From the NCBI GenBank assembly GCA_963924555.1, contig OZ004587.1:8510075-8574074 (forward strand): a stretch of DNA of 64,000 nucleotides. Reading direction: 5' to 3'. Source of the DNA: Crambe crambe (Eukaryota; Porifera; Demospongiae; Poecilosclerida; Crambeidae). This document shows, in pieces, positions 1-64,000 of the stretch; positions within the stretch are counted from its first letter, which is position 1; each line of letters opens with the position of its first letter. The notes below the pieces were generated by a model. That model had not been told where the DNA came from, did no database searches, and worked only from the letters and a program-made list of their open reading frames with translations. Position numbers and translations under genes: made by a program.

Positions 1-390
1 TCAATGGGAAAATAGATTGAATACCTATATGAGTATTAACTTAGGTTTGCTGCCTCCCCAACATGGACCCTTGTTTGTTTATTTGTTTGTTTTTGTTTAT
101 TATATTATCTGGGATTCCTAGTGCATGTCCTCCCATCTCATAGAGTTGATCATCCAGGACTTCTGATATGTGTGTTTATTAGGAAGTCCACTCTAAAGTC
201 GATTTGATATACCTCAAGAGTAAGGGGTGTGGGGACTCTCCTTGATCCAATTGATCTACTCCCCCTCAAATACATGTCTCCTGCATACCATACAGCACAC
301 CCCCACTTCTTAATTAAATCCCCTCTTAATATTCATACCTCTGTAGGTGAAATACCTGCTACAATCATGTAGTGATATTTTTGATTGTAG
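1..390 (+). other. Intron of receptor gene A (between E11 and E12)
   Basis: This stretch is non-coding. It is nearly identical to 15961-16356 and 33385-33815, which lie between the third upstream Death exon and the GTPase exon in genes B and C, so the window opens inside the corresponding intron of gene A. It holds a (TTTG)n/(TTTA)n stretch near 70-100 and ends in a good acceptor (ttgattgtag). No other feature is seen. Confidence 0.85.
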
Positions 391-2544
391 GTTCGTCTGA
401 GTCACGTAGATTGTACAACGAGGCAATGAAGGAAGGATCCATCAGAGCTCAGATCAATAAAATCCTCCTCTATGGAGCTCCCGGGACAGGCAAGTCCAGC
501 TCCATGGACCTGTTTGTCGGCAACCCTCCGAGAGGAGTCAGAACGAGCACACCTCTCGCAGCTCGTCCAATCACTATGTTCCATGTTGGTGTCACCAGCA
601 AGGAGTGGAAGAAACTTCCTCCAGAGGAAAGAAGACGAATATTATCCAGAGCCATAGCTGCTCACTCTCCTCCTGATGCCACCCAGACCCCCGAGGGTTC
701 TGATTCTGCAGAGAGTTCTGATTCTTGTGAGGATTCTGACTCTGGTGGTGAAATGTCTACTGGAATGGAAGGTGGTATCAATCTTAAACGTAGAGAAGCT
801 CACACCGCAGAAGACAGATCTTCAACACACGATCGAAATCTTCGAGTACACCCAGTGTCTCTCTCCAGTCCAACAGCCGCTAGAAAACCAAAACCAAAGA
901 GAAAGAGCTCACTGCCATCCGTTACCACACACGACCAACTAATAAGGCTAATGGACGAGTGCTTGGAGTCAGACAAACCCCTATCTACCTTCCGTAAGCT
1001 CTACCTGATTGACTCTGGAGGGCAACCACAGTTCCACGAGGTGCTACCCATATTTCTTCGTCGAATGTCGTTGTATATTTTCGTCTTCAAGTTGTCGGAA
1101 GAGCTCACCACCAAACCCATGGTGGAATATTTTGATGGTAGTGGGAAGCGTGTGGGGACCCCTTACCGATCAGCCCAATCTAATGAGCAGCTGTTGAAAC
1201 ATTGTCTCCGCACCATGCATACTCACAGATCTGACAGCAAGAGTGGAGGCGAGTGCTCCAGAATCATGATCGTGGGGACCCACAGGGACGAAGAACATAA
1301 GTGCACGAGTGAATCACGACAGGAGAAGAATAAGAAGTTAGCGGATATATTGCTTCCAGCTTTCAAAGACGAAGTCATCTACTACAAGCAGAGTGAGTTG
1401 ATCTTTCCAGTCAATGCCAAAGATCCTGCAGAATTTGACAAAAGCATCGCAAAGAATGTCCAAGGTTTAGTCCTAGAAGAGTGTAAGCCTGTCTCTATAG
1501 ATGTGCCTTTCAAATATTTCTCTTTGGAAATACTCCTAGAAGAAGTGAGCCTTTCTCTAGATAGAGGTGTACTGAGCAAAGAGGAGTGCCTTAGAGCAGC
1601 AAAAGATCTCTACTTTGATGAGCACTCTCTCGATGCAGCTCTCCAGTTTCTAGACGAGATTTCAGCAGTCTTCTATTTCCCTGAGATTCTGGAGGGTGTT
1701 GTATTCACCAACCCTCAGGTCCTCTTGGACAAAGTGACCGAGTTGGTGGAGAAAATTTTCTGCTTGAGGGAAAATATCGGTGGTGAGGCTATAGGATTAA
1801 CTGGAAGCTGGCAGAAGTTCAAAGAGCACGGCATCGTTAGCTTAGAGCTTCTCCAAAGGGAAGAATTTAACAAGCATTACGTTCCTGAAATCTTTGCTCC
1901 AGTAGATCTGGTGAAGCTGTTCAAAGAGTTGCTTATTATAGCCGACTTTAGTGCTTCAGAGTACATCATGCCTGCCCTTCTTCCTGTCCTGGAAAAGGAG
2001 AAGGTTCGTGAGTATCGCGTGTCCAATGATTCCACTTTAGCTCCCCTTGCTCTGTCCTTCCCTCTTGGCGGGCCTCGTCTCGGCACCTACTGCAGTCTCA
2101 CCTGCTTCTTAGTCTCCCGCGACAACCAGTTTCCTTGTCCTTGGAAAATCGTGCTTCTTTCTAGTTCCAACACTCCAGCTTGCCTCAATCGTAACTGCAC
2201 CATGTTTTCTGTTCCTGGCTACCCTGGCTCCGTCACACTCATCGATACGTTCACACAATTCGAAGTACACGTGCACACCGCTGAGAAAGTGCGCAGCAAG
2301 ATGTCTTCTTTTGTCTCCCGAGCCATATTTGCAGGTCTGAGGAAAGCAACACTGGTCCTTGGCTACAACAACTCCATTCCATCAAAAGCACTACTCTGTC
2401 CGTGTGATCATGATGGGAGTAACCCTCATGTCGCCACGTTTGGAGATGGAATCTGGACCTGCAGTCGAAATCCAAATACATTTGGAGACCTCACTTCAAG
2501 ACAGCTGCCGTGGTGTGAACAAGAAGATCCTCTTCCTACAAATG
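391..2544 (+). CDS. Gene A exon E12: ROC-COR-like GTPase
   Basis: A single 2154-nt exon encodes a Ras-like GTPase module. Counting from the junction Gly, the P-loop GAPGTGKSS is near residue 29. A Ser/Asp-rich low-complexity insert of roughly 100 residues with a PKPKRKSS basic patch follows. The G3 motif DSGGQPQFHE is near 208, G4 THRD near 297 and a G5-like VNAKD near 342. The following 200 residues (SLEILLEEVS...FLDEISAVFYFPE...VVFTNPQVLLDKV) have the pattern of a COR domain: a helical core, the aromatic YFPE element and F-x-[ND]-P-Q-x-L. DxGGQ and THxD are typical of ROCO-type GTPases. No LRRs or kinase domain are seen. The reading frame is open through a large exon, arguing for a functional gene. 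The apparent upstream start at 372 is only intron read-through. Confidence 0.85.
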
Positions 2545-2873
2545 GTATGTCTGTTTATACATAAAGTGTACATTACTATTTCATGTCAATTATTCTCTTG
2601 CATGCAGCACCACTGGACTTGAGGACAGTGCAATGTGCATTGTGGGATGCCAAATGCAAGTGGTATAACCTTGGTCTGGAGCTCGGTTTGGACAAACCAA
2701 CTCTCGATGCAATCAAAGTTAACTGTCAGGAAGTGGAGGATCGTTTCCGAGAAGTTCTTTCTAAATGGCTCGATTTAGTGACCCCATCATGGAAGGCACT
2801 GGTGAAGGCCCTGAGGGCACCCACTGTGGACTTTCCTCATATAGCCTCCAAGATTGAAAGCAAGTATATTTGA
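391..2873 (+). CDS. Receptor gene A, 3' part: ROC-COR-like GTPase exon plus terminal Death exon
   Basis: Two coding exons are visible: 391-2544 (GTPase) and 2608-2873 (Death domain, ending TGA). The junctions are phase 1 (AAT G|gtatgt ... catgcag|CA). The upstream anchor, 2A and Death exons seen in genes B-D must lie before the window. By family logic this is an intracellular Death-domain GTPase of the innate-receptor or apoptosis-adaptor kind. The exact ligand or partner is unknown. From about the middle of the GTPase exon to about 4.08 kb, A is almost identical to gene C (34575-37480), which points to a very recent duplication or a gene-conversion tract. Confidence 0.85.
2608..2873 (+). CDS. 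Gene A exon E13: terminal Death domain
   Basis: The exon begins after the acceptor catgcag (A-P-L-D-L) and ends with TGA after IESKYI. It has a Death-fold pattern: LGLELGLDKPTLDAI (helices 2-3), FREVLSKWLD (helix 4) and PSWKALVKALRAPTVDF (helix 5-6). The W-x-x-L-x-x-A-L core is shared with every Death exon in this array. It most likely mediates homotypic Death-domain assembly at the C-terminus of the GTPase. Confidence 0.85.
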
Positions 2874-3154
2874 TCGAAACACTAGACCTTTCCCCCTAAA
2901 CCCTGTTTCTATATTAGCAACTATTTAATTCATTTTTAAATATTAAATTTTTAAGTTTATCGATATCATTTGTCTTTGTACAATGGCTTTATTTGAAAAA
3001 AAAAAAAAATGCATCAATAATTTTTGAAGGTTCAAGCGCTTTTCCTTGTAACATTTTTATTTTTAAATCCTGTGAATATTCTGCAGTTGGCTGCGCATAA
3101 AATAGTCATTTTTGATTTGCTGAATTGAAGATCTAAAGTCGATTGTGTGAGTGT
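2874..3154. other. 3' flank of gene A, AT-rich
   Basis: AT-rich sequence with a poly-A run near 2997-3009. It is shared with 18835-19131 and 36299-36579. No canonical AATAAA close to the stop was found. Nothing else is seen. Confidence 0.6.
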
Positions 3155-3560
3155 CTAACTAGTTCTCCTGCTACTGACACTGGTGGTACTGCTGGTACTG
3201 ATGGCTCTGGAGGTGATGGTGGAGGGACTGTATTTGGGTTGATTGGGACCCTCTGTTCTGGTGTACAGGGAGACTTTGCTGTGGTCAGGGTCAGTAGTGT
3301 CTGGCTGGTGCACGATGGACAAAAAAGAACGAAGAAATCTGCAGCAGCAAGAACACAATCATCTGAATTTACCACTTTGCTGTAAGAATGTCTACTTGCC
3401 TGAGATAAATGATGTAGTGGAAGGCTGGGAGGTAAGTGGTGGGTGTGGCACCCTGACCAGCCAAGTGGTGTGGGCGTGAGATGATTTTCTGATGTAGGAA
3501 TGTGAGTGGGGGCATATCAGAGAAGTTGTAGGCAACTATATATGTAGATCTTGACAATGG
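3155..3560 (-). pseudogene. Atos/FAM214-like C-terminal exons, copy AB1
   Basis: On the minus strand, 3155-3338 reads a terminal exon ending in TAG with the C-terminal Atos pattern (KVSLYTRTEGPNQPKYSPS). The intact copy at 19132 additionally shows IYLHRDIR upstream of this. Here the IYLHRDIR part is replaced by unrelated residues. Between 3485 and 3560 the DMPPL...FL motif of the Atos core is present, but QT is missing compared with the DMPPLTQTFLRQ seen in other copies. The family (Atos homologues, DUF4210) comprises nuclear transcriptional regulators. The fragment is probably non-functional because conserved parts are altered and upstream exons are scattered. Confidence 0.55.
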
Positions 3561-4253
3561 AAGAAACTGTCATGTTGATTTAATAGCTAAGAATACTTTC
3601 AACTTACCACTTGAACTGTTCCTTTGCAAGGGACCTGATAACCTCTTTTCCTAATTCTTGATAATTAACTTGTCCCTACCTAATCCACCACAAAAGCTAT
3701 CAGTCCCATATCCTCATATTATTAATTTTGTTAAAGATTTTTTCAAGTTAAAAGTGGTCAGTGACATTTATTATAGCATACTGTCTCTGATCGAATAGCT
3801 AAGAACACTCTCTCTCAACTCACCACTTCAGTTACATTATAGCATACTGTCTCTCGGTCCATTCTCAGTGATCATATTCTGTAGATGGATTAGCAAGTGA
3901 GGAGCTGGGAGAGGAAAATAAGGCAGCTGCAATCAGTTGGTGGGAAAGAGTGAAGACAAGCAGCATAGGCCATGGCATCTGTGCTTCCTACGGCCCTGAA
4001 CTCAAAACAGTACTGATAAAATAATATGCAGATTAGTTTGATTTCTGTGTGAATGGGCTGAAAAAAATAAGTAAAAAAAAGGTGTACACATGTACTATGT
4101 TGTATGCACTGAAAAGAACCATTATGTATGTGGATAGGAGCACTGAGAATGTTAAATTTGGATACCTGTCATCAAAACTGTAAAATGTAATTACGCTTCT
4201 TTGCCTATAACAAGCATATTAATATTGAACCAGTTAACCTAACTTGTATATAC
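3561..4253. other. Intergenic repeat-rich stretch
   Basis: There is no convincing gene here. It carries a segment shared with 19565-19690 and 37000-37110, and a short duplicated phrase (tatagcatactgtctct at about 3773 and 3838). It is homologous to 36990-37489 up to about 4132, where the other copy carries a 2.1-kb insertion. Confidence 0.5.
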
Positions 4254-4421
4254 CTGAAAAAGCCTTTCTTTCCTTGCTTGGTGAGATCCTTGACCAGCAC
4301 TATCAGGTTCTTCATTAAGCAGAATGCTATCATTGTCTGGGCATGACTCCACAGCAGGTAGTGGATCGTCATTCTGACTTGGTGTATTATCGAGTAGCTT
4401 GATAAGTACTCTTCCTCTTCT
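4254..4421 (-). CDS. Unrecognised minus-strand exon, 56 codons
   Basis: On the minus strand this is bounded by gttccag|AGAAGAGG and CTTTTTCAG|gtatat, i.e. good acceptor and donor. It is 168 nt with an open frame reading basic RRGRVLIKLLD, then an acidic/polar tail (PSQNDDPLPAVESCPDNDS). It is repeated with the same length and frame at 39732-39899. Preservation of frame and splice sites in two copies suggests a genuine exon of an unrecognised gene, possibly part of the same minus-strand gene as the 172-codon frame at 4567-5085. Confidence 0.45.
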
Positions 4422-4566
4422 CTGGAACATAATTCACTCGAATTCTGCCAGGTTCCTGATCATCAATCCTGCTATCTAGCCCAGGCCACGTGGGTAAGCG
4501 TAACTATGGTGATGAATAGATGCGTAATAACCACACCCCTTGCTTAGTCAGCACAGGTGTGCATTA

Positions 4567-5085
4567 TTATGAATAACAAATAACTGACCATGCAATTCGA
4601 TTTCTGATCTCGTTTTCCATCTGGAATATAGCAGAAACTTTGCCCCGAATCCAAGCCAGATCCAGATTCAAAGGGCGTGATCTTTCTTCTAAAGCAGTCA
4701 TCCAACCAATGAACCTCGGAAGGCAGGAAGGAAAACCTCCCTCTCTCTCCCTCCTGAGCACTCCCCACAGCATAGGCCTGACAACACTCCCCTCAGCAGC
4801 TAGCCAGTTCAGCTGAAGAAAATTGCTCAGACCAACTGCCCTTAAGCCTACTCCACTGGCTTTGAGGATGGCAACCTGGTCCCCCTGCCAGAAGGCCGCG
4901 CCAGTGTCACCATAGGAGCCTGTTTCTTCACCTTTCCATGTGAGTACCACACATCCTATGTATACATTAACTCCTTCTTTACTATCGATATAGCATTTTT
5001 CACTAGCATTATAGCAGAATGACCCTTTCTTGTTGTCCCTATGGTTGGCCTGAAAAGTATTTCTATTCTCATCCTCTTTGCACAC
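4567..5085 (-). CDS. Unrecognised minus-strand reading frame, 172 codons
   Basis: A long open frame whose C-terminal part contains WMTALEERSRP, a phrase related to WRTALEERS in the minus-strand frame at 20557-20955. An internal acceptor-like site (tatattccag) before ATGGAAAACGAG suggests it may be two exons read through. The homologous block at 40056-40520 has an 11-base deletion and keeps only a shorter frame. No family is recognised. It could be an exon pair of a host gene decaying after duplication, or a repeat. Confidence 0.3.
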   Translation of the reverse strand: MCKEDENRNTFQANHRDNKKGSFCYNASEKCYIDSKEGVNVYIGCVVLTWKGEETGSYGDTGAAFWQGDQVAILKASGVGLRAVGLSNFLQLNWLAAEGSVVRPMLWGVLRREREGGFPSCLPRFIGWMTALEERSRPLNLDLAWIRGKVSAIFQMENEIRNRIAWSVICYS

Positions 5086-5120
5086 TGAACAGGACTGTTA
5101 GGGAGAATTATGAGGGTTGA

Positions 5121-5270
5121 AGCTTGGCTTGGACAAATCAACTCTCGATGCAATCAAAGTTCGAGAAGTTCTTACTAAATGGCTCGATTTAGCAACCCCA
5201 TCATGGAAGGCACTGGTGAAGGCCTTGAAGACACCCTCTGTGGACTTTTCTCATTGAAAGCAAGTATATT
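5121..5270 (+). pseudogene. Remnant of receptor terminal Death exon
   Basis: The sequence matches exon E13 of the receptor genes (GLDKSTLDAI-like start, then the EVL-KWLD and PSWKALVKAL portions) but lacks an internal block, the acceptor and the stop context. It lies between the minus-strand blocks and shows that an older receptor copy was truncated here. The counterpart between B and C is longer (21709-22262). Confidence 0.7.
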
Positions 5271-5387
5271 TCATTGAAACACCCCTAAACCATTCCTTGT
5301 AAAGTTCATCCATTAGTTTCTATAGTTTGTTTTAAAAAAATTTTTTTTTTCTTTTTGGTATCAGGAACCAATACAATTTGCTTTTAT

Positions 5388-6430
5388 TCACCAAAAGTTT
5401 TGACAGTTGATCAAATGAAGTGCTTCCCAATGCTCCACATGATTGAAGCGAGCTGAAAGGTCAGGATCATGACAATTGACAGCAGCAAGAGCAGAGAGCA
5501 TGAAGACATCCATAGAACCAATGCTATAAAATAAGAAAGAAGAATTGTTTTATTTTAAGCAAGCACTTAACAGGTTTATTGATCAGACACTTTGTATGTC
5601 ATGCATAGTGATTATCAGCATTGCAATCTCAAAAGGCATCCTTAATTTGTAAGGTATTATTAACAACTCTTGACTGATAAACATGCACCTTTACACTCGA
5701 TCCCGCCACTTCAACCCCCACAATAATAAGGACGTCATAATTATGACAGGGTTATTCAAGATCACTATACTCTATGACATAACACTTCACATACCTCAGT
5801 CCATCTACAATTTTAGGCAGTATTTCATTCATGTCTGCATCGTTTCCTTTCTCTAGCAAAGCCTCTGCCAACATCACACTTCTCGTTCAATGATATCAGA
5901 CAGTCCTCCACATATGAGACACTTAACAGAAAGTAAAGTGTGTTTCACCATTGTGTCACCTGTAAGGTGTGCATCATTTGAAGTAACGGGAATTATTTCA
6001 AAACATGTAATTACTGGTGATTATAACAGGGGTCATGACTCACAAATTCTGGCGGCATTCTAATGGAGTGCATGTTCTTGGCAGAGCTGAGCATTTGTTT
6101 GACACACTTTGAAGGCTGGACCAAACCTGAGCCACAAATGACATCACTGGTCTACAGACTCTCGACTGCCACGACTTTCACTGTCCACATATCAGTGTCT
6201 GCTACAATACCCACACCATGGTCCACTGACTCGTCTATTACTGTGAAAGAGAGAAATAAAACGATAATTAATTATTAAATTTTAGAAAGATCCTGCTCTC
6301 CAATCACTTGTCATAAAGGCCTACCTTGACAGCATGAGCTAGGTCCTTGTAGAGTTTGTCCTGGAAACTCTGACCTGCACTTTCGGTGGTCCTATGTAGG
6401 ACAAAGTCTGGTAAATAATGAGGAGAAACC
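5388..6430 (-). pseudogene. FNIP-like (folliculin-interacting protein) C-terminal exons, copy AB
   Basis: Minus-strand exons in order are: 6325-6430 (YLPDFVLHGT...KDLAHAVK, donor gtaggc); 6045-6240 (DESVDHGVGIVADTDMWTVK, then VICGSGLVQPSK...MLSSAKNM, donor gtgagtc); about 5795-5930 (VEDCLISLNEK / MLAEALLEKGN, donor gtatgtg); and 5388-5523 (SMDVFMLSALAAVNCHDPDL, ending TGG TGA, with AATAAA just beyond). The order VPDxVLQGT, D(E)P-ADTDxWxVxV, ML/ED-L-S-x-ML and DLPLL-A-AS is the FNIP C-terminal signature. FNIPs partner folliculin in AMPK/mTORC1 and Rag-GTPase control. An in-frame TAG inside the second exon, shared with the CD copy, and the absence of any N-terminal part mark this as a pseudogene fragment. 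Confidence 0.6.
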
Positions 6431-6470
6431 CTGAGGCAAAGAGAATTTATATTATGGATGATACACTATA

Positions 6471-6638
6471 CAGTGGAGCCTCTGATATATAAAGGACACT
6501 ACAAAAGAGGACAAACCTTTCAACAAAAAGACCATTGTATGCAAACTACATACAAAATAACCTCCAAAAGAGGACAACTTCTCTACCAAGGACAAAAGGA
6601 TGGGTCCCAAGTGTGTCCATTATTAGGAGGTTTCACTA
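6471..6638. mobile_element. pogo/Tigger-like MITE
   Basis: A 168-bp insert with termini CAGTGGAGCC and AGGTTTCACTA, flanked by TA dinucleotides. The CAGTGGAACCTC-type end and TA target fit pogo/Tigger-derived MITEs. It occurs at the same relative place at 23558-23725 and 41350-41517, so it predates the segmental duplications. Confidence 0.7.
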
Positions 6639-6719
6639 TAACATAATTCTTTAGGAAACTTGCCCCACAAAGAGAGAGCCAATACTACTGCTGGTACTGA
6701 TGGCTCTGGTGGTGATGGT

Positions 6720-7300
6720 GGAGGGACTGTACCATGAAGAGCCAAGTTGTGTGGGCGGGAGAGGGTTTTCTGACGTAGGAATGTCTGTGTGAGAGGGGGC
6801 ATATCTGAGAAGTTGTAGGTGACTATGTAGATCTTGACCACCACGTGGTTAGGATTAAATTGTAGGAACACACTTTACAATGGGGACAGTATCGTATAAG
6901 ACCCCTGATACTTAATCCTCAGCTATGAACACAGGAGCTGAGTTACAGCGCTGTTGGGGGACTCTCGTCCGTGGTCTCTGTAATGAAAATCTTATGGTTT
7001 CACAGTACAGAATTGATCTCCCTGACTGACCCACTGAGTGAGAGTGACTTACCTTACAAGTAATGGCACGAGATCTGCGTTTCACTCCTCCCTTCACTCC
7101 ACCTGCATGCATGTAGGAAGAAGGGACAGGACTGTTAGCAGTGGGGGGAACCACACCAGTTTGTCTACCAGATGAGTTTACAGGTGGAGGAACCAGACTT
7201 GCCTGTTCACTAGACCAGTTCACAACACCTGTTGCTGAGTCAGCAGCTACTCTAGAGGGTGAGATGACTTTAGAGTCTAAATGAAATGCCTCCAACTCCT
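6720..7300 (-). pseudogene. Atos/FAM214-like exons, copy AB2
   Basis: On the minus strand, an exon at 7053-about 7300 (Pro/Ser-rich, PPVNSSGRQTGVVPP, donor ACTTGTAAG|gtaagt) is followed by an exon at about 6920-6972 (RPRTRVPQQRCNSAPVF after acceptor attacag). Next is 6725-6870, whose frame FNPNHVVVKIYIVTYNFSD then MPPLTQTFLRQKTLSRP is the conserved Atos core (compare FNPN-x-TVVKMF and SDMP-x-TFLRQ of family members). The 162-nt DUF4210 exon found in the other copies is missing here, so the copy is broken. Confidence 0.6.
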
Positions 7301-7870
7301 CTAATACCTGTCGTTCCGCCTTGACTCCTCTCCCATTCTGTCAGTTCATCGTTCCAGCAATGAATTTGTTGGCTCATCATGAGATGGACATGCTTCCTTC
7401 ATCTGACCTCTGACCTCAATGCACACAAGAAGACCTTGACTCCATAAAGAGTGGTAGGATAAGAGATATAAAGTCTGCAATACAGTTCAAAGTACAGAAA
7501 GTTCAAAGTACAGAAATCATGAAAGAGATTTCGAGTAGATGTGCTATCCTCTTCATGGAAGGTTTTCAAATGGTTGTACCCCCACACTACAAAAGCTAAC
7601 CTCGCTATTTGTGTGTACCTCTCCCCCTCCTCCTACTTTACACATTCTGCATACATTGTTCACATCTCACAGTCCTAATGATAGTTTCATCCAGCCAATC
7701 CAGTCATGAAAGAGGTTCCAGCTAGATCCACATTGGGCATGGGTGGCTTCCTCGATCGTGCAAGTAGTAGAGTTTGCACACGTACACGTACACTGAATCA
7801 CTGTAGCCGGCCTAGCCTAGACTGTACTACTGTACCCAAGCGATCATTACCTCATGATGATGCGCAGCGC
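7301..7870. other. Intergenic, homologous to 43800-44570
   Basis: No gene is recognised. A minus-strand phrase (NLFHDW-GWM, then C-x2-C) recurs at about 44350-44470 and, in diverged form, at about 20690-20760, so it may be a decaying upstream exon of the Atos-like unit. CG-richer sequence from 7790 to 7880 leads into the TIR element. Confidence 0.4.
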
Positions 7871-7880
7871 AGGGCGCCGG

Positions 7881-8682
7881 TAGCCTCGTTCCCAGGCTCT
7901 CAGTGAAACGGGAAATGTGGGGGCGGAAAGGAGACCCAGGCCTGGTTTCTACTGCACGCACGGGCGTGTAAATTTTGACCACATAAATTATATTCATAAC
8001 ACGATTGATGATGTAATTATTAAGTAAACGTCACAATTAATTAGTACAAACGCGCGTAGTACGAAATTGCATGTCGCTTGTGTGAGCAGAGTGCAGCCAT
8101 TGCCTTGTTCAGCAGTTCTGGATTATCATAGAAGTGGGCTTTTAGGATCAACAAACTCCTGGATGTCCCTGAGCTAGCTCCAGATGACCCCTTCCCATCA
8201 CACATCTGTTAAGCTTGCAAGAGGAGAATAGTTTCCTTGGAGAAGGCAACTGCAAACATTACTAGCTTCAAAGAGCTGGCCAGATCTTCTTTGCGGAGAT
8301 CCCTTGAGAGCAGGGGCACGAACATATCCTTGCCATCAAATACAGCTCGGATAGCCAGCTTCTGCTCTTCCTTCAGCAACAGTTCGGGTAAACCAAGCAT
8401 TGACAGGGCATGAGAAAGCGCTTGAGGATAGTGGGAACTTGAATCGCTTGAAGAAACGCTAGAAGAAACACTCTCAGAAACGAACTCGCCATCTTGCACA
8501 AAAAAACGCTGATTAGACAAAAATTAATAATAATAATTATGATGAAATCAAAAACGGGAAAGTACGGAGGGAATCCAAATCCCCCGGAATGTGAGGGATC
8601 CGGTCTGCAGTAGAAACCAGGCTCTCCTTTCCGCCCCCACATTTCCCGTTTCACTGAGATCGAGAGCCTGGGAACGAGGCTA
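7881..8682. mobile_element. TIR element carrying a helicase-like exon fragment, copy 1
   Basis: It starts TAGCCTCGTTCCCAGGCTCTC and ends with the inverse, with the inverted similarity running through the GTGAAACGGGAAATG and GGAAAGGAG segments to the TTTCTACTGCA segment. It is flanked by AGGGCGCCGG (7871-7880) and AGGGCGCCAGG (from 8683), a likely target duplication of 8-10 bp. It encodes no transposase, so it is non-autonomous. Inside, on the minus strand (8209-8520), is a reading frame with HALSMLGLPELLLKEEQK and AIRAVFDGKDMFV, the Q-motif/pre-P-loop region of RecQ-type helicases, but no GKS P-loop follows. A second copy in opposite orientation is at 44572-45369. Confidence 0.6.
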
Positions 8683-8752
8683 AGGGCGCCAGGTACCGGG
8701 TGGGGCCCGCGAACGGAGTTTGTTTATGATCCACGTTTTGATCTTCAGGAGG

Positions 8753-8954
8753 ATGCAATCGGCAGACCTGTGGAAGTCTCGGGTCCAGCACCTGAGGCAG
8801 TATTACTGTTTCAATGGACACAAGCCAAAGCAGAGAAGCTCCCCGGCCATTTCCCGCCATGTCTGGTTCATTCCTCTGATATTGACCTTATGGTGGTTGT
8901 TGATAGCTGTCATGTTTATATACACTCTCAAGATGGAGCATTTATTGAGTGCAG
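8753..8954 (+). CDS. Gene B exon E1: start codon and signal-anchor segment
   Basis: ATG follows atcttcaggagg. 67 codons plus 1 nt end at GCA G|gtatgc, phase 1. A basic N-terminus (KSRVQHLRQYY, then HKPKQRSS) precedes a strongly hydrophobic helix, HVWFIPLILTLWWLLIAVMF, at about residues 36-55 continuing to about 59. The positive charge before the helix predicts N-in/C-out, i.e. a type II signal anchor. The same exon, of the same length and phase, occurs at 25231-25432 and 49780-49981. The AG just before GAGGATG could be an acceptor of a 5' UTR exon. Confidence 0.75.
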
Positions 8955-11900
8955 GTATGCCAGTATGGTACCAAAAATGGGGTAATTCCAAACAGTTAAA
9001 ATTGTTCTTTTTAAAGTCAAAGTTTCCCAAATTCATGTGAGGGGCCCAAGTTGAAATAGAACTGCTTTATTCAAGTGTAAGTGCAAATAAACAACCACAT
9101 GAACATAATGAAATGCTTGCCATTAAACTACTATATGACCACAGGAACAACTGTCTCTTGCCATTAAACTACTATATGACCACAGGAACAACTGTCTCTT
9201 GCCATTAAACTATTCCGGCTTCCCACTTTTACCAATTTCAAAATTTCAAACACAGGCACACTGTAAAAACAAAAGTGTTTACTGCACACCACTTTGTCCC
9301 AATACACACACTGTTTTTGTTTTTGGTGTGTGTATTGGGACAATTTAGTGTGCAGTACACACTTTCATTTTTACAGTGCAGACATTAATTTATCTGAAAT
9401 TTCTTTTTATAATGCTTCATTCCTTATCACCTGTATGTCCCATAAGCAAAGTATGGAGCTGCCATTTACCACAAGGAATTTAGAACACCTGCTTTGAGTG
9501 GATTGAATAAACCATGGCAGTCAAGTGTTCAAAACCCCCTAAACCATGATAAAAGTTCTTATGTAAACTTACTTCACCACCAGGTGAAAAGTGCTGGAAT
9601 GCATGTCAGAATATAATAACAGTCACTTCCTCCTTGCACATATGAGTTTTAGTAGCCTCCTACCCAGGCCCACTTTCTTTCATGGGGCAGAGGGAAAGTG
9701 GAAGGGTTGATCTTATATTATTATTATAGAACAAAAGTCAATTTTAGAAATTGTTTGAATGAATTCTAGATTTTTTAACATTCTTCCCTCTTCTGTGTCG
9801 ATGTAGTTTTTCACTGTAGTCTTCTGAGAACCTTTAGAGTAAGGGTAGAAGAGAAAGAAGAATTTTTGGTTTATACAGTCTTATGACCTTTGACCCACCA
9901 TCTCGGTGCTAACGTACTCTCTGATTATAGCAGTTGTACATTTGTCTCTTTCCAAGTACAGGTAGTTTTTCTTGAAGTAGTCAAAATTTAATTTTGTGCT
10001 TCCTTCGTGTACAATATGATTATTCCTGCTGTGTGTGTGTGTAGGTGAAGTCCTGAGGTACGAGCTTTATTTGAACTTCTTGCTGACTATATTGTGGTGG
10101 AAGCTTGCAGTGACTGAATCTGAAGGGACGACAAAGACTCGCTTTCGTAATGGCCCACATTGCTCGTGTACCATGTGCACTAATCATCCAAATGGCTGCA
10201 CTATCGCAAGGAGAAATATTTCCATGGTGATACTACCTCTTAAAGACAACTGGAAGTGCTATCGCAGAAGAAGAGTTCTTCAGACTGTTCACTATTCTGA
10301 TCATCAAGTGGTGACTTCTTTGTTATTGATATTGGCTGGTGATGTTGAAACTAACCCTGGTCCTGGTGAGTATTTAGTGGAGTCAAGCATATCGTCATGA
10401 AAGGGATCAGCTATCAGTTTTGCATATTGCACATGCTCAGTAGCCAATAGTGACAATAAGCCAGTTTCTCAAGAGTTACTGCACTTAGGAGTGTGAATGG
10501 TCTTCTATCATTTGATTCTATAGTGCCAACCATGATGGACATCATCTGCTTTCCTTTGCAAGACTCTAAAGTGGACTTGACTAAAGAAGTTGGAATAAAG
10601 TACCTTCAGTTTGGGATTCTCCTTTTGGAAGACCAGACTGGAGCGCGTATCAGTGCCATGGAGAGAGAACTGGCGAAGAATGCACAAGACATTAACTACC
10701 GTGTGTTTCAAGAGTGGCTACAAGGGAATGGGAGAAAACCTGTGTCCTGGGAGACTCTGATTTCTGTGCTGGAAGATATTGGACTGAGCCAACTTGCTAA
10801 ATCAATAAGAGGTAGATAATTTTTGAGTTTGTTATCTCTTTGTTGGTGAATGTGGGGCTTGCTGGTTGCAAAGGTTCTCTGATTGTCCCTCAAGTGAGGC
10901 AGTTTCAAACTTTGAGACCGAGTGCCTAGAGGTTGTGGGTAGACAGCACATACCATAAATTGGGAAACTTAAATGGATGCAGCTATATGCTATTCTTGCA
11001 TTATTTGACTGCAATTCCATAGAACACTGTGATGCTAATTCAGAACAACCTCCAAAAGAACCTACTGCTGGTGAGTATGAAGTAGCTAGAAAATTTTCAA
11101 GGCTATACAAAAAGTATGTTTGCTTGTTACACGAATAGTTTGATAATTTTTCAACTGCATTTTTTGTTCAGAACATGCTCTATCTGACCAGACTGATGTA
11201 AAGGATGGAGCTAGTACTAGTGATTGGACCAATGAAGGTATGGTAACTATATGAGCTACCAGACACGACAATTAGTATTAGAATCAGTGCATGGTGGAAC
11301 CCCCGGCCTCTAAGCAATTGCGATTGGAGCTTGTGCATATGTTCGTTTCACCTTTGACCCCACAAATAAAACATACCCACAACACTTGGCCATTTCCTCA
11401 TAGAGGCCTAGGTAGATTATAGGTGCTTGGCTTTCTAAGTACTTGTGGTAAGCATTATACAGCCTCTTGTGTATGCAGCTGCACCACCACAGCAATACCT
11501 TAGGCTAAGGAGTTGAAGTACAAATGATTTCACCAACTGCTTTGCTCGCCAATTGAATATGTTACACAAACATACCCTAGCTCACGCGCTACTATTGCAC
11601 AACACGTACGTACCATCATACATATGCCTGGGGCATTTTGGAGTGTAGACCTAGATATATGAGTGCCAAAAATTTCTTCTAAATAAGTAGGTTAAGTCAC
11701 TCCCTACTAGCTATGGCAGTTGTAAATGTAGGGATTGTTTTCATACAAGGCTGCAGTACGTTATACAGCCCAGCTAGATTTTAGGCTATCCTGGCTTAAC
11801 CTACTTGTAAATACGAAAGTATGAAAGTCATTAAAAAGACAGCTACAGTGGGTGTCTATATTTCGAGGTATAAAAGTTTCACGGATATTTTTTAAAGCTG

Positions 11901-14900
11901 CCCACTTTACTTGTTTAATTAGATCTGGTGACAAGTATTAACACAAGTTTGGACCAATCAAGAGGAAAATCTGAAAGTGTAAGTTTTCCTTATCTCACTT
12001 TGTGGCTCCAATCATTCTTTCAGTCTCGATCCTCGTGGCATATTTTTTGCTGTTATTGATTTTGATAAAGAGCTCATTATTTTCAGTTTATATGCACTAA
12101 CCAGCAACTCCAGTTCCATTAATTAATCCAATTTGTCATAAATATCTCTCATATGTAAAGATCATATTACTAAGCTATAGGTAAGTCCACACTATCAGCT
12201 TTTGCACCAAACTATACTTCCTGCTGGACCTGGAGTCCATGTGTGTTATAGCTACCTTTAACCATTTGCCATTCACTGCATTTGCTTTCCTCCCCTTTCC
12301 CTCCCTATGCACAGACTATCACTACTTCTACTGAGAGAAAGAGTATCAGCAAACCAGATGATGAAGCAGATCGTGGTAAACTTTCTCACAAGAAAAAGAG
12401 AGTCAAAAAACCAGGTGAGCTTTTTTAATTTTAATATCACAGCTAAAAGAATGAAAGGTACTGAAGTGCTGCTAACCCTCAGCACACACTAAGAGTTCTT
12501 AGTGGCTGTATGTGTTTGGCAGATATTGAGCAGATCACCAATGGGTAGGAGGTTTATTAAATTGGCATGTGCATTCCATATTGTTGAGCAAGCTAGCATT
12601 CTCATTTTGAACCATCAGTGCCTGCTCAGGTACAGATATCATACCATTAACAACTCTCTCCAGTCACCCAAAACGGCAAATATAGCTTGGTTCAGTGTGA
12701 CAGTTAAGTGAGGCAAACAACCTTCCACTAGGCAGGCAAATAGCTAGGTATGGTCTAAAGAACCCATGGAATCTGATGAATACGTGACAGTCGAGGGTAG
12801 AAATCAAACAGTATTCACACTTTCTAATTTTGAAAAAAAGTTATTGTTAAGCGATAAATTAGACTAAAATGTGAATTTCTACCCTCGACTGTCACTATAC
12901 AGGAGTTCTTGATTCTAATACCCGGCCATGGTAGAAGCAAATCTTAGCTATAGATACCCCCATGTGTTACTCTTTTGCATAAATTGAATCCAAAAATCCA
13001 TTCCCCAAAATGACACTTTGTGTGCAATGTGGTCATTCATATGACAGCATGAGTGTAGGTAAAGGGATCAAGCACACTAAAAATTGTGTTGTAGCCATTA
13101 GACTCAAACTCTGAAGTGACAGTTAGTATGCATTGAGTTATCTAATGTGTGACCTTGAAAGTGCAAGTCAAAATGGATGTGTCATGTATACATAGACTGT
13201 TTCTTTCTTTGACCGTAGCCTTAGATGATTGCTAAGGCTGTAGTAACCACATTAGCTCCTAGTTAAGTTAGTCCATACATGTTCCTCTAATTATACTACT
13301 TTAGAGCAGAAACAAGTTGTCTCAGAAGAAATAGACATGGCTAAGTAAGTAGGCATGGTCAAATGTGCACCATTTTAGCTTGGGAAGAGTTTAACTCCAC
13401 CCCCACCCCTTGATCCAGTCCTGAGTACTGTAGACACTTACTCTGTTACCTAAATGGTCCTGTGTAGCTACCACAACCATAATTATGTTGAGAAAATCTA
13501 ACTGCCTCCCCTATTATGAACTTCTGGCTACAACCCTGTAGTTATGTGGCTCAGATGTCTACCATCATGGTTGCTTCCTGTGATAAGCCCTGCCCATGCC
13601 ACACCTATTGTAAGGGTGTATAAAAATATCTATCATAAAGTGTGATATTTAAGAGAATGTTTATTTATGGGTATGTCCCTGATGATGATGTCTTAATTAG
13701 TTGTCACATGGTCCTTTGTGATTGTGATGGTCTATGTGGATAGGTCTCAGGTGGTGTCTTAATTGGTGGTCAATGATACATGATAGCTATATATGTGGGT
13801 ATGTCCCTGGTGTTATCTTAATTAGTGTGTCATAGTATAGGTGTGTGATAATGTTTTATTTCCAGCTCCTCCCCTCAGTGTGGAGAATGTAATGGCAGTC
13901 CTGGAAGCACTACCATGGAGACGCGTTAGTGATCAACTGTATGTCCCTGACTCCAAACGTTATGCCATTGCATCAGAAAACTCTACAGATAGACAGAGAC
14001 TGGCAGCTGTCATCCGATACTGGATCCTGAGGGACCCGTATGCCTCCTGGAGGAGGCTTATACATACACTTGACTATTACGACAAATTGAATGATGACAG
14101 TAAAAAGTGGCATGATGTAGCAGACAGGATACGGAAGTATGCAGAGAAACAAACAGGTGAGTGAGTGTCATTGCTCAGATCAGATTATTGTTGCCCAATG
14201 CACTGCACATACAGCAAGAAAGCCAAACCCTTGAATTGAATTATTAACTACTAACAGTGTATAGTGACAATAATCACTGAAAGGACAAAGGAGGTTCTAT
14301 TTCACAGACACTGCTTTCCATGTATGGAAATGAGGGGATTAAGCATTTAGCAATGTAGAAATAAGTATGAGTTCACTCTCCCCCTCCCAATATCACTGAG
14401 CAGCCTAATAGTTGTGTTGGTTGCATAGCAACAACATAAACTCCTCACCCTCCCCTCCCACATTGATTGTTTTTGTCCAGTGCCCCGCCCTCTATTAAAA
14501 ACCCTCCATGGTGCTTGATTAATACTGTGAATTGTGTGGGTGTGTCTTATCTGGGGTAATAGAAGTGTTTGTGTCCCCCCAGACCCCAGCCTCACCTCTC
14601 GCAGTTTGTTAGCTGCTCTGGACACTGTAAAGAGTGTAAAGACTACCAGTGTAATCTATCGCTTGGAGTTGGTACTTCAGATACCACCCCCTAAGTGGCA
14701 TGAGATGAGATCACGATGTGTTGAAGAGGACACCTACCGTGGTGAACTGGTGCACTATTACCTCGGTACCCATCCACAAGCTAGTTGGAATCACCTGGCC
14801 GTGTCACTTCTCAAACAGAATCGACACAGCGCTCTCGAGAAAGTGAAGGGGAAGGTTAAAGCTGATAAAGGTAGGTGTGTGGTAGATGACACATAATGAC

Positions 14901-17900
14901 ATACTAAGTGAGGGAAGGAAGACTGTAGTCATGTGATTGGTCTACAGTGGATCCTCCTATTAAGGACTCTCAGGTCTTCATTGACAGAAATTGTCAAGGG
15001 ACACAAAATTTGAGTGTTGACACTGAATGTTTTCATAATAGCTCTGTGTGTAGCTATTGTTCAAGGGGGCAAGATTGTACCTGGACCCCCTCCAACTCAT
15101 TAGAGTAGCAATTTCTGGTTGAAGGTCATTTGAGATTTCTGTATAATGACTTGTGCTTTCAAAGTGCTTTGGTGCTTTTGCTACATATGCCTTGTCATGG
15201 CATAAGCAGGAAACTTGATTGGTCCAACAATACAGTTTAAACTACATTAAGCATGCATGGCCAGTGGAAGTGGATTGGTGTGACTATCAGTCAGCAGGGG
15301 GAGGGGCTAGCATATGGAGGGCATTAATTAATGATTTAAAATCTGATATGTTAGAGCTATTCCCACTATAAATATTGTGGAAGTGAATGCATACACTTGA
15401 GGTTGTCGTTAGAGTATCAACTCTAGTTGACTGAAGTAATGCACACTGCATGAGCTCATGCTATTTTTATTTGTTGTTGAAGGGACTTATTTTTGTTGAT
15501 TGGCTCATGTTTTATTCTTTATGTTCCCTCCCACAGACCCCTCCCTCACCCTCGCTAATCTCACTCAGCTGCTACAGGATGTGAGGGATTGGGGTGGTGT
15601 GAGTATTGATCTCAATATCCCCTACTCAGTGCGTGACAGTATTGAATCTCAACTCTCCGATAGGTCGGAACGTGTGAAGGCTTTGGGGGAGTGGTACCTG
15701 AACAACTACCCATGTCCATCATGGAGACATGTGGCTCATGCTCTATATGTGTGGAAGGAGCATGAAGTGCTGGAAGTGTTGAAGAGTCACTACCTTAAAG
15801 GTGAGTCTTGTGGTCTGTGATGGTTTTTGGAACTGTAGCATCATTACATGTGAGCCTTATCTCCTCTCTCTCACTATCCTGACCTGCAGTGGTTCCAACA
15901 GTGATAATCACAGAGAGACTAGTTGGGAGTACATTGATTGTATGGGGAGGGGCATTAGGTTCAATGGGAAAATAGATTGAATACCTATATGAGTATTAAC
16001 TTAGGTTTGCTGCCTCCCCAACATGGACCCTTGTTTGTTTGTTTGTTTGTTTGTTTGTTTTTGTTTATTATATTATCTGGGATTCCTAGTGCATGTCCTC
16101 CCATCTCATAGAGTTGATCATCCAGGACTTCTGATATGTGTTTATTAGGAAGTCCACTCTAAAGTCGATTTGATATACCTCAAGAGTAAGGGGTGTGGGG
16201 ACTCTCCTTGATTCAATTGATCTACTCCCCCTCAAATACATGTCTCCTGCATACCATACAGCACACCCCCACTTCTTAATTAAATCCCCTCTTAATATTC
16301 ATATCTCTGTAGGTGAAATACCTGCTACAATCATGTAGTGATATTTTTGATCGTAGGTTCGTCTGAGTCACGTAGATTGTACAACGAGGCAATGAGGGAA
16401 GGATCCATCAGAGCTCAGATCAATAAAATCCTCCTCTATGGAGCTCCCGGGACAGGCAAGTCCAGCTCCATGGACCTGTTTGTTGGCAACCCTCCGAGAG
16501 GAGTCAGAACGAGCACTCCTCTAGCTGCTCGTCCAATCACTATGTTCCATGTTGGTGTCACCAGCAAGGAGTGGAAGAAACTTCCTCCAGAGGAAAGAAG
16601 ACGAATATTATCCAGAGCCATAGCTGCTCACTCTCCTCCTGATGCCACCCAGTCCCCCGAGGGTTCTGATTCTGCCGAGAGTTCTGATTTTTGTGAGGAT
16701 TCTGACTCTGGTGGTGAAAAATCTACTGGAATGGAAGGTGGTATCGATACTAAACGTAGAGAAGCTCACACAGCAGAAGACAGATCTTCAACACACGATC
16801 GAAATCTTCGAGTACACCAAGTGTCTCTCTCCAGTCCAACAGCCACTAGAAAACCAAAGCCAAAGAGAAAGAGCTCACTGCCATCCATTACCACACACGA
16901 CCAACTGATAGAGCTAATGGACGAGTGCTTGGAGTCAGACAAACCCCTATCTACCTTCCGTAAGCTCTACCTGATTGACTCTGGAGGGCAACCACAGTTC
17001 CACGAGGTGCTACCCATATTTCTTCGTCGAATGTCGTTGTATATTTTCGTGTTTAAGTTATCGGAAGAGCTCGCCACCAAACCCATGGTGGAGTATTTCG
17101 ATGGTAGTGGGAAGCGTGTGGGGACCCCTTACCGATCGGCCCAGTCAAATGAGCAACTGTTGAAACATCGTCTGCGCACCATGCATACTCACAGATCTGA
17201 CAGCAAGAGTGGAGGTGAGTGCTCCAGAATCATGATCGTGGGGACCCACAGGGACGAAGAACATAAGTGCACGAGTGAATCGCGACAGGAGAAGAATAAG
17301 AAGTTAGCAGATATACTACTTCCAGCGTTCGAAGATGAAGTCATCTTCTACAAGCAGAGTGAGTTAATCTTTCCAGTCAATGCCAAAGATCCTGCAGAAT
17401 TGGACAAAAGCATTGCAAAGAATGTCCAAGGTTTAGTCCTAGACGAGTGTGAGCCAGTCTCTATAGATGTGCCTCTCCAGTATTTCTCTTTGGAAATACT
17501 CCTAGAAGAAGTGAGCCTTTCTCTAGATAGAGGTGTACTGAGCAAAGAAGAGTGCCTTAGAGCAGCAAAAGATCTCTACTTTGATGAGCACTCTCTCGAT
17601 GCGGCTCTCCAGTTTCTAGACGAGATTTCAGCAGTCTTCTATTTCCCTGAGATTCTGGAGGGTGTTGTATTCACCAACCCTCAGGTCCTCTTGGACAAAG
17701 TGACTGAGTTGGTGGAGAAAATTTTCTGCTTGAGGGAAAATATCGGTGGTGAGGCTATAGGATTGACTAGAAGCTGGCGGAAGTTCAAAGAGCATGGCAT
17801 CATTAGCTTAAAGCTTCTCCAAAGGGAAGAATTTAACAAGCATTACGTTCCTGAAATCTTTGCTCCAGTAGATCTGGTGAAGCTGTTCAAAGAGTTGCTT

Positions 17901-18834
17901 ATTATAGCCGACTTTAGTGCTTCAGAGTACATCATGCCTGCCCTTCTTCCATTCCTGGAAAAGGAGAAGGTTCGTGAGTATCGCGTGTCCAATGATTCCA
18001 CTTTAGCTCCCCTTGCTCTGTCCTTCCCTCTCGGGGGGCCTCGTCTCGGCACCTACTGCAGTCTCACCTGCTTCTTAGTCTCCCGTGACAACCAGTTTCC
18101 TTGTCCTTGGAAAATCGTGCTCCTCCCTCACTCCAACACTCCAGCTTGCCTCAATCGTAACTGCACTATGTTTTCTGTTCCTGGCTACCCTGGCTCCGTC
18201 ACACTCATCGACACGTTAACACAATTCGAAGTACACGTGCACACCGCTGAGAAAGTGCGCAGCAAGATGTCTTCCTTTGTCTCCCTAGCCATATTTGCAG
18301 GTCTGAGGAAAGCAACACTTGTTCTTGGCTACAACAACTCCATCCCATCGAAAGCACTGCTCTGTCCGTGTGATCATGATGGGAATGACCCTCATGTCGC
18401 CACGTTTGGAGATGGAATCTGGACCTGCAGTCAAAATCCCAATACATTTGGAGACCTCACTTCAAGACAGCTGCCGTGGTGTGAACAAGAAGATCCCCTT
18501 CCTACAAATGGTATGTCTGTCTATTCATAAAGTGTACTTCATGTCAATTATTCTCTTGCATGCAGCACCACTGGACTTGAAGACAGTGCAAGGTGCATTG
18601 TGGGATGCCAAATGCAAGTGGTATAACCTCGGTCTAGAGCTCGGCTTGGACAGATCAACTCTTGACACAATCAGTGCTAACCAACGTGAACAAGTGGAGG
18701 ACTGTTTTCGAGAAGTTCTTTCTAAATGGCTGGATTTAGTGACCCCATCATGGAAGGCACTGGTGAAGGCTTTGAGGGCACCCACTGTGGACTTTCTTCG
18801 TATAGCCTCTGAGATTGAAAGCAAGTATATTTGA
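8753..18834 (+). CDS. Receptor gene B: membrane anchor - 2A - multi-Death - ROC-COR-like GTPase - Death
   Basis: My model uses exons 8753-8954, 10045-10365, 10524-10811, 11023-11070, 11172-11237, 11923-11978, 12315-12414, 13866-14156, 14583-14870, 15537-15800, 16357-18510 and 18566-18834. All borders are AG/GT. Every junction is phase 1 except E6/E7 (phase 0). The total is 4347 nt, exactly 1449 codons including the stop. 2A skipping between the last Gly and Pro of NPGP would release about 173 residues of membrane-anchored leader from about 1275 residues with five Death-folds and the GTPase. Death domains plus a ROCO-type GTPase suggest an innate-immune or cell-death signalling receptor. Linker exons E4-E7 and the E7-to-E9 join are the least certain. 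There is no expression evidence. Confidence 0.75.
8955..10044 (+). other. Gene B intron 1
   Basis: Non-coding. It holds a short tandem duplication (about 46 bp, ccattaaactactatatgac unit, 9119-9215), a 120-bp foldback MITE (9259-9378) and otherwise sequence shared with introns of genes C and D. It ends in a (GT)6 AG acceptor. Gene C has a Harbinger-like element here and gene D a 2.56-kb element. Confidence 0.7.
9259..9378. mobile_element. 120-bp foldback MITE
   Basis: Near-palindromic insert with ends CACTGTAAAAA and TTTTTACAGTG and long inverted arms (TTTGTCCCAATACACACAC against GTGTGTGTATTGGGACAA). It is absent from gene C at 26825, where the flanks read straight through cacaggcagaca. It has no coding capacity. 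Confidence 0.7.
10045..10365 (+). CDS. Gene B exon E2: Cys-containing segment ending in a 2A motif
   Basis: 321 nt, phase 1 in and out (gtgtag|GT ... CCT G|gtgagt). It starts EVLRYELYLNFLLTILWWKL, a second hydrophobic stretch. It continues with a Cys cluster (CSCTMCTNH, then NGC), a basic run (YRRRRVL) and ends SLLLILAGDVETNPGP. D-V/I-E-x-N-P-G-P is the consensus of 2A peptides, which make the ribosome skip one peptide bond before the final Pro. The motif (10341-10364) sits exactly at the exon end and is invariant in genes C and D. Confidence 0.85.
10341..10364 (+). promoter_or_regulatory. 2A ribosome-skipping (translational recoding) motif, gene B
   Basis: It encodes DVETNPGP, preceded by a hydrophobic LLLILAG as in active 2A sequences. 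Skipping would occur between Gly and the last Pro, leaving Pro as first residue of the Death/GTPase product. Activity is inferred from the family consensus, not shown. Confidence 0.8.
10524..10811 (+). CDS. Gene B exon E3: first Death-fold domain
   Basis: 288 nt, phase 1 to phase 1 (ttctatag|TG ... ATAAGAG|gtagat). It reads GIKYLQFGILLLEDQTGARI, INYRVFQEWLQGNG and PVSWETLISVLEDIGLSQLA, a Death-fold pattern ending in the W-x-x-L-x-x-x-L helix 5 core. It follows the 2A motif directly after splicing, so it would be the N-terminus of the released protein. The gene C exon differs at one residue only (E to M). Gene D has an unrelated-looking Death exon in this place. Confidence 0.8.
11023..12414 (+). 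CDS. Gene B linker exons E4-E7
   Basis: Four small exons with good borders: 11023-11070 (EHCDANSEQPPKEPTAG), 11172-11237 (EHALSDQTDVKDGASTSDW), 11923-11978 (DLVTSINTSLDQSRGKSES, ending phase 0) and 12315-12414 (starts phase 0, TITTSTERKSISKPDDEAD, ends with basic HKKKRVKKP, phase 1). All keep frame and all have exact counterparts in gene C. E6 and E7 also occur in D. They form a hydrophilic linker; the basic cluster resembles a monopartite nuclear-localisation signal. No domain is recognised. Confidence 0.6.
12523..12548 (+). CDS. Possible alternative terminal exon of gene B
   Basis: After acceptor tttggcag, phase-1 reading gives DIEQITNG and TAG. Splicing E7 to it would end the protein after the NLS-like linker: anchor, 2A, one Death-fold and the basic tail. 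Counterparts at 29991-30016 and 56113-56138 keep acceptor, frame and stop. Confidence 0.4.
12784..12895. repeat. Foldback repeat in gene B intron
   Basis: Inverted arms GTGACAGTCGAGGGTAGAAAT and ATTTCTACCCTCGACTGTCAC surround an AT-rich loop, with TA nearby on both sides. Counterparts at 30252-30364 and, diverged, 57162-57292 show it predates the duplications. It is probably an old MITE. Confidence 0.65.
13866..14156 (+). CDS. Gene B exon E9: Death-fold domain
   Basis: 291 nt, phase 1 both sides (atttccag|CT ... AACAG|gtgagt). It has the Death-fold pattern SVENVMAVLEALPW, YVPDSKRYAIASEN, RLAAVIRYWILRD and ASWRRLIHTLDYYDK, then an acidic loop and WHDVADRIRKYAEK. It is variable against C and D at SDQLYVPDSKRY and at the loop after HTLD, while the core is fixed. 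Confidence 0.8.
14583..14870 (+). CDS. Gene B exon E10: Death-fold domain
   Basis: 288 nt, phase 1 both sides. The invariant core is KWHEMRSRCVEEDTYRGELV then HYYLGTHPQASWNHLA. Two variable patches flank it (after LLAALDTVK, and LLKQNRHS). C is 9 nt longer in the first patch. It probably mediates homotypic interaction. Confidence 0.8.
15537..15800 (+). CDS. Gene B exon E11: Death-fold domain
   Basis: 264 nt, phase 1 both sides (tcccacag|AC ... CTTAAAG|gtgagt). It reads SLTLANLTQLLQDVRDWGG, variable IPYSVRDSIESQLSD, and conserved ALGEWYLNNYPCPSWRHVAH, LEVLKSHYLK. Exon length differs by codon multiples in C (261) and D (258). Confidence 0.8.
16357..18510 (+). CDS. Gene B exon E12: ROC-COR-like GTPase
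   Basis: 2154 nt and fully open. It has the same motifs and spacing as in gene A (GAPGTGKSS, DSGGQPQFHE, THRD, VNAKD) and the COR-like half with EISAVFYFPE. It differs from A and C in scattered residues (for example FEDEVIFYKQ and CEPVSIDVPLQYF), so it is the more diverged of the three complete copies. The end joins E13 in phase 1 (AAATG|gtatgt). Confidence 0.85.
18566..18834 (+). CDS. Gene B exon E13: terminal Death domain
   Basis: Acceptor catgcag, A-P-L-D-L start, then LGLDRSTLDTISANQREQVE, EVLSKWLDLVTPSWKALVKA and ending IESKYI TGA. It is one codon longer than A and C in the loop between helices 3 and 4. Confidence 0.85.
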
Positions 18835-19131
18835 TTGAAACACTAGACCTTTCCCCCTAAACCCTGTTTCCATGTTAGCAACTATTTAATTTATTTTTAA
18901 ATATTAAATTATTAAGTTTATCAATTATATCATTAAGTTGTCTTTGTATAATGGCTTTATTTGAAAAAAAAAAAAAAAAAAAATTAGTGCGTCAACAATT
19001 TTTGAGGGTTCAAGCGCTTTTCCTTGTAAAGTTTTAATTCTTAAATCCTGTGAATATTCTACAGTGGCAATGCATAAAATAGTCATTTTTGATTTGCTGA
19101 ATTGAAGATCTAAAGTTGATTGTGTGAGTGT

Positions 19132-20214
19132 CTAACTAGTTCTCCTGTTACTGACACTGGTGGTACTGCTGGCATTGATGGCTCTGGAGGTGATGGTGGA
19201 GGGACTGTATTTGGGTTGATTGGGACCCTCTGTTCTGGTGTACAGGGAGACTTTGCTGTGGTCAGGGTCAGTAGTGTCTGGTGCACGACGGGCGAATATC
19301 ACACGAATATCACGATGCAAGTAAATACATTTAGACTTGGAACAAAGAAACCTGCAACTGCAAGAACATAATCATCTGATTTTACCACTTTGCTGTAAGA
19401 ATGTCTACTTGCCTGTGGAGGGCTGGGAGGTAAGTGGTGGTGTGGCACCCTGACCAGCCAAGTTGTGTGGGCGGGAGATGGTTTTCTGACGTAAGAATGT
19501 CTGTGTGAGAGGGGGCATATCTGAGAAGTCGTAGGTGACTATGTAGATCTTGACAACCAAGTAAACAGTGTCTGGAAGGAACAGTCATGTTGATCGAATA
19601 GCTAAGAACACTTCTCTCAACTAACCACTTGAACTGTTCCTTTGCGAGGGACCTGATAACCTCTTTTCCCAACTCCTGATAAATCAACTTGCCCCCTATT
19701 ATTATGAGAACACAAGAGTGTAAAATGTAGGAACACACTTTACAATGGGGACAGTATCGTATAAGACCACTGACACTTAACCCTCAGCTTAAGAGGTATT
19801 CCTTACCAGATAGGGTGAGGTTCCTCCATGATGATCATCCAGACTATAGAATGCAGCGTTGACAGGCAAGACAAGACGAGGGTGACAAAAGGATCGACTA
19901 GCCGCCACCTCCACAGTGAAATCCTCAACCTGTCCACATGGCTCAAGACGTCCATTCAACACTGGCTCCTGCATCATATGCATGTAAAGGTAAACCAATA
20001 ATGATCATCCTAAACCATATTCTAAATAACACCCACCTCCATTGCATTGAAATCTAGTAAACTAAGGTGTGCATTATTTGAGAATAACAATCTGATTCCA
20101 TATACATTACTTGAAACTACAAATACTTGCCTCAAAAGTTACAAGCAGACATATACTAGGGTCAAATACAGGAGCTGAGTTACAGCGCTGTGGGGGGACT
20201 CTCGTCCGTTGTCT
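19132..20214 (-). pseudogene. Atos/FAM214-like gene block, copy BC1
   Basis: This is the most complete Atos-like set. In minus-strand order: 20131-20214 (CNSAPVFDPSICLLVTFE, donor gcaagt); 19807-19968 (162 nt, LNGRLEPCGQVEDFTVEVAA, LPVNAAFYSLDD, TSPYL, donor CTG|gtaagg), the DUF4210 signature; about 19455-19570 (YDFSDMPPLTQTFLRQKTIS); and 19132-19351 (KSKCIYLHRDIRVIFARRA, then YTRTEGPNQPKYSPS, ending TAG), the family C-terminal signature. A roughly 180-bp insertion separates the FNPN part from the DMPP part, so this copy is probably disrupted even though the terminal exon is intact. Confidence 0.65.
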
Positions 20215-20556
20215 CTGCAATGAATAATCTTATGGTTTCACAGTAGAGAATTGATCTCCCTGACTGACCCAATGAGTGAGAGTGACTGACCTTGCATGCA
20301 AGTAATGGCACAGGATCTACGTTTCCTTGAGGGCATATACCCTATATACCAGCTGGAATGGGAGAGGAGTCAAGGAGGAATGACAGGCAGTCCCTCCTAC
20401 TTCCTGTCATGAGTGTATCTGAAAGGAGTATTGTGGAGAAGAGGGGGCTCAGAGGAGAGGAGCTCTACAAGAAACAAGAAGTGTAATCAACTGTGATCCA
20501 TTAACAAGGATCAGGGTTTACTTCAGAATGCAATCATTATCCTCTTCATAAAAGGT

Positions 20557-20955
20557 CTACACATGGTTGTACCCCATAAAAGGTCTACACATGGTTGTAC
20601 CCCAAGATACCCCCACACAATGAATGCTAGCCTTGTATCTAGACCTGTACCTCTCCCCCTCCTCATTCTGCTCACATAGTTTACATCTCTCCAGTCGTTT
20701 CATCCAGCCATAATTCTCATGAGTGTACATCCAGTCATAAAAGAGGTTCCTACTAGATTGGGCACACTGCACTTTGCTCAGAGTATTGCGCATGCTCAGA
20801 TGTTTAATTAGCGCACACCCAGTGACGGATGAATAATTAAGAGGAGCCTGGGCCCGAGATCCACAAGAAGAGAGTGATCTTTCTTCTAAAGCAGTCCTCC
20901 AATCACTGACCCTCGGGAGACGCAGGGAGCAAATCGAATTTGAGTGGATCAACAA
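20557..20955 (-). CDS. Unrecognised minus-strand reading frame, 132 codons
   Basis: The open frame contains LPRVSDWRTALEERSLSS and further on SSRNLFYDWMYTHENYGWMK followed by C-x2-C. The first phrase recurs at 4567-5085 and the second at about 7680 and 44450. It may be upstream exons of the Atos-like unit read through introns; no family is recognised. A 29-bp direct repeat (ataaaaggtctacacatggt) lies at its end. Confidence 0.3.
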   Translation of the reverse strand: MLIHSNSICSLRLPRVSDWRTALEERSLSSCGSRAQAPLNYSSVTGCALIKHLSMRNTLSKVQCAQSSRNLFYDWMYTHENYGWMKRLERCKLCEQNEEGERYRSRYKASIHCVGVSWGTTMCRPFMGYNHV

Positions 20956-20978
20956 TGACTGAGGCTAGTCCTCCATCC

Positions 20979-21708
20979 ATTCCTAGTTGAGGAACATTGA
21001 TTTCTAGAAGGACCCATGGCCGTTACTCTCCAAAAAGATAAGGTGCGTTCCGTTCCAATGATCACCAGTACCCTCTAAACTATATCTCTATTCCTAGTTG
21101 AGCAACATTGTTTTCTAGAAGAGGAGTCTATTAAGGACCCATGGCTGTTACTCTTTGAAAAGATAAGGTGAGTTCTATTCCAATGGTCACCAGTATCCTC
21201 TGTGCTGGTACAAACTATATCTGCACTTGATAATCTATATCTGTATTCCTAGTTGAGGAACATTGTTTTCTAGAAGAGGAGGACCCATAGCCGTTACTCT
21301 CCAAAAAGATAAGGTGTGTTCTGTTCAAATGGTCACCAGTATCCTCTATGCTAGTACAAACTATATCTGCACTTGATAATCTATATCTCTATTCCTAGTT
21401 GAGCAACAGTGTTTTCTAGGAGAGGAGTCCATTAAGGACCCATGGTTGTTACTCTCCAAAAAGATAAGGTGCGTTCTGTTCCAATGGTCACCAGTATCTT
21501 CTATGCTAGTTCAAACCATATCTGCACTTGACAATTTATATCTTTATTCCCAGTTGAGAACCTTTGTTTTTCAGAAGAGGGGTTGATTAAGGACCCATGG
21601 CCGTTACTATCCAAAAAGAAAAGGTGCGTTCTGTTCCAATGGTCACCAGTATCCTCTATGCTAGTACAAACTATATCTGCACTTGATGATCTATATCTCT
21701 ATTCCTAG
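20979..21708. repeat. Five-unit minisatellite with exon-like cassettes
   Basis: Five tandem units of about 110-155 bp begin attcctagttgag and contain aaggacccatggc...ccaaaaagataaggtgcgttc and caccagtatcctctatgcta. Each has an AG just before AAGAGGAG and a GT donor after GATAAG, so each looks like a small exon of about 45-55 nt with its own splice sites. The last unit ends attcctag directly against receptor GTPase coding sequence. Confidence 0.75.
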
Positions 21709-22262
21709 AAAGTGCGCAGCAAGATGTCTACCTTTGTCTCCCAAGCCATATTTGCAGGTCTGAGGAAAGCAACACTGGTCCTTGGCTACAACTCCATCCC
21801 ATCGAAAGCACTGCTCTGTCCGTGTGATCGTGATGGGAGTAACCCTCATGTCGCCACGTTTGGAGATGGTATCTGGACCTGCAGTCAAAATCCCAATGAA
21901 GTAGGATACCTCACTTCAAGACAGCTGCCGTGGTGTGAACAAGAAGATCCTCTTCCTATTAATGGTATGTCTGTCTATTTATACACTAAATTATTCTCTT
22001 GCACTGGACATGAGGACAGTGCAAAGTGCATTGTGGGAGGCCAAATGCAAGTGGTATAACCTTGGTCTGGATTTCGGCTTAGACAAATCATCTCGATGCA
22101 ATCAGAGTTAACTATCAGGAAGTGGAGGACCGTTTTCGAGAAGTACTTTCGAAGTGGCTCAAATCAGTGACCCCATCATGGAAGGCACTGGTGAAGGCCC
22201 TGAGGGCACCCACTGTGGACTTTCCTCATATAGCCTCAAAGATTGAAAGCAAGTATATTTGA
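21709..22262 (+). pseudogene. Truncated receptor copy (GTPase 3' end plus Death exon)
   Basis: 21709-21964 matches the last 85 codons of E12 (KVRSKMSTFVSQAIFAGLRK onward, donor AATG|gtatgt kept). 22003-22262 matches E13, but the acceptor region before CACCACTGGAC is deleted and the start of the Death domain has a small deletion, so it cannot be spliced or read as in B. The upstream GTPase is replaced by the minisatellite. Confidence 0.8.
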
Positions 22263-22430
22263 TTGAAACACTGACCTTTCCCCCTAAACCCTGTTTCCAT
22301 GTTAGAACATTTATAATAATCTTGTCTTCCTTGTAAGTTCATCCATTAGTTTCTCTTTGTACAATGGTTTGTTGACAAAAAAAATATTTGGTATCAGGAG
22401 CCAATACAATAATATCCAATTTGATTTTAT

Positions 22431-23508
22431 TCACCAAAAGTTTTGCAAAGTGAGCTGAAAGGTCAGGATCATGACAGTTGACAGCAGCAAGAGCAAAGAG
22501 CACCTTAGAACCAATGCTATAAAATAAGAAAGAAGAATTGTTTTATTTTAAGCAAGCACTTAACAGGTTTATTGATCAGACACTTTGTATGTAAACATGT
22601 AGACAGTTGTATAGACAGACTCAGACATGCATAGTAATTATCAGCATTGCAATCTCAAAAGGCATCCTTATTTGTAAGGTATTATTAACAACTCTTGACT
22701 GATAAACATGCACCCATGCACCTCTACACTCGATCCCACCACTTCAACCCCCACAATAATAAGGACGTCATAATTATGACAGGGTTATTCAAGATCACTA
22801 TACTCTATGACATAACACTTCACATACCTCAGTCCATCTACAATTTTAGGCAGTATTTCATTCATGTCTGCATCGTTTCCTTTCTCTAGCAAAGCTTCTG
22901 CCAACATCACACTTCACATCAGGCAGTCCTCCACATATGATAGACACTTCACAGAAAGTAAAGAATGACAAATGAGTGTGCTTGATTTCAAATATCACCT
23001 GGAGTAAAGTGTGCATCATTTAGAACCTATTATGTCACCTGTAAGGTGCGCATCATTTGAAGTAGTGTGCATTATTTGGAATCTGAACATGTAATTACTG
23101 GTGATTATAACAGGGGTTATGACTCACAAATTCAGGTGGCATTCTAATGGAGCGCATGTTCTTGACAGAGCTGAGCATCTGTTTGACACACTTTGTAGGC
23201 TGGACCAAACCTGAGACACAAATGACATCACTGGTCTACAGACTCTCACGACTTTCACTGTCCACGTATCAGTGTCTGCCACAATACCCACACCACGGTC
23301 CACTGGCTCGTCTATTATGGAATACTGTGAAAGAGAGAAATAAAACGATAATTAATTATTAAGAAAGTTCCTGCTCTCCAATCACTTGTCCTAAAGGCCT
23401 ACCTCGACAGCATGAGCTAGGTCCTTGTAGAGTTTGTCCTGAAAACTCTGACCTGCACTTTCGGTGGTCCCATGTAGGACAAAGTCTGGTAAATAATGAG
23501 GAGAAACC
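22431..23508 (-). pseudogene. FNIP-like C-terminal exons, copy BC
   Basis: It has the same exon series as 5388-6430: 23403-23508, 23128-23324 (YSIIDEPVDRGVGIVADTDT-like), 22828-about 22945 (MLAEALLEKGNDADMNEILP) and 22431-22516 (terminal, shortened by an internal deletion). The second exon has a small deletion near the DTD-W-V part. It is partial and decayed. Confidence 0.55.
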
Positions 23509-23557
23509 CTGAGGCAAAGAGAATTTATATTATGGATGATACACTATAATTCCACTA

Positions 23558-23725
23558 CAGTGGAGCCTCTGATATATAAAGGACACTACAAAAGAGGACA
23601 AACCTTTCAACAAAAAGACCATTGTATTCTTACTACATACAAAATAACCTCCAAAAGAGGACAACTTCTCTACAAAGGACAAAAGGATGGGTCCCAAGTG
23701 TGTCCATTATTAGGAGGTTTCACTA
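23558..23725. mobile_element. pogo/Tigger-like MITE, copy 2
   Basis: Same 168-bp element with CAGTGGAGCC terminus and TA flanks as 6471-6638, next to the FNIP-like block. Confidence 0.7.
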
Positions 23726-23739
23726 TAACATAATTCTTT

Positions 23740-24660
23740 AGGAAACTTGCTCCACAAAGAGAGAGCCAATACTACTGCTGGTACTGATGGCCCTGGTGGT
23801 GATGGTGGAGGGACTGTATTTGGGTAGATTGGGACCCTCTGTTCTGGTGTACAGGGTAGTCAGGTCAGTAGTGTCTGGTGCACGACGGGCAACGAATGTC
23901 ACGATGCAAGTAAATACGTTTAGACTTGGAACAAAGAAACCTAGAACACAATCATCTGAATTTACCACTTTGCTGTAAGAATGTCTACTTGCCTGAGATG
24001 AATGAGGTAGTGGAGGGCTGGGAGGTAAGTGGTGACTGTAGATCCTGACCACCATGTGGTTAGGATTGAACCGTGTCTGGAAGGAACAGTCATGTTGATC
24101 GAATAGCTAAGAACACTTTCTTTTAACATACCACTTGATAACCTCTTTTCCCAACTCCTGATAAATCAACTTGCCCCTATTATTATGAGAACACAAGAGT
24201 GTAAAATGTAGGAACACACTTTACAATGGGGACAGTATCGTATAAGACCCCTGACACTTAACCCTCAGCTTAAGAGGTATTCCTTACCAGATAGGGTGAG
24301 GTTCCTCCATGATTATCATCCAGACTATAGAATGCAGCGTTGACAGGCAAGACAAGACGAGGGAAACAAAAGGATCGACTAGCCACCACCTCCACAGTGA
24401 AACCCTCAACCTGTCCACATGGCTCAAGACGTCCATTCAACACTGACTCCTTCATCGTATGCATGTAAAGGTACATCATTAATGATCATCCTAAACTATA
24501 TTCTAAATAACACCCACCTTCACTGCATTGCTCAGGCGTGCATTATTTGTGAATAACAAATACTTGCCTCAAGCAGACATTGACTAGGGACAAAAACAGG
24601 AGCTGAGTTACAGCATTGTGGGGGACTCTCGTCCATGGTCTCTGCAATGAATAATCTTAT
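23740..24660 (-). pseudogene. Atos/FAM214-like exons, copy BC2
   Basis: In minus-strand order: about 24568-24650 (APVFVPSQCLLE, gcaagt donor at 24561-24567), 24288-24449 (162-nt DUF4210 exon, LNGRLEPCGQVEGFTVEVVA), then 23740-24055 with fragments of the VVV-IY and C-terminal YTRTEGPN-PKYSPS parts. The DMPP...TFLRQ core is missing, so it is broken. Confidence 0.55.
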
Positions 24661-25230
24661 GGTTTCACAGTACAGAATTGATCTCCCTGACTAACTAGGC
24701 CACAGGAGAGAGAAGTTCTACAAGGAATAAGAACTGTATTCAATTTTGACCCATTAACAAGGTTGCCTTTAGGGTCCAATATCATTAATAAAAAGACCCT
24801 CTATAGACACTGAAAGATAACACTAGCTGGAGTTTTCATGGCACACTCTTGACATTGATCGAAACTTGTATTGAAACTTTATTTCCTATTTTCTATTAAT
24901 GCCAACCCACCTCTTTCAACCCCTCCTTTTCTAGGACAACATGCTGCAGATATACCAGTGTGATAAGGTCATAAAGATGCTGTACACTTCAGAGTATCAG
25001 GTGTTCCGCATCATACTTTGCAGCACAGGAAGATCGGATGTAACGTTCTTTCCTGGATCTCGGCATCATATTAGTCTGGCGGCTCCGACCCTTTACCTTC
25101 TTTTTCTTTAGGGTAAAGGGTCGACGCCGCCATCGATCATGCACGTACAGGGGCGGGGCGCGCCCGCGTATACGTATACGGTACGGTGATCCTTGTGTAA
25201 TAATTATTTCTGGTTTTGATCTTCAGGAGG
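24661..25230. promoter_or_regulatory. Upstream region of receptor gene C
   Basis: No gene is seen. A GC-rich perfect-stem hairpin lies at 25078-25131 (GGCGGC...GACCCTTTACC and the inverse). GGGGCGGGGCGCGCCCGCG follows, similar to a GC-box cluster; genes B and D have related GGGG(C)CCCGCG sequence at 8702 and 49634. A promoter function is inference. Confidence 0.35.
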
Positions 25231-25432
25231 ATGCAACTGGCAGACCTGTGGAAGTCTCGGGTCCAGCATCTGAGGCAGTATTACTGTTTCCATGGACACA
25301 GGCCAAAGCAGAGAAGCTCCCCGGCCATTTCCCGCCATGTCTGGTTCATTCCTCTGATATTGACCTTATGGTGGTTGTTGATAGCTGTCATGTTTATATA
25401 CACTCTCAAGATGGAGCATTTATTGAGTGCAA
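25231..25432 (+). CDS. Gene C exon E1: signal-anchor segment
   Basis: 202 nt as in gene B, MQLADLWKSRVQHL and the same membrane helix. The exon-end base is A instead of G (GCA A|gtatgt), giving Ser at the junction; the donor is intact. Confidence 0.75.
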
Positions 25433-28400
25433 GTATGTTATTAAACTCAGCTGGTTAGCTGTATGCCAGTATGGTACCAAAAAAATGGGGTAATTCCAAA
25501 CAGTTCAAATCGTTCTGTTTAAAGTCAAAGTTTCCCAAATTCATATATGAGGGGCCCAAGTTAAAATAGAACTGAATTTATTCAAGTGTAAGGCCACTAC
25601 AATATGATTCATTGTTTCTCATCACTACCCAGCCTTGAAAAGCATGCGGGCGGGTGGTTATTATCATTACTCATTATCTCACTTTGCCTTGCAGACTGTC
25701 TTATTTTCATTATCACCTTATATGGAAGCACTACACTCTTATTTTTTATTTGGAATTGTTTACTATGAAAAGTTCAAAGTACATGTACTGAATGGTATTT
25801 ATACAAAAGAGAAATGGTAAAAAAGTCAATACAGAAAACAATGACTACTTTTTTGAAATTTTCGGCTTTGAACTGCAATGTATACATTAACCTCATCTGA
25901 CCTCCAAAACAGGCCATGTTCTTCAAGGTATTCAACAAGGGCATTAAATAATTTGTCATTATTTCTTTTGATAGTTTTTGAAGGAGTTTTAGGTTGGGCA
26001 AGTGCTTGCTGTGCTTGTCGCATTACATCAAGTACACTACAACTCTGAGGTTGATTCATGGAAACAAGCTCATTCAAAATTACAACTATTTTCATATACT
26101 TTCCAAACTCGACCACAACTGGAGACAGTGTCAATTCAGGTTCAGCTCGATCCAAAAGTCTGTCCCTTGTATTCCCAATAAACACATCTGAGATCTAAAA
26201 ATAAATAAATAAATAAGCTTACAATGTTTTAAAGCTTAGCTGGTAGCCTAGCTGCCAGCTTTTTCTCCAGCTACAACATAGCTGCTACTACTAGCCAGAA
26301 ACTAGCTACTAGCCAGCTTTTTCTCCAGCTACAACATAACTGCTACTAGCTAGAACTAGCTACCCTAGCTATAGCTCGCCAATAAGTTCTCATTGCTTTT
26401 TTAGTACCTTAGTAGTTCCAGTTTCTTCATCTAAGTGCAGCTTTGGAAGGAGCACAGTTTCAAAGAACCCTTGAATGGATATTTCCTGAATGGCACTCAA
26501 TAATCTGCCAAGGAAGCAGTGGTTTACTCCCTTTCACCACTGTAACACTCAAGAAAACCATGGCTGCTGATAATAGGTGGTGAGCACTATTAAAATTTCC
26601 ACCACGTGGCCAAATAATGAGATTTTTGTGATTTTGAGGCGGTGCTAATTTAATTGATGCAGGTGGTTGATGAGAAACAATGAATCATGTTGTAGTGGCC
26701 TAAGTGCAAATAAACAACCACAGGAACATAATGAAATGTCTCTTGCCATTAAACTACTATATTATGACTGTCTCTTGCCATTAAACTATTTGGGTTCACT
26801 TCCCACTTTTACCAATTTCAAAACACAGGCAGACATCTATTTATCTGAAATTTCTTTTTATAATGCTCCATTCCTTATCACCTGTATGTCCCATAAGCAA
26901 AGTATGGAGCTGCCATTTACCACAAGGAATTTAGAACACCTGCTTTGAGCGGATTGAATAAACCATGGCAGTCAAGTGTTCAAAAGCCCCTAAACCGTGA
27001 TAAAAGTTCTTATGTAAACTTACTTCACCACCAGGTGAAAAGTGCTGGAATGCATGTCAGAATATAATAACAGTCACTTCCTCCTTGCACGTATGAGTTT
27101 TAGTAGCCTCCTACCCAGGCCCACTTTCTTTCATGGGGCAGAGGGAAAGTGGAAGGGTTGATCTTATATTATTATTATATAAAGAAACACAACAAAAGTC
27201 AATTTTAGAAATTGTTTGAATGAATTCTAGATTTTTTAACATTCTTCCCTCTTCTGTGTAGATGTAGTTTTTCACTGTAGTCTTCTGAGAACCTTTAGAG
27301 TAAGGGTAGAAGAGAAAGAAGAATTTTTTGTTTATACAGTCTTATGACCTTTGACCCACCATCTCGGTGCTAACGTACTCTCTGATTATAGCAGTTGTAC
27401 ATTTCGGCCACTGTCTCTTTCCAAGTACAGGTAGTTTTTCTTGAAGTAGTCAAAATTTAATTTTGTGCTTACTTCGTGTACTATATGATTATTCCTGCTG
27501 TGTGTGTAGGTGGAGTCCTGAGGTACGAGCTTTATTTGAACTTCTTGCTGAGTATATTGTGGTGGAAGCTTGCAGTGACTGAATCTGAAGGGACGACAAA
27601 GACTCGCTTTCGTAATGGTCCACATTGCTCGTGTACCATGTGCACTAATCATCCAAATGGCTGCACTATCAGAAGGGGAAATATTTCCACGGTGATATTA
27701 CCTCTTAGAGACAACTGGAAGTGCTATCGCAGAAGAAGAGTTCTTCAGACTGTTCACTATTCTGATCATCAAGTGGTGACTTCTTTGTTATTGATATTGG
27801 CTGGTGATGTTGAAACTAACCCTGGTCCTGGTGAGTATTTAGTGGAGTCAAGCATATCGTCATGAAAGGGATCAGCTATCAGTTTTGCACATTGCACATG
27901 CTCAGTAGCCAATAGTGACAATAAGCCAGTTTCTCAAGAGTTACTGCACTTAGGAGTGTGAATGGTCTTCTATCATTTGATTCTATAGTGCCAACCATGA
28001 TGGACATCATCTGCTTTCCTTTGCAAGACTCTAAAGTGGACTTGACTAAAGAAGTTGGAATAAAGTACCTTCAGTTTGGGATTCTACTTTTGGAAGACCA
28101 GACTGGAGCGCGTATCAGTGCCATGGAGAGAGAACTGGCGAAGAATGCACAAGACATTAACTACCGTGTGTTTCAAGAGTGGCTACAAGGGAATGGGAGA
28201 AAACCTGTGTCCTGGATGACTCTGATTTCTGTGCTGGAAGATATTGGACTGAGCCAACTTGCTAAATCAATAAGAGGTAGATAATTTTTGAGTTTGTTAT
28301 CTCTTTGTTGGTGAATGTGGGGCTTGCTGGTCGCAAAGGTTCTCTGATTGTCCCTCAAGTGAGGCAGTTTCAAACTTTGAGACCGGAGTGCCTAGGGATT

Positions 28401-31400
28401 GTGGGTAGACAACACATACCATAAATTGGGAAACTTAAATGGATGCAGCTATATGCTATTCTTGCATTATTTGACTGCAATTCCATAGAACACTGTGATG
28501 CTAATTCAGAACAACCTCCAAAAGAACCTACTGCTGGTGAGTATGAAGTAGCTAGAAAATTTTCAAGGCTATACAAAAAGTATGTTTGCTTGTTACACGA
28601 ATAGTTTGATAATTTTTCAACTGCATTTTTTGTTCAGAACATGCTCTATCTGACCAGACTGATGTAAAGGATGGAGCTAGTACTAGTGATTGGACCAATG
28701 AAGGTATGGTAACTATATGAGCTACCAGACACGACAATTAGTATTAGAATCAGTGCATGGTGGAACCCCCCCCCCCCCCCCCCCCGCCTCTAAGCAATTA
28801 CGATTGGAGCTTGTGCATATGTTCATTTCACCTTTGACCCCACAAATAAAACATGCCCACAACACTTGGCCATTTCCTCATAGAGGCCTAGGTAGATTAT
28901 AGGTGCTTGGCTTTCTAAGTACTTGTGGTAAGCATTATACAGCCTCTTGTGTATGCAGCTGCACCACCACAGCAATACCTTAGGCTAAGGAGTTGAAGTA
29001 CAAATGATTTTCACCAACTGCTTCACTCGCCTGTTACACGAACATACCCTAGCTCACGCGCTACTATTGCACAACACGTACGTACCATCATACATATGCC
29101 TGGGGCATTTTGGAGTGTAGACCTAGATATATGTGTGCCAAAAATTTCTTCTAAATAAGTAGGTTAAGTCACTCCCTACTAGCTATGGCATTGTAAATGT
29201 AGGGATTGTTTTCATACAAGGCTGCAGTACGTTATACAGCCCAGCTAGATTTTAAGCTATCCCGGCTTAACCTACTTGTAAATACGAAAGTATGAAAGTC
29301 ATTAAAAAGACAGCTACAGTGGGTGTCTATATTTCGAGGTATAAAAGTTTCACGGATATTTTTTAAAGCTGCCCACTTTACTTGTTTAATTAGATCTGGT
29401 GACAAGTATTAACACAAGTTTGGACCAATCAAGAGGAAAATCAGAAAGTGTAAGTTTTCCTTATCTCACTTTGTGGCTCCAATCATTCTTTCAGTCTCGA
29501 TCCTCGTGGCATATTTTTTGCTGTTATTGATTTTGATAAAGAGCTCATTATTTTCAGTTTATATGCACTAACCAGCAACTCCAGTTCCATTAATTAATCC
29601 AATTTGTCATAAATATCTCTCATATGTAAAGATCATATTGCTAAGCTATAGGTAAGTCCACACTATCAGCTTTTGTACCAAACTATACTTCCTGCTGGAC
29701 CTGGAGTCCATGTGTGTTATAGCTACCTTTAACCATTTGCCATTCACTGCATTTGCTTTCCTCCCCTTTCCCTCCCTATGCACAGACTATCACTACTTCT
29801 ACTGAGAGAAAGAGTATCAGCAAACCAGATGATGAAGCAGATCGTGGTAAACTTTCTCACAAGAAAAAGAGAGTCAAAAAACCAGGTGAGCTTTTTTAAT
29901 TTTAATATCACAGCTAAAAGAATGAAAGGTACTGAAGTGCTAACCCTCAGCACACACTAAGAGTTCTTAGTAGCTGTATGTGTTTGGCAGACATTGAGCA
30001 GATCACCAATGGGTAGGAGGTTTATTAAATTGGCATGTGCATTCCATATTGTTGAGCAAGCTAGCATTCTCATTTTGAACCATCAGTGCCTGCTCAGATA
30101 CAGATATTATACCATTAACAACTCTCTCCAGTCACCCAAAATGGCAAATATAGCTTGGTTCAGTGTGACAGCTAAGTGAGGCAAACAACCTTCCACTAGG
30201 CAGGCAAATAGCTAGGTATGGTCTAAAGAACCCATGGAATCTGATGAATATGTGACAGTCGAGGGTAGAAATCAAACAGTATTCACACTTTCTAATTTTG
30301 AAAAAAAAGTTATTATTAAGCGATAAATTTGACTAAAATGTGAATTTCTACCATCGACTGTCACTATACAGGAGTTCTTGATTCTAATACCCGGCCATGG
30401 TAGAAGCAAATCTTAGCTATAGATACCCCCATGTGTTACTCTTTTGCATAAATTGAATCCAAAAACCCATTCCCCAAAATGACACTTTGTGTGCAATGTG
30501 GTCATTCATATGACAGCATGAGTGTAGGTAAAGGGATGAAGCACACCAAACATTGTATTGTAGCCATTAGACTCAAACTCTGAAGTGACAGTTAGTATGC
30601 ACTGAGTTATCTAATGTGTGACCTTGAAAATACAAGCCAAAATGGATGTGTCATGTATACATAGACTGTTTCTTTCTTTGACCTTAGATGATTGCTAAGG
30701 CTGTAGTAACCACATTAGCTCCTAGTTAAGTTAGTCCATACATGTTCCTCTACTTATGCTACTTTAGAGCAGAAACAAGTTGTCAAAGAAGAAATAGACA
30801 TGGCTAAGTAAGTAGGCATGGTCAAATGTGCACCATTTTAGCTTGGGAAGAGTTTAACTCCACCCCCACCCCTTGATCCAGTCCTGAGTACTGTAGACAC
30901 TTACTCTGTTACCTAAATGGTCCTGTGTAGCTACCACAACCATGCTCAGATGTCTACCATCATGGTTGCTTCCTGTGATAAGCCCTGCCCATGCCACACC
31001 TATTGTAAGGGTGTATAAAAATATCTATCATAAAGTGTGATATTTAAGAGAATGTTTATTTATGGGTATGTCCCTGATGACGATGTCTTAATTAGTCGTC
31101 AGAGACACACATGGTCCTTTGTGATTGTGATGGTCTATGTGGGTAGGTCTCAGGTGGTGTCTTAATTGGTGGTCAATGATACATGATAGCTATATATGTG
31201 GGTATGTCCCTGGTGTTATCTTAATTAGTGTGTCATAGTATAGGTGTGTGATAATGTTTTATTTCCAGCTCCTCCCCTCAGTGTGGAGAATGTAATGGCA
31301 GTCCTGGAAGCACTACCATGGAGACGTGTTGGTCGTGAACTGTATGTCCCTAAGTCCAAACTTGATGCTATTGCATCAGAAAACTCTACAGATAGACAGA

Positions 31401-34400
31401 GACTGGCAGCTGTCATCCGATACTGGATCCTGAGGGACCCGTATGCCTCCTGGAGGGGGCTTATACATAGACTTGACAATTATATCTACTACTACTTACG
31501 ACTCTTACGAAGATGACAGTAAAAAGTGGCATGATGTAACAGACAGGATACGGAAGTATGCAGAGAAACAAACAGGTGAGTGAGTGTCATTGCTCAGATC
31601 AGATTATTGTTGCCCAATGCACTGCACATACAGCAAGAAAGCCAAAACCTTGAATTGAATTATTAACTACTAACAGTGTATAGTGACAATAATCACTGAA
31701 AGGACAAAGGAGGTCCTATTTCACAGACACTGCTTTCCATGTATGGAAATGAGGGGATCAAGCATTTAGCAATGTAGAAATAAGTATGAGTTCACTCTCC
31801 CCCTCCCAATATCACTGAGCAGCCTAATAGTTGTGTTGGTTGCATAGCAACAGCATAAACTCCTCACCCTCCCCTCCCACATTGATTGTTTTTGTCCAGT
31901 GCCCCGCCCTCTATTAAAAACCCTCCATGGTGCTTGATTAATACTGTGAATTGTGTGGGTGTGTCTTATCTGGGGTAATAGAAGTGTTTGTGTCCCCCCA
32001 GACCCCAGCCTCACCTCTCGCAGTTTGTTAGCTGCTGTGGACACTGTAAAGAATGCAGAGACTGCCTGTTATATAGTTATCTATAATAACTTGGAGTATG
32101 TACTTGGGATACCAGAGTCTAAGTGGAATGAGATGAGGTCACGATGTGTTGAAGAGGACACCTACCGTGGTGAACTGGTGCACTATTACCTCGGTACCCA
32201 TCCACAAGCTAGTTGGAATCACCTGGCTGGGAGACTTCTCTCCACGAATCAAAACAGAGCTCTTGAGAAAGTGAAGGGGAAGGTTAAAGCTGATAAAGGT
32301 AGGTGTGTGGTAGATGACACATAATGACATACTAAGTGAGGGAAGGAAGACTGTAGTCATGTGATTGGTCTACAGTGGATCTTCCTATTAAGGACTCTCA
32401 GGTCTTCATTGACAGAAATTGTCAAGGGACACAAAATTTGAGTGTTGACACTGAATGTTTTCATAATAGCTCTGTGTGTAGCTATTGTTCAAGGGGGCAA
32501 GATTGTACCTGGACCCCCTCCAACTCATTAGAGTAGCAATTTCTGGTTGAAGGTCATTTGAGATTTCTGTATAATGACTTGTGCTTTCAAAGTGCTTTGG
32601 TGCTTTTGCTACATATGCCTTGTCATGGCATAAGCAGGAAACTTGATTGGTCCAACAATACAGTTTAAACTACATTAAGCATGCATGGCCAGTGGAAGTG
32701 GATTGGTGTGACTATCAGTCAGCAGGGGGAGGGGCTAGCATATGGAGGGCATTAATTAATGATTTAAAATCTGATATGTTAGAGCTATTCCCACTATAAA
32801 TATTGTGGAAGTGAATGCATACACTTGATGTTGTCGTTAGAGCATCAACTCTAGTTGACTGAAGTAATGCACACTGCATGAGCTCATACTATTTTTATTT
32901 GTTGTTGAAGGGACTTATTTTTGTTGATTGGCTCATGTTTTATTCTTTATGTTCCCTCCCACAGACCCCTCCCTTACCCTCGCTAATCTCACTCAGCTGC
33001 TACAGGATGGGGATTGGGATGATGTGCTTTCTAATCTCGACATCCACTACTCAGTACTTAACAGTATTAAATCTAAACACTACAGTCAGTCAGAATGTAT
33101 GAAGGCTTTGGGGGAGAGGTACCTGAACGACCACCCATGTCCATCATGGAGACATGTGGCTCATGTTCTATATGAGCAGAAGGAGCATGGAGTGCTGGAA
33201 GTGTTGAAGAGTCGCTACCTTAAAGGTGAGTCTTGTGGTCTGTGATGGTTTCTGGAACTGTAGCATCATTACATGTGAGCCTCATCTCCTCTCTCTCACT
33301 ATCCTGACCTGCAGTGGTTCCAACAGTGATAATCACAGAGAGACTAGTTGGGAGTACATTGATTGTATGGGGAGGGGCATTAGGTTCAATGGGAAAATAG
33401 ATTGAATACCTATATGAGTATTAACTTAGGTTTGCTGCCTCCCCAACATGGACCCTTGTTTATTTATTTGTTTGTTTGTTTGTTTGTTTTTGTTTATTAT
33501 ATTATCTGGGATTCCTAGTGCATGTCCTCCCATCTCATAGAGTTGATCATCCAGGACTTCTGATATGTCTTTATTAGGAAGTCCACTCTAAAGTCGATTT
33601 GATATACCTCAAGAGTAAGGGGTGTGGTGGCACTCCTTGATCCAATTGATTTGCTACCCCCCCCCTCGAATACATGTCTCCTGCATACCATACAGCAATT
33701 GCTCTGCTACCCCCATACAGCACACCCCCACTTCTTAATTAAATCCCCCCTTAATATTCATATCTCTGTAGGTGAAATACCTGCTACAATCATGTGGTAA
33801 TATTTTTGATTGTAGGTTCGTCTGAGTCACGTAGATTGTACAACGAGGCAATGAGGGAAGGATCCATCAGAGCTCAGATCAATAAAATCCTCCTCTATGG
33901 AGCTCCCGGGACAGGCAAGTCCAGCTCCATGGACCTTTTCGTTGGCAACCCTCCGAGAGGAGTCAGAACGAGCACACCTCTCGCAGCTCGTCCAATCACT
34001 ATGTTCCATGTTGATGTCACCAGCGAGGAGTGGAAGAAACTTCCTCCAGAGGAAAGAAGACAAATTTTATCCAGAGCCATAGCTGCTCACTCTCCTCCTG
34101 ATGCCACCCAGTCCCCCGAGGGTTCTGATTCTGCAGAGAGTTCTGATTCTTGTGAGGATTCTGACTCTGGTGGTGAAATATCTACTGGAATAGAAGGTGG
34201 TATCAATCTTAAACATAGAGAAGCTCACACCGCAGAAGACAGATCTTCAACACACGATCGAAATCTTCGAGTACAACCAGTGTCTCTCTCCAGTCCAACA
34301 GCCGCTAGAAAACCAAAGCCAAAGAGAAAGAGCTCACTGCCATCCATTACCACACACGACCAATTAATAAGGCTAATGGACGAGTGCTTGGAGTCAGATA

Positions 34401-36298
34401 AACCCCTATCTACCTTCCGTAAGCTCTACCTGATTGACTCTGGAGGGCAACCACAGTTCGACGAGGTGCTACCCATATTTCTTCGTCGAATGTCGTTGTA
34501 TATTTTCGTCTTCAAGTTGTCGGAAGAGCTCGCCACTAAACCCATGGTGGAGTATTTCGATGGTAGTGGGAAGCGTGTGGGAACCCCTTACCGATCAGCC
34601 CAATCTAATGAGCAGCTGTTGAAACATTGTCTCCGCACCATGCATACTCACAGATCTGACAGCAAGAGTGGAGGCGAGTGCTCCAGAATCATGATCGTGG
34701 GGACCCACAGGGACGAAGAACATAAGTGCACGAGTGAATCGCGACAGGAGAAGAATAAGAAGTTAGCGGATATATTGCTTCCAGCTTTCAAAGACGAAGT
34801 CATCTACTACAAGCAGAGTGAGTTGATCTTTCCAGTCAATGCCAAAGATCCTGCAGAATTTGACAAAAGCATCGCAAAGAATGTCCAAGGTTTAGTCCTA
34901 GAAGAGTGTAAGCCTGTCTCTATAGATGTGCCTTTCAAATATTTCTCTTTGGAAATACTCCTAGAAGAAGTGAGCCTTTCTCTAGATAGAGGTGTACTGA
35001 GCAAAGAGGAGTGCCTTAGAGCAGCAAAAGATCTCTACTTTGATGAGCACTCTCTCGATGCGGCTCTCCAGTTTCTAGACGAGATTTCAGCAGTCTTCTA
35101 TTTCCCCGAGATTCTGGAGGGTGTTGTATTCACCAACCCTCAGGTCCTCTTGGACAAAGTGACCGAGTTGGTGGAGAAAATTTTCTGCTTGAGGGAAAAT
35201 ATCGGTGGTGAGGCTATAGGATTAACTGGAAGCTGGCAGAAGTTCAAAGAGCACGGCATCGTTAGCTTAGAGCTTCTCCAAAGGGAAGAATTTAACAAGC
35301 ATTACGTTCCTGAAATCTTTGCTCCAGTAGATCTGGTGAAGCTGTTCAAAGAGTTGCTTATTATAGCCGACTTTAGTGCTTCAGAGTACATCATGCCTGC
35401 CCTTCTTCCTGTCCTGGAAAAGGAGAAGGTTCGTGAGTATCGCGTGTCCAATGATTCCACTTTAGCTCCCCTTGCTCTGTCCTTCCCTCTTGGCGGGCCT
35501 CGTCTCGGCACCTACTGCAGTCTCACCTGCTTCTTAGTCTCCCGCGACAACCAGTTTCCTTGTCCTTGGAAAATCGTGCTTCTTTCTAGTTCCAACACTC
35601 CAGCTTGCCTCAATCGTAACTGCACCATGTTTTCTGTTCCTGGCTACCCTGGCTCCGTCACACTCATCGATACGTTCACACAATTCGAAGTACACGTGCA
35701 CACCGCTGAGAAAGTGCGCAGCAAGATGTCTTCTTTTGTCTCCCGAGCCATATTTGCAGGTCTGAGGAAAGCAACACTGGTCCTTGGCTACAACAACTCC
35801 ATTCCATCGAAAGCACTACTCTGTCCGTGTGATCATGATGGGAGTAACCCTCATGTCGCCACGTTTGGAGATGGAATCTGGACCTGCAGTCGAAATCCAA
35901 ATACATTTGGAGACCTCACTTCAAGACAGCTGCCGTGGTGTGAACAAGAAGATCCTCTTCCTACAAATGGTATGTCTGTTTATACATAAAGTGTACATTA
36001 CTATTTCATGTCAATTATTCTCTTGCATGCAGCACCACTGGACTTGAGGACAGTGCAATGTGCATTGTGGGATGCCAAATGCAAGTGGTATAACCTTGGT
36101 CTGGAGCTCGGTTTGGACAAACCAACTCTCGATGCAATCAAAGTTAACTGTCAGGAAGTGGAGGACCGTTTCCGAGAAGTTCTTTCTAAATGGCTCGATT
36201 TAGTGACCCCATCATGGAAGGCACTGGTGAAGGCCCTGAGGGCACCCACTGTGGACTTTCCTCATATAGCCTCCAAGATTGAAAGCAAGTATATTTGA
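25231..36298 (+). CDS. Receptor gene C: anchor - 2A - multi-Death - GTPase - Death, one Death exon out of frame
   Basis: Exons are 25231-25432, 27510-27830, 27989-28276, 28489-28536, 28638-28703, 29394-29449, 29786-29885, 31269-31575, 32002-32298, 32965-33225, 33816-35969 and 36033-36298. All match gene B in phase. Exon E9 is 307 nt (B has 291, D 306), so including it breaks the frame. Because flanking exons are phase 1, skipping E9 would restore 4059 nt (1352 codons plus stop). The 5' half is nearly identical to gene B and the 3' half nearly identical to gene A, a mosaic. C is either a pseudogene or an exon-skipping gene. Confidence 0.7.
25592..26700. mobile_element. Harbinger-like TIR element with a captured exon
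   Basis: Terminal inverted repeats GGCCACTACAAtATGATTCA... (about 33 bp) are flanked by TAA on both sides (25589-25591 and 26701-26703), fitting the 3-bp TWA target of PIF/Harbinger. It contains no transposase. On the minus strand, 25892-26187 has acceptor ctcag, donor GATGAG|gttaat and an open frame (NTRDRLLDRAEPELTLSP, KYMKIVVILNELVSM). A tandem repeat of gccagctttttctccagcta lies at about 26255-26330. It is absent from the same intron of B and D. Confidence 0.65.
27510..27830 (+). CDS. Gene C exon E2: Cys segment with 2A motif
   Basis: 321 nt, same layout as gene B. The 2A DVETNPGP is encoded at 27806-27829. Here an ATG at 27485 is in frame through the (GT)4 AG acceptor repeat (MIIPAVCVG...), so translation could also start without exon 1. 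Confidence 0.85.
27806..27829 (+). promoter_or_regulatory. 2A ribosome-skipping motif, gene C
   Basis: DVETNPGP with the same LLLILAG lead-in as genes B and D. Confidence 0.8.
27989..28276 (+). CDS. Gene C exon E3: first Death-fold domain
   Basis: 288 nt, differs from gene B E3 by PVSWMTLI in place of PVSWETLI. Same borders and phase. Confidence 0.8.
28489..29885 (+). CDS. Gene C linker exons E4-E7
   Basis: Exons 28489-28536, 28638-28703, 29394-29449 and 29786-29885 encode the same peptides as gene B, including the basic HKKKRVKKP end. A run of 20 C at 28766-28785 in the intron replaces five C in gene B and may be assembly-sensitive. Confidence 0.6.
29991..30016 (+). CDS. Possible alternative terminal exon of gene C
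   Basis: Acceptor tttggcag, then DIEQITNG and TAG in phase 1, as in genes B and D. Confidence 0.4.
30252..30364. repeat. Foldback repeat in gene C intron
   Basis: Counterpart of 12784-12895; one arm carries a base change (accatcgactg), the rest is conserved. Confidence 0.65.
31269..31575 (+). pseudogene. Gene C exon E9: Death-fold exon, frame broken
   Basis: It starts as a normal E9 (SVENVMAVLEALPWRRVGRE) and keeps the core RLAAVIRYWILRD. After LIHRLDNY, a TACTAC-rich stretch replaces the gene B loop and shifts the frame so that a TGA follows (LRLLRR stop), while the D-D-S-K-K-W end lies in another frame. Both splice sites are intact. Either the exon is skipped or the gene is dead. Confidence 0.7.
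32002..32298 (+). CDS. Gene C exon E10: Death-fold domain
   Basis: 297 nt, 9 nt longer than in B or D. The first variable patch reads VKNAETACYIVIYNNLEYVL, the second RLLSTNQNR. Core and borders are as in B. Confidence 0.8.
32965..33225 (+). CDS. Gene C exon E11: Death-fold domain
   Basis: 261 nt. The variable patch is GDWDDVLSNLDIHYSVLNSI and the core is conserved (PCPSWRHVAHVLYEQKEH). Phase 1 both sides. Confidence 0.8.
33816..35969 (+). CDS. Gene C exon E12: ROC-COR-like GTPase
   Basis: 2154 nt, open. The 3' two-thirds is almost identical to gene A. Its G3 region reads DSGGQPQFDE instead of PQFHE, a change at a position next to switch II that sets C apart from A and B. P-loop GAPGTGKSS and G4 THRD are intact. 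Confidence 0.85.
36033..36298 (+). CDS. Gene C exon E13: terminal Death domain
   Basis: Same protein as gene A E13, ending IESKYI TGA. Acceptor catgcag. Confidence 0.85.
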
Positions 36299-36579
36299 TC
36301 GAAACACTAGACCTTTCCCCCTAAACCCTGTTTCTATATTAGCAACTATTTAATTCATTTTTAAATATTAAATTTTTAAGTTTATCGATATCTTTTGTCT
36401 TTGTGCAATGGCTTTATTTGAAAAAAAAAAATAAATGCATCAATAATTTTTGAAGGTTCAAGCGCTTTTCCTTGTAACATTTTTATTTTTAAATCCTGTG
36501 AATATTCTGAGTTGGCTGCGCATAAAATAGTCATTTTTGATTTGCTGAATTGAAGATCTAAAGTTGATTGTGTGAGTGT

Positions 36580-36985
36580 CTAACTAGTTCTCCTGTTACT
36601 GACACTGGTGGTACTGCTGGTACTGATGGCACTGGAGGTGATGGTGGAGGGACTGTATTTGGGTTGATTGGGACCCTCTGTTCTGGTGTACAGGGAGACT
36701 TTGCTGTGGTCAGGGTCAGTAGTGTCTGGCTGGTGCACGATGGACAAAAAAGAACAAAGAAACCTGCAGCAGCAAGAACACAATCATCTGAATTTACCAC
36801 TTTGCTGTAAGAATGTCTACTTGCCTGAGATAAATGAGGTAGTGGAAGGCTGGGAGGTAAGTGGTGGGTGTGGCACCCTGACCAGCCAAGTGGTGTGGGT
36901 GTGAGATGATTTTCTGATGTAGGAATGTGAGTGGGGGCATATCAGAGAAGTTGTAGGCAACTATATATGTAGATCTTGACAATGG
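36580..36985 (-). pseudogene. Atos/FAM214-like C-terminal exons, copy CD1
   Basis: Near-duplicate of 3155-3560: terminal exon with YTRTEGPNQPKYSPS ending TAG, and FSDMPPLTFLHQK in place of FSDMPPLTQTFLRQ. It shares the altered IYLHRDIR segment of that copy, so both come from one recent duplication. Confidence 0.55.
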
Positions 36986-37489
36986 AAGAAACTGTCATGT
37001 TGATTTAATAGCTAAGAATACTTTCAACTTACCACTTGAACTGTTCCTTTGCAAGGGACCTGATAACCTCTTTTCCTAATTCTTGATAATCAACTTGTCC
37101 CTACGTAATACACCACAAAAGCTATTAGTCCCATATCCTCATATTATTTGTTAAAGATTTTTTCAAGTTAAAAGTGGTCAGGACATTTATTATAGCATAC
37201 TGTCTCTCGGTCCATTCTCAGTGATCATATTCTGTAGATGGATTAGCAAGTGAGGAGGAGCTGGGAGAGGAAAATAAGGCAGCTGCAATCAGTTGGTGGG
37301 AAAGAATGAAGACAAGCAGCATAGGCCGTGGCATCTGTGCTTCCTACGGCCCTGAACTCAAAACAGTACTGATAAAATAATATGCAGATTAGTTTGATTT
37401 CAGTGTGAATGGGCTGAAAAAAATAAATAAAAAAAAGGTGTACACATGTACTATGTTGTATGCAATGAAAAGAACCATTATGTATGTGG

Positions 37490-39600
37490 GTGGGACCATT
37501 AGTGGAAGAGATTCCAACCCTCATAATTATACCAACTTCTTTTTTGACCTCCACTAAGCATAAGTTGTGACGTTATGCATAAAGTCTGCTGCAACCAAGT
37601 AAATGTGGTAACATTTAACTCAGGATCAACTGGGCTCCTGGAATCACGAGCCCACTTATCAAATTCTTCATAGACACATCAATTCTATAAAACAGACAAA
37701 AAAACTGGTTTGGCACACCATATAGACCTACTTTATAGTTTGTGAACTAAAGTTTGGAGATGGACATTAGTACTACAGTTCTCTGTATCATCTCTGTCAA
37801 ATTCACAATAAATTTGATATGACTAAGCTAACTTCAATTCATAGTAGATCTCTAAAACATTCTCTCCCAGCAGGATTAGGAACTGGCGCTTCCTTTTCTA
37901 ACTGATAGAAGATTGTCTACCTTGGCTTCATAATCAGAGGCCTATTGTGAACAGTGACAATAATCATTGCACTCACATAAGGTCATTAATAGACTTACGG
38001 CACTAGTGGTGGGTACTTGCTCCATAGGAACCAGAACCTTTGGAGCAGTCACCTTTCTGCTCTTTCTTCTGTTATTGCGGTACCTCTGGGTGAACTGTGC
38101 ATTGAAGGTGTGCTGTAACAATTTCATGCAATTTAATTACTGTGGTTTATCCTGATTTCTGATACACATACCCAGTACTTGGTGCAATACGGGGTGCTTA
38201 GTACAGGATACTTATCACAGGCCTACGATACTCTTCATGAGTAGGGTACGGCAAAATAGCCACACTTTCCCTTATGAATGCCACCCTGTGAAGATGTTCT
38301 CCCAGCTTTCCCTCATTGATGGCACCTTGTACCACCCTTGAGAAAGTTACTGGAAGTTTGATGTTCTTGATATTGAAAGCCTATGGTGATAGTGCCTGAT
38401 TGAAACAGCAGATTGCATGCACTAGAATGTAAAAATCAGTTACCTTCTCATCACCCAACCTTACAATATCTGCTGTGCTAAACTGACTGGCATGACACCT
38501 CAATTTCACATGGTGCTAAAAGTAAGTACCCGAAAGAACAAGTCATGAGTTTCTAAAGAACCTCTCTTGAATCTAAATGCTTTTTTTCTATTATTGATGG
38601 TGACAAGGTTGCTACATACATGCACGTGACGTATGCATGCATAACGATAATCAGCAGATTTCCTTGAGTAATGTAAGAGGACACCAGTCAGTACATCCAC
38701 ACAGCAAGAGAGACTCATTTCTTTTGTCATTCGAGAAAATCTTCTTAGAAAGATAAGCCCTACAACCTCTCCATTTGTTAGTCCTAAACCATCTTTATTT
38801 CAAGGACTATAATTATTTGAAATACATATGAAAATGACATTTGATACGAGGTTTTACCACAAACCTACCTGGCAATCAATCTTGTGACCATATGAATGAA
38901 GTACTGGTGTGGCAAAGTCAAAAAAAAAAATCCCATGAGATCTATTCTACCTTTATTCTGTAAATAATGATAAACTTTCAATACTCACCATAGTAATATT
39001 GTTACCTGAAGATGCTTGAGGAAGGTACATGCAACGTCACACGGGATACATGTTGCTGACAACTCTTCCCAATACATACACAATATACAAATATCTAATC
39101 GTAAAAATTAATGTATCATGGTCATTCCTAACCTTTCTCCATGACACAGACAATAGAAACTCATGCCTGTAAACAACTCCAATGACGCCAGTTTCATCTA
39201 ACCCTTTATAACGAGACTTTGACCTCAGTGCATCTAAATCTCCTGCCAAATGGATTCCTAGGGACCTATAAAGAGACGAGATCAGAATATTATAATACCA
39301 CATAAACCTTGCCAATGGACACACTAATAGCTCCATCACTTTCAACACATTTATCAACCCTGGTCTGTTCATGTAGAGTTGGACACACACTTACTTCCAG
39401 CAGCCTTCTTTCAGCAGAGTCCAAAATTACCATCAACAGAGTGATATACTGGATCATTCTACGTTAATAATTTAGACCCCTTCAGTATCATAAATGGAGT
39501 GTCAAGTTCACCTGTGGGTATGCTGGACACTTTGTTCCATCATTGTTTCTGTCCAGCATCAGTGACTTCAAGTGACTAGTTCATTCTTAGCATATCTACA
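37490..39600 (-). mobile_element. Insertion with KDZ-type transposase-like fragment
   Basis: The homologous A-B sequence reads straight from tgtatgtgg to aggagcactg, so these 2.1 kb were inserted. On the minus strand (39037-39390) the frame contains SKSRYKGLDETGVIGVVYRH then EFLLSVSWRK, matching the D-E-T-G-x-x-G-x-x-C-R-H-E motif of Kyakuja-Dileera-Zisupton transposases, with the usual C replaced by Y. Further minus-strand pieces (37942-38127) are short. No clear TIR or target duplication was found; it looks like a decayed DNA transposon. Confidence 0.5.
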
Positions 39601-39731
39601 AGGAGCACTGAGAATGTTAAATTTGGATACCTGTACTCATCAAAACTGTCCATGATCACAAAATGTAATTACGCTTCTTTGCCTATAACAAGCATATTAA
39701 TATTGAACCAGTTAACCTAACTTGTATATAC

Positions 39732-39899
39732 CTGAAAAAGCCTTTCTTTCCTTGCTTGGTGAGATCCTTGACCAGCACTATCAGGTTCTTCATTAAGCAG
39801 AATGCTATCATTGTCTGGGCATGACTCCACAGCAGGTAGTGGATCGTCATTCTGACTTGGTGTATTATCGAGTAGCTTGATAAGTACTCTTCCTCTTCT
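39732..39899 (-). CDS. Unrecognised minus-strand exon, second copy
   Basis: Same 168-nt exon with intact splice borders and open frame as 4254-4421. Confidence 0.45.
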
Positions 39900-40055
39900 C
39901 TGGAACATAATTCACTCGAATTCTGCCAGGCTCCTGATCATCAATCCTGTAGGGATCCAGCTATCTAGCCCAGGCCACGTGGGTAAGCGTAACTATGGTG
40001 ATGAATAGATGCGTAATAACCACACCCCTTGCTTAGTCAGCACAGGTGTGCATTA

Positions 40056-40520
40056 TTATGAATAACAAATAACTGACCATGCAATTCGATTTCTGATCTC
40101 GTTTTCCATCTCGAATATAGCAGAAACTTTGCCCCGAATCCAAGCCAGATCCAGATTCAAAGGGCGTGATCTTTCTTCTAAAGCAGTCATCCAACCAATG
40201 AACCTCGGAAGGCAGGAAGGAAAACCTCCCTCCCTCTCCCTCCTGAGCACTCCCCACAGCATAGGCCTGACAACACTCCCCTCAGCAGCTAGCCAGTTCA
40301 GCTGAAGAAAATTGCTCAGACCAACTGCCCTTAGGCCTACTCCAGGATGGCAACCTGGTCCCCCTGCCAGAAGGCCGCGCCAGTGTCACCATAGGAGCCT
40401 GTTTCTTCACCTTTCCATGTGAGTACTACATATCCTATGTATACATTAACTCCTTCTTTACTATCGATATAGCATTTTTCACTAGCATTATAGCAGAATA
40501 ACCCTTTCTTGTTGTCCCTA
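40056..40520 (-). pseudogene. Copy of the unrecognised 4567-5085 reading frame
   Basis: It shares WMTALEERSRP and flanking sequence but has an 11-base deletion near 40343 that breaks the long frame. Sequence homology ends at about 40548, where the Death remnant seen at 5121 is missing. Confidence 0.4.
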
Positions 40521-40598
40521 TGGCTGGCCTGAAAAAGTATTTCTATTTCTCATTTTTTTTTCTTTTTGGTATCAGGAACCAATACAATTTGCTTTTAT

Positions 40599-41300
40599 TC
40601 ACCATAAGTTTTGACAGTTGATCAAATGAAGTGCTTCCCAATGCTCCACATGATTGAAGCAAGCTGAAAGGTCAGGATCATGACAATTGACAGCAGCAAG
40701 AGCAAAAAGCAAAGAGCATGAAGACATCCATAGAACCAATGCTATAAAATAAGAAAGAAGAATTGTTTTATTTTAAGCAAGCACTTAACAGGTTTATTGA
40801 TCAGACACTTTGTATGTCATGTATGTAAGGTGTGCATCATTTGAAGTAACGGGGATTATTTCAAAACATGTAATTACTGGTGATTATAACAGGGGTCATG
40901 ACTCACAAATTCTGGCGGCATTCTAATGGAGTGCATGTTCTTGACAGAGCTGAGCATTTGTTTGACACACTTTGAAGGCTGGACCAAACCTGAGCCACAA
41001 ATGACATCACTGGTCTACAGACTCTCGACTGCCACGACTTTCACTGTCCACATATCAGTGTCTGCCACAATACCCACACCATGGTCCACTGACTCGTCTA
41101 TTATGGAATACTGTGAAAGAGAGAAATAAAACGATAATTAATTATTAAAATTTAGATAGTTCCTGCTCTCCAATCACTTGTCCTAAAGGCCTACCTTGAC
41201 AGCATGAGGTAGGTCCTTGTAGAGTTTGTCCCAAAAACTCTGACCTGCACTTTCGGTGGTCCCATGTAGGACAAAGTCTGGTAAATAATGAGGAGAAACC
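40599..41300 (-). pseudogene. FNIP-like C-terminal exons, copy CD
   Basis: Exons 41195-41300, 40907-41110 (acceptor tttcacag, YSIIDESVDHGVGIVADTD, with the in-frame TAG also seen in copy AB) and 40599-40741 (terminal, TGG TGA). The MLAEALLEKGN exon present in the other two copies is deleted. Confidence 0.6.
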
Positions 41301-41349
41301 CTGAGGCAAAGAGAATTTATATTATGGATGATACACTATAATTCCACTA

Positions 41350-41517
41350 CAGTGGAGCCTCTGATATATAAAGGACACTACAAAAGAGGACAAACCTTTC
41401 AACAAAAAGACCATTGTATGCAAACTACATACAAAATAACCTCCAAAAGAAGACAACTTCTCCACAAAGGACAAAAGGATGAGTCCCAAGTGTGTGCATT
41501 ATTAGGAGGTTTCACTA
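41350..41517. mobile_element. pogo/Tigger-like MITE, copy 3
   Basis: CAGTGGAGCC terminus, TA flanks, same length as the two other copies. Confidence 0.7.
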
Positions 41518-41559
41518 TAACATAATTCTTTAGGAAACTTGTCCCACAAAGAGGAGCCA

Positions 41560-42330
41560 ATACTACTGCTGGTACTGATGGCTCTGGTGGTGATGGTGGA
41601 GGGACTGTACCATGAAGAGCCAAGTTGTGTGGGCGGGAGAGGGTTTTCTGACGTAGGAATGTCTGTGTGAGAGGGGGCATATCTGAGAAGTTGTAGGTGA
41701 CTATGTAGATCTTGACCACCACGTGGTTAGGATTAAATTGTAGGAACACACTTTACAATGGGGACAGTATTGTATAAGACCCCTGACACTTAATCCTCAG
41801 CTTAAGAGACATTCCTTACCAGATAGGGTGAGGTCCCTCCATGATTATCATCCAGACTATAGAATGCAGCATTGACAGGCAAGACAAGATGAGGGGAACA
41901 AAAGGACCCACTAGCCGCCACCTCCACAGTGAAACCCTCAACCTGTCCACATGGCTCAAGACGTCCATTCAACACTGACTCCTGCATTGTATGCATGTAA
42001 AGGTACATCATTAATGATCATCCTAAACTATATTCTAAATAACCCCCACCTTCACTGCATTGAAATCTAGTATACTAAGGTGTGCGTTATTTGTGAATAA
42101 CAAATACTTGCCTCAAAAGTTCCAAGCAGACATAGACTAGGGACAAACACAGGAGCTGAGTTACAGCGCTGTGGGGGGACTCTTGTCCGTGGTCTCTGTA
42201 ATGAATAATCTTATGGTTTCACAGTACTGAATTGATTCCCTGACTGACCCACTGACCCAATGAGTGAGAGTGACTTACCTTGCATGCAAGTAATAGCAGA
42301 GGATCTGCGTTTCCTTGAGGGCACACACCC
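41560..42330 (-). pseudogene. Atos/FAM214-like exons, copy CD2
   Basis: In minus-strand order: 42112-about 42196 (CNSAPVFVPSLCLLGTFE, gcaagt donor), 41820-41981 (DUF4210, LNGRLEPCGQVEGFTVEVAA, FCSPHLVLPVNAAFY) and 41620-41749 (FLQFNPNHVVVKIYIVTYNF, SDMPPLTQTFLRQ). The pieces are in the right order, but a stop codon separates a likely upstream SYTILSP part from SVFLQFNPN, a feature shared by all copies, so coding status is doubtful. Confidence 0.55.
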
Positions 42331-43029
42331 TATGCACAAGCTGGAATGGGAGAGGAGTCAAGGAGGAATGACAGGCAGTCCCTCCTACTTCCTGTCATGA
42401 GCGTATCTGAGAGGAGAGCAGATTGCTTGGAGCAGCAATTGTGGAGAAGAGGGCACAGAGGAGAGGAGCTCTACAAGAAACAAGAACTGTATTCAACTGT
42501 GATCCATTAACAAGGATCTTTAGTGTCCAATATCATTAATAAAAGACACTGAAAGATATCACTAGCTGGAGTCTTCCTGGCACACCTTTAGCCCCCTACT
42601 GATATTGATGGAAAATCATTTTGAAATTCATCATTCCCTATTAATGCCCACCCATGCAACATTCCAACAACAAAGTTGGTGGTCATCATGATGGTCAAAC
42701 TTCCTTCACCTGACCTCTGACCTCAATGCACAAAGGAAGACCTAGGCTCCATAAAGAGCAGATAAGAGATGGCAGAGTCTGTAAATTAAGACAGTTCAAG
42801 GTACAAAATATATTACAGTGCAGTCAGGACTTGATTTTAGTGTATCACAGATGTGTTATCCTAGCAGCTATGCCCAGAGGTCAAAGGTATATGGGGTATT
42901 AAAGGCCTCCTAAGTATGTGGTATAGTTTTAACCATAGGTCATGTCAAGTCTTCCGGTACTAAGTACGAAACCTCTCAAAGAGAGCTCTCTTTTGAGGGG
43001 TAGTATGATGAGAAATGGACGTATATATC
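42331..43029. other. Intergenic stretch between Atos-like copies CD2 and CD3
   Basis: No gene is recognised. Parts match 20340-20460 and 43780-44230, i.e. repeated flanks of the Atos-like block. 42840-43030 is unique to this place. Confidence 0.4.
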
Positions 43030-43800
43030 AACCTTAAGAGACATTCCTTACCAGAGAGGGTGAGGTTTTTCCATGATTATCATCCAGACTATAGAATGCA
43101 GCATTGACAGGCAAGACAAGATGATGAGGACAAAAGGACCCACTAGCTGCCACTTCCACAGTGAAACCCTCAACCTGTCCACATGGCTCAAGACGTCCAT
43201 TCAACACTGACTCCTTCATCGTATGCATGTAAAGGTACATCATTAATGATCATCCTAAACCATATTCTAAATAACACCCACTTCCATTGCATTGAAATCT
43301 AGTAAACTAAGGTGGGCATTATTTGTGAATAACAATCTGGTTCAATACATTACTTGAAACAACAAATACTTGCCTCCAAAGTTCCAAGCAGACATAGACT
43401 AGGGATGAACACAGGAGCTGAGTTACAGCGCTGTTGGGGGACTCTCGTCCGTGGTCTCTGTAATGAATAATCTTATGGTTTCACAGTACAAAATTGATCT
43501 CCCTGACTGACCCACTGAGTGAGTGACTTACCTTACAAGTAATGGCACAAGATCTGTGTTTCACTCCTCCCTTCACTCCACCTGCATGCATGTAGGAAGA
43601 AGGGACAGGACTGTTAGCAGTGGGGGGAACCACACCAGTTTGTCTACCAGATGAGTTTACAGGTGGAGGAACCAGACTTGCCTGTTCACTAGACCAGTTC
43701 ACAACACCTGTTGCTGAGTCAGCAGCTACTCTAGAGGGTGAGATGACTTTAGAGTCTAAATGAAATGCCTCCAACTCTTTCTCTAATGAACTGACAGAAT
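43030..43800 (-). pseudogene. Atos/FAM214-like exons, copy CD3
   Basis: In minus-strand order: 43532-about 43783 (PPVNSSGRQTGVVPP exon, donor gtaagt), about 43374-43450 (RCNSAPVFIPSLCL, gcaagt donor) and 43052-43213 (DUF4210 exon, FCPHHLVLPVNAAFYSLDDN). No DMPP core follows; the sequence downstream (42580-43030) is unrelated. A local duplication of copy CD2 explains it. Confidence 0.55.
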
Positions 43801-44571
43801 GGGAGAGGAGTCAAGGCGGAACGACAGGTGGTCCCTCCTACTTCCTGCCATGAGGGTATCTGAGAGTGGATTGCTTGGAGTGACAATTGTGGAGAAGAGG
43901 GGGCAGAGGAGAGAGGAGCTCTGCAAGGAACAAGAACTCTATTCAAGTGTGAATCATTAACACGAAGTTGCCTTTAGCGCTCAATATCATTAATAAAAAA
44001 GACCCTCTATAGACACTGAAAGATAATACCAGCTGGTTCATTTCCAATTCACTATTAATGCCCACCCAACTCTTGGCAACAAGTTGTATACCCCATCGTT
44101 CCAGCAATCAATTTGTTGGCTCATCATGAGATGGACATGCTTCCTTCATCTGACCTCTGACCTCAATGCACACAAGAAGACCTTGACTCCATAAAGAGTG
44201 GTAGGATAAGAGATATAGTCTGCAATACAGTTCAAAGTACAAAAAGTTCAAAGTACAGAAATCACGAAAGAGATTTCGAGTAGATGTGCTATCCTCTTCA
44301 TGGAAGGTTTTCAAATGGTTGTACCCCCACACTACAAATCGTATCTAGACCTATTTGTGTGTACCTCTCCCCCTCCTCCTACTTTACACATTCTGCATAC
44401 ATTGTTCACATCACACAGTCCTAATGATAGTTTCATCCAGCCAATCCAGTCATGAAAGAGGTTCCAGCTAGATCCACATTGGGCATGGGTGGCTTCCTCG
44501 ATCGTGCAAGTAGTAGAGTTTGCACACATACACGTACACTGAATCACTGTAGCCGATAGCCGGCCTAGACT
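43801..44571. other. Intergenic, homologous to 7301-7870
   Basis: Decayed minus-strand phrases only (NLFHDWIGWMKLS, C-x2-C). Homologous to the same place in A-B, including the cgatcgtgcaagtagtagag motif. Confidence 0.4.
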
Positions 44572-45369
44572 TAGCCTCGTTCCCAGGCTCTCAGTGAAAC
44601 GGGAAATGTGGGGGCGGAAAGGAGAGCCTGGTTTCTACTGTAGAACGGATCCCTCACATTCCGGGGGATTTGGATTCTCTCCGTACTTTCCCGTTTTTGA
44701 TTTCATCATAATTATTATTTTGTCTAATCAGCGTTTTTTTGTGCAAGATGGCGAGTTCGTTTCTGAGAGTGTTTCTTCTAGCGTTTCTTCAAGCGATTCA
44801 AGTTCCCACTATCCGCAAGCGCTTTCTCATGCCCTGTCAATGCTTGGTTTACCTGAACTGTTGCTGAAGGAAAAGCAGAAGCTGGCTATCCGAGCTGTAT
44901 CTGATGGCAAGGATATGTTCGTGCCCCTGCTCTCAAGGGATCTCCGCAAAGAAGATCTGGCCAGCTCTTTGAAGCTAGTAATGTTTGCAGTTGCCTTCTC
45001 CAAGGAAACTATTCTCCTCTTGCAAGCTTAACAGATGTGTGATGGGAAGGGGTCATCTGGAGCTAGCTCAGGGACATCCAGGAGTTTGTTGATCCTAAAA
45101 GCCCACTTCTATGATAATCCAGAACTGCTGAACAAGGCAATGGCTGCACTCTGCTCACACAAGCGACATGCAATACGCACGTTACGCGTTTGTACTAATT
45201 GTGACGTTTACTTAATAATTACATCATCAATCGTGTTATGATTCAATATGAATATAATTATGTGGTCAAAATTTACACGCCCGTGCGTGCAGTAGAAACC
45301 AGGCTCTCCTTTCCGCCCCCACATTTCCCGTTTCACTGAGAGCCTGGGATCCGGGAACGAACGAGGCTA
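44572..45369. mobile_element. TIR element with helicase-like fragment, copy 2 (opposite orientation)
   Basis: Same element as 7881-8682, ends TAGCCTCGT and ACGAGGCTA. The helicase-like frame now runs on the plus strand (44729-45031: LSMLGLPELLLKEKQKLAIR, DGKDMFVPLL). The insertion point is about 85 bp away from that of copy 1 relative to the shared flank (cctactgtacccaagcgatc is left of copy 1 but right of copy 2), so the two are separate insertions. Confidence 0.6.
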
Positions 45370-45546
45370 GCCTACTGTACCCAAGCGATCATTACCTCAT
45401 GATGATGCGCAGCGCAGGGCGCCGGGTACCGGTGCCATAGAGGAGGAATGACCCCCTGTCATTGTACTCTAGTGTACTATGACCCCCCAATCACTCCACA
45501 CTAGTGTGGAATGACCCCCTACGTCATCCTCCTCTAGTGTACAATG

Positions 45547-45547
<1 letters not shown>

Positions 45548-45584
<37 letters not shown>
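45548..45584. repeat. Poly-C tract (37 nt)
   Basis: Uninterrupted C run inside the AATGACCCC-type terminal minisatellite of the Ginger-type element; the length is likely unreliable in assembly. Confidence 0.9.
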
Positions 45585-45586
<2 letters not shown>

Positions 45587-48500
45587 GATGAATGCTCCCA
45601 GGGAGTCATTCTGCACTAGTACTGAATGACCCCCTGAGTATGAATGAACTTATAGGTATAACTAATTATCCAGAACATAAACATAAATTGCTAGCTATAA
45701 ATAATGGCCTGAGTACAGCTATAGTGAATTATTGAAATTTGAAGTTACTCTGAACATACACGACAGTACCAATCAGTCTTCTTTTCTTTCCAGACTTTAG
45801 CTGGACCTTTAACACATTCTTTATGAAACCATACCATTCCTTGCATGTACTGCAACAAATCATTTTGCCATATTCTGGTTGTCTGCAGTAACAGTAGATC
45901 TTGAAAGATGTTTGGTAACGAATTTTGGCTTTCTTCGGTTGGAGAACCAATATTTGATATAGTAAGCCAATGGGAGTTATACACATTTAAGACCTGGACA
46001 AAATTTCTTCTTTGCACTTCAAATGCCAAAGTTTCACCAAAGACAGTTGGCTGCAAACCACCAATATGTGGATATGCATCTTTCACAACTTCTTATCCCT
46101 TGCTTGTAATCCCAAATCCTTAATCCAATAATTGATAGGTGAATATTTCATTGCTACTTCTTTTGTCAAATCTATTATTTCTAAATAATAACAGAGAGGT
46201 TAATTGTATGAGAAGAAACAACAGTATTTTACAGTTAAGTGGGGAGTAGCAATGGATGACTGTTTGAAATTAGATTGATTAACATTACCTCTTGGATGGT
46301 GCAATTTTGACTTCTTTCGATTCTTATGCTGTTCTTCATGAGATACTTTTCATGTAACCACAAAATATTAAAATGATGCATGCCATTAGCTACTAGCGAT
46401 AGCTCTTTAGCTAACCTTCACTGGTTGTCAATGAATCCTTGAGGGGACGTACTCTCTCATACATTAATTAAATGCAATGCCTATAGATATTTAAAAAAGC
46501 AATGCCTAAAATTAAGCTAGTAGCTTACAATTATAGCCACCTCTTCACTTGTGAAGTTAAACATGATCATGATGACTTTTTTTAAGATTTCAGGAAATGC
46601 CACATCCATGGCATATGAGAAGAGCTATGAATATAATTATAATGCACACATCAAGCTGTATAATGATGACTAGATGCATTATGAATGGATAGTAAAAATA
46701 GCTATACCTTCATATTATTGGGACAGTATTTGGAAACGATGAAATCAGCAAGTACCAAATGTTGCTTTTGTGTGAGACAGAAGATAGAATTACTTCATGT
46801 GCTTCAATAGATCTGTAAAGTGCATAAAACTGAATTAATCAACTTGAGAATAAGTTGAGTTTGCTATGAGCATCAATGAGTTACGTGGCTATACTTCTAT
46901 GTCTATAGCACAATCTCTTGAGTGAGTATAGCTGCATCTCAAATAATATTAGATTTCGGAATATCCTAGCTAAATCACATCTCTCGTGAACATAATTTTC
47001 AAATAACTGCAGTTGCATACATATGGCACCCATAGTTGCAATCTGCAAAATAATATTTACAAACCGAATAGCTACCAACTTACTGCGTTTTTTACATCCA
47101 TACAAATTGAACTCAGACTCTGCCTACAATATAATTAAATATTGATTAATATAATTTATTATAAATACATCCTATCTCACCTCAGAATCCTTCATTGAAT
47201 CAATCTGTGCTGCAAATTTTGCTACTAATTCTTGAGGACTAATTTGCTGTAATACAACAAGACGGTCTTCATGCCTACTGTTGGCTACCATACCTATATA
47301 TACATGCATGGTCATAATGACTGAATAATTAATTCAGTTTTGTGTCTCACAATCAGATTCATCAAAGGTGGGTAGAAAATCAGGGTGAGATTTTTCACTA
47401 CAATGAGGACTACTCGTAGATAAGCCTCCTGGTCCAGAACTCTCCTCAGCATCCCAAACATCACACTGATATGAACAGGTGAGCAAAGCATGCCCCCACA
47501 CAAATTATGATGACTTTTTTAGGTTGAGCATGCACATTTACCCCATAAATGCCCTGTATTTCCTTAGCTACATACATACCATTATCATTCTTCTCTAAGT
47601 CATGTTTCACGAATGAAGGAGGATCCAGGGGGGGGGGGGAGAAAGTTGAGGAATAGACTCTTCACTGCTATCTGCATGGCGAGAGACATGCAGGGGAGTA
47701 GAACTATAGGAGTTTTACTGCTATCTAAATAGAGTAATATCAATAGTAAACTGCATGCACACAACATTCTGGTATAGCCATTATACCAGGCTTTGGGGGT
47801 ATTGAAGGAGGAAGGGAATCCTCACTGCTACTGTTGTTTGATGATGAGTGAAGTTGAAATATATCAATGTTGTTGTGGACCGTAAGGATGGGAAACTTTT
47901 TTCTGTGGTAGCGTTTCAATCTATGAATTAATAGGACTACATGTACCTTTATTAATCGATTATATATAGACCAATAATATTATAACCTGCATGAATTGTA
48001 AGCCTTCTTTAGGATACGACTGGTGGATGGATTTTTAAGTCTATAAACACCTTTGCCCATATGCTCTTCAATCTGGTAGGGTCCTAACCAGCGCTGAGCT
48101 AACTTATCTCCCTTTCGACCATCCCTGGCACTGTTACGTAAGAGTACCATTGCACCCACATCCAGCTCCTACATAAGAAATATTTACCCCACATTTTCAT
48201 TACAATAGACATTATACCTTCTTACAAAGATGTTTCTTATCATAATCCTTCTTATAACGAGCCTGTGCCTTCCTTATGTTGTTTTCAACTTTAGAGAATA
48301 GTTTCTTTTTTAAGTTTACCATTTTAACACAGACTTCTTCCACATCAGGTTCCTCTTCACTAGAATAGTTCTTGTCATCATGGTTAAGGAGCTCCCATTC
48401 AATTGGAAGGATAGGTTTTCTAAATAAATTCATGCAGAATGCAATGCTTTAGACAGAAATAGCATTCTAGCATGATTTTATAGCTATAGCTATGTGGAAG

Positions 48501-48922
48501 CTGTAGAGAAACTGCCCACTAAATCACTATGGCTAGTGAATACTAAGCCATCTAGTAACGTACGTACCTGCAAAACATCAGCTCAAAAGGACTGATTGCT
48601 GTAGACTTTTGCATTGATGTTCTATATGCAAATAATACCCCATCGATGTATTCGTCCCAGTTATTCTGTTCTCTATTGACCAACTTGATAAGTGATCGTT
48701 GCAGGGTTTGGTTAAATCTTTCGACTAGACCATTGGTCTGGGGATGATAGGCAGTGGAAACTCTGTGGTCTATTTTCATTTTTTTGAATAACTTCTCATT
48801 AATTTCATTTACAAATTCCCTGCCTTGATCAGATATGATAATCTTTGTACAACCAAACCTATAACAATAAAATTAATAATAAAACTTGTACAGGGTCTTT
48901 ACAACAGAGAACTGTGTGTGTG

Positions 48923-48924
<2 letters not shown>

Positions 48925-49009
<85 letters not shown>
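48925..49009. repeat. (GA)n microsatellite
   Basis: About 42 GA units within the Ginger-type element. Confidence 0.95.
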
Positions 49010-49013
<4 letters not shown>

Positions 49014-49543
49014 TGTACATAGTGAAGATATTATTAGCTACCGTAAATTTTCGGAGGTTTAAAATTTCGTGATTTCCGGAGCTGTTCCTATAATAAAAAA
49101 TTCCGCAGGTCTAATTTTCGTAGCAAGCACATGGAAAATAATGCATGCGCATATATCATTGCCTGGGGCAGAGTGACATGCATGATGGCTACCTTCTCGT
49201 GATTCGTGGCTACTACAGAGAAATCTAGATAGTCCCCCAAAAAGAAGAAAAGCTGGGCTGGCAACGCCAGACTAAAATCTAGACTGCTACGGAAGGCGAG
49301 ACACTAAGAGAGACAGGTAACGGCCATGATCCCGGTAATGAAGCATGATACTTTCGTCTCATGGACTATCTGCTCCAGGTTTTCTTCCGATATCGCATCA
49401 CGCACGCATGCGCATCGTCGTCATTATGACGTCATAGTACTAAGATTTCATTTATTATTTTCGAGGATTCTGATCGAGTCGACTAGTGTAAAATGACCGG
49501 GGGGTCATTCTCCACGGGGGGTCATTCCCCGCTCCGACACCGG

Positions 49544-49779
49544 CATATCATACGTACTTTGCAGCAGCACGGGAAGCTTGTGGATTCTTTCCTGGATCTC
49601 CGTGGCACAATTTTTTGGTTTATTTAGCTCATGATCAGGGGCGGGGCCCGCGAGACTACTACATATACAGCCAAAATAGTTAAAGAGGATCTAGGAGTAG
49701 GCCTAGTAAGCCTTCCACGGGTAAGATCTAACTTTATTTAAAAATTTTTCTGGTTTTGATCTTCATCCTTTTTAGGAGG
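49544..49779. promoter_or_regulatory. Upstream region of receptor gene D
   Basis: It contains ggcggggcccgcgag, like the GC-rich patches before genes B and C, then AT-rich sequence. Relative to B and C, 10-11 extra bases (atcctttttag) sit just before GAGGATG and recreate an AG at the same distance from the start codon. Confidence 0.35.
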
Positions 49780-49981
49780 ATGCAACTGGCAGACTTGTGG
49801 AAGTCTCGGGTCCAGCACCTGAGGCAGTATTACTGTTTCCATGGACACGGGCCAAAGCAGAGAAGCTCCCCGGCCATTTCCCGCCATATCTGGTTCATTC
49901 CTTTCATATTGACCTTATGGTGGTTGTTGATAGCTGTCATGTTTATATACACTCTCAAGATGGAGCATTTATTGAGTGCAG
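49780..49981 (+). CDS. Gene D exon E1: signal-anchor segment
   Basis: 202 nt, MQLADLWKSRVQHL, with the membrane helix shifted slightly in sequence (HIWFIPFILTLWWLLIAVMF). Donor GCA G|gtatgt. Confidence 0.75.
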
Positions 49982-52900
49982 GTATGTTATTATAATCAGC
50001 TAGTTATCTGTCTGCAACATGATCCTAGTTTTGCATAACTTGCACCTGTTTTAAGTAGAGGGGTTTGAAGCTTAAACAGCCGCACCTTCAAAATCCTGGG
50101 TTTGTGATTGCTTAACAAAAAAATTCACTCACGATGTACATTTTGCGGTGTCAGCAAAATTGAGGTCAAGGGTCAAATTTGGAATTCAAACAATTCTTGT
50201 GCTCTAAGTGTTGTGCTCACCTTGACTGCCAAGTTGCTTCAAATTGAGCTGCTATATAACTCCTGAAACAGCCTTGGACCAAACAACCGGGATTGCCCTC
50301 TCATGGACCCCCATCTAGCATAGCTGATTGTTCTCTCCAAGATAACTCACCTGTTTGTGAATAAGGGGGGCTTGGTTCGAGATATGTAATGATCCCAAGG
50401 GGTCCTTTGCCATCTGGGCAGTGTACTTCCAGTTGGTATAAAGTATGTGGTTAGTATTTCCCCCTTAATGGATTCCAGTTGTAGAAATGAGTGCACCAAC
50501 ATATCAAAACTACTCTACAGGGCAGGATCCAGGGTTTTTAGATTGGTGGGGTTGCAGGATTAGGAGTACAAACACTGGACCACGAGGAAAGGTGCAAGAA
50601 GGAGCATATTAGTTTTGGAGGACCCATGTTGGCTTCACTGGTAGACTACCACTATTGAGCATTGCTTTAATTATCAGTTGCACAAAATCGAATCCAAGAA
50701 ATCCAGTTTGTGTGTATCATGAGTGTAGGCAAAGAGATGAAGCATCCCAAAATTTGTGTTGTAGCTAGCTATTACACTCAAACTCAAAGTGACACATGCA
50801 AGGTCACACCTCAAATCACAGTTAGTATGCACCGAGTTATCCAATGTGTGACCTTGAAAAGTAAGCCAAAGTGCTCCAAAAGATCTTTGAAGTGACACGT
50901 GCAAGGTTACAGGTGTGATTGTTAAGGAAATTACATACTCTGAAAGATATCTTTGAATGACACGTGCATGGTCACAGGTGTGATCGTAAAAGGAAATCAC
51001 AGTTAGTATGTACCAAGTTATCCAATGTGTGACCTTGAAAGTGAAAGCCAAAATGGATGTGTCATGTATACATAGACTGTTTCTTTCTTTGACCGTAGCC
51101 TTAGATGATATAGTAACCGCATTAGTTCCTAGTTTAGTTAGCCCACACATGTAACATGTTCTGTCTTCTAATTACACTACTTTAGAGGAGAAACGCAAAT
51201 TCTCAAAGAAAAATAGACATGGCTAAGCAAGTAGGCATGGTCAAAATAGCTTGGGAACAAAAAGGGAGTTTGCAACCCCCTCAAACCCCTCAACCCCACC
51301 CCTGGATCCAGCTCCGCTCCAGGAGGCTGAGTAAGAGTCAGGCCCACATAATTTTTATAGTGTGTTTGGAGGAGGAGAAGTGGTTCCATGGTATTGTAAT
51401 CAAGCATAATTATGCACACTTGCATAATAATGGTGAAACAGATCATCAACATTGATGGAGATATAGAAAAGACTTTTGATCACCAAAAGATATTTACCTT
51501 GCTCAAAACTAACAAGAATGATTCGTTGTCAAAGATAAGTCTACTTCCTTTCATTTCACTCTATTTCCTCTTGTTCCTTCATCTTGTCATCCAAAACCTC
51601 ACATTTCCACCTGCAAATTCTTCTGACATTAGGGATGCATTGGGGATTGGGCAAATCTGAGGATACTTACCTTTTCTACAAATTTGTATGTGTTGTATGG
51701 GTACCTCCCCCTTTCTTGTAACTGTTTGTCGATCAGTTTCTTGATCGTCAGGCCATAATAACCAAGTTCACTAGGAAATGGCATCTAGGAACAGATGTGC
51801 AAAACTAGCATAGCAATATTAACCACATTCTCATTTGCATTGCATGACATTTGGCATGAGACTATAGTCAGGGCATAATGAAATTAAATAATTGAAAATG
51901 GACTAGTGACAGACCTACCTCTACACTGAGAAGTCACATTTCTTGCCTTTTCAGATACAACGTTTGAGCAGACTCTTTCAGTTTCCCACTTCTTATTGGA
52001 GCTTCGATCCTGTGTACAGTTCCCAAACACTGGCCTGGTCTCCCAATTTTTTTTATGGGGATAGACCTCTGAAAACTTAGTGGTGAACTGTTATGCCATG
52101 GACAGAACACCATGTGGTCTTGCTCAGCCAACTGGAGTAGTTTGAACAAGTGTTGATATGTTGAACTGTTATGCCATGGACAGAACACCATGTGGTCTTG
52201 CTCAGCCAACTGGAGTAGTTTGAACAAGTGTTGATATGTTGGTGCACTCATTTCTACAACTGGAATCAAAATTATGTGCCATTAAGGGGGAGATACACTA
52301 ACCACACACTTATTCCCTTGGGCTCATTCTGACTTCATCATTACATATCTTGTCCAAGGCTCTGTTTCAGGAGTTATATAGCAGCTCAATTTGGCAGTTA
52401 AGGTGCACAAAATTTGACCCTTGACCTCAATTTTGCTGACACTGCAAAAATATACATCGCAAGTGAATTTCTCTGTTAAGAAATCACAAACCCAGGATTT
52501 GAAGGTGCGGCTGTTTAAGCTTCAACCCCCTCTACTTAAAGTTATGCAAAACTAGGATAACACGTTGCAGACCCTAGTATGGTACCAAAAATGGGGTAAT
52601 TCCAAACAGTTTAAATAGTTCTGAAACTACCGAGACTTCTGAGTTTAACGTCAAAGGTTCCCAAATTCATATGTGAGTTAAAATAGAACTGTTAATGGAA
52701 ATTTTATTTTGTTTATTCAAGTGTAAGTGCAAATAAACAACCACAGGAACATAATGAAATGTCTCTTGCCATTAAACTACTATATGACCACAGGAACAAC
52801 TGTCTCTTGCCATTAAACTATTTGGGTTCACTTTCCACTTCTAAAATCACCAACCAATTTTAAAATTTCAAACACAGGCAGACATCTATTTATCCGGGAT

Positions 52901-53819
52901 TTATGATAGTACTTTTTATAATGCTTCATTCCTTATCACCTGTATGTCCCATAAGCAAAGTATGGAGCTGCCATTTACCACAAGGGATTTAGTACACCTG
53001 CTTTGAATAAACCATGGCTGTCAAGTGTTCAATAGCCCCGAAAATATGATAATAGTAAACTTACTTCACCACCAGGTGAAAAGTGCTGGAATGCATGTCA
53101 GAATATAATAACAATCGCTTCCTTCCTTGCACGTATGAGTTTTAGTCGTCTCTTACCCAGGCCCACTTTCTTTCATATGGTATGAATTGGATGTACATGT
53201 GCTCCAGGCCTTGAATTCAAGGGGACTTGCTGCACATCCAAGAGATCATTGACCATTTGAAGATTCCGTTGCATTTGCTCTTCCAGCGCTAGTTTTAACT
53301 TACCCTTCACTGTGCTTCCTTCGTGTACAATATGATTATTCCTGCTGTGTGTGTAGGTGAAGTCCTGAGGTACGAGCTTTATTTGAACTTCTTGCTGACT
53401 ATATTGTGGTGGAAGCTTGCAGTGACTGAATCCGAAGGGACGACAAAGACTCGCTTTCGTAATGGCCCACATTGCTCGTGTACCATGTGCACTAATCATC
53501 GAAATGGCTGCGCTATCAGAAGGGGAAATATTTCCACGGTGATATTACCTCTTAAAGACAACTGGAAGTGCTATCGTAGAAGAAGAGTTCTTCAGACTGT
53601 TCACTATTCTGATCATCAAGTGGTGACTTCCTTGCTATTGATATTGGCTGGTGATGTTGAAACTAACCCTGGTCCTGGTGAGTATTTATAGAACCTTTTT
53701 TCCATTTGATTTTGTTTGAGGCCTGTAGAGTTCCATAAATAATGCCAATATTTTGGTGTTTTTTTTTATTTTTGCATTTGTAGAAACATAGTGGTATGTG
53801 GTGAAAGCACCAGGCAATC

Positions 53820-53893
<74 letters not shown>

Positions 53894-56800
53894 TGCAGGT
53901 ATCGATGCAGATGATACAACCATTTTAGGTAGGTTGGATATACCTCAGTATTCAACTTCTCCTATAGCAGTTAGAGCTGTGCAACCTGTATTAGCTTCGC
54001 CCGCAAAGTTTGTTCAACTTCTGGGCTTGATACTGCCTTCATACATCCTGTAAAACCTTTTTACCACCAAAATACAGCTTTTAAAAGAGGTCTATTCAAA
54101 AAAACCTAAATAATATTATTTTGACACTGATATACATTTAATGTGCCTGCATGAGAATGATGCTCTAATGATGGTTTAGTAAGAATGCAAATTTAATAAT
54201 ATTCAAAAAAATAATAAATGAGGTAAATTCCTGAGGTTTTCCTGTTTGAAACCCAAAATAACTAGTGAAATGCTAAAGTCTATAAAAGAAGACATTTACC
54301 ATGGAGGGAAACTTTCGAATGGTCTGAACTTAAAAAAAAAATTTTTTTTTGAAATTAACTAGACAATGCCCATAGTTCGATTTATTAAGAATGCAGTATG
54401 GATTTTCAAGCCAGCTTTGTCTCTCCCTGATTGGAAGGGGCACCAAGGCTGCTAATAGAGACACAACAGAAGTAGGCCAACAGTAAAATTCCTCAAAGGG
54501 AACGAGTTACAGCAGGTTCACCTGTGCCTCTTCTCTATAGCAAACTATGTTACATCCCATGGCTTCAGTAGATCTGTCCATTGCTTTTGTCACATGTACC
54601 AACTTGAGTAGTTCCAACCACATGATACAGCTGATTTCCCTCATACATTGCATACACCCCCTTGCCTCAGCACTTCCATTTTGGTGGTAAAAAAATTTCT
54701 ACAGGTATGTATGAAGGTGGTATCAAGCCTAGAAGTTTAACAAAATATTTTTGCTAATTTCATGCCAGCTTGTGGGCAATTTGTGCCCCTGGGCTTACTG
54801 CTGCCCATCAAGTAGAACTACGAAACCTCTTACTCAGTTTCAATTCGAGCATGCCCAGTAAAGCTGGATATAGTCTTGCAAAGATTATAGCCTCTCATGC
54901 CCCACCCCCTCCTCCAATGCAGTTCAGGATGATATTGATGATGTCATTGAAGAGCTGAAGAATGTTCTAGAACCTTATTATGAAATTGGTAGGAGACTGC
55001 ATCTGTCAGTTGACAAGCTAAAACAGATTCGTGGACAAAAATTGAGTGCAGCAGCAGCTATGGATGAAGTGATTATGGAGTGGTTAAAACAGAATTATGA
55101 CGTCACCAGATATGGGCCCCCAACTTGGAAGGCTCTGGTCGATGCTGTCGGACACTCTGCTGGAGGAAATAACAGGGCTGAAGCTGAAGGGATTGCTAGC
55201 AGACATAGAGCAAGTGAGTATGTTTTCAGTTTCACTATTGTAAGCTATTTGTCCAGCATTTTACTTTTAGACAGCTTGGCACTGACCTGTAATGGAGTAT
55301 TCATGAATGTACGTATGGTCCCCTCTATCCCATTTCTAGAGACTCAACAGGGTGTCTTGTTTACAAAAGAAAAAAAAAAGTGTTGTAAATACGAAAGTAT
55401 GACATCATTAAAAGAACAGCTACAGTGGATGGCTATATTTCAAGGTATAAAAGTTTCACAGATGTTTTTTTAAAACTGTCAATTTTACTTGTTTAATTAG
55501 ATCTGGTGACAAGTGTTAACACAATTTTGGAGCAATCAAAAGTAAAATCTGAAAATGTAAGTTTTCCTTATCTCACTTTGTGGCTCCAATCAGTCTCGAT
55601 CCTCGTGGCATATTTTTGCTGTTATTGATTTTTATAAAGAGTTAATTTCTCATTATTTTCAGTTTATATGCACTAACGAGCAACTACAGTTCCATTAATT
55701 AATCCAATTTGTCATAAATATCTCTCATATGTAAAGATCATATTGCTAAGCTATAGGTAAGTGCACACTATCAGCTTTTGCTACTTCCTGCTGGACCTGG
55801 AGTCCATGTGTGTTATAGCCACCTTTAACCATTTCTCTCTTAGTCGATCTTTCCTGCCATTCACTGCATTTGCTTTCCTCCCCTTCCCTATGCACAGACT
55901 ATCACTACTACTACTGAGAGAAAGGGTATCAGCAAACCAGATGATGAAACAGATCATGGTGAACTTTCTCACAAGAAAAAGAGAGTCAGCAAACCAGGTG
56001 AGTTTTTTTAAATTCTAATAATACAGCTAAAAGAATGAAAAGTACTGAAGTGCTAACCCTCAGTGCACACTAAGAGTGCTTAGTAGCAATATTATTGTGT
56101 ATGTGTTTGCAGATATTGAGCAGATCACCAATGAGTAGGAGGGATTTATTTAGAATCATCTATTAAATTGGCATGTGCATTCCATATGGTTGAGCAAGCT
56201 AGCAGTTTCCGTACGCCTTCTCAGCTTGATAGGCAGTCAATGTTTTAGAACTCGTATTTGTTGCCTCATCATCCTTTGATAAATCCAGCGAAGGTTCACC
56301 ACTTGATGTGGTTAAAAATCTAAGGTTAAGCCTGTGGTTGCTAAGAGGTAACTAGTTCAGTACTGTAGCCAGCATGAGGTAAGTGAGGCAAGTGCCTCTT
56401 CTGATTGTGACTTTCATATTAATACCAGGGCCAAATTCAGATAGGTGGGGTTACAGGACTAGGGCCACACACACACTTGGCCTCGAACCCATGCAGCCTC
56501 TCTTTTCCTTTTTTGGGGGGGCTGGGGAAAAGAGAGCCTGGTATCTACTGTTCGCGCATGTGCCAATTTTTCCCAGTAATCTGGGAATCAGGATATTTAC
56601 TCAGATATTTCCGCTACATGATCATCATAATTAATGGGCATGGTTTTCACAACCAGACTATTATATTGTTTGCTGCTGCTCCTCATTTCTCCTTGGAGAA
56701 ACTTTGCATTCCAGGATGTAGCGCAGCGCAATACAGTCTGTACTGGTTGCCTCTCCACTCGTTGCTCTGATGATCAACCAACAATGACCAATTTCATTTC

Positions 56801-59800
56801 AAAGTGGATAGGTAGGGCCCGCGAAACATCAGCCTCGAACCCAGCCTCCTTTTTCCTTTTAGGGGGTGGGGCCTGGTATCCAATATACACTAACTTTTGA
56901 ATCATGCTAAGTGCAATCTCATGTATGGTTCCATGAATTTACGAGAATGCTAGATTCTCCATGGCCTCAGAAGTAACAAGGCTTCTTCAGGGGCACAGAA
57001 GAGAAGGCTATCTGATCCAAGACTGGCAGATGTAGTGACTTGGGCCCAAAATGGCAAATATAGCTTGGTTCAGTGTGACAGCTAAGTGAGGCAAACAACC
57101 TTCCACTAGGCAGGCAAATAGCTAGGTATGGTCTAAAGAACCCATGGAATCTGATGAATATGTGACAGTCGAGGGTAGAAATCAAACGGTATTCACACTT
57201 TCTACTTTTGAAGAAAAAATTTTCGGAAAATTTATTGTAAAGCATCAGTCATGATAAAAATAACCTTTGACTAAAATGCCCTTGACTGTCACTATACAGG
57301 AGTTCTTGATTCTAATACCCGGCCATGGTAGAAGCAAATCTTAGCTATAGATTGCCCCATGTGCTACTCTTTGAATCCAAAATCCATTTTCCCAAGATCC
57401 CCCAAAGTGACACACTTTGTGTGCAATGTGGTCATTCATATGACAGCATGAGTGTAGGTAAAGGGATGAAGCACACTAAAAATTGTGTTGTAGCCATTAG
57501 ACTCAAACTCTGAAGTGACAGTTAGTATGCACTGAGTTATCTAATGTGTGACCTTGAAAGTACAAGCCAAAATGGATGTGTCATGTATACATAGACTGTT
57601 TCTTTCTTTGACCGTAGCCTTAGATGATTGCTAAGGCTGTAGTAACCACATTAGCTCCTAGTTAAGTTAGTCCATGCATGTTCCTCTAATTATACTACTT
57701 TAGAGCAGAAACAAGTTGTCAAAGAAGAAATAGACATGGCTAGGCATGGTCAAATGTGCACCATTTTAGCTTGGGAAGGGTTTATAATCCACTCAACCCC
57801 ACCCCCACCCCTAGATCCAGCCCTTAGCAGGCCTGTAGCCAGCAGGCGGCTCAGCGGGCTTGAGCCCCCCCCCCCCCCCCCCCCCCCTTGATCAATTTCA
57901 ACTTTCCAGGAATCGTTGAGTTAGTTAATAATCATAACCCATCTAACATACTCAATGATTCCTTGAAAGATTAGCAATTCATCTATCACAGATGAAACAT
58001 AGCTCATGCTAGTCCTTAACACTATTCATGTTCAGTTGCCACAAACACTGATCGCCGAATGGGTCATTTGAGTTAGTTCCTCGAGAGACCAGAAACATCA
58101 AGGGCCAGACCAAACCCATCAACTACAGGTATTATACACACTCTCCTGAGGGTTTCGTGGTGAGCACTTGGGGTACATTCCACGGAATTGAAGATGCATG
58201 TTTGTGTTCACACTGCTCTCCTTTAGCCTGGCTGGCCAGAACAGAAAAATCTCCCCCAGAATGCACCAGATTCAATCTAAAAGGCAAAATTTTTCATGCC
58301 CCCAGACCCCTCTAGATGGCACGCTTCGTGCGCTGTGTAGTCACAACTACCAGTAGCTACTACCTGATCACTTCAATTTTGAAGGCTCCATCCCTGGAAC
58401 AATGTATGACATGGCATCGTCTGACATAGGGGCCATATGATCTGATTATTAGACGATTTTCTAATGTATATTAAGTCCTTTATTTATAATGAAGAAGTGG
58501 TACCATCCTCCCATAATTATCTGCTTGCAAAACATCAGTGGGCATGGTTTAGGATGTGGTTTGGCAAAAGTGGGCCATGAAAATTTTCCACACATGTGCA
58601 CAGATATCCTTCAGCCACCCCTTTTCTAAAATCCTGGCTACAGCCCTGCTTAGTACTGTAGACACTTACTCTGTTACCTAAATGGTCCTGTGTAGCTACC
58701 ACAACCATAATTATGTTGAGAAAATCTAACTGCCTCCCCTATTATGAACTTCTGGCTACAACCCTATAGTTATGTGGTTCAGATGTCTACCATCATGGTT
58801 GCTTCCTGTGATAAGCCCCACCCATGCCACACCTACTGTAAGGGGTCTATTAAATATCTATCATAAAGTGTGATAATTGAAAGAATGTTTATTTATGGGT
58901 ATGTCCCTGATGATGATATCTTAATTAGTTATCAGAGACACACATGGTCCTTTGTGATTGTGATGGTCTACATGGGCATAGATACTATAGACTACGTAAC
59001 CGGGATAGGAAACCCAATTTTTTTCTCTGGGCACTCTGTGTTACGAGGCAGCTGCATGTGGGTTTGTAGCATAACCTACAACAACGTTACAAGTACAACC
59101 AGCCCTTCCTTTATGAAGCCCAGACCCCGCAGAGACTCGCAAAGAAAAGGACATGGCTGTAGCTTCCAGTTCTGGGGAAATTTTAGCTGCAAATGCATCT
59201 TTTTCTGGTGAGTTAGCTGGTTTGTAGCTACAACTGTATAACCTACAGTGGTAAGCTCTAGCTATTATTTTTTTCTCTACCAGGTGATGCTTAGATGCCG
59301 TTAAGGATATTTTTAATGATAATGGTTTTCTGCTACCAACTCCTCAGGCATCTGGTGCAGTGGGTGGAAGCTGCTTCAGCTTTAGCTCACTGTGCAGCTT
59401 ACTGATTCTAGCCTTCATCTCGTCACTTGACAGGGTGTGGTAAGGTGTATGGCTCTGAGGATCAGTTCGATTTAATGACCTGCTTACCAGACGACTTGAC
59501 TGGACCCTGAGACAGCCTCTAAAATTTGTGCACCTCTTACAACGTACACACTTGCCAGATGTGGGAATTAGAAGCTCACAGGCTACATGTCTGATGGTGT
59601 CACCACAACTATCGATACTTGCTACTCGTTGATTTCCTATGATGTAGACAATTACTATATGTCATAGCTAAAGAGCTAGCATGCACACATATATATACCT
59701 GTAGAATCAAAGAATTCTGCCCCATGAGCATCTGCCTGAAGTCATTCAGCTGTTATCAACCTGCTTTCTACATTCCATTTTTTGGAATGTAGAAAGCAGG

Positions 59801-62800
59801 TTGATAACAGCTTTCGCACTGGTAAGTTTAGGAGGAATGTCACTGAAAAGACTGCACTGCCCCACTTACACCGAAACACCGTTATAGCTGAGACTCCACC
59901 TTAATTCCTTGTCTATTTTCAAAAGCATGGTAGCCTTAGCTGAAAGGGGGTGAACATTGATGGTTAGTTAGGCAAATACTAGAATATCTTCCATGGAATC
60001 AGTACACTTTATCCATCCCTCTGGAAGAGATATCCCTTCCATGTGTTCTTCGAGTGATACCAAATCCGCACACAATTGAGGAGGTAAAGGAAAAGATACC
60101 CTTACTTCTGCAGCCTACGTATAATATATGTACTCTGTATACATCAATACTTCAGATTCTGCAAGCTTCCTCTTCTTCACTCTTTGTAAATGTTTCTTGG
60201 ACTCAAATCTAAGTTTTCGTGGCATTCTAAGCTGACCATGAATATATTGTGCCTGCAACTAAAAAGTTACACTATTAAAGTAGCCCACACAAGAACTAAT
60301 TTATTTCTATCAGCTAACTACTTGGTTGAATACTTCTTATAGATTCCCACACACATAAGAAGTTACTTCTGAAATAATTGCTTTGTATGAACAAATAACA
60401 AGTGCACTTTCCAAAAGAGGGACATTAAAAATATGCAAGGAGAAGTGAAGATGTTTGCAGGAACAATACTTTATTACTGATAGAATTCCCATTCATGGGG
60501 TTAAAAGCAATCAATATGACAATTAAAACCTGTATTTTGCTTTATAAATAGCTAACTAGAGAGAGTTTTAGCTTAATTTCACTAAGCATCCAGAACAATA
60601 CCCAGTTTTAACCAGGACCATGCAGAATATTGCATGCACAATTGTAATATATCATAGTCACTACATAAGTCCTCCTTTTTATCTGGTTTCCATTCGCCAT
60701 TCACCTACCTGGAGGAAATGAGCTGGAATACTTGTCTCTCTTTCACCTGTTACTATGGCTCCACACATGCGCAGAAATCGTAACACTGTATGCCCGTAAT
60801 TTTTGTACACGGGTTAATGCGGTTTCCTATCCCGGTTACGTAGTCTATAGTATCTATGACATGGGTAGGTCTCAGGTGGTGTCTTAATTGGTGGTCAATG
60901 ATACATGATAACTATATAATAATGTGGGTATGTCCCTGGTGTTATCTTAATTAGTGTGTCATAGTATAGGTGTGTGATAATGTTTTATTTTATTTCCAGC
61001 TCCTCCCCTCAGTGTGGAGAATGTAATGGCAGTCCTACACACAATTCCATGGAGAGAAATTGGTGATCTACTCTATGTCCCTAACTCCAAACTTGATGCC
61101 ATTGCATCAAAAAACTCCACAGATAGACAAAGACTGGCAGCTGTCGTCCGATACTGGATCCTGAGGGACCCGTATGCCTCCTGGAGGAGGCTTATACATA
61201 CACTTGACTCGAGCTGGAAGGATGAGTTGCATGGCAAGGACGATGACAGTGACGAGTGGCGTGACGTGGCTGACAGGATACGGAAGTATGCAGAGAAACA
61301 AACAGGTGAGTGAGTGTCATTGCTGAGATCAGATTATTGTTGCCCAATGCACTGCACATACAGCAAGAAAGCCAAAACCTTGAATTGAATTATTAACTAC
61401 TAACAGTGTATAGTGACAATAATCACTGAAAGGACAAAGGAGGTTCTATTTCACAGACACTGCTTTCCATGTATGGAAATGAGGGGATCAAGCATTTAGC
61501 AATGTAAAAATAAGTATGGGTTCACTCTCCCCCTCCCAATATCACTGAGCAGCCTAATAGTTGTGTTGGTTGCATAGCAACAGCATAAACTCCTCACCCT
61601 CCCCTCCCACATTGATTATTATTGTCCAGTGCCAAGCCCTCTATTAAAAACCCTCCATGGGGCTTGATTAATACTGTGAATTGTGTGGGTGTGTCTTATC
61701 TGGGGTAATAGAAGTGTTTGTGTCCCCCCAGACCCCAGCCTCACCTCTCGCAGTTTAAAAGCTGCTCTGGACACTGTGGAGAATGCAAAAACTAGTGACA
61801 TATATAGTAAATTCATGGAGGATGTACTTGAGATACCATCCCCTAAGTGGCAGGAGATGAGATCACGATGTGTTGAAGAGGACACCTACCGTGGTGAACT
61901 GGTGCACTATTACCTCGGTACCCATCCACAAGCTAGTTGGAATCACCTGGCTGAGGGACTTCTCCACTATAAACAATTCACAGCTCTCAGGAAAGTGAAG
62001 GGGAAGATTAAAGATAAAGGTAGGTGTGTGGTAGATGACATATAATGACATACTAAGTGAGGGAAGGAAGACTGTAGTCATGTGAATGGTCTAGTGGATC
62101 CTCCTATTAAGGACTCTCAGGTCTTCATTTACAGAAATTGTCTAAATTAATTTTGCTCAAAATAGCTCTATTGTTCAAGGGGGCAAGATTGTACCTGGAC
62201 CCCCTCAAACTCATTTTTAGAGTAGCAATTTCTGGTTTAAGGTAATTTGAGATTTCTGTATAATGACTCGTGCTTTCAAAGTGCTTTGGTGCTTTTGCTA
62301 GTCATGGCATAAGCAGGAAACTTGATTGGTCCAACAATACAGTTTAAACTACATTAAGCATGCATGGCCAGTGGAAGTGGATTGGTGTGACTATCAGTCA
62401 GCAGGGGGAGGGGCTAGCATATGGAGGGCATTAATTAATGATATAAAATCTGATATGTTAGAGCTATTCCCACTATAAATATTGTGGAAGTGAATGCATA
62501 CACTTGATGTTGTCGTTAGAGCATCAACTCTAGTTGACTGAAGTAATGCACACTGCATGAGCTCATATGTTATTGAAGGGACTTATTTTGTTGCTTGGCT
62601 CGTGTTTTATTCTTTATGTTCCCTCCCACAGAACCCTCCCTCACCCTCACTAATCTCACTCAGCTACTACAGGATATGAGGGATTTGGATTGTGCGAGTC
62701 ACATTCTCAACATCCCCTTCCCAGTGTATATGCAATCTAAGAAGTTCAGTGAGTCAGAGTTTGTGAAGGCTTTGGGGGAGTGGTACCTGAAAAATTACCC

Positions 62801-64000
62801 ATGTCCATCATGGAGACATGTGGCTCGTGGTCTATATAAGGAGGGGGAGCATGGAGTGCTGGAAGTGTTGAAGAGTCGCTACCTTAAAGGTGAGTCTTGT
62901 GGTCTGTGATGGTTTCTGGAACTGTAGCATCATTACATGTGAGCCTCATCTCCTCTCTCTCACTATCCTGACCTGCAGTGGTTCCAACAGTGATAATCAC
63001 AGAGAGACTAGTTGGGAGTGTACATTGATTGTATGGGGAGGGGCATTAGGTTAAATGGGGAAATAGATTGAATGTCTGTATGAGTATTTACTTAGATGAG
63101 TATTAGCACCACCCCCAAACATGGACCATCCCACCCCCATTGTTTGTTTTTTTTTGTTATCTGGGATTCCTAGTGCATATCCTCCCATCTCATAGAGTTG
63201 GTCATCCAGGACTTCTGATATGTGTTTATTAGGATGATTTTTCAAGTCCACTCTAAAGTCGATTTGATATACCTCAAGAGTAAGGGATGTGGGGACACTC
63301 CTTGATCCAATCAATCTGCTACCCCCCCCTCGAATACATATCTCCTGCATACCATACAGCACGCCCCCACTTCTTAATTAAATCCCCCCTTAATATTCAT
63401 ACCTCTGTAGGTGAAATACCTGCTACAATCATGTAGTAATACTTTTGATTGTAGGTTCGTCTGAGTCACGTAGATTGTACAACGAGGCAATGAGGGAAGG
63501 ATCCATCAGAGCTCAGATCAATAAAATCCTCCTCTATGGAGCTCCCGGGACAGGCAAGTCCAGCTCCATGGACCTGTTTGTCGGTAACCCTCCGAGAGGG
63601 GTTAGAACGAGCACACCTCTGGCAGCTCGTCCAATCACTATGTTCCATCTTGGTGTCACCAGCAAGGAGTGGAAGAAACTTCCTCCAGAGGAAAGAAGAC
63701 GAATATTATCCAGAGCCATAGCTGCTCACTCTCCTCCTGATGCCACCCAGTCCCCCGAGGGTTCTTATTCTCCCGAAAGTTCTGATTCTGGTGAGGATTC
63801 TGACTCTGGTGGTGAAATGTCTACTGGAATGGAAGGTGGTAGCGATCCTAAATGTAGAGAAGCTCACACCACAGAAGACAGATCTTCAACACACGATCGA
63901 AATCTTCGAGTGCACCCAGTGTCTCTCTCTAGTCCAACAGCCGCTAGAAAACCAAAGCCAAAGAGAAAGAGCTCACTGCCATCCATTACCACACATGACC
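49780..64000 (+). CDS. Receptor gene D (3' end beyond window)
   Basis: Exons are 49780-49981, 53357-53677, 53899-53928, 54923-55213, 55501-55556, 55898-55997, 61000-61305, 61732-62019, 62632-62889 and 63455 onward. All phases agree. It differs from B and C in having a 10-codon exon plus a different Death exon after 2A and lacking E4/E5. Introns are swollen by at least five insertions. The frame is open as far as the window shows, so this is a plausible working paralogue with a remodelled N-terminus. Confidence 0.7.
50012..52570. mobile_element. 2.56-kb element with long inverted repeats in gene D intron 1
   Basis: The left 50012-50290 and right 52340-52570 are inverted copies (CTGCAACATGATCCTAGTTT against the inverse of ...ACTAGGATAACACGTTGCAG). 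Removing it restores the gene C-like sequence cagctagttatctgt / ctagtatggtacc. Inside are 50690-51300, a diverged copy of receptor intron sequence (12990-13390), and a minus-strand frame (51934-52269) with a 76-bp direct duplication at 52085-52236 (YQHLFKLLQLAEQDHMVF). No known transposase is recognised. Confidence 0.65.
53357..53677 (+). CDS. Gene D exon E2: Cys segment with 2A motif
   Basis: 321 nt. CSCTMCTNHRNGC cluster and 2A DVETNPGP at 53653-53676, followed by donor G|gtgagt. ATG 53332 is in frame through the (GT)4 AG repeat. Sequence upstream of 53310 is not that found before exon 2 in B and C. Confidence 0.85.
53653..53676 (+). promoter_or_regulatory. 2A ribosome-skipping motif, gene D
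   Basis: DVETNPGP, identical to genes B and C, although the exons spliced after it differ. Confidence 0.8.
53823..53888. repeat. (TC)n microsatellite
   Basis: About 32 TC units directly upstream of the acceptor tgtcttgcag; it forms an extended polypyrimidine tract for the next small exon. Confidence 0.95.
53899..53928 (+). CDS. Gene D 30-nt microexon
   Basis: ttgcag|GT...TTTTAG|gtaggt encodes GIDADDTTILG in phase 1 to phase 1. Borders are strong. It has no counterpart in B or C. It would place ten acidic/polar residues between 2A and the next Death-fold. Confidence 0.5.
   Translation, partial: VSMQMIQPF
53990..54758. mobile_element. 769-bp TIR element, non-coding
   Basis: Imperfect terminal inverted repeats of about 85 bp start ATTAGC (left arm AACTTCTGGGCTTGATACTG, right arm inverse AACTTCTAGGCTTGATACCA). 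No reading frame. Probably a MITE of an unidentified superfamily. Confidence 0.65.
54923..55213 (+). CDS. Gene D exon E3': alternative first Death domain
   Basis: 291 nt, acceptor aatgcag, donor GCAA|gtgagt, phase 1 both sides. It has a classical Death-domain pattern: DDVIEELKNVLEPYYEIGRR, LHLSVDKLKQIR, VIMEWLKQNYDVTRYGPPTW and KALVDAVGHSAGGNN...AEGIAS. It occupies the place of E3 in genes B and C but is clearly a different domain copy. It looks closer to E13 than to E3 by the PxW-KALV motif. Confidence 0.75.
55501..55997 (+). CDS. Gene D linker exons E6 and E7
   Basis: 55501-55556 (DLVTSVNTILEQSKVKSEN, phase 0 end) and 55898-55997 (TITTTTERKGISKPDDETD, basic HKKKRVSKP, phase 1 end). Same structure as genes B and C; E4 and E5 are absent. 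Confidence 0.6.
56113..56138 (+). CDS. Possible alternative terminal exon of gene D
   Basis: Acceptor gtttgcag, DIEQITNE then TAG in phase 1. Same stop position as in B and C although the neighbouring base differs. Confidence 0.4.
56203..57047. mobile_element. Composite insertion in gene D intron
   Basis: Replaces about 90 bp found in B and C. It contains sequence resembling the ends of the helicase-carrying TIR element (ggggaaaagagagcctggta, twice, plus gcctcgaacccagcc), suggesting a related but diverged element. No gene is recognised. Confidence 0.4.
57828..58648. mobile_element. 821-bp TIR element, hAT-like ends
   Basis: Ends CAGGCCTGTAGCCAG and CTGGCTACAGCCCTG, flanked by CTTAG (57823-57827 and 58649-58653). 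CAGGG-CTGTAGCCAG ends recall hAT elements, but the visible duplication is 5 bp. A 23-C run lies at 57865-57887. It is non-coding and absent from B and C. Confidence 0.65.
58977..60858 (-). mobile_element. 1.88-kb DNA transposon with perfect 38-bp TIRs
   Basis: The termini CATAGATACTATAGACTACG... are perfectly inverted for 38 bp. The flanking duplication ACATGGG is at 58970-58976 and 60859-60865. On the minus strand about 59360-59640 reads KCVRCKRCTNFRGCLR then SHTPYHTLSSDEMKARISKL, a zinc-cluster plus S-H-T-x-Y arrangement of the kind that precedes the catalytic domain in several animal transposase families; the catalytic part was not recognised. A perfect 30-bp hairpin lies at 59748-59812. 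Perfect TIRs imply a young insertion. Confidence 0.65.
59748..59812. repeat. Perfect 30-bp hairpin with TTTTT loop
   Basis: Arms 59748-59777 and 59783-59812 are exact reverse complements (AGCTGTTATCAACCTGCTTT ... inverse). Confidence 0.9.
61000..61305 (+). CDS. Gene D exon E9: Death-fold domain
   Basis: 306 nt, in frame. The variable patches HTIPWREIGDLLYVPNSKLD and SSWKDELHGKDDDSDEW differ from B and C. The core RLAAVVRYWILRDPYASWRR is conserved. Confidence 0.8.
61732..62019 (+). CDS. Gene D exon E10: Death-fold domain
   Basis: 288 nt. First patch VENAKTSDIYSKFMEDVLEI, second LLHYKQFTALRK. The core EMRSRCVEEDTYRGELVHYY is identical to B and C. Confidence 0.8.
62632..62889 (+). CDS. Gene D exon E11: Death-fold domain
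   Basis: 258 nt. Patch MRDLDCASHILNIPFPVYMQ is followed by the conserved core PCPSWRHVARGLYKEGEH. Phase 1 both sides. Confidence 0.8.
63455..64000 (+). CDS. Gene D exon E12: ROC-COR-like GTPase, 5' part
   Basis: Acceptor ttgattgtag. P-loop GAPGTGKSS present, then the Ser/Asp-rich insert (EGSYSPESSDSGEDSDSGGE). The frame is open to the window edge; G3 and beyond lie outside. Confidence 0.85.

What the first reader, a model, noticed from the sequence alone, without database searches (positions are those of the whole stretch)
13866..15800. Hypervariable Death exons inside almost invariant introns
Between B and C, introns around E9-E11 differ at only a few positions per several hundred bases, but E9, E10 and E11 carry clusters of amino-acid changes and codon-multiple indels confined to one or two patches per domain, around an unchanged core (EMRSRCVEEDTYRGELV, PCPSWRHVAH). 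D shows a third set in the same patches. This pattern is what strong diversifying selection, exon-targeted conversion from unseen donors, or targeted mutation would produce.
Basis: partly seen in the sequence, partly recalled or inferred. Interest (0 to 1): 0.88.

Follow-up and report, generated by a model that had tools for sequence, protein, structure and literature searches.

The report
Hypervariable Death domains in GTPase receptors
In a large family of GTPase-like genes, three consecutive Death domains, a module usually thought of as a fixed signalling plug, differ strongly between copies at a few positions while the DNA around them stays nearly the same, as expected if these surfaces recognise something and are pushed to differ.

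Summary
Between copies B and C, introns 9+10 differ at 8 of 1093 sites, exons E9-E11 at 93 of 839. Changes sit in two patches per domain, largely at homologous positions. Two arrays on other chromosomes repeat the pattern. E9 and E11 model as six-helix Death domains, best PDB match FADD; selected sites lie mostly on helices 2-3 and around the helix 5-6 turn. The gene is Roc-COR-like (weak profile support).

M2a gives omega 8-10 at 17-28% of sites; the Roc-COR exon as a whole has omega 0.33. Silent third positions of hypervariable codons are at background in the closest copies and up to threefold raised elsewhere, far below replacement change; several recent duplicates keep their patches. Targeted mutation is not needed. 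Introns are no clock: they are 6-16 times less diverged than Roc-COR silent sites, and a ~2.2 kb block appears to have been exchanged between loci, even into another subfamily.

Best reading: diversifying selection on a binding surface of tandem Death domains, plus inter-locus conversion homogenising the remainder. New variant of a known kind; ligand unknown.

The parts
13766..15965 (+). exchange block (E9-i9-E10-i10-E11 plus about 100 and 165 bp) in copy B
   Evidence: 50-bp profile: similarity rises between 13.72 and 13.82 kb against I, H, G, D and F1 (5 of 7 copies; F3 is similar further upstream, J aligns too poorly) and falls at about 15.97 kb against I, H, G, D, F3 and F1 (6 of 7)
13866..14156 (+). 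E9 of copy B, Death domain with hypervariable patches (M2a residues 18,19,22,23,28 and 67,70,74,78,79)
14157..14582 (+). intron 9, 4/427 differences B-C
14583..14870 (+). E10 of copy B, hypervariable domain (core EMRSRCVEEDTYRGELV); not modelled, placed in the Death fold by alignment with E9 and E11
14871..15536 (+). intron 10, 4/666 differences B-C
15537..15800 (+). E11 of copy B, hypervariable Death domain (core PCPSWRHVAH)
16356..18527 (+). Roc-COR-like exon of copy B (start approximate), conserved comparison
10020..10397 (+). upstream ORF ending in a 2A-like motif (DVETNPGP)
10460..10816 (+). N-terminal Death-like ORF, 97.5-99.7% identical in the four other copies in which the search found it (C, X2, F1, F2)
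18566..18831 (+). C-terminal Death domain (start approximate), mildly variable
31269..31575 (+). E9 of copy C, out of frame in patch 2
32003..32299 (+). E10 of copy C
32966..33225 (+). E11 of copy C
61000..61305 (+). E9 of copy D
61733..62019 (+). E10 of copy D
62634..62889 (+). E11 of copy D

Best explanation
E9, E10 and E11 are three tandem Death-fold domains in a multigene family of Roc-COR-like GTPases. Shown: a small set of positions, largely the same in the three domains, has diversified between copies far faster than silent sites of the same exons while the fold core is kept. Strongly indicated: a block holding the three exons has been exchanged between loci, so its introns are homogenised. 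Inferred: the variable positions, mostly on helices 2-3 and around the helix 5-6 turn, form a binding surface selected to differ between copies (recognition of pathogen molecules, non-self, or a matched partner); conversion tracts that would erase these differences are removed by selection while intronic ones persist; binding is read out by the conserved GTPase-like part and the outer Death domains.
For: M0 omega E9 1.46, E10 2.05, E11 2.84, Roc-COR 0.33; M2a over M1a 2dlnL 105.5, 129.1, 122.8, Roc-COR 8.0. Other arrays: C15 E9 (7 copies) 2dlnL 54.7, omega 19.8 at 7.5% of sites; C11 E11 (9 copies) 104.2, omega 26.8 at 16.6%. Tree-free: hypervariable codons differ at positions 1+2 at 275/570 in C10 pairs, at third-position T/C at 4/171, against 25/856 in exon core and 138/4032 in Roc-COR. 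Position agreement: E9 and E11 share 5 hypervariable positions of 7 and 11 (78 compared, p 4e-4); E11 entropy of the window family and of the C11 array correlates, rho 0.70 over 87 residues. Exchange: copy I has introns 5% from the C10 copies but a Roc-COR exon 24% from B; C10-C5 introns 1.6-1.8% against Roc-COR silent 11.5%; adjacent informative sites are less incompatible than in any of 500 shuffles for the cassette and for Roc-COR. Models: six helices, pLDDT 88.7 and 92.3; best PDB matches FADD Death domain, TM 0.79 for E11 and 0.69 for E9.
Against: No binding partner, expression or polymorphism data. The codon models assume one tree although recombination is present, which can inflate them. 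Silent third positions of hypervariable codons are above core in some comparisons: near copies T/C 72/962 against 231/4974, C10xC5 A/G 16/104 against 72/1542 (pooled Fisher p 5e-4 and 7e-5 with non-independent pairs). The excess of exon silent sites over introns is clear only in the window family (10/96 against 17/1083, p 2e-5; without copy C 6/101 against 15/1083, p 0.006), not in C15 (p 0.07) or C11 (p 0.72). Introns 9+10 alone have 8 informative sites and no recombination signal (p 0.94). Agreement between window E9 and C15 E9 is weak (2 shared of 5 and 4, p 0.024; rho 0.33). Foldseek E-values are only 0.007 and 0.073. The Roc-COR exon also has a weak M2a signal (2dlnL 8.0). Two of 13 Roc-COR exons carry a stop and one E9 is out of frame.
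Confidence: 0.7

Rival explanations
1. The variable surface is a homotypic code: each copy's Death domains must pair only with their own kind or a matched adaptor, so paralogues are selected to be orthogonal, with no external ligand.
For: Selected sites lie mostly on helices 2-3 and around the helix 5-6 turn, few on helices 1, 4 and 6. That these are one half of the faces used in Death-domain assembly, and that the aligned FADD stretch binds Fas, is recalled.
Against: Only weak: near copies C and X1 (Roc-COR silent 4/687) already differ at 44/183 codons of E10+E11, fast for a code that must stay matched. No partner gene was sought.
Confidence: 0.3
2. A targeted mutator acts on the patches (somatic-hypermutation-like, or like a diversity-generating retroelement that changes codon positions 1 and 2).
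For: Many hypervariable codons vary at positions 1 and 2 and keep one third base. Silent third positions of these codons are up to about threefold above core in some groups. L048 and L049 differ at 9/267 exon sites with 6/587 in introns.
Against: A fixed third base is also what replacement selection leaves; in C10 copies silent positions are at background (T/C 4/171, A/G 0/55). L036/037, L042/043, L049/050 and L045-047 have 0-4 intron differences in about 600 and none in the exon; L051/052 have 4/600 and 3/270. One of 42 exons is out of frame. No template repeat was sought.
Confidence: 0.08
3. The patches are pasted in by conversion from other loci or unseen cassettes, and selection plays little part.
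For: E10 patch 1 is identical in A and X2 (0/81) while their other patches differ; whole cassettes move.
Against: B's E9 patch 2 has no other match in the assembly within 3 mismatches; of 6 other matches to B's E10 patch 1 stretch the best are 80-89% and 5 are partial. Only these two patches were searched. Conversion alone does not raise replacement over silent change.
Confidence: 0.1
4. The introns are slow because they are constrained, not homogenised.
For: Introns 9 and 10 are below Roc-COR silent divergence in most group comparisons, also for copy H (6% against 18.6%).
Against: Copy J's intron 10 differs by 25.7% from C10 where Roc-COR silent sites differ by 24.5%, though only 378 of 666 bp align. 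Copy I suggests that the block moved, and block ends lie outside the exons.
Confidence: 0.12

Closest known systems
Podospora HNWD NLRs (het-d, het-e), PMC12222747 (start of abstract in a search listing, and passages)
   Same: Repeats kept alike by concerted evolution, with a few hypervariable positions under diversifying selection on the predicted binding face
   Different: WD40 repeats in a fungal NLR; here Death-fold domains in a Roc-COR-like gene, and exchange is between genes
Brown algal LRR-ROCO genes, PMC11378527 (abstract and passages)
   Same: ROCO-type GTPase, one recognition module per exon, same-phase exons, diversifying selection
   Different: LRR modules of 72 bp per exon; here whole Death domains, and no LRR family matched the window ORFs scanned
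Expanded Death-like/TRADD-N proteins of Amphimedon, PMC8195603 (start of abstract and passages)
   Same: Large marine invertebrate expansion with 1-3 Death-like domains and signs of diversification
   Different: Centred on TRADD-N, with the variable part described as the C-terminus; TRADD-N was not specifically sought here
HLA genes and snake venom genes (recalled; one search found 0 papers holding all six terms)
   Same: Exons more diverged than introns
   Different: Extracellular proteins, other folds

Membership tests
Death domain superfamily | six-helix Death fold | tested here: met
   E9 and E11 models have six helices, pLDDT 88.7 and 92.3; first PDB matches FADD Death domain, E 0.073 and 0.007. 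E10 not modelled
Death domain superfamily | profile match | tested here: inconclusive
   Pfam Death in 17 of 34 aligned domains, best 3.1e-6; window E9 below the curated cut-off, window E10 and E11 no family
ROCO (Roc-COR) proteins | Roc GTPase domain | tested here: inconclusive
   Pfam Roc in 9 of 9 members, best 1.8e-4; window copy 18.9 bits, cut-off 27. GxxGTGKS, DSGGQ and THRD are in the sequence; their meaning is recalled
ROCO (Roc-COR) proteins | COR domain after Roc | tested here: inconclusive
   COR-A in 1 of 9 members, E 0.016; PDB sequence search 0 hits
NLR | NACHT or LRR domain | tested here: not met
   no such Pfam match among 9 window ORFs or 9 Roc-COR members; one of 34 Death-fold rows matches LRRNT_2 at E 0.15, read as chance; other exons not scanned
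Brown algal LRR-ROCO | LRR exons as the variable part | tested here: not met
   variable exons are Death-fold; no LRR
Diversity-generating retroelement | template repeat and reverse transcriptase | not tested
   no search made

The most novel reading that the evidence does not exclude
The Death fold itself serves as a hypervariable recognition module: three tandem Death domains, each varied on largely the same face, form a cytoplasmic recognition array on a GTPase switch, and a discrete 2.2 kb block is the unit by which variants spread between chromosomes.
Probability: 0.35. Interest if true: 0.85.

Novelty: new variant of a known kind. Interest (0 to 1): 0.64.

Why it matters
Death domains are usually treated as conserved signalling adaptors, with sensing left to LRR or WD40 parts (recalled). 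Here they are the fastest-changing of the exons compared, in a family with at least 62 Roc-COR exon matches. If they bind ligands, sensing has moved into the adaptor fold. The case also warns that exon-intron contrasts in gene families can mislead, because homogenised introns make exons look younger than they are. Among the papers listed by my searches I saw no report of hypervariable Death domains, judging by titles and starts of abstracts plus passages of five papers; the library lacks most subscription journals.

Tried and rejected
Introns as neutral clock: rejected for this family. Hypermutation: not needed, not excluded. Donor search for two of B's patches: none close. PDB sequence search with the Roc-COR exon: 0 hits. 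Venom paper search: 0 papers.

Rows dropped: copy C from E9 codon sets (out of frame); J and the C11 rows, and columns with more than half gaps, from the codon models; copy I is absent from the Roc-COR sets, L036, L037, L042-L044 (more diverged introns) and L030 (near-duplicate of L029).
Full report
What is there. The window is G000:C10:8510075-8574074 of an unnamed 143 Mb genome; introns and Death domains suggest an animal (inference). The gene of copy B reads: an ORF ending in a 2A-like motif (10020-10397), a Death-like ORF (10460-10816), E9, E10, E11, one large Roc-COR-like exon (16356-18527) and a C-terminal Death domain. Copy A's E9-E11 lie just outside the window; C and D are in it. I fetched 14 copies, and all 14 hold E9, E10 and E11: A, B, C, D, X1, X2 in the C10 cluster, F1-F4 on C5, G on C8, H on C21, I elsewhere on C10, J on C17. 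The genome has at least 62 Roc-COR exon matches, 79 match rows of E9 type (78 exons, as C's E9 gives two rows) and 80 match rows of E10 type.

The observation. Introns 9 and 10 differ between B and C at 8/1093, exons at 93/839. The five other C10 pairs printed (of nine others) agree, except that E10 of A and X2 differs at only 6/282. Each domain has two patches: from the start of helix 2 into helix 3, and around the helix 5-6 turn, with codon-multiple indels. Two other arrays repeat this. On C15, 7 copies whose introns differ by 2-8/200 and 1-8/400 have 14-26/264 differences in E9 (12 of the 15 C15 rows were fetched). On C11, E11 varies between near-identical flanks (10 of the 25 C11 E11 rows were fetched, and one search scored only 40 of 188 candidates).

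Selection. M0 omega is 1.46, 2.05 and 2.84 for E9-E11 and 0.33 for Roc-COR (my M0 likelihoods agree with IQ-TREE). M2a beats M1a by 2dlnL 105.5, 129.1 and 122.8, with omega 9.2, 9.9 and 8.0 at 17, 22 and 28% of sites; Roc-COR gives 8.0, with omega 2.9 at 2.8%. C15 E9 gives 54.7 and C11 E11 104.2. Recombination can inflate such tests, so a tree-free comparison matters: in hypervariable codons positions 1+2 differ at 0.48-0.54 in every group, hardly rising with distance. Third-position T/C in the same codons differs at 4/171 in C10 (core 25/856, Roc-COR 138/4032), 6/116 in C5 (15/576, 114/2383), 20/354 in C10xC5 (95/1820, 515/7922) and 72/962 in 11 near copies (231/4974, 1248/21873); third-position A/G at 0/55, 3/26, 16/104 and 31/312 (core 16/714, 19/496, 72/1542, 221/4270). 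So silent change in the patches is at background in the closest copies and up to about threefold above core elsewhere, while replacement change is more than tenfold above core.

Age of the introns. In C10, segregating sites are 17/1083 in introns, 10/96 at exon fourfold sites and 37/318 at Roc-COR fourfold sites. Mean Roc-COR silent divergence is 6.6% within C10 and 11.5% for C10-C5; introns 9 and 10 are 1.0 and 0.4%, and 1.8 and 1.6%. Copy I has introns about 5% from the C10 copies, but its own Roc-COR exon is 24% from B and its introns 8 and 11 hardly align. The similar block runs from about 13766 to 15965. Adjacent informative sites are less incompatible than in all 500 shuffles for the cassette and for Roc-COR; introns 9+10 alone have only 8 such sites and no signal. 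I read this as exchange of the cassette between loci. At equal intron divergence (4 in about 600) exon differences are 19 (L033-L041), 3 (L051-L052) or 0 (L042-L043, L049-L050); L048-L049 have 6/587 and 9/267. So introns do not date the patches. C and X1 have 4/687 silent differences in Roc-COR but 44/183 changed codons in E10+E11. In C15 and C11 silent exon and intron diversity do not differ significantly.

Structure. E9 and E11 of copy B, each with 8 window rows, give six helices at pLDDT 88.7 and 92.3. The best PDB matches are FADD's Death domain: E11 TM 0.79, E 0.007; E9 TM 0.69, E 0.073. Selected residues: E9 18, 19, 22, 23 on helix 2; 28 at the start of helix 3; 67, 70 on helix 5; 74 in the turn; 78, 79 at the start of helix 6. 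E11 16 in the helix 1-2 loop; 19, 20, 23, 24 on helix 2; 29, 30, 32, 33, 36 on helix 3; 39 in the next loop; 42, 45, 46 at the start of helix 4; 71-73 at the helix 5-6 turn. Spacing i, i+1, i+4, i+5 on helix 2 is one face. Helix 1 has none in either model. Which Death-domain interfaces these are is recalled, not tested. Hypervariable positions are rich in R, D and Y and poor in P.

How it works. Shown: fold of E9 and E11 (models), replacement excess, shared positions. Strongly indicated: the exchange block. Inferred: a recognition surface, diversity kept by selection while conversion homogenises the remainder, signalling through the GTPase-like part. A homotypic code is the chief rival. The N-terminal Death-like ORF of the same gene is 97.5-99.7% identical in the four other copies where it was found, so variability belongs to E9-E11 and not to every Death domain of this gene.

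Novelty. The evolutionary logic is known from Podospora WD40 receptors (PMC12222747) and brown algal ROCO genes (PMC11378527); the module and the exchange block differ. I rate it a new variant of a known kind.

Noticed in passing
window 10341, 27806, 53653 (+); also copies A, X2, F1, F2, F4: A 2A-like motif (LLLILAGDVETNPGP; GG for AG in A and X2) upstream of the Death-like ORF in 7 of the 14 fetched loci and at three places in the window; the other loci may not reach far enough upstream. N-terminal 2A signals are reported in sea urchin NLRs (PMC4981915, passages).
   Followed up: partly
L011 and L016 (copies X1 and F2), Roc-COR exon: One in-frame stop each (TGA, TAG); possible pseudogenes.
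   Followed up: no
window 31269-31575: E9 of copy C is out of frame in patch 2, either a dead copy or an assembly error.
   Followed up: no
L045, L046, L047 (C11:1945957, 2383505, 3712778): 861-bp stretches up to 1.77 Mb apart are identical, exon and flanks, showing very recent exchange or duplication.
   Followed up: no
L020 (copy H): Intron 10 is about 1.4 kb longer than in copy B.
   Followed up: no
window 18566-18831: The C-terminal Death domain varies mildly between copies, around its second and third helices (placed by eye).
   Followed up: partly
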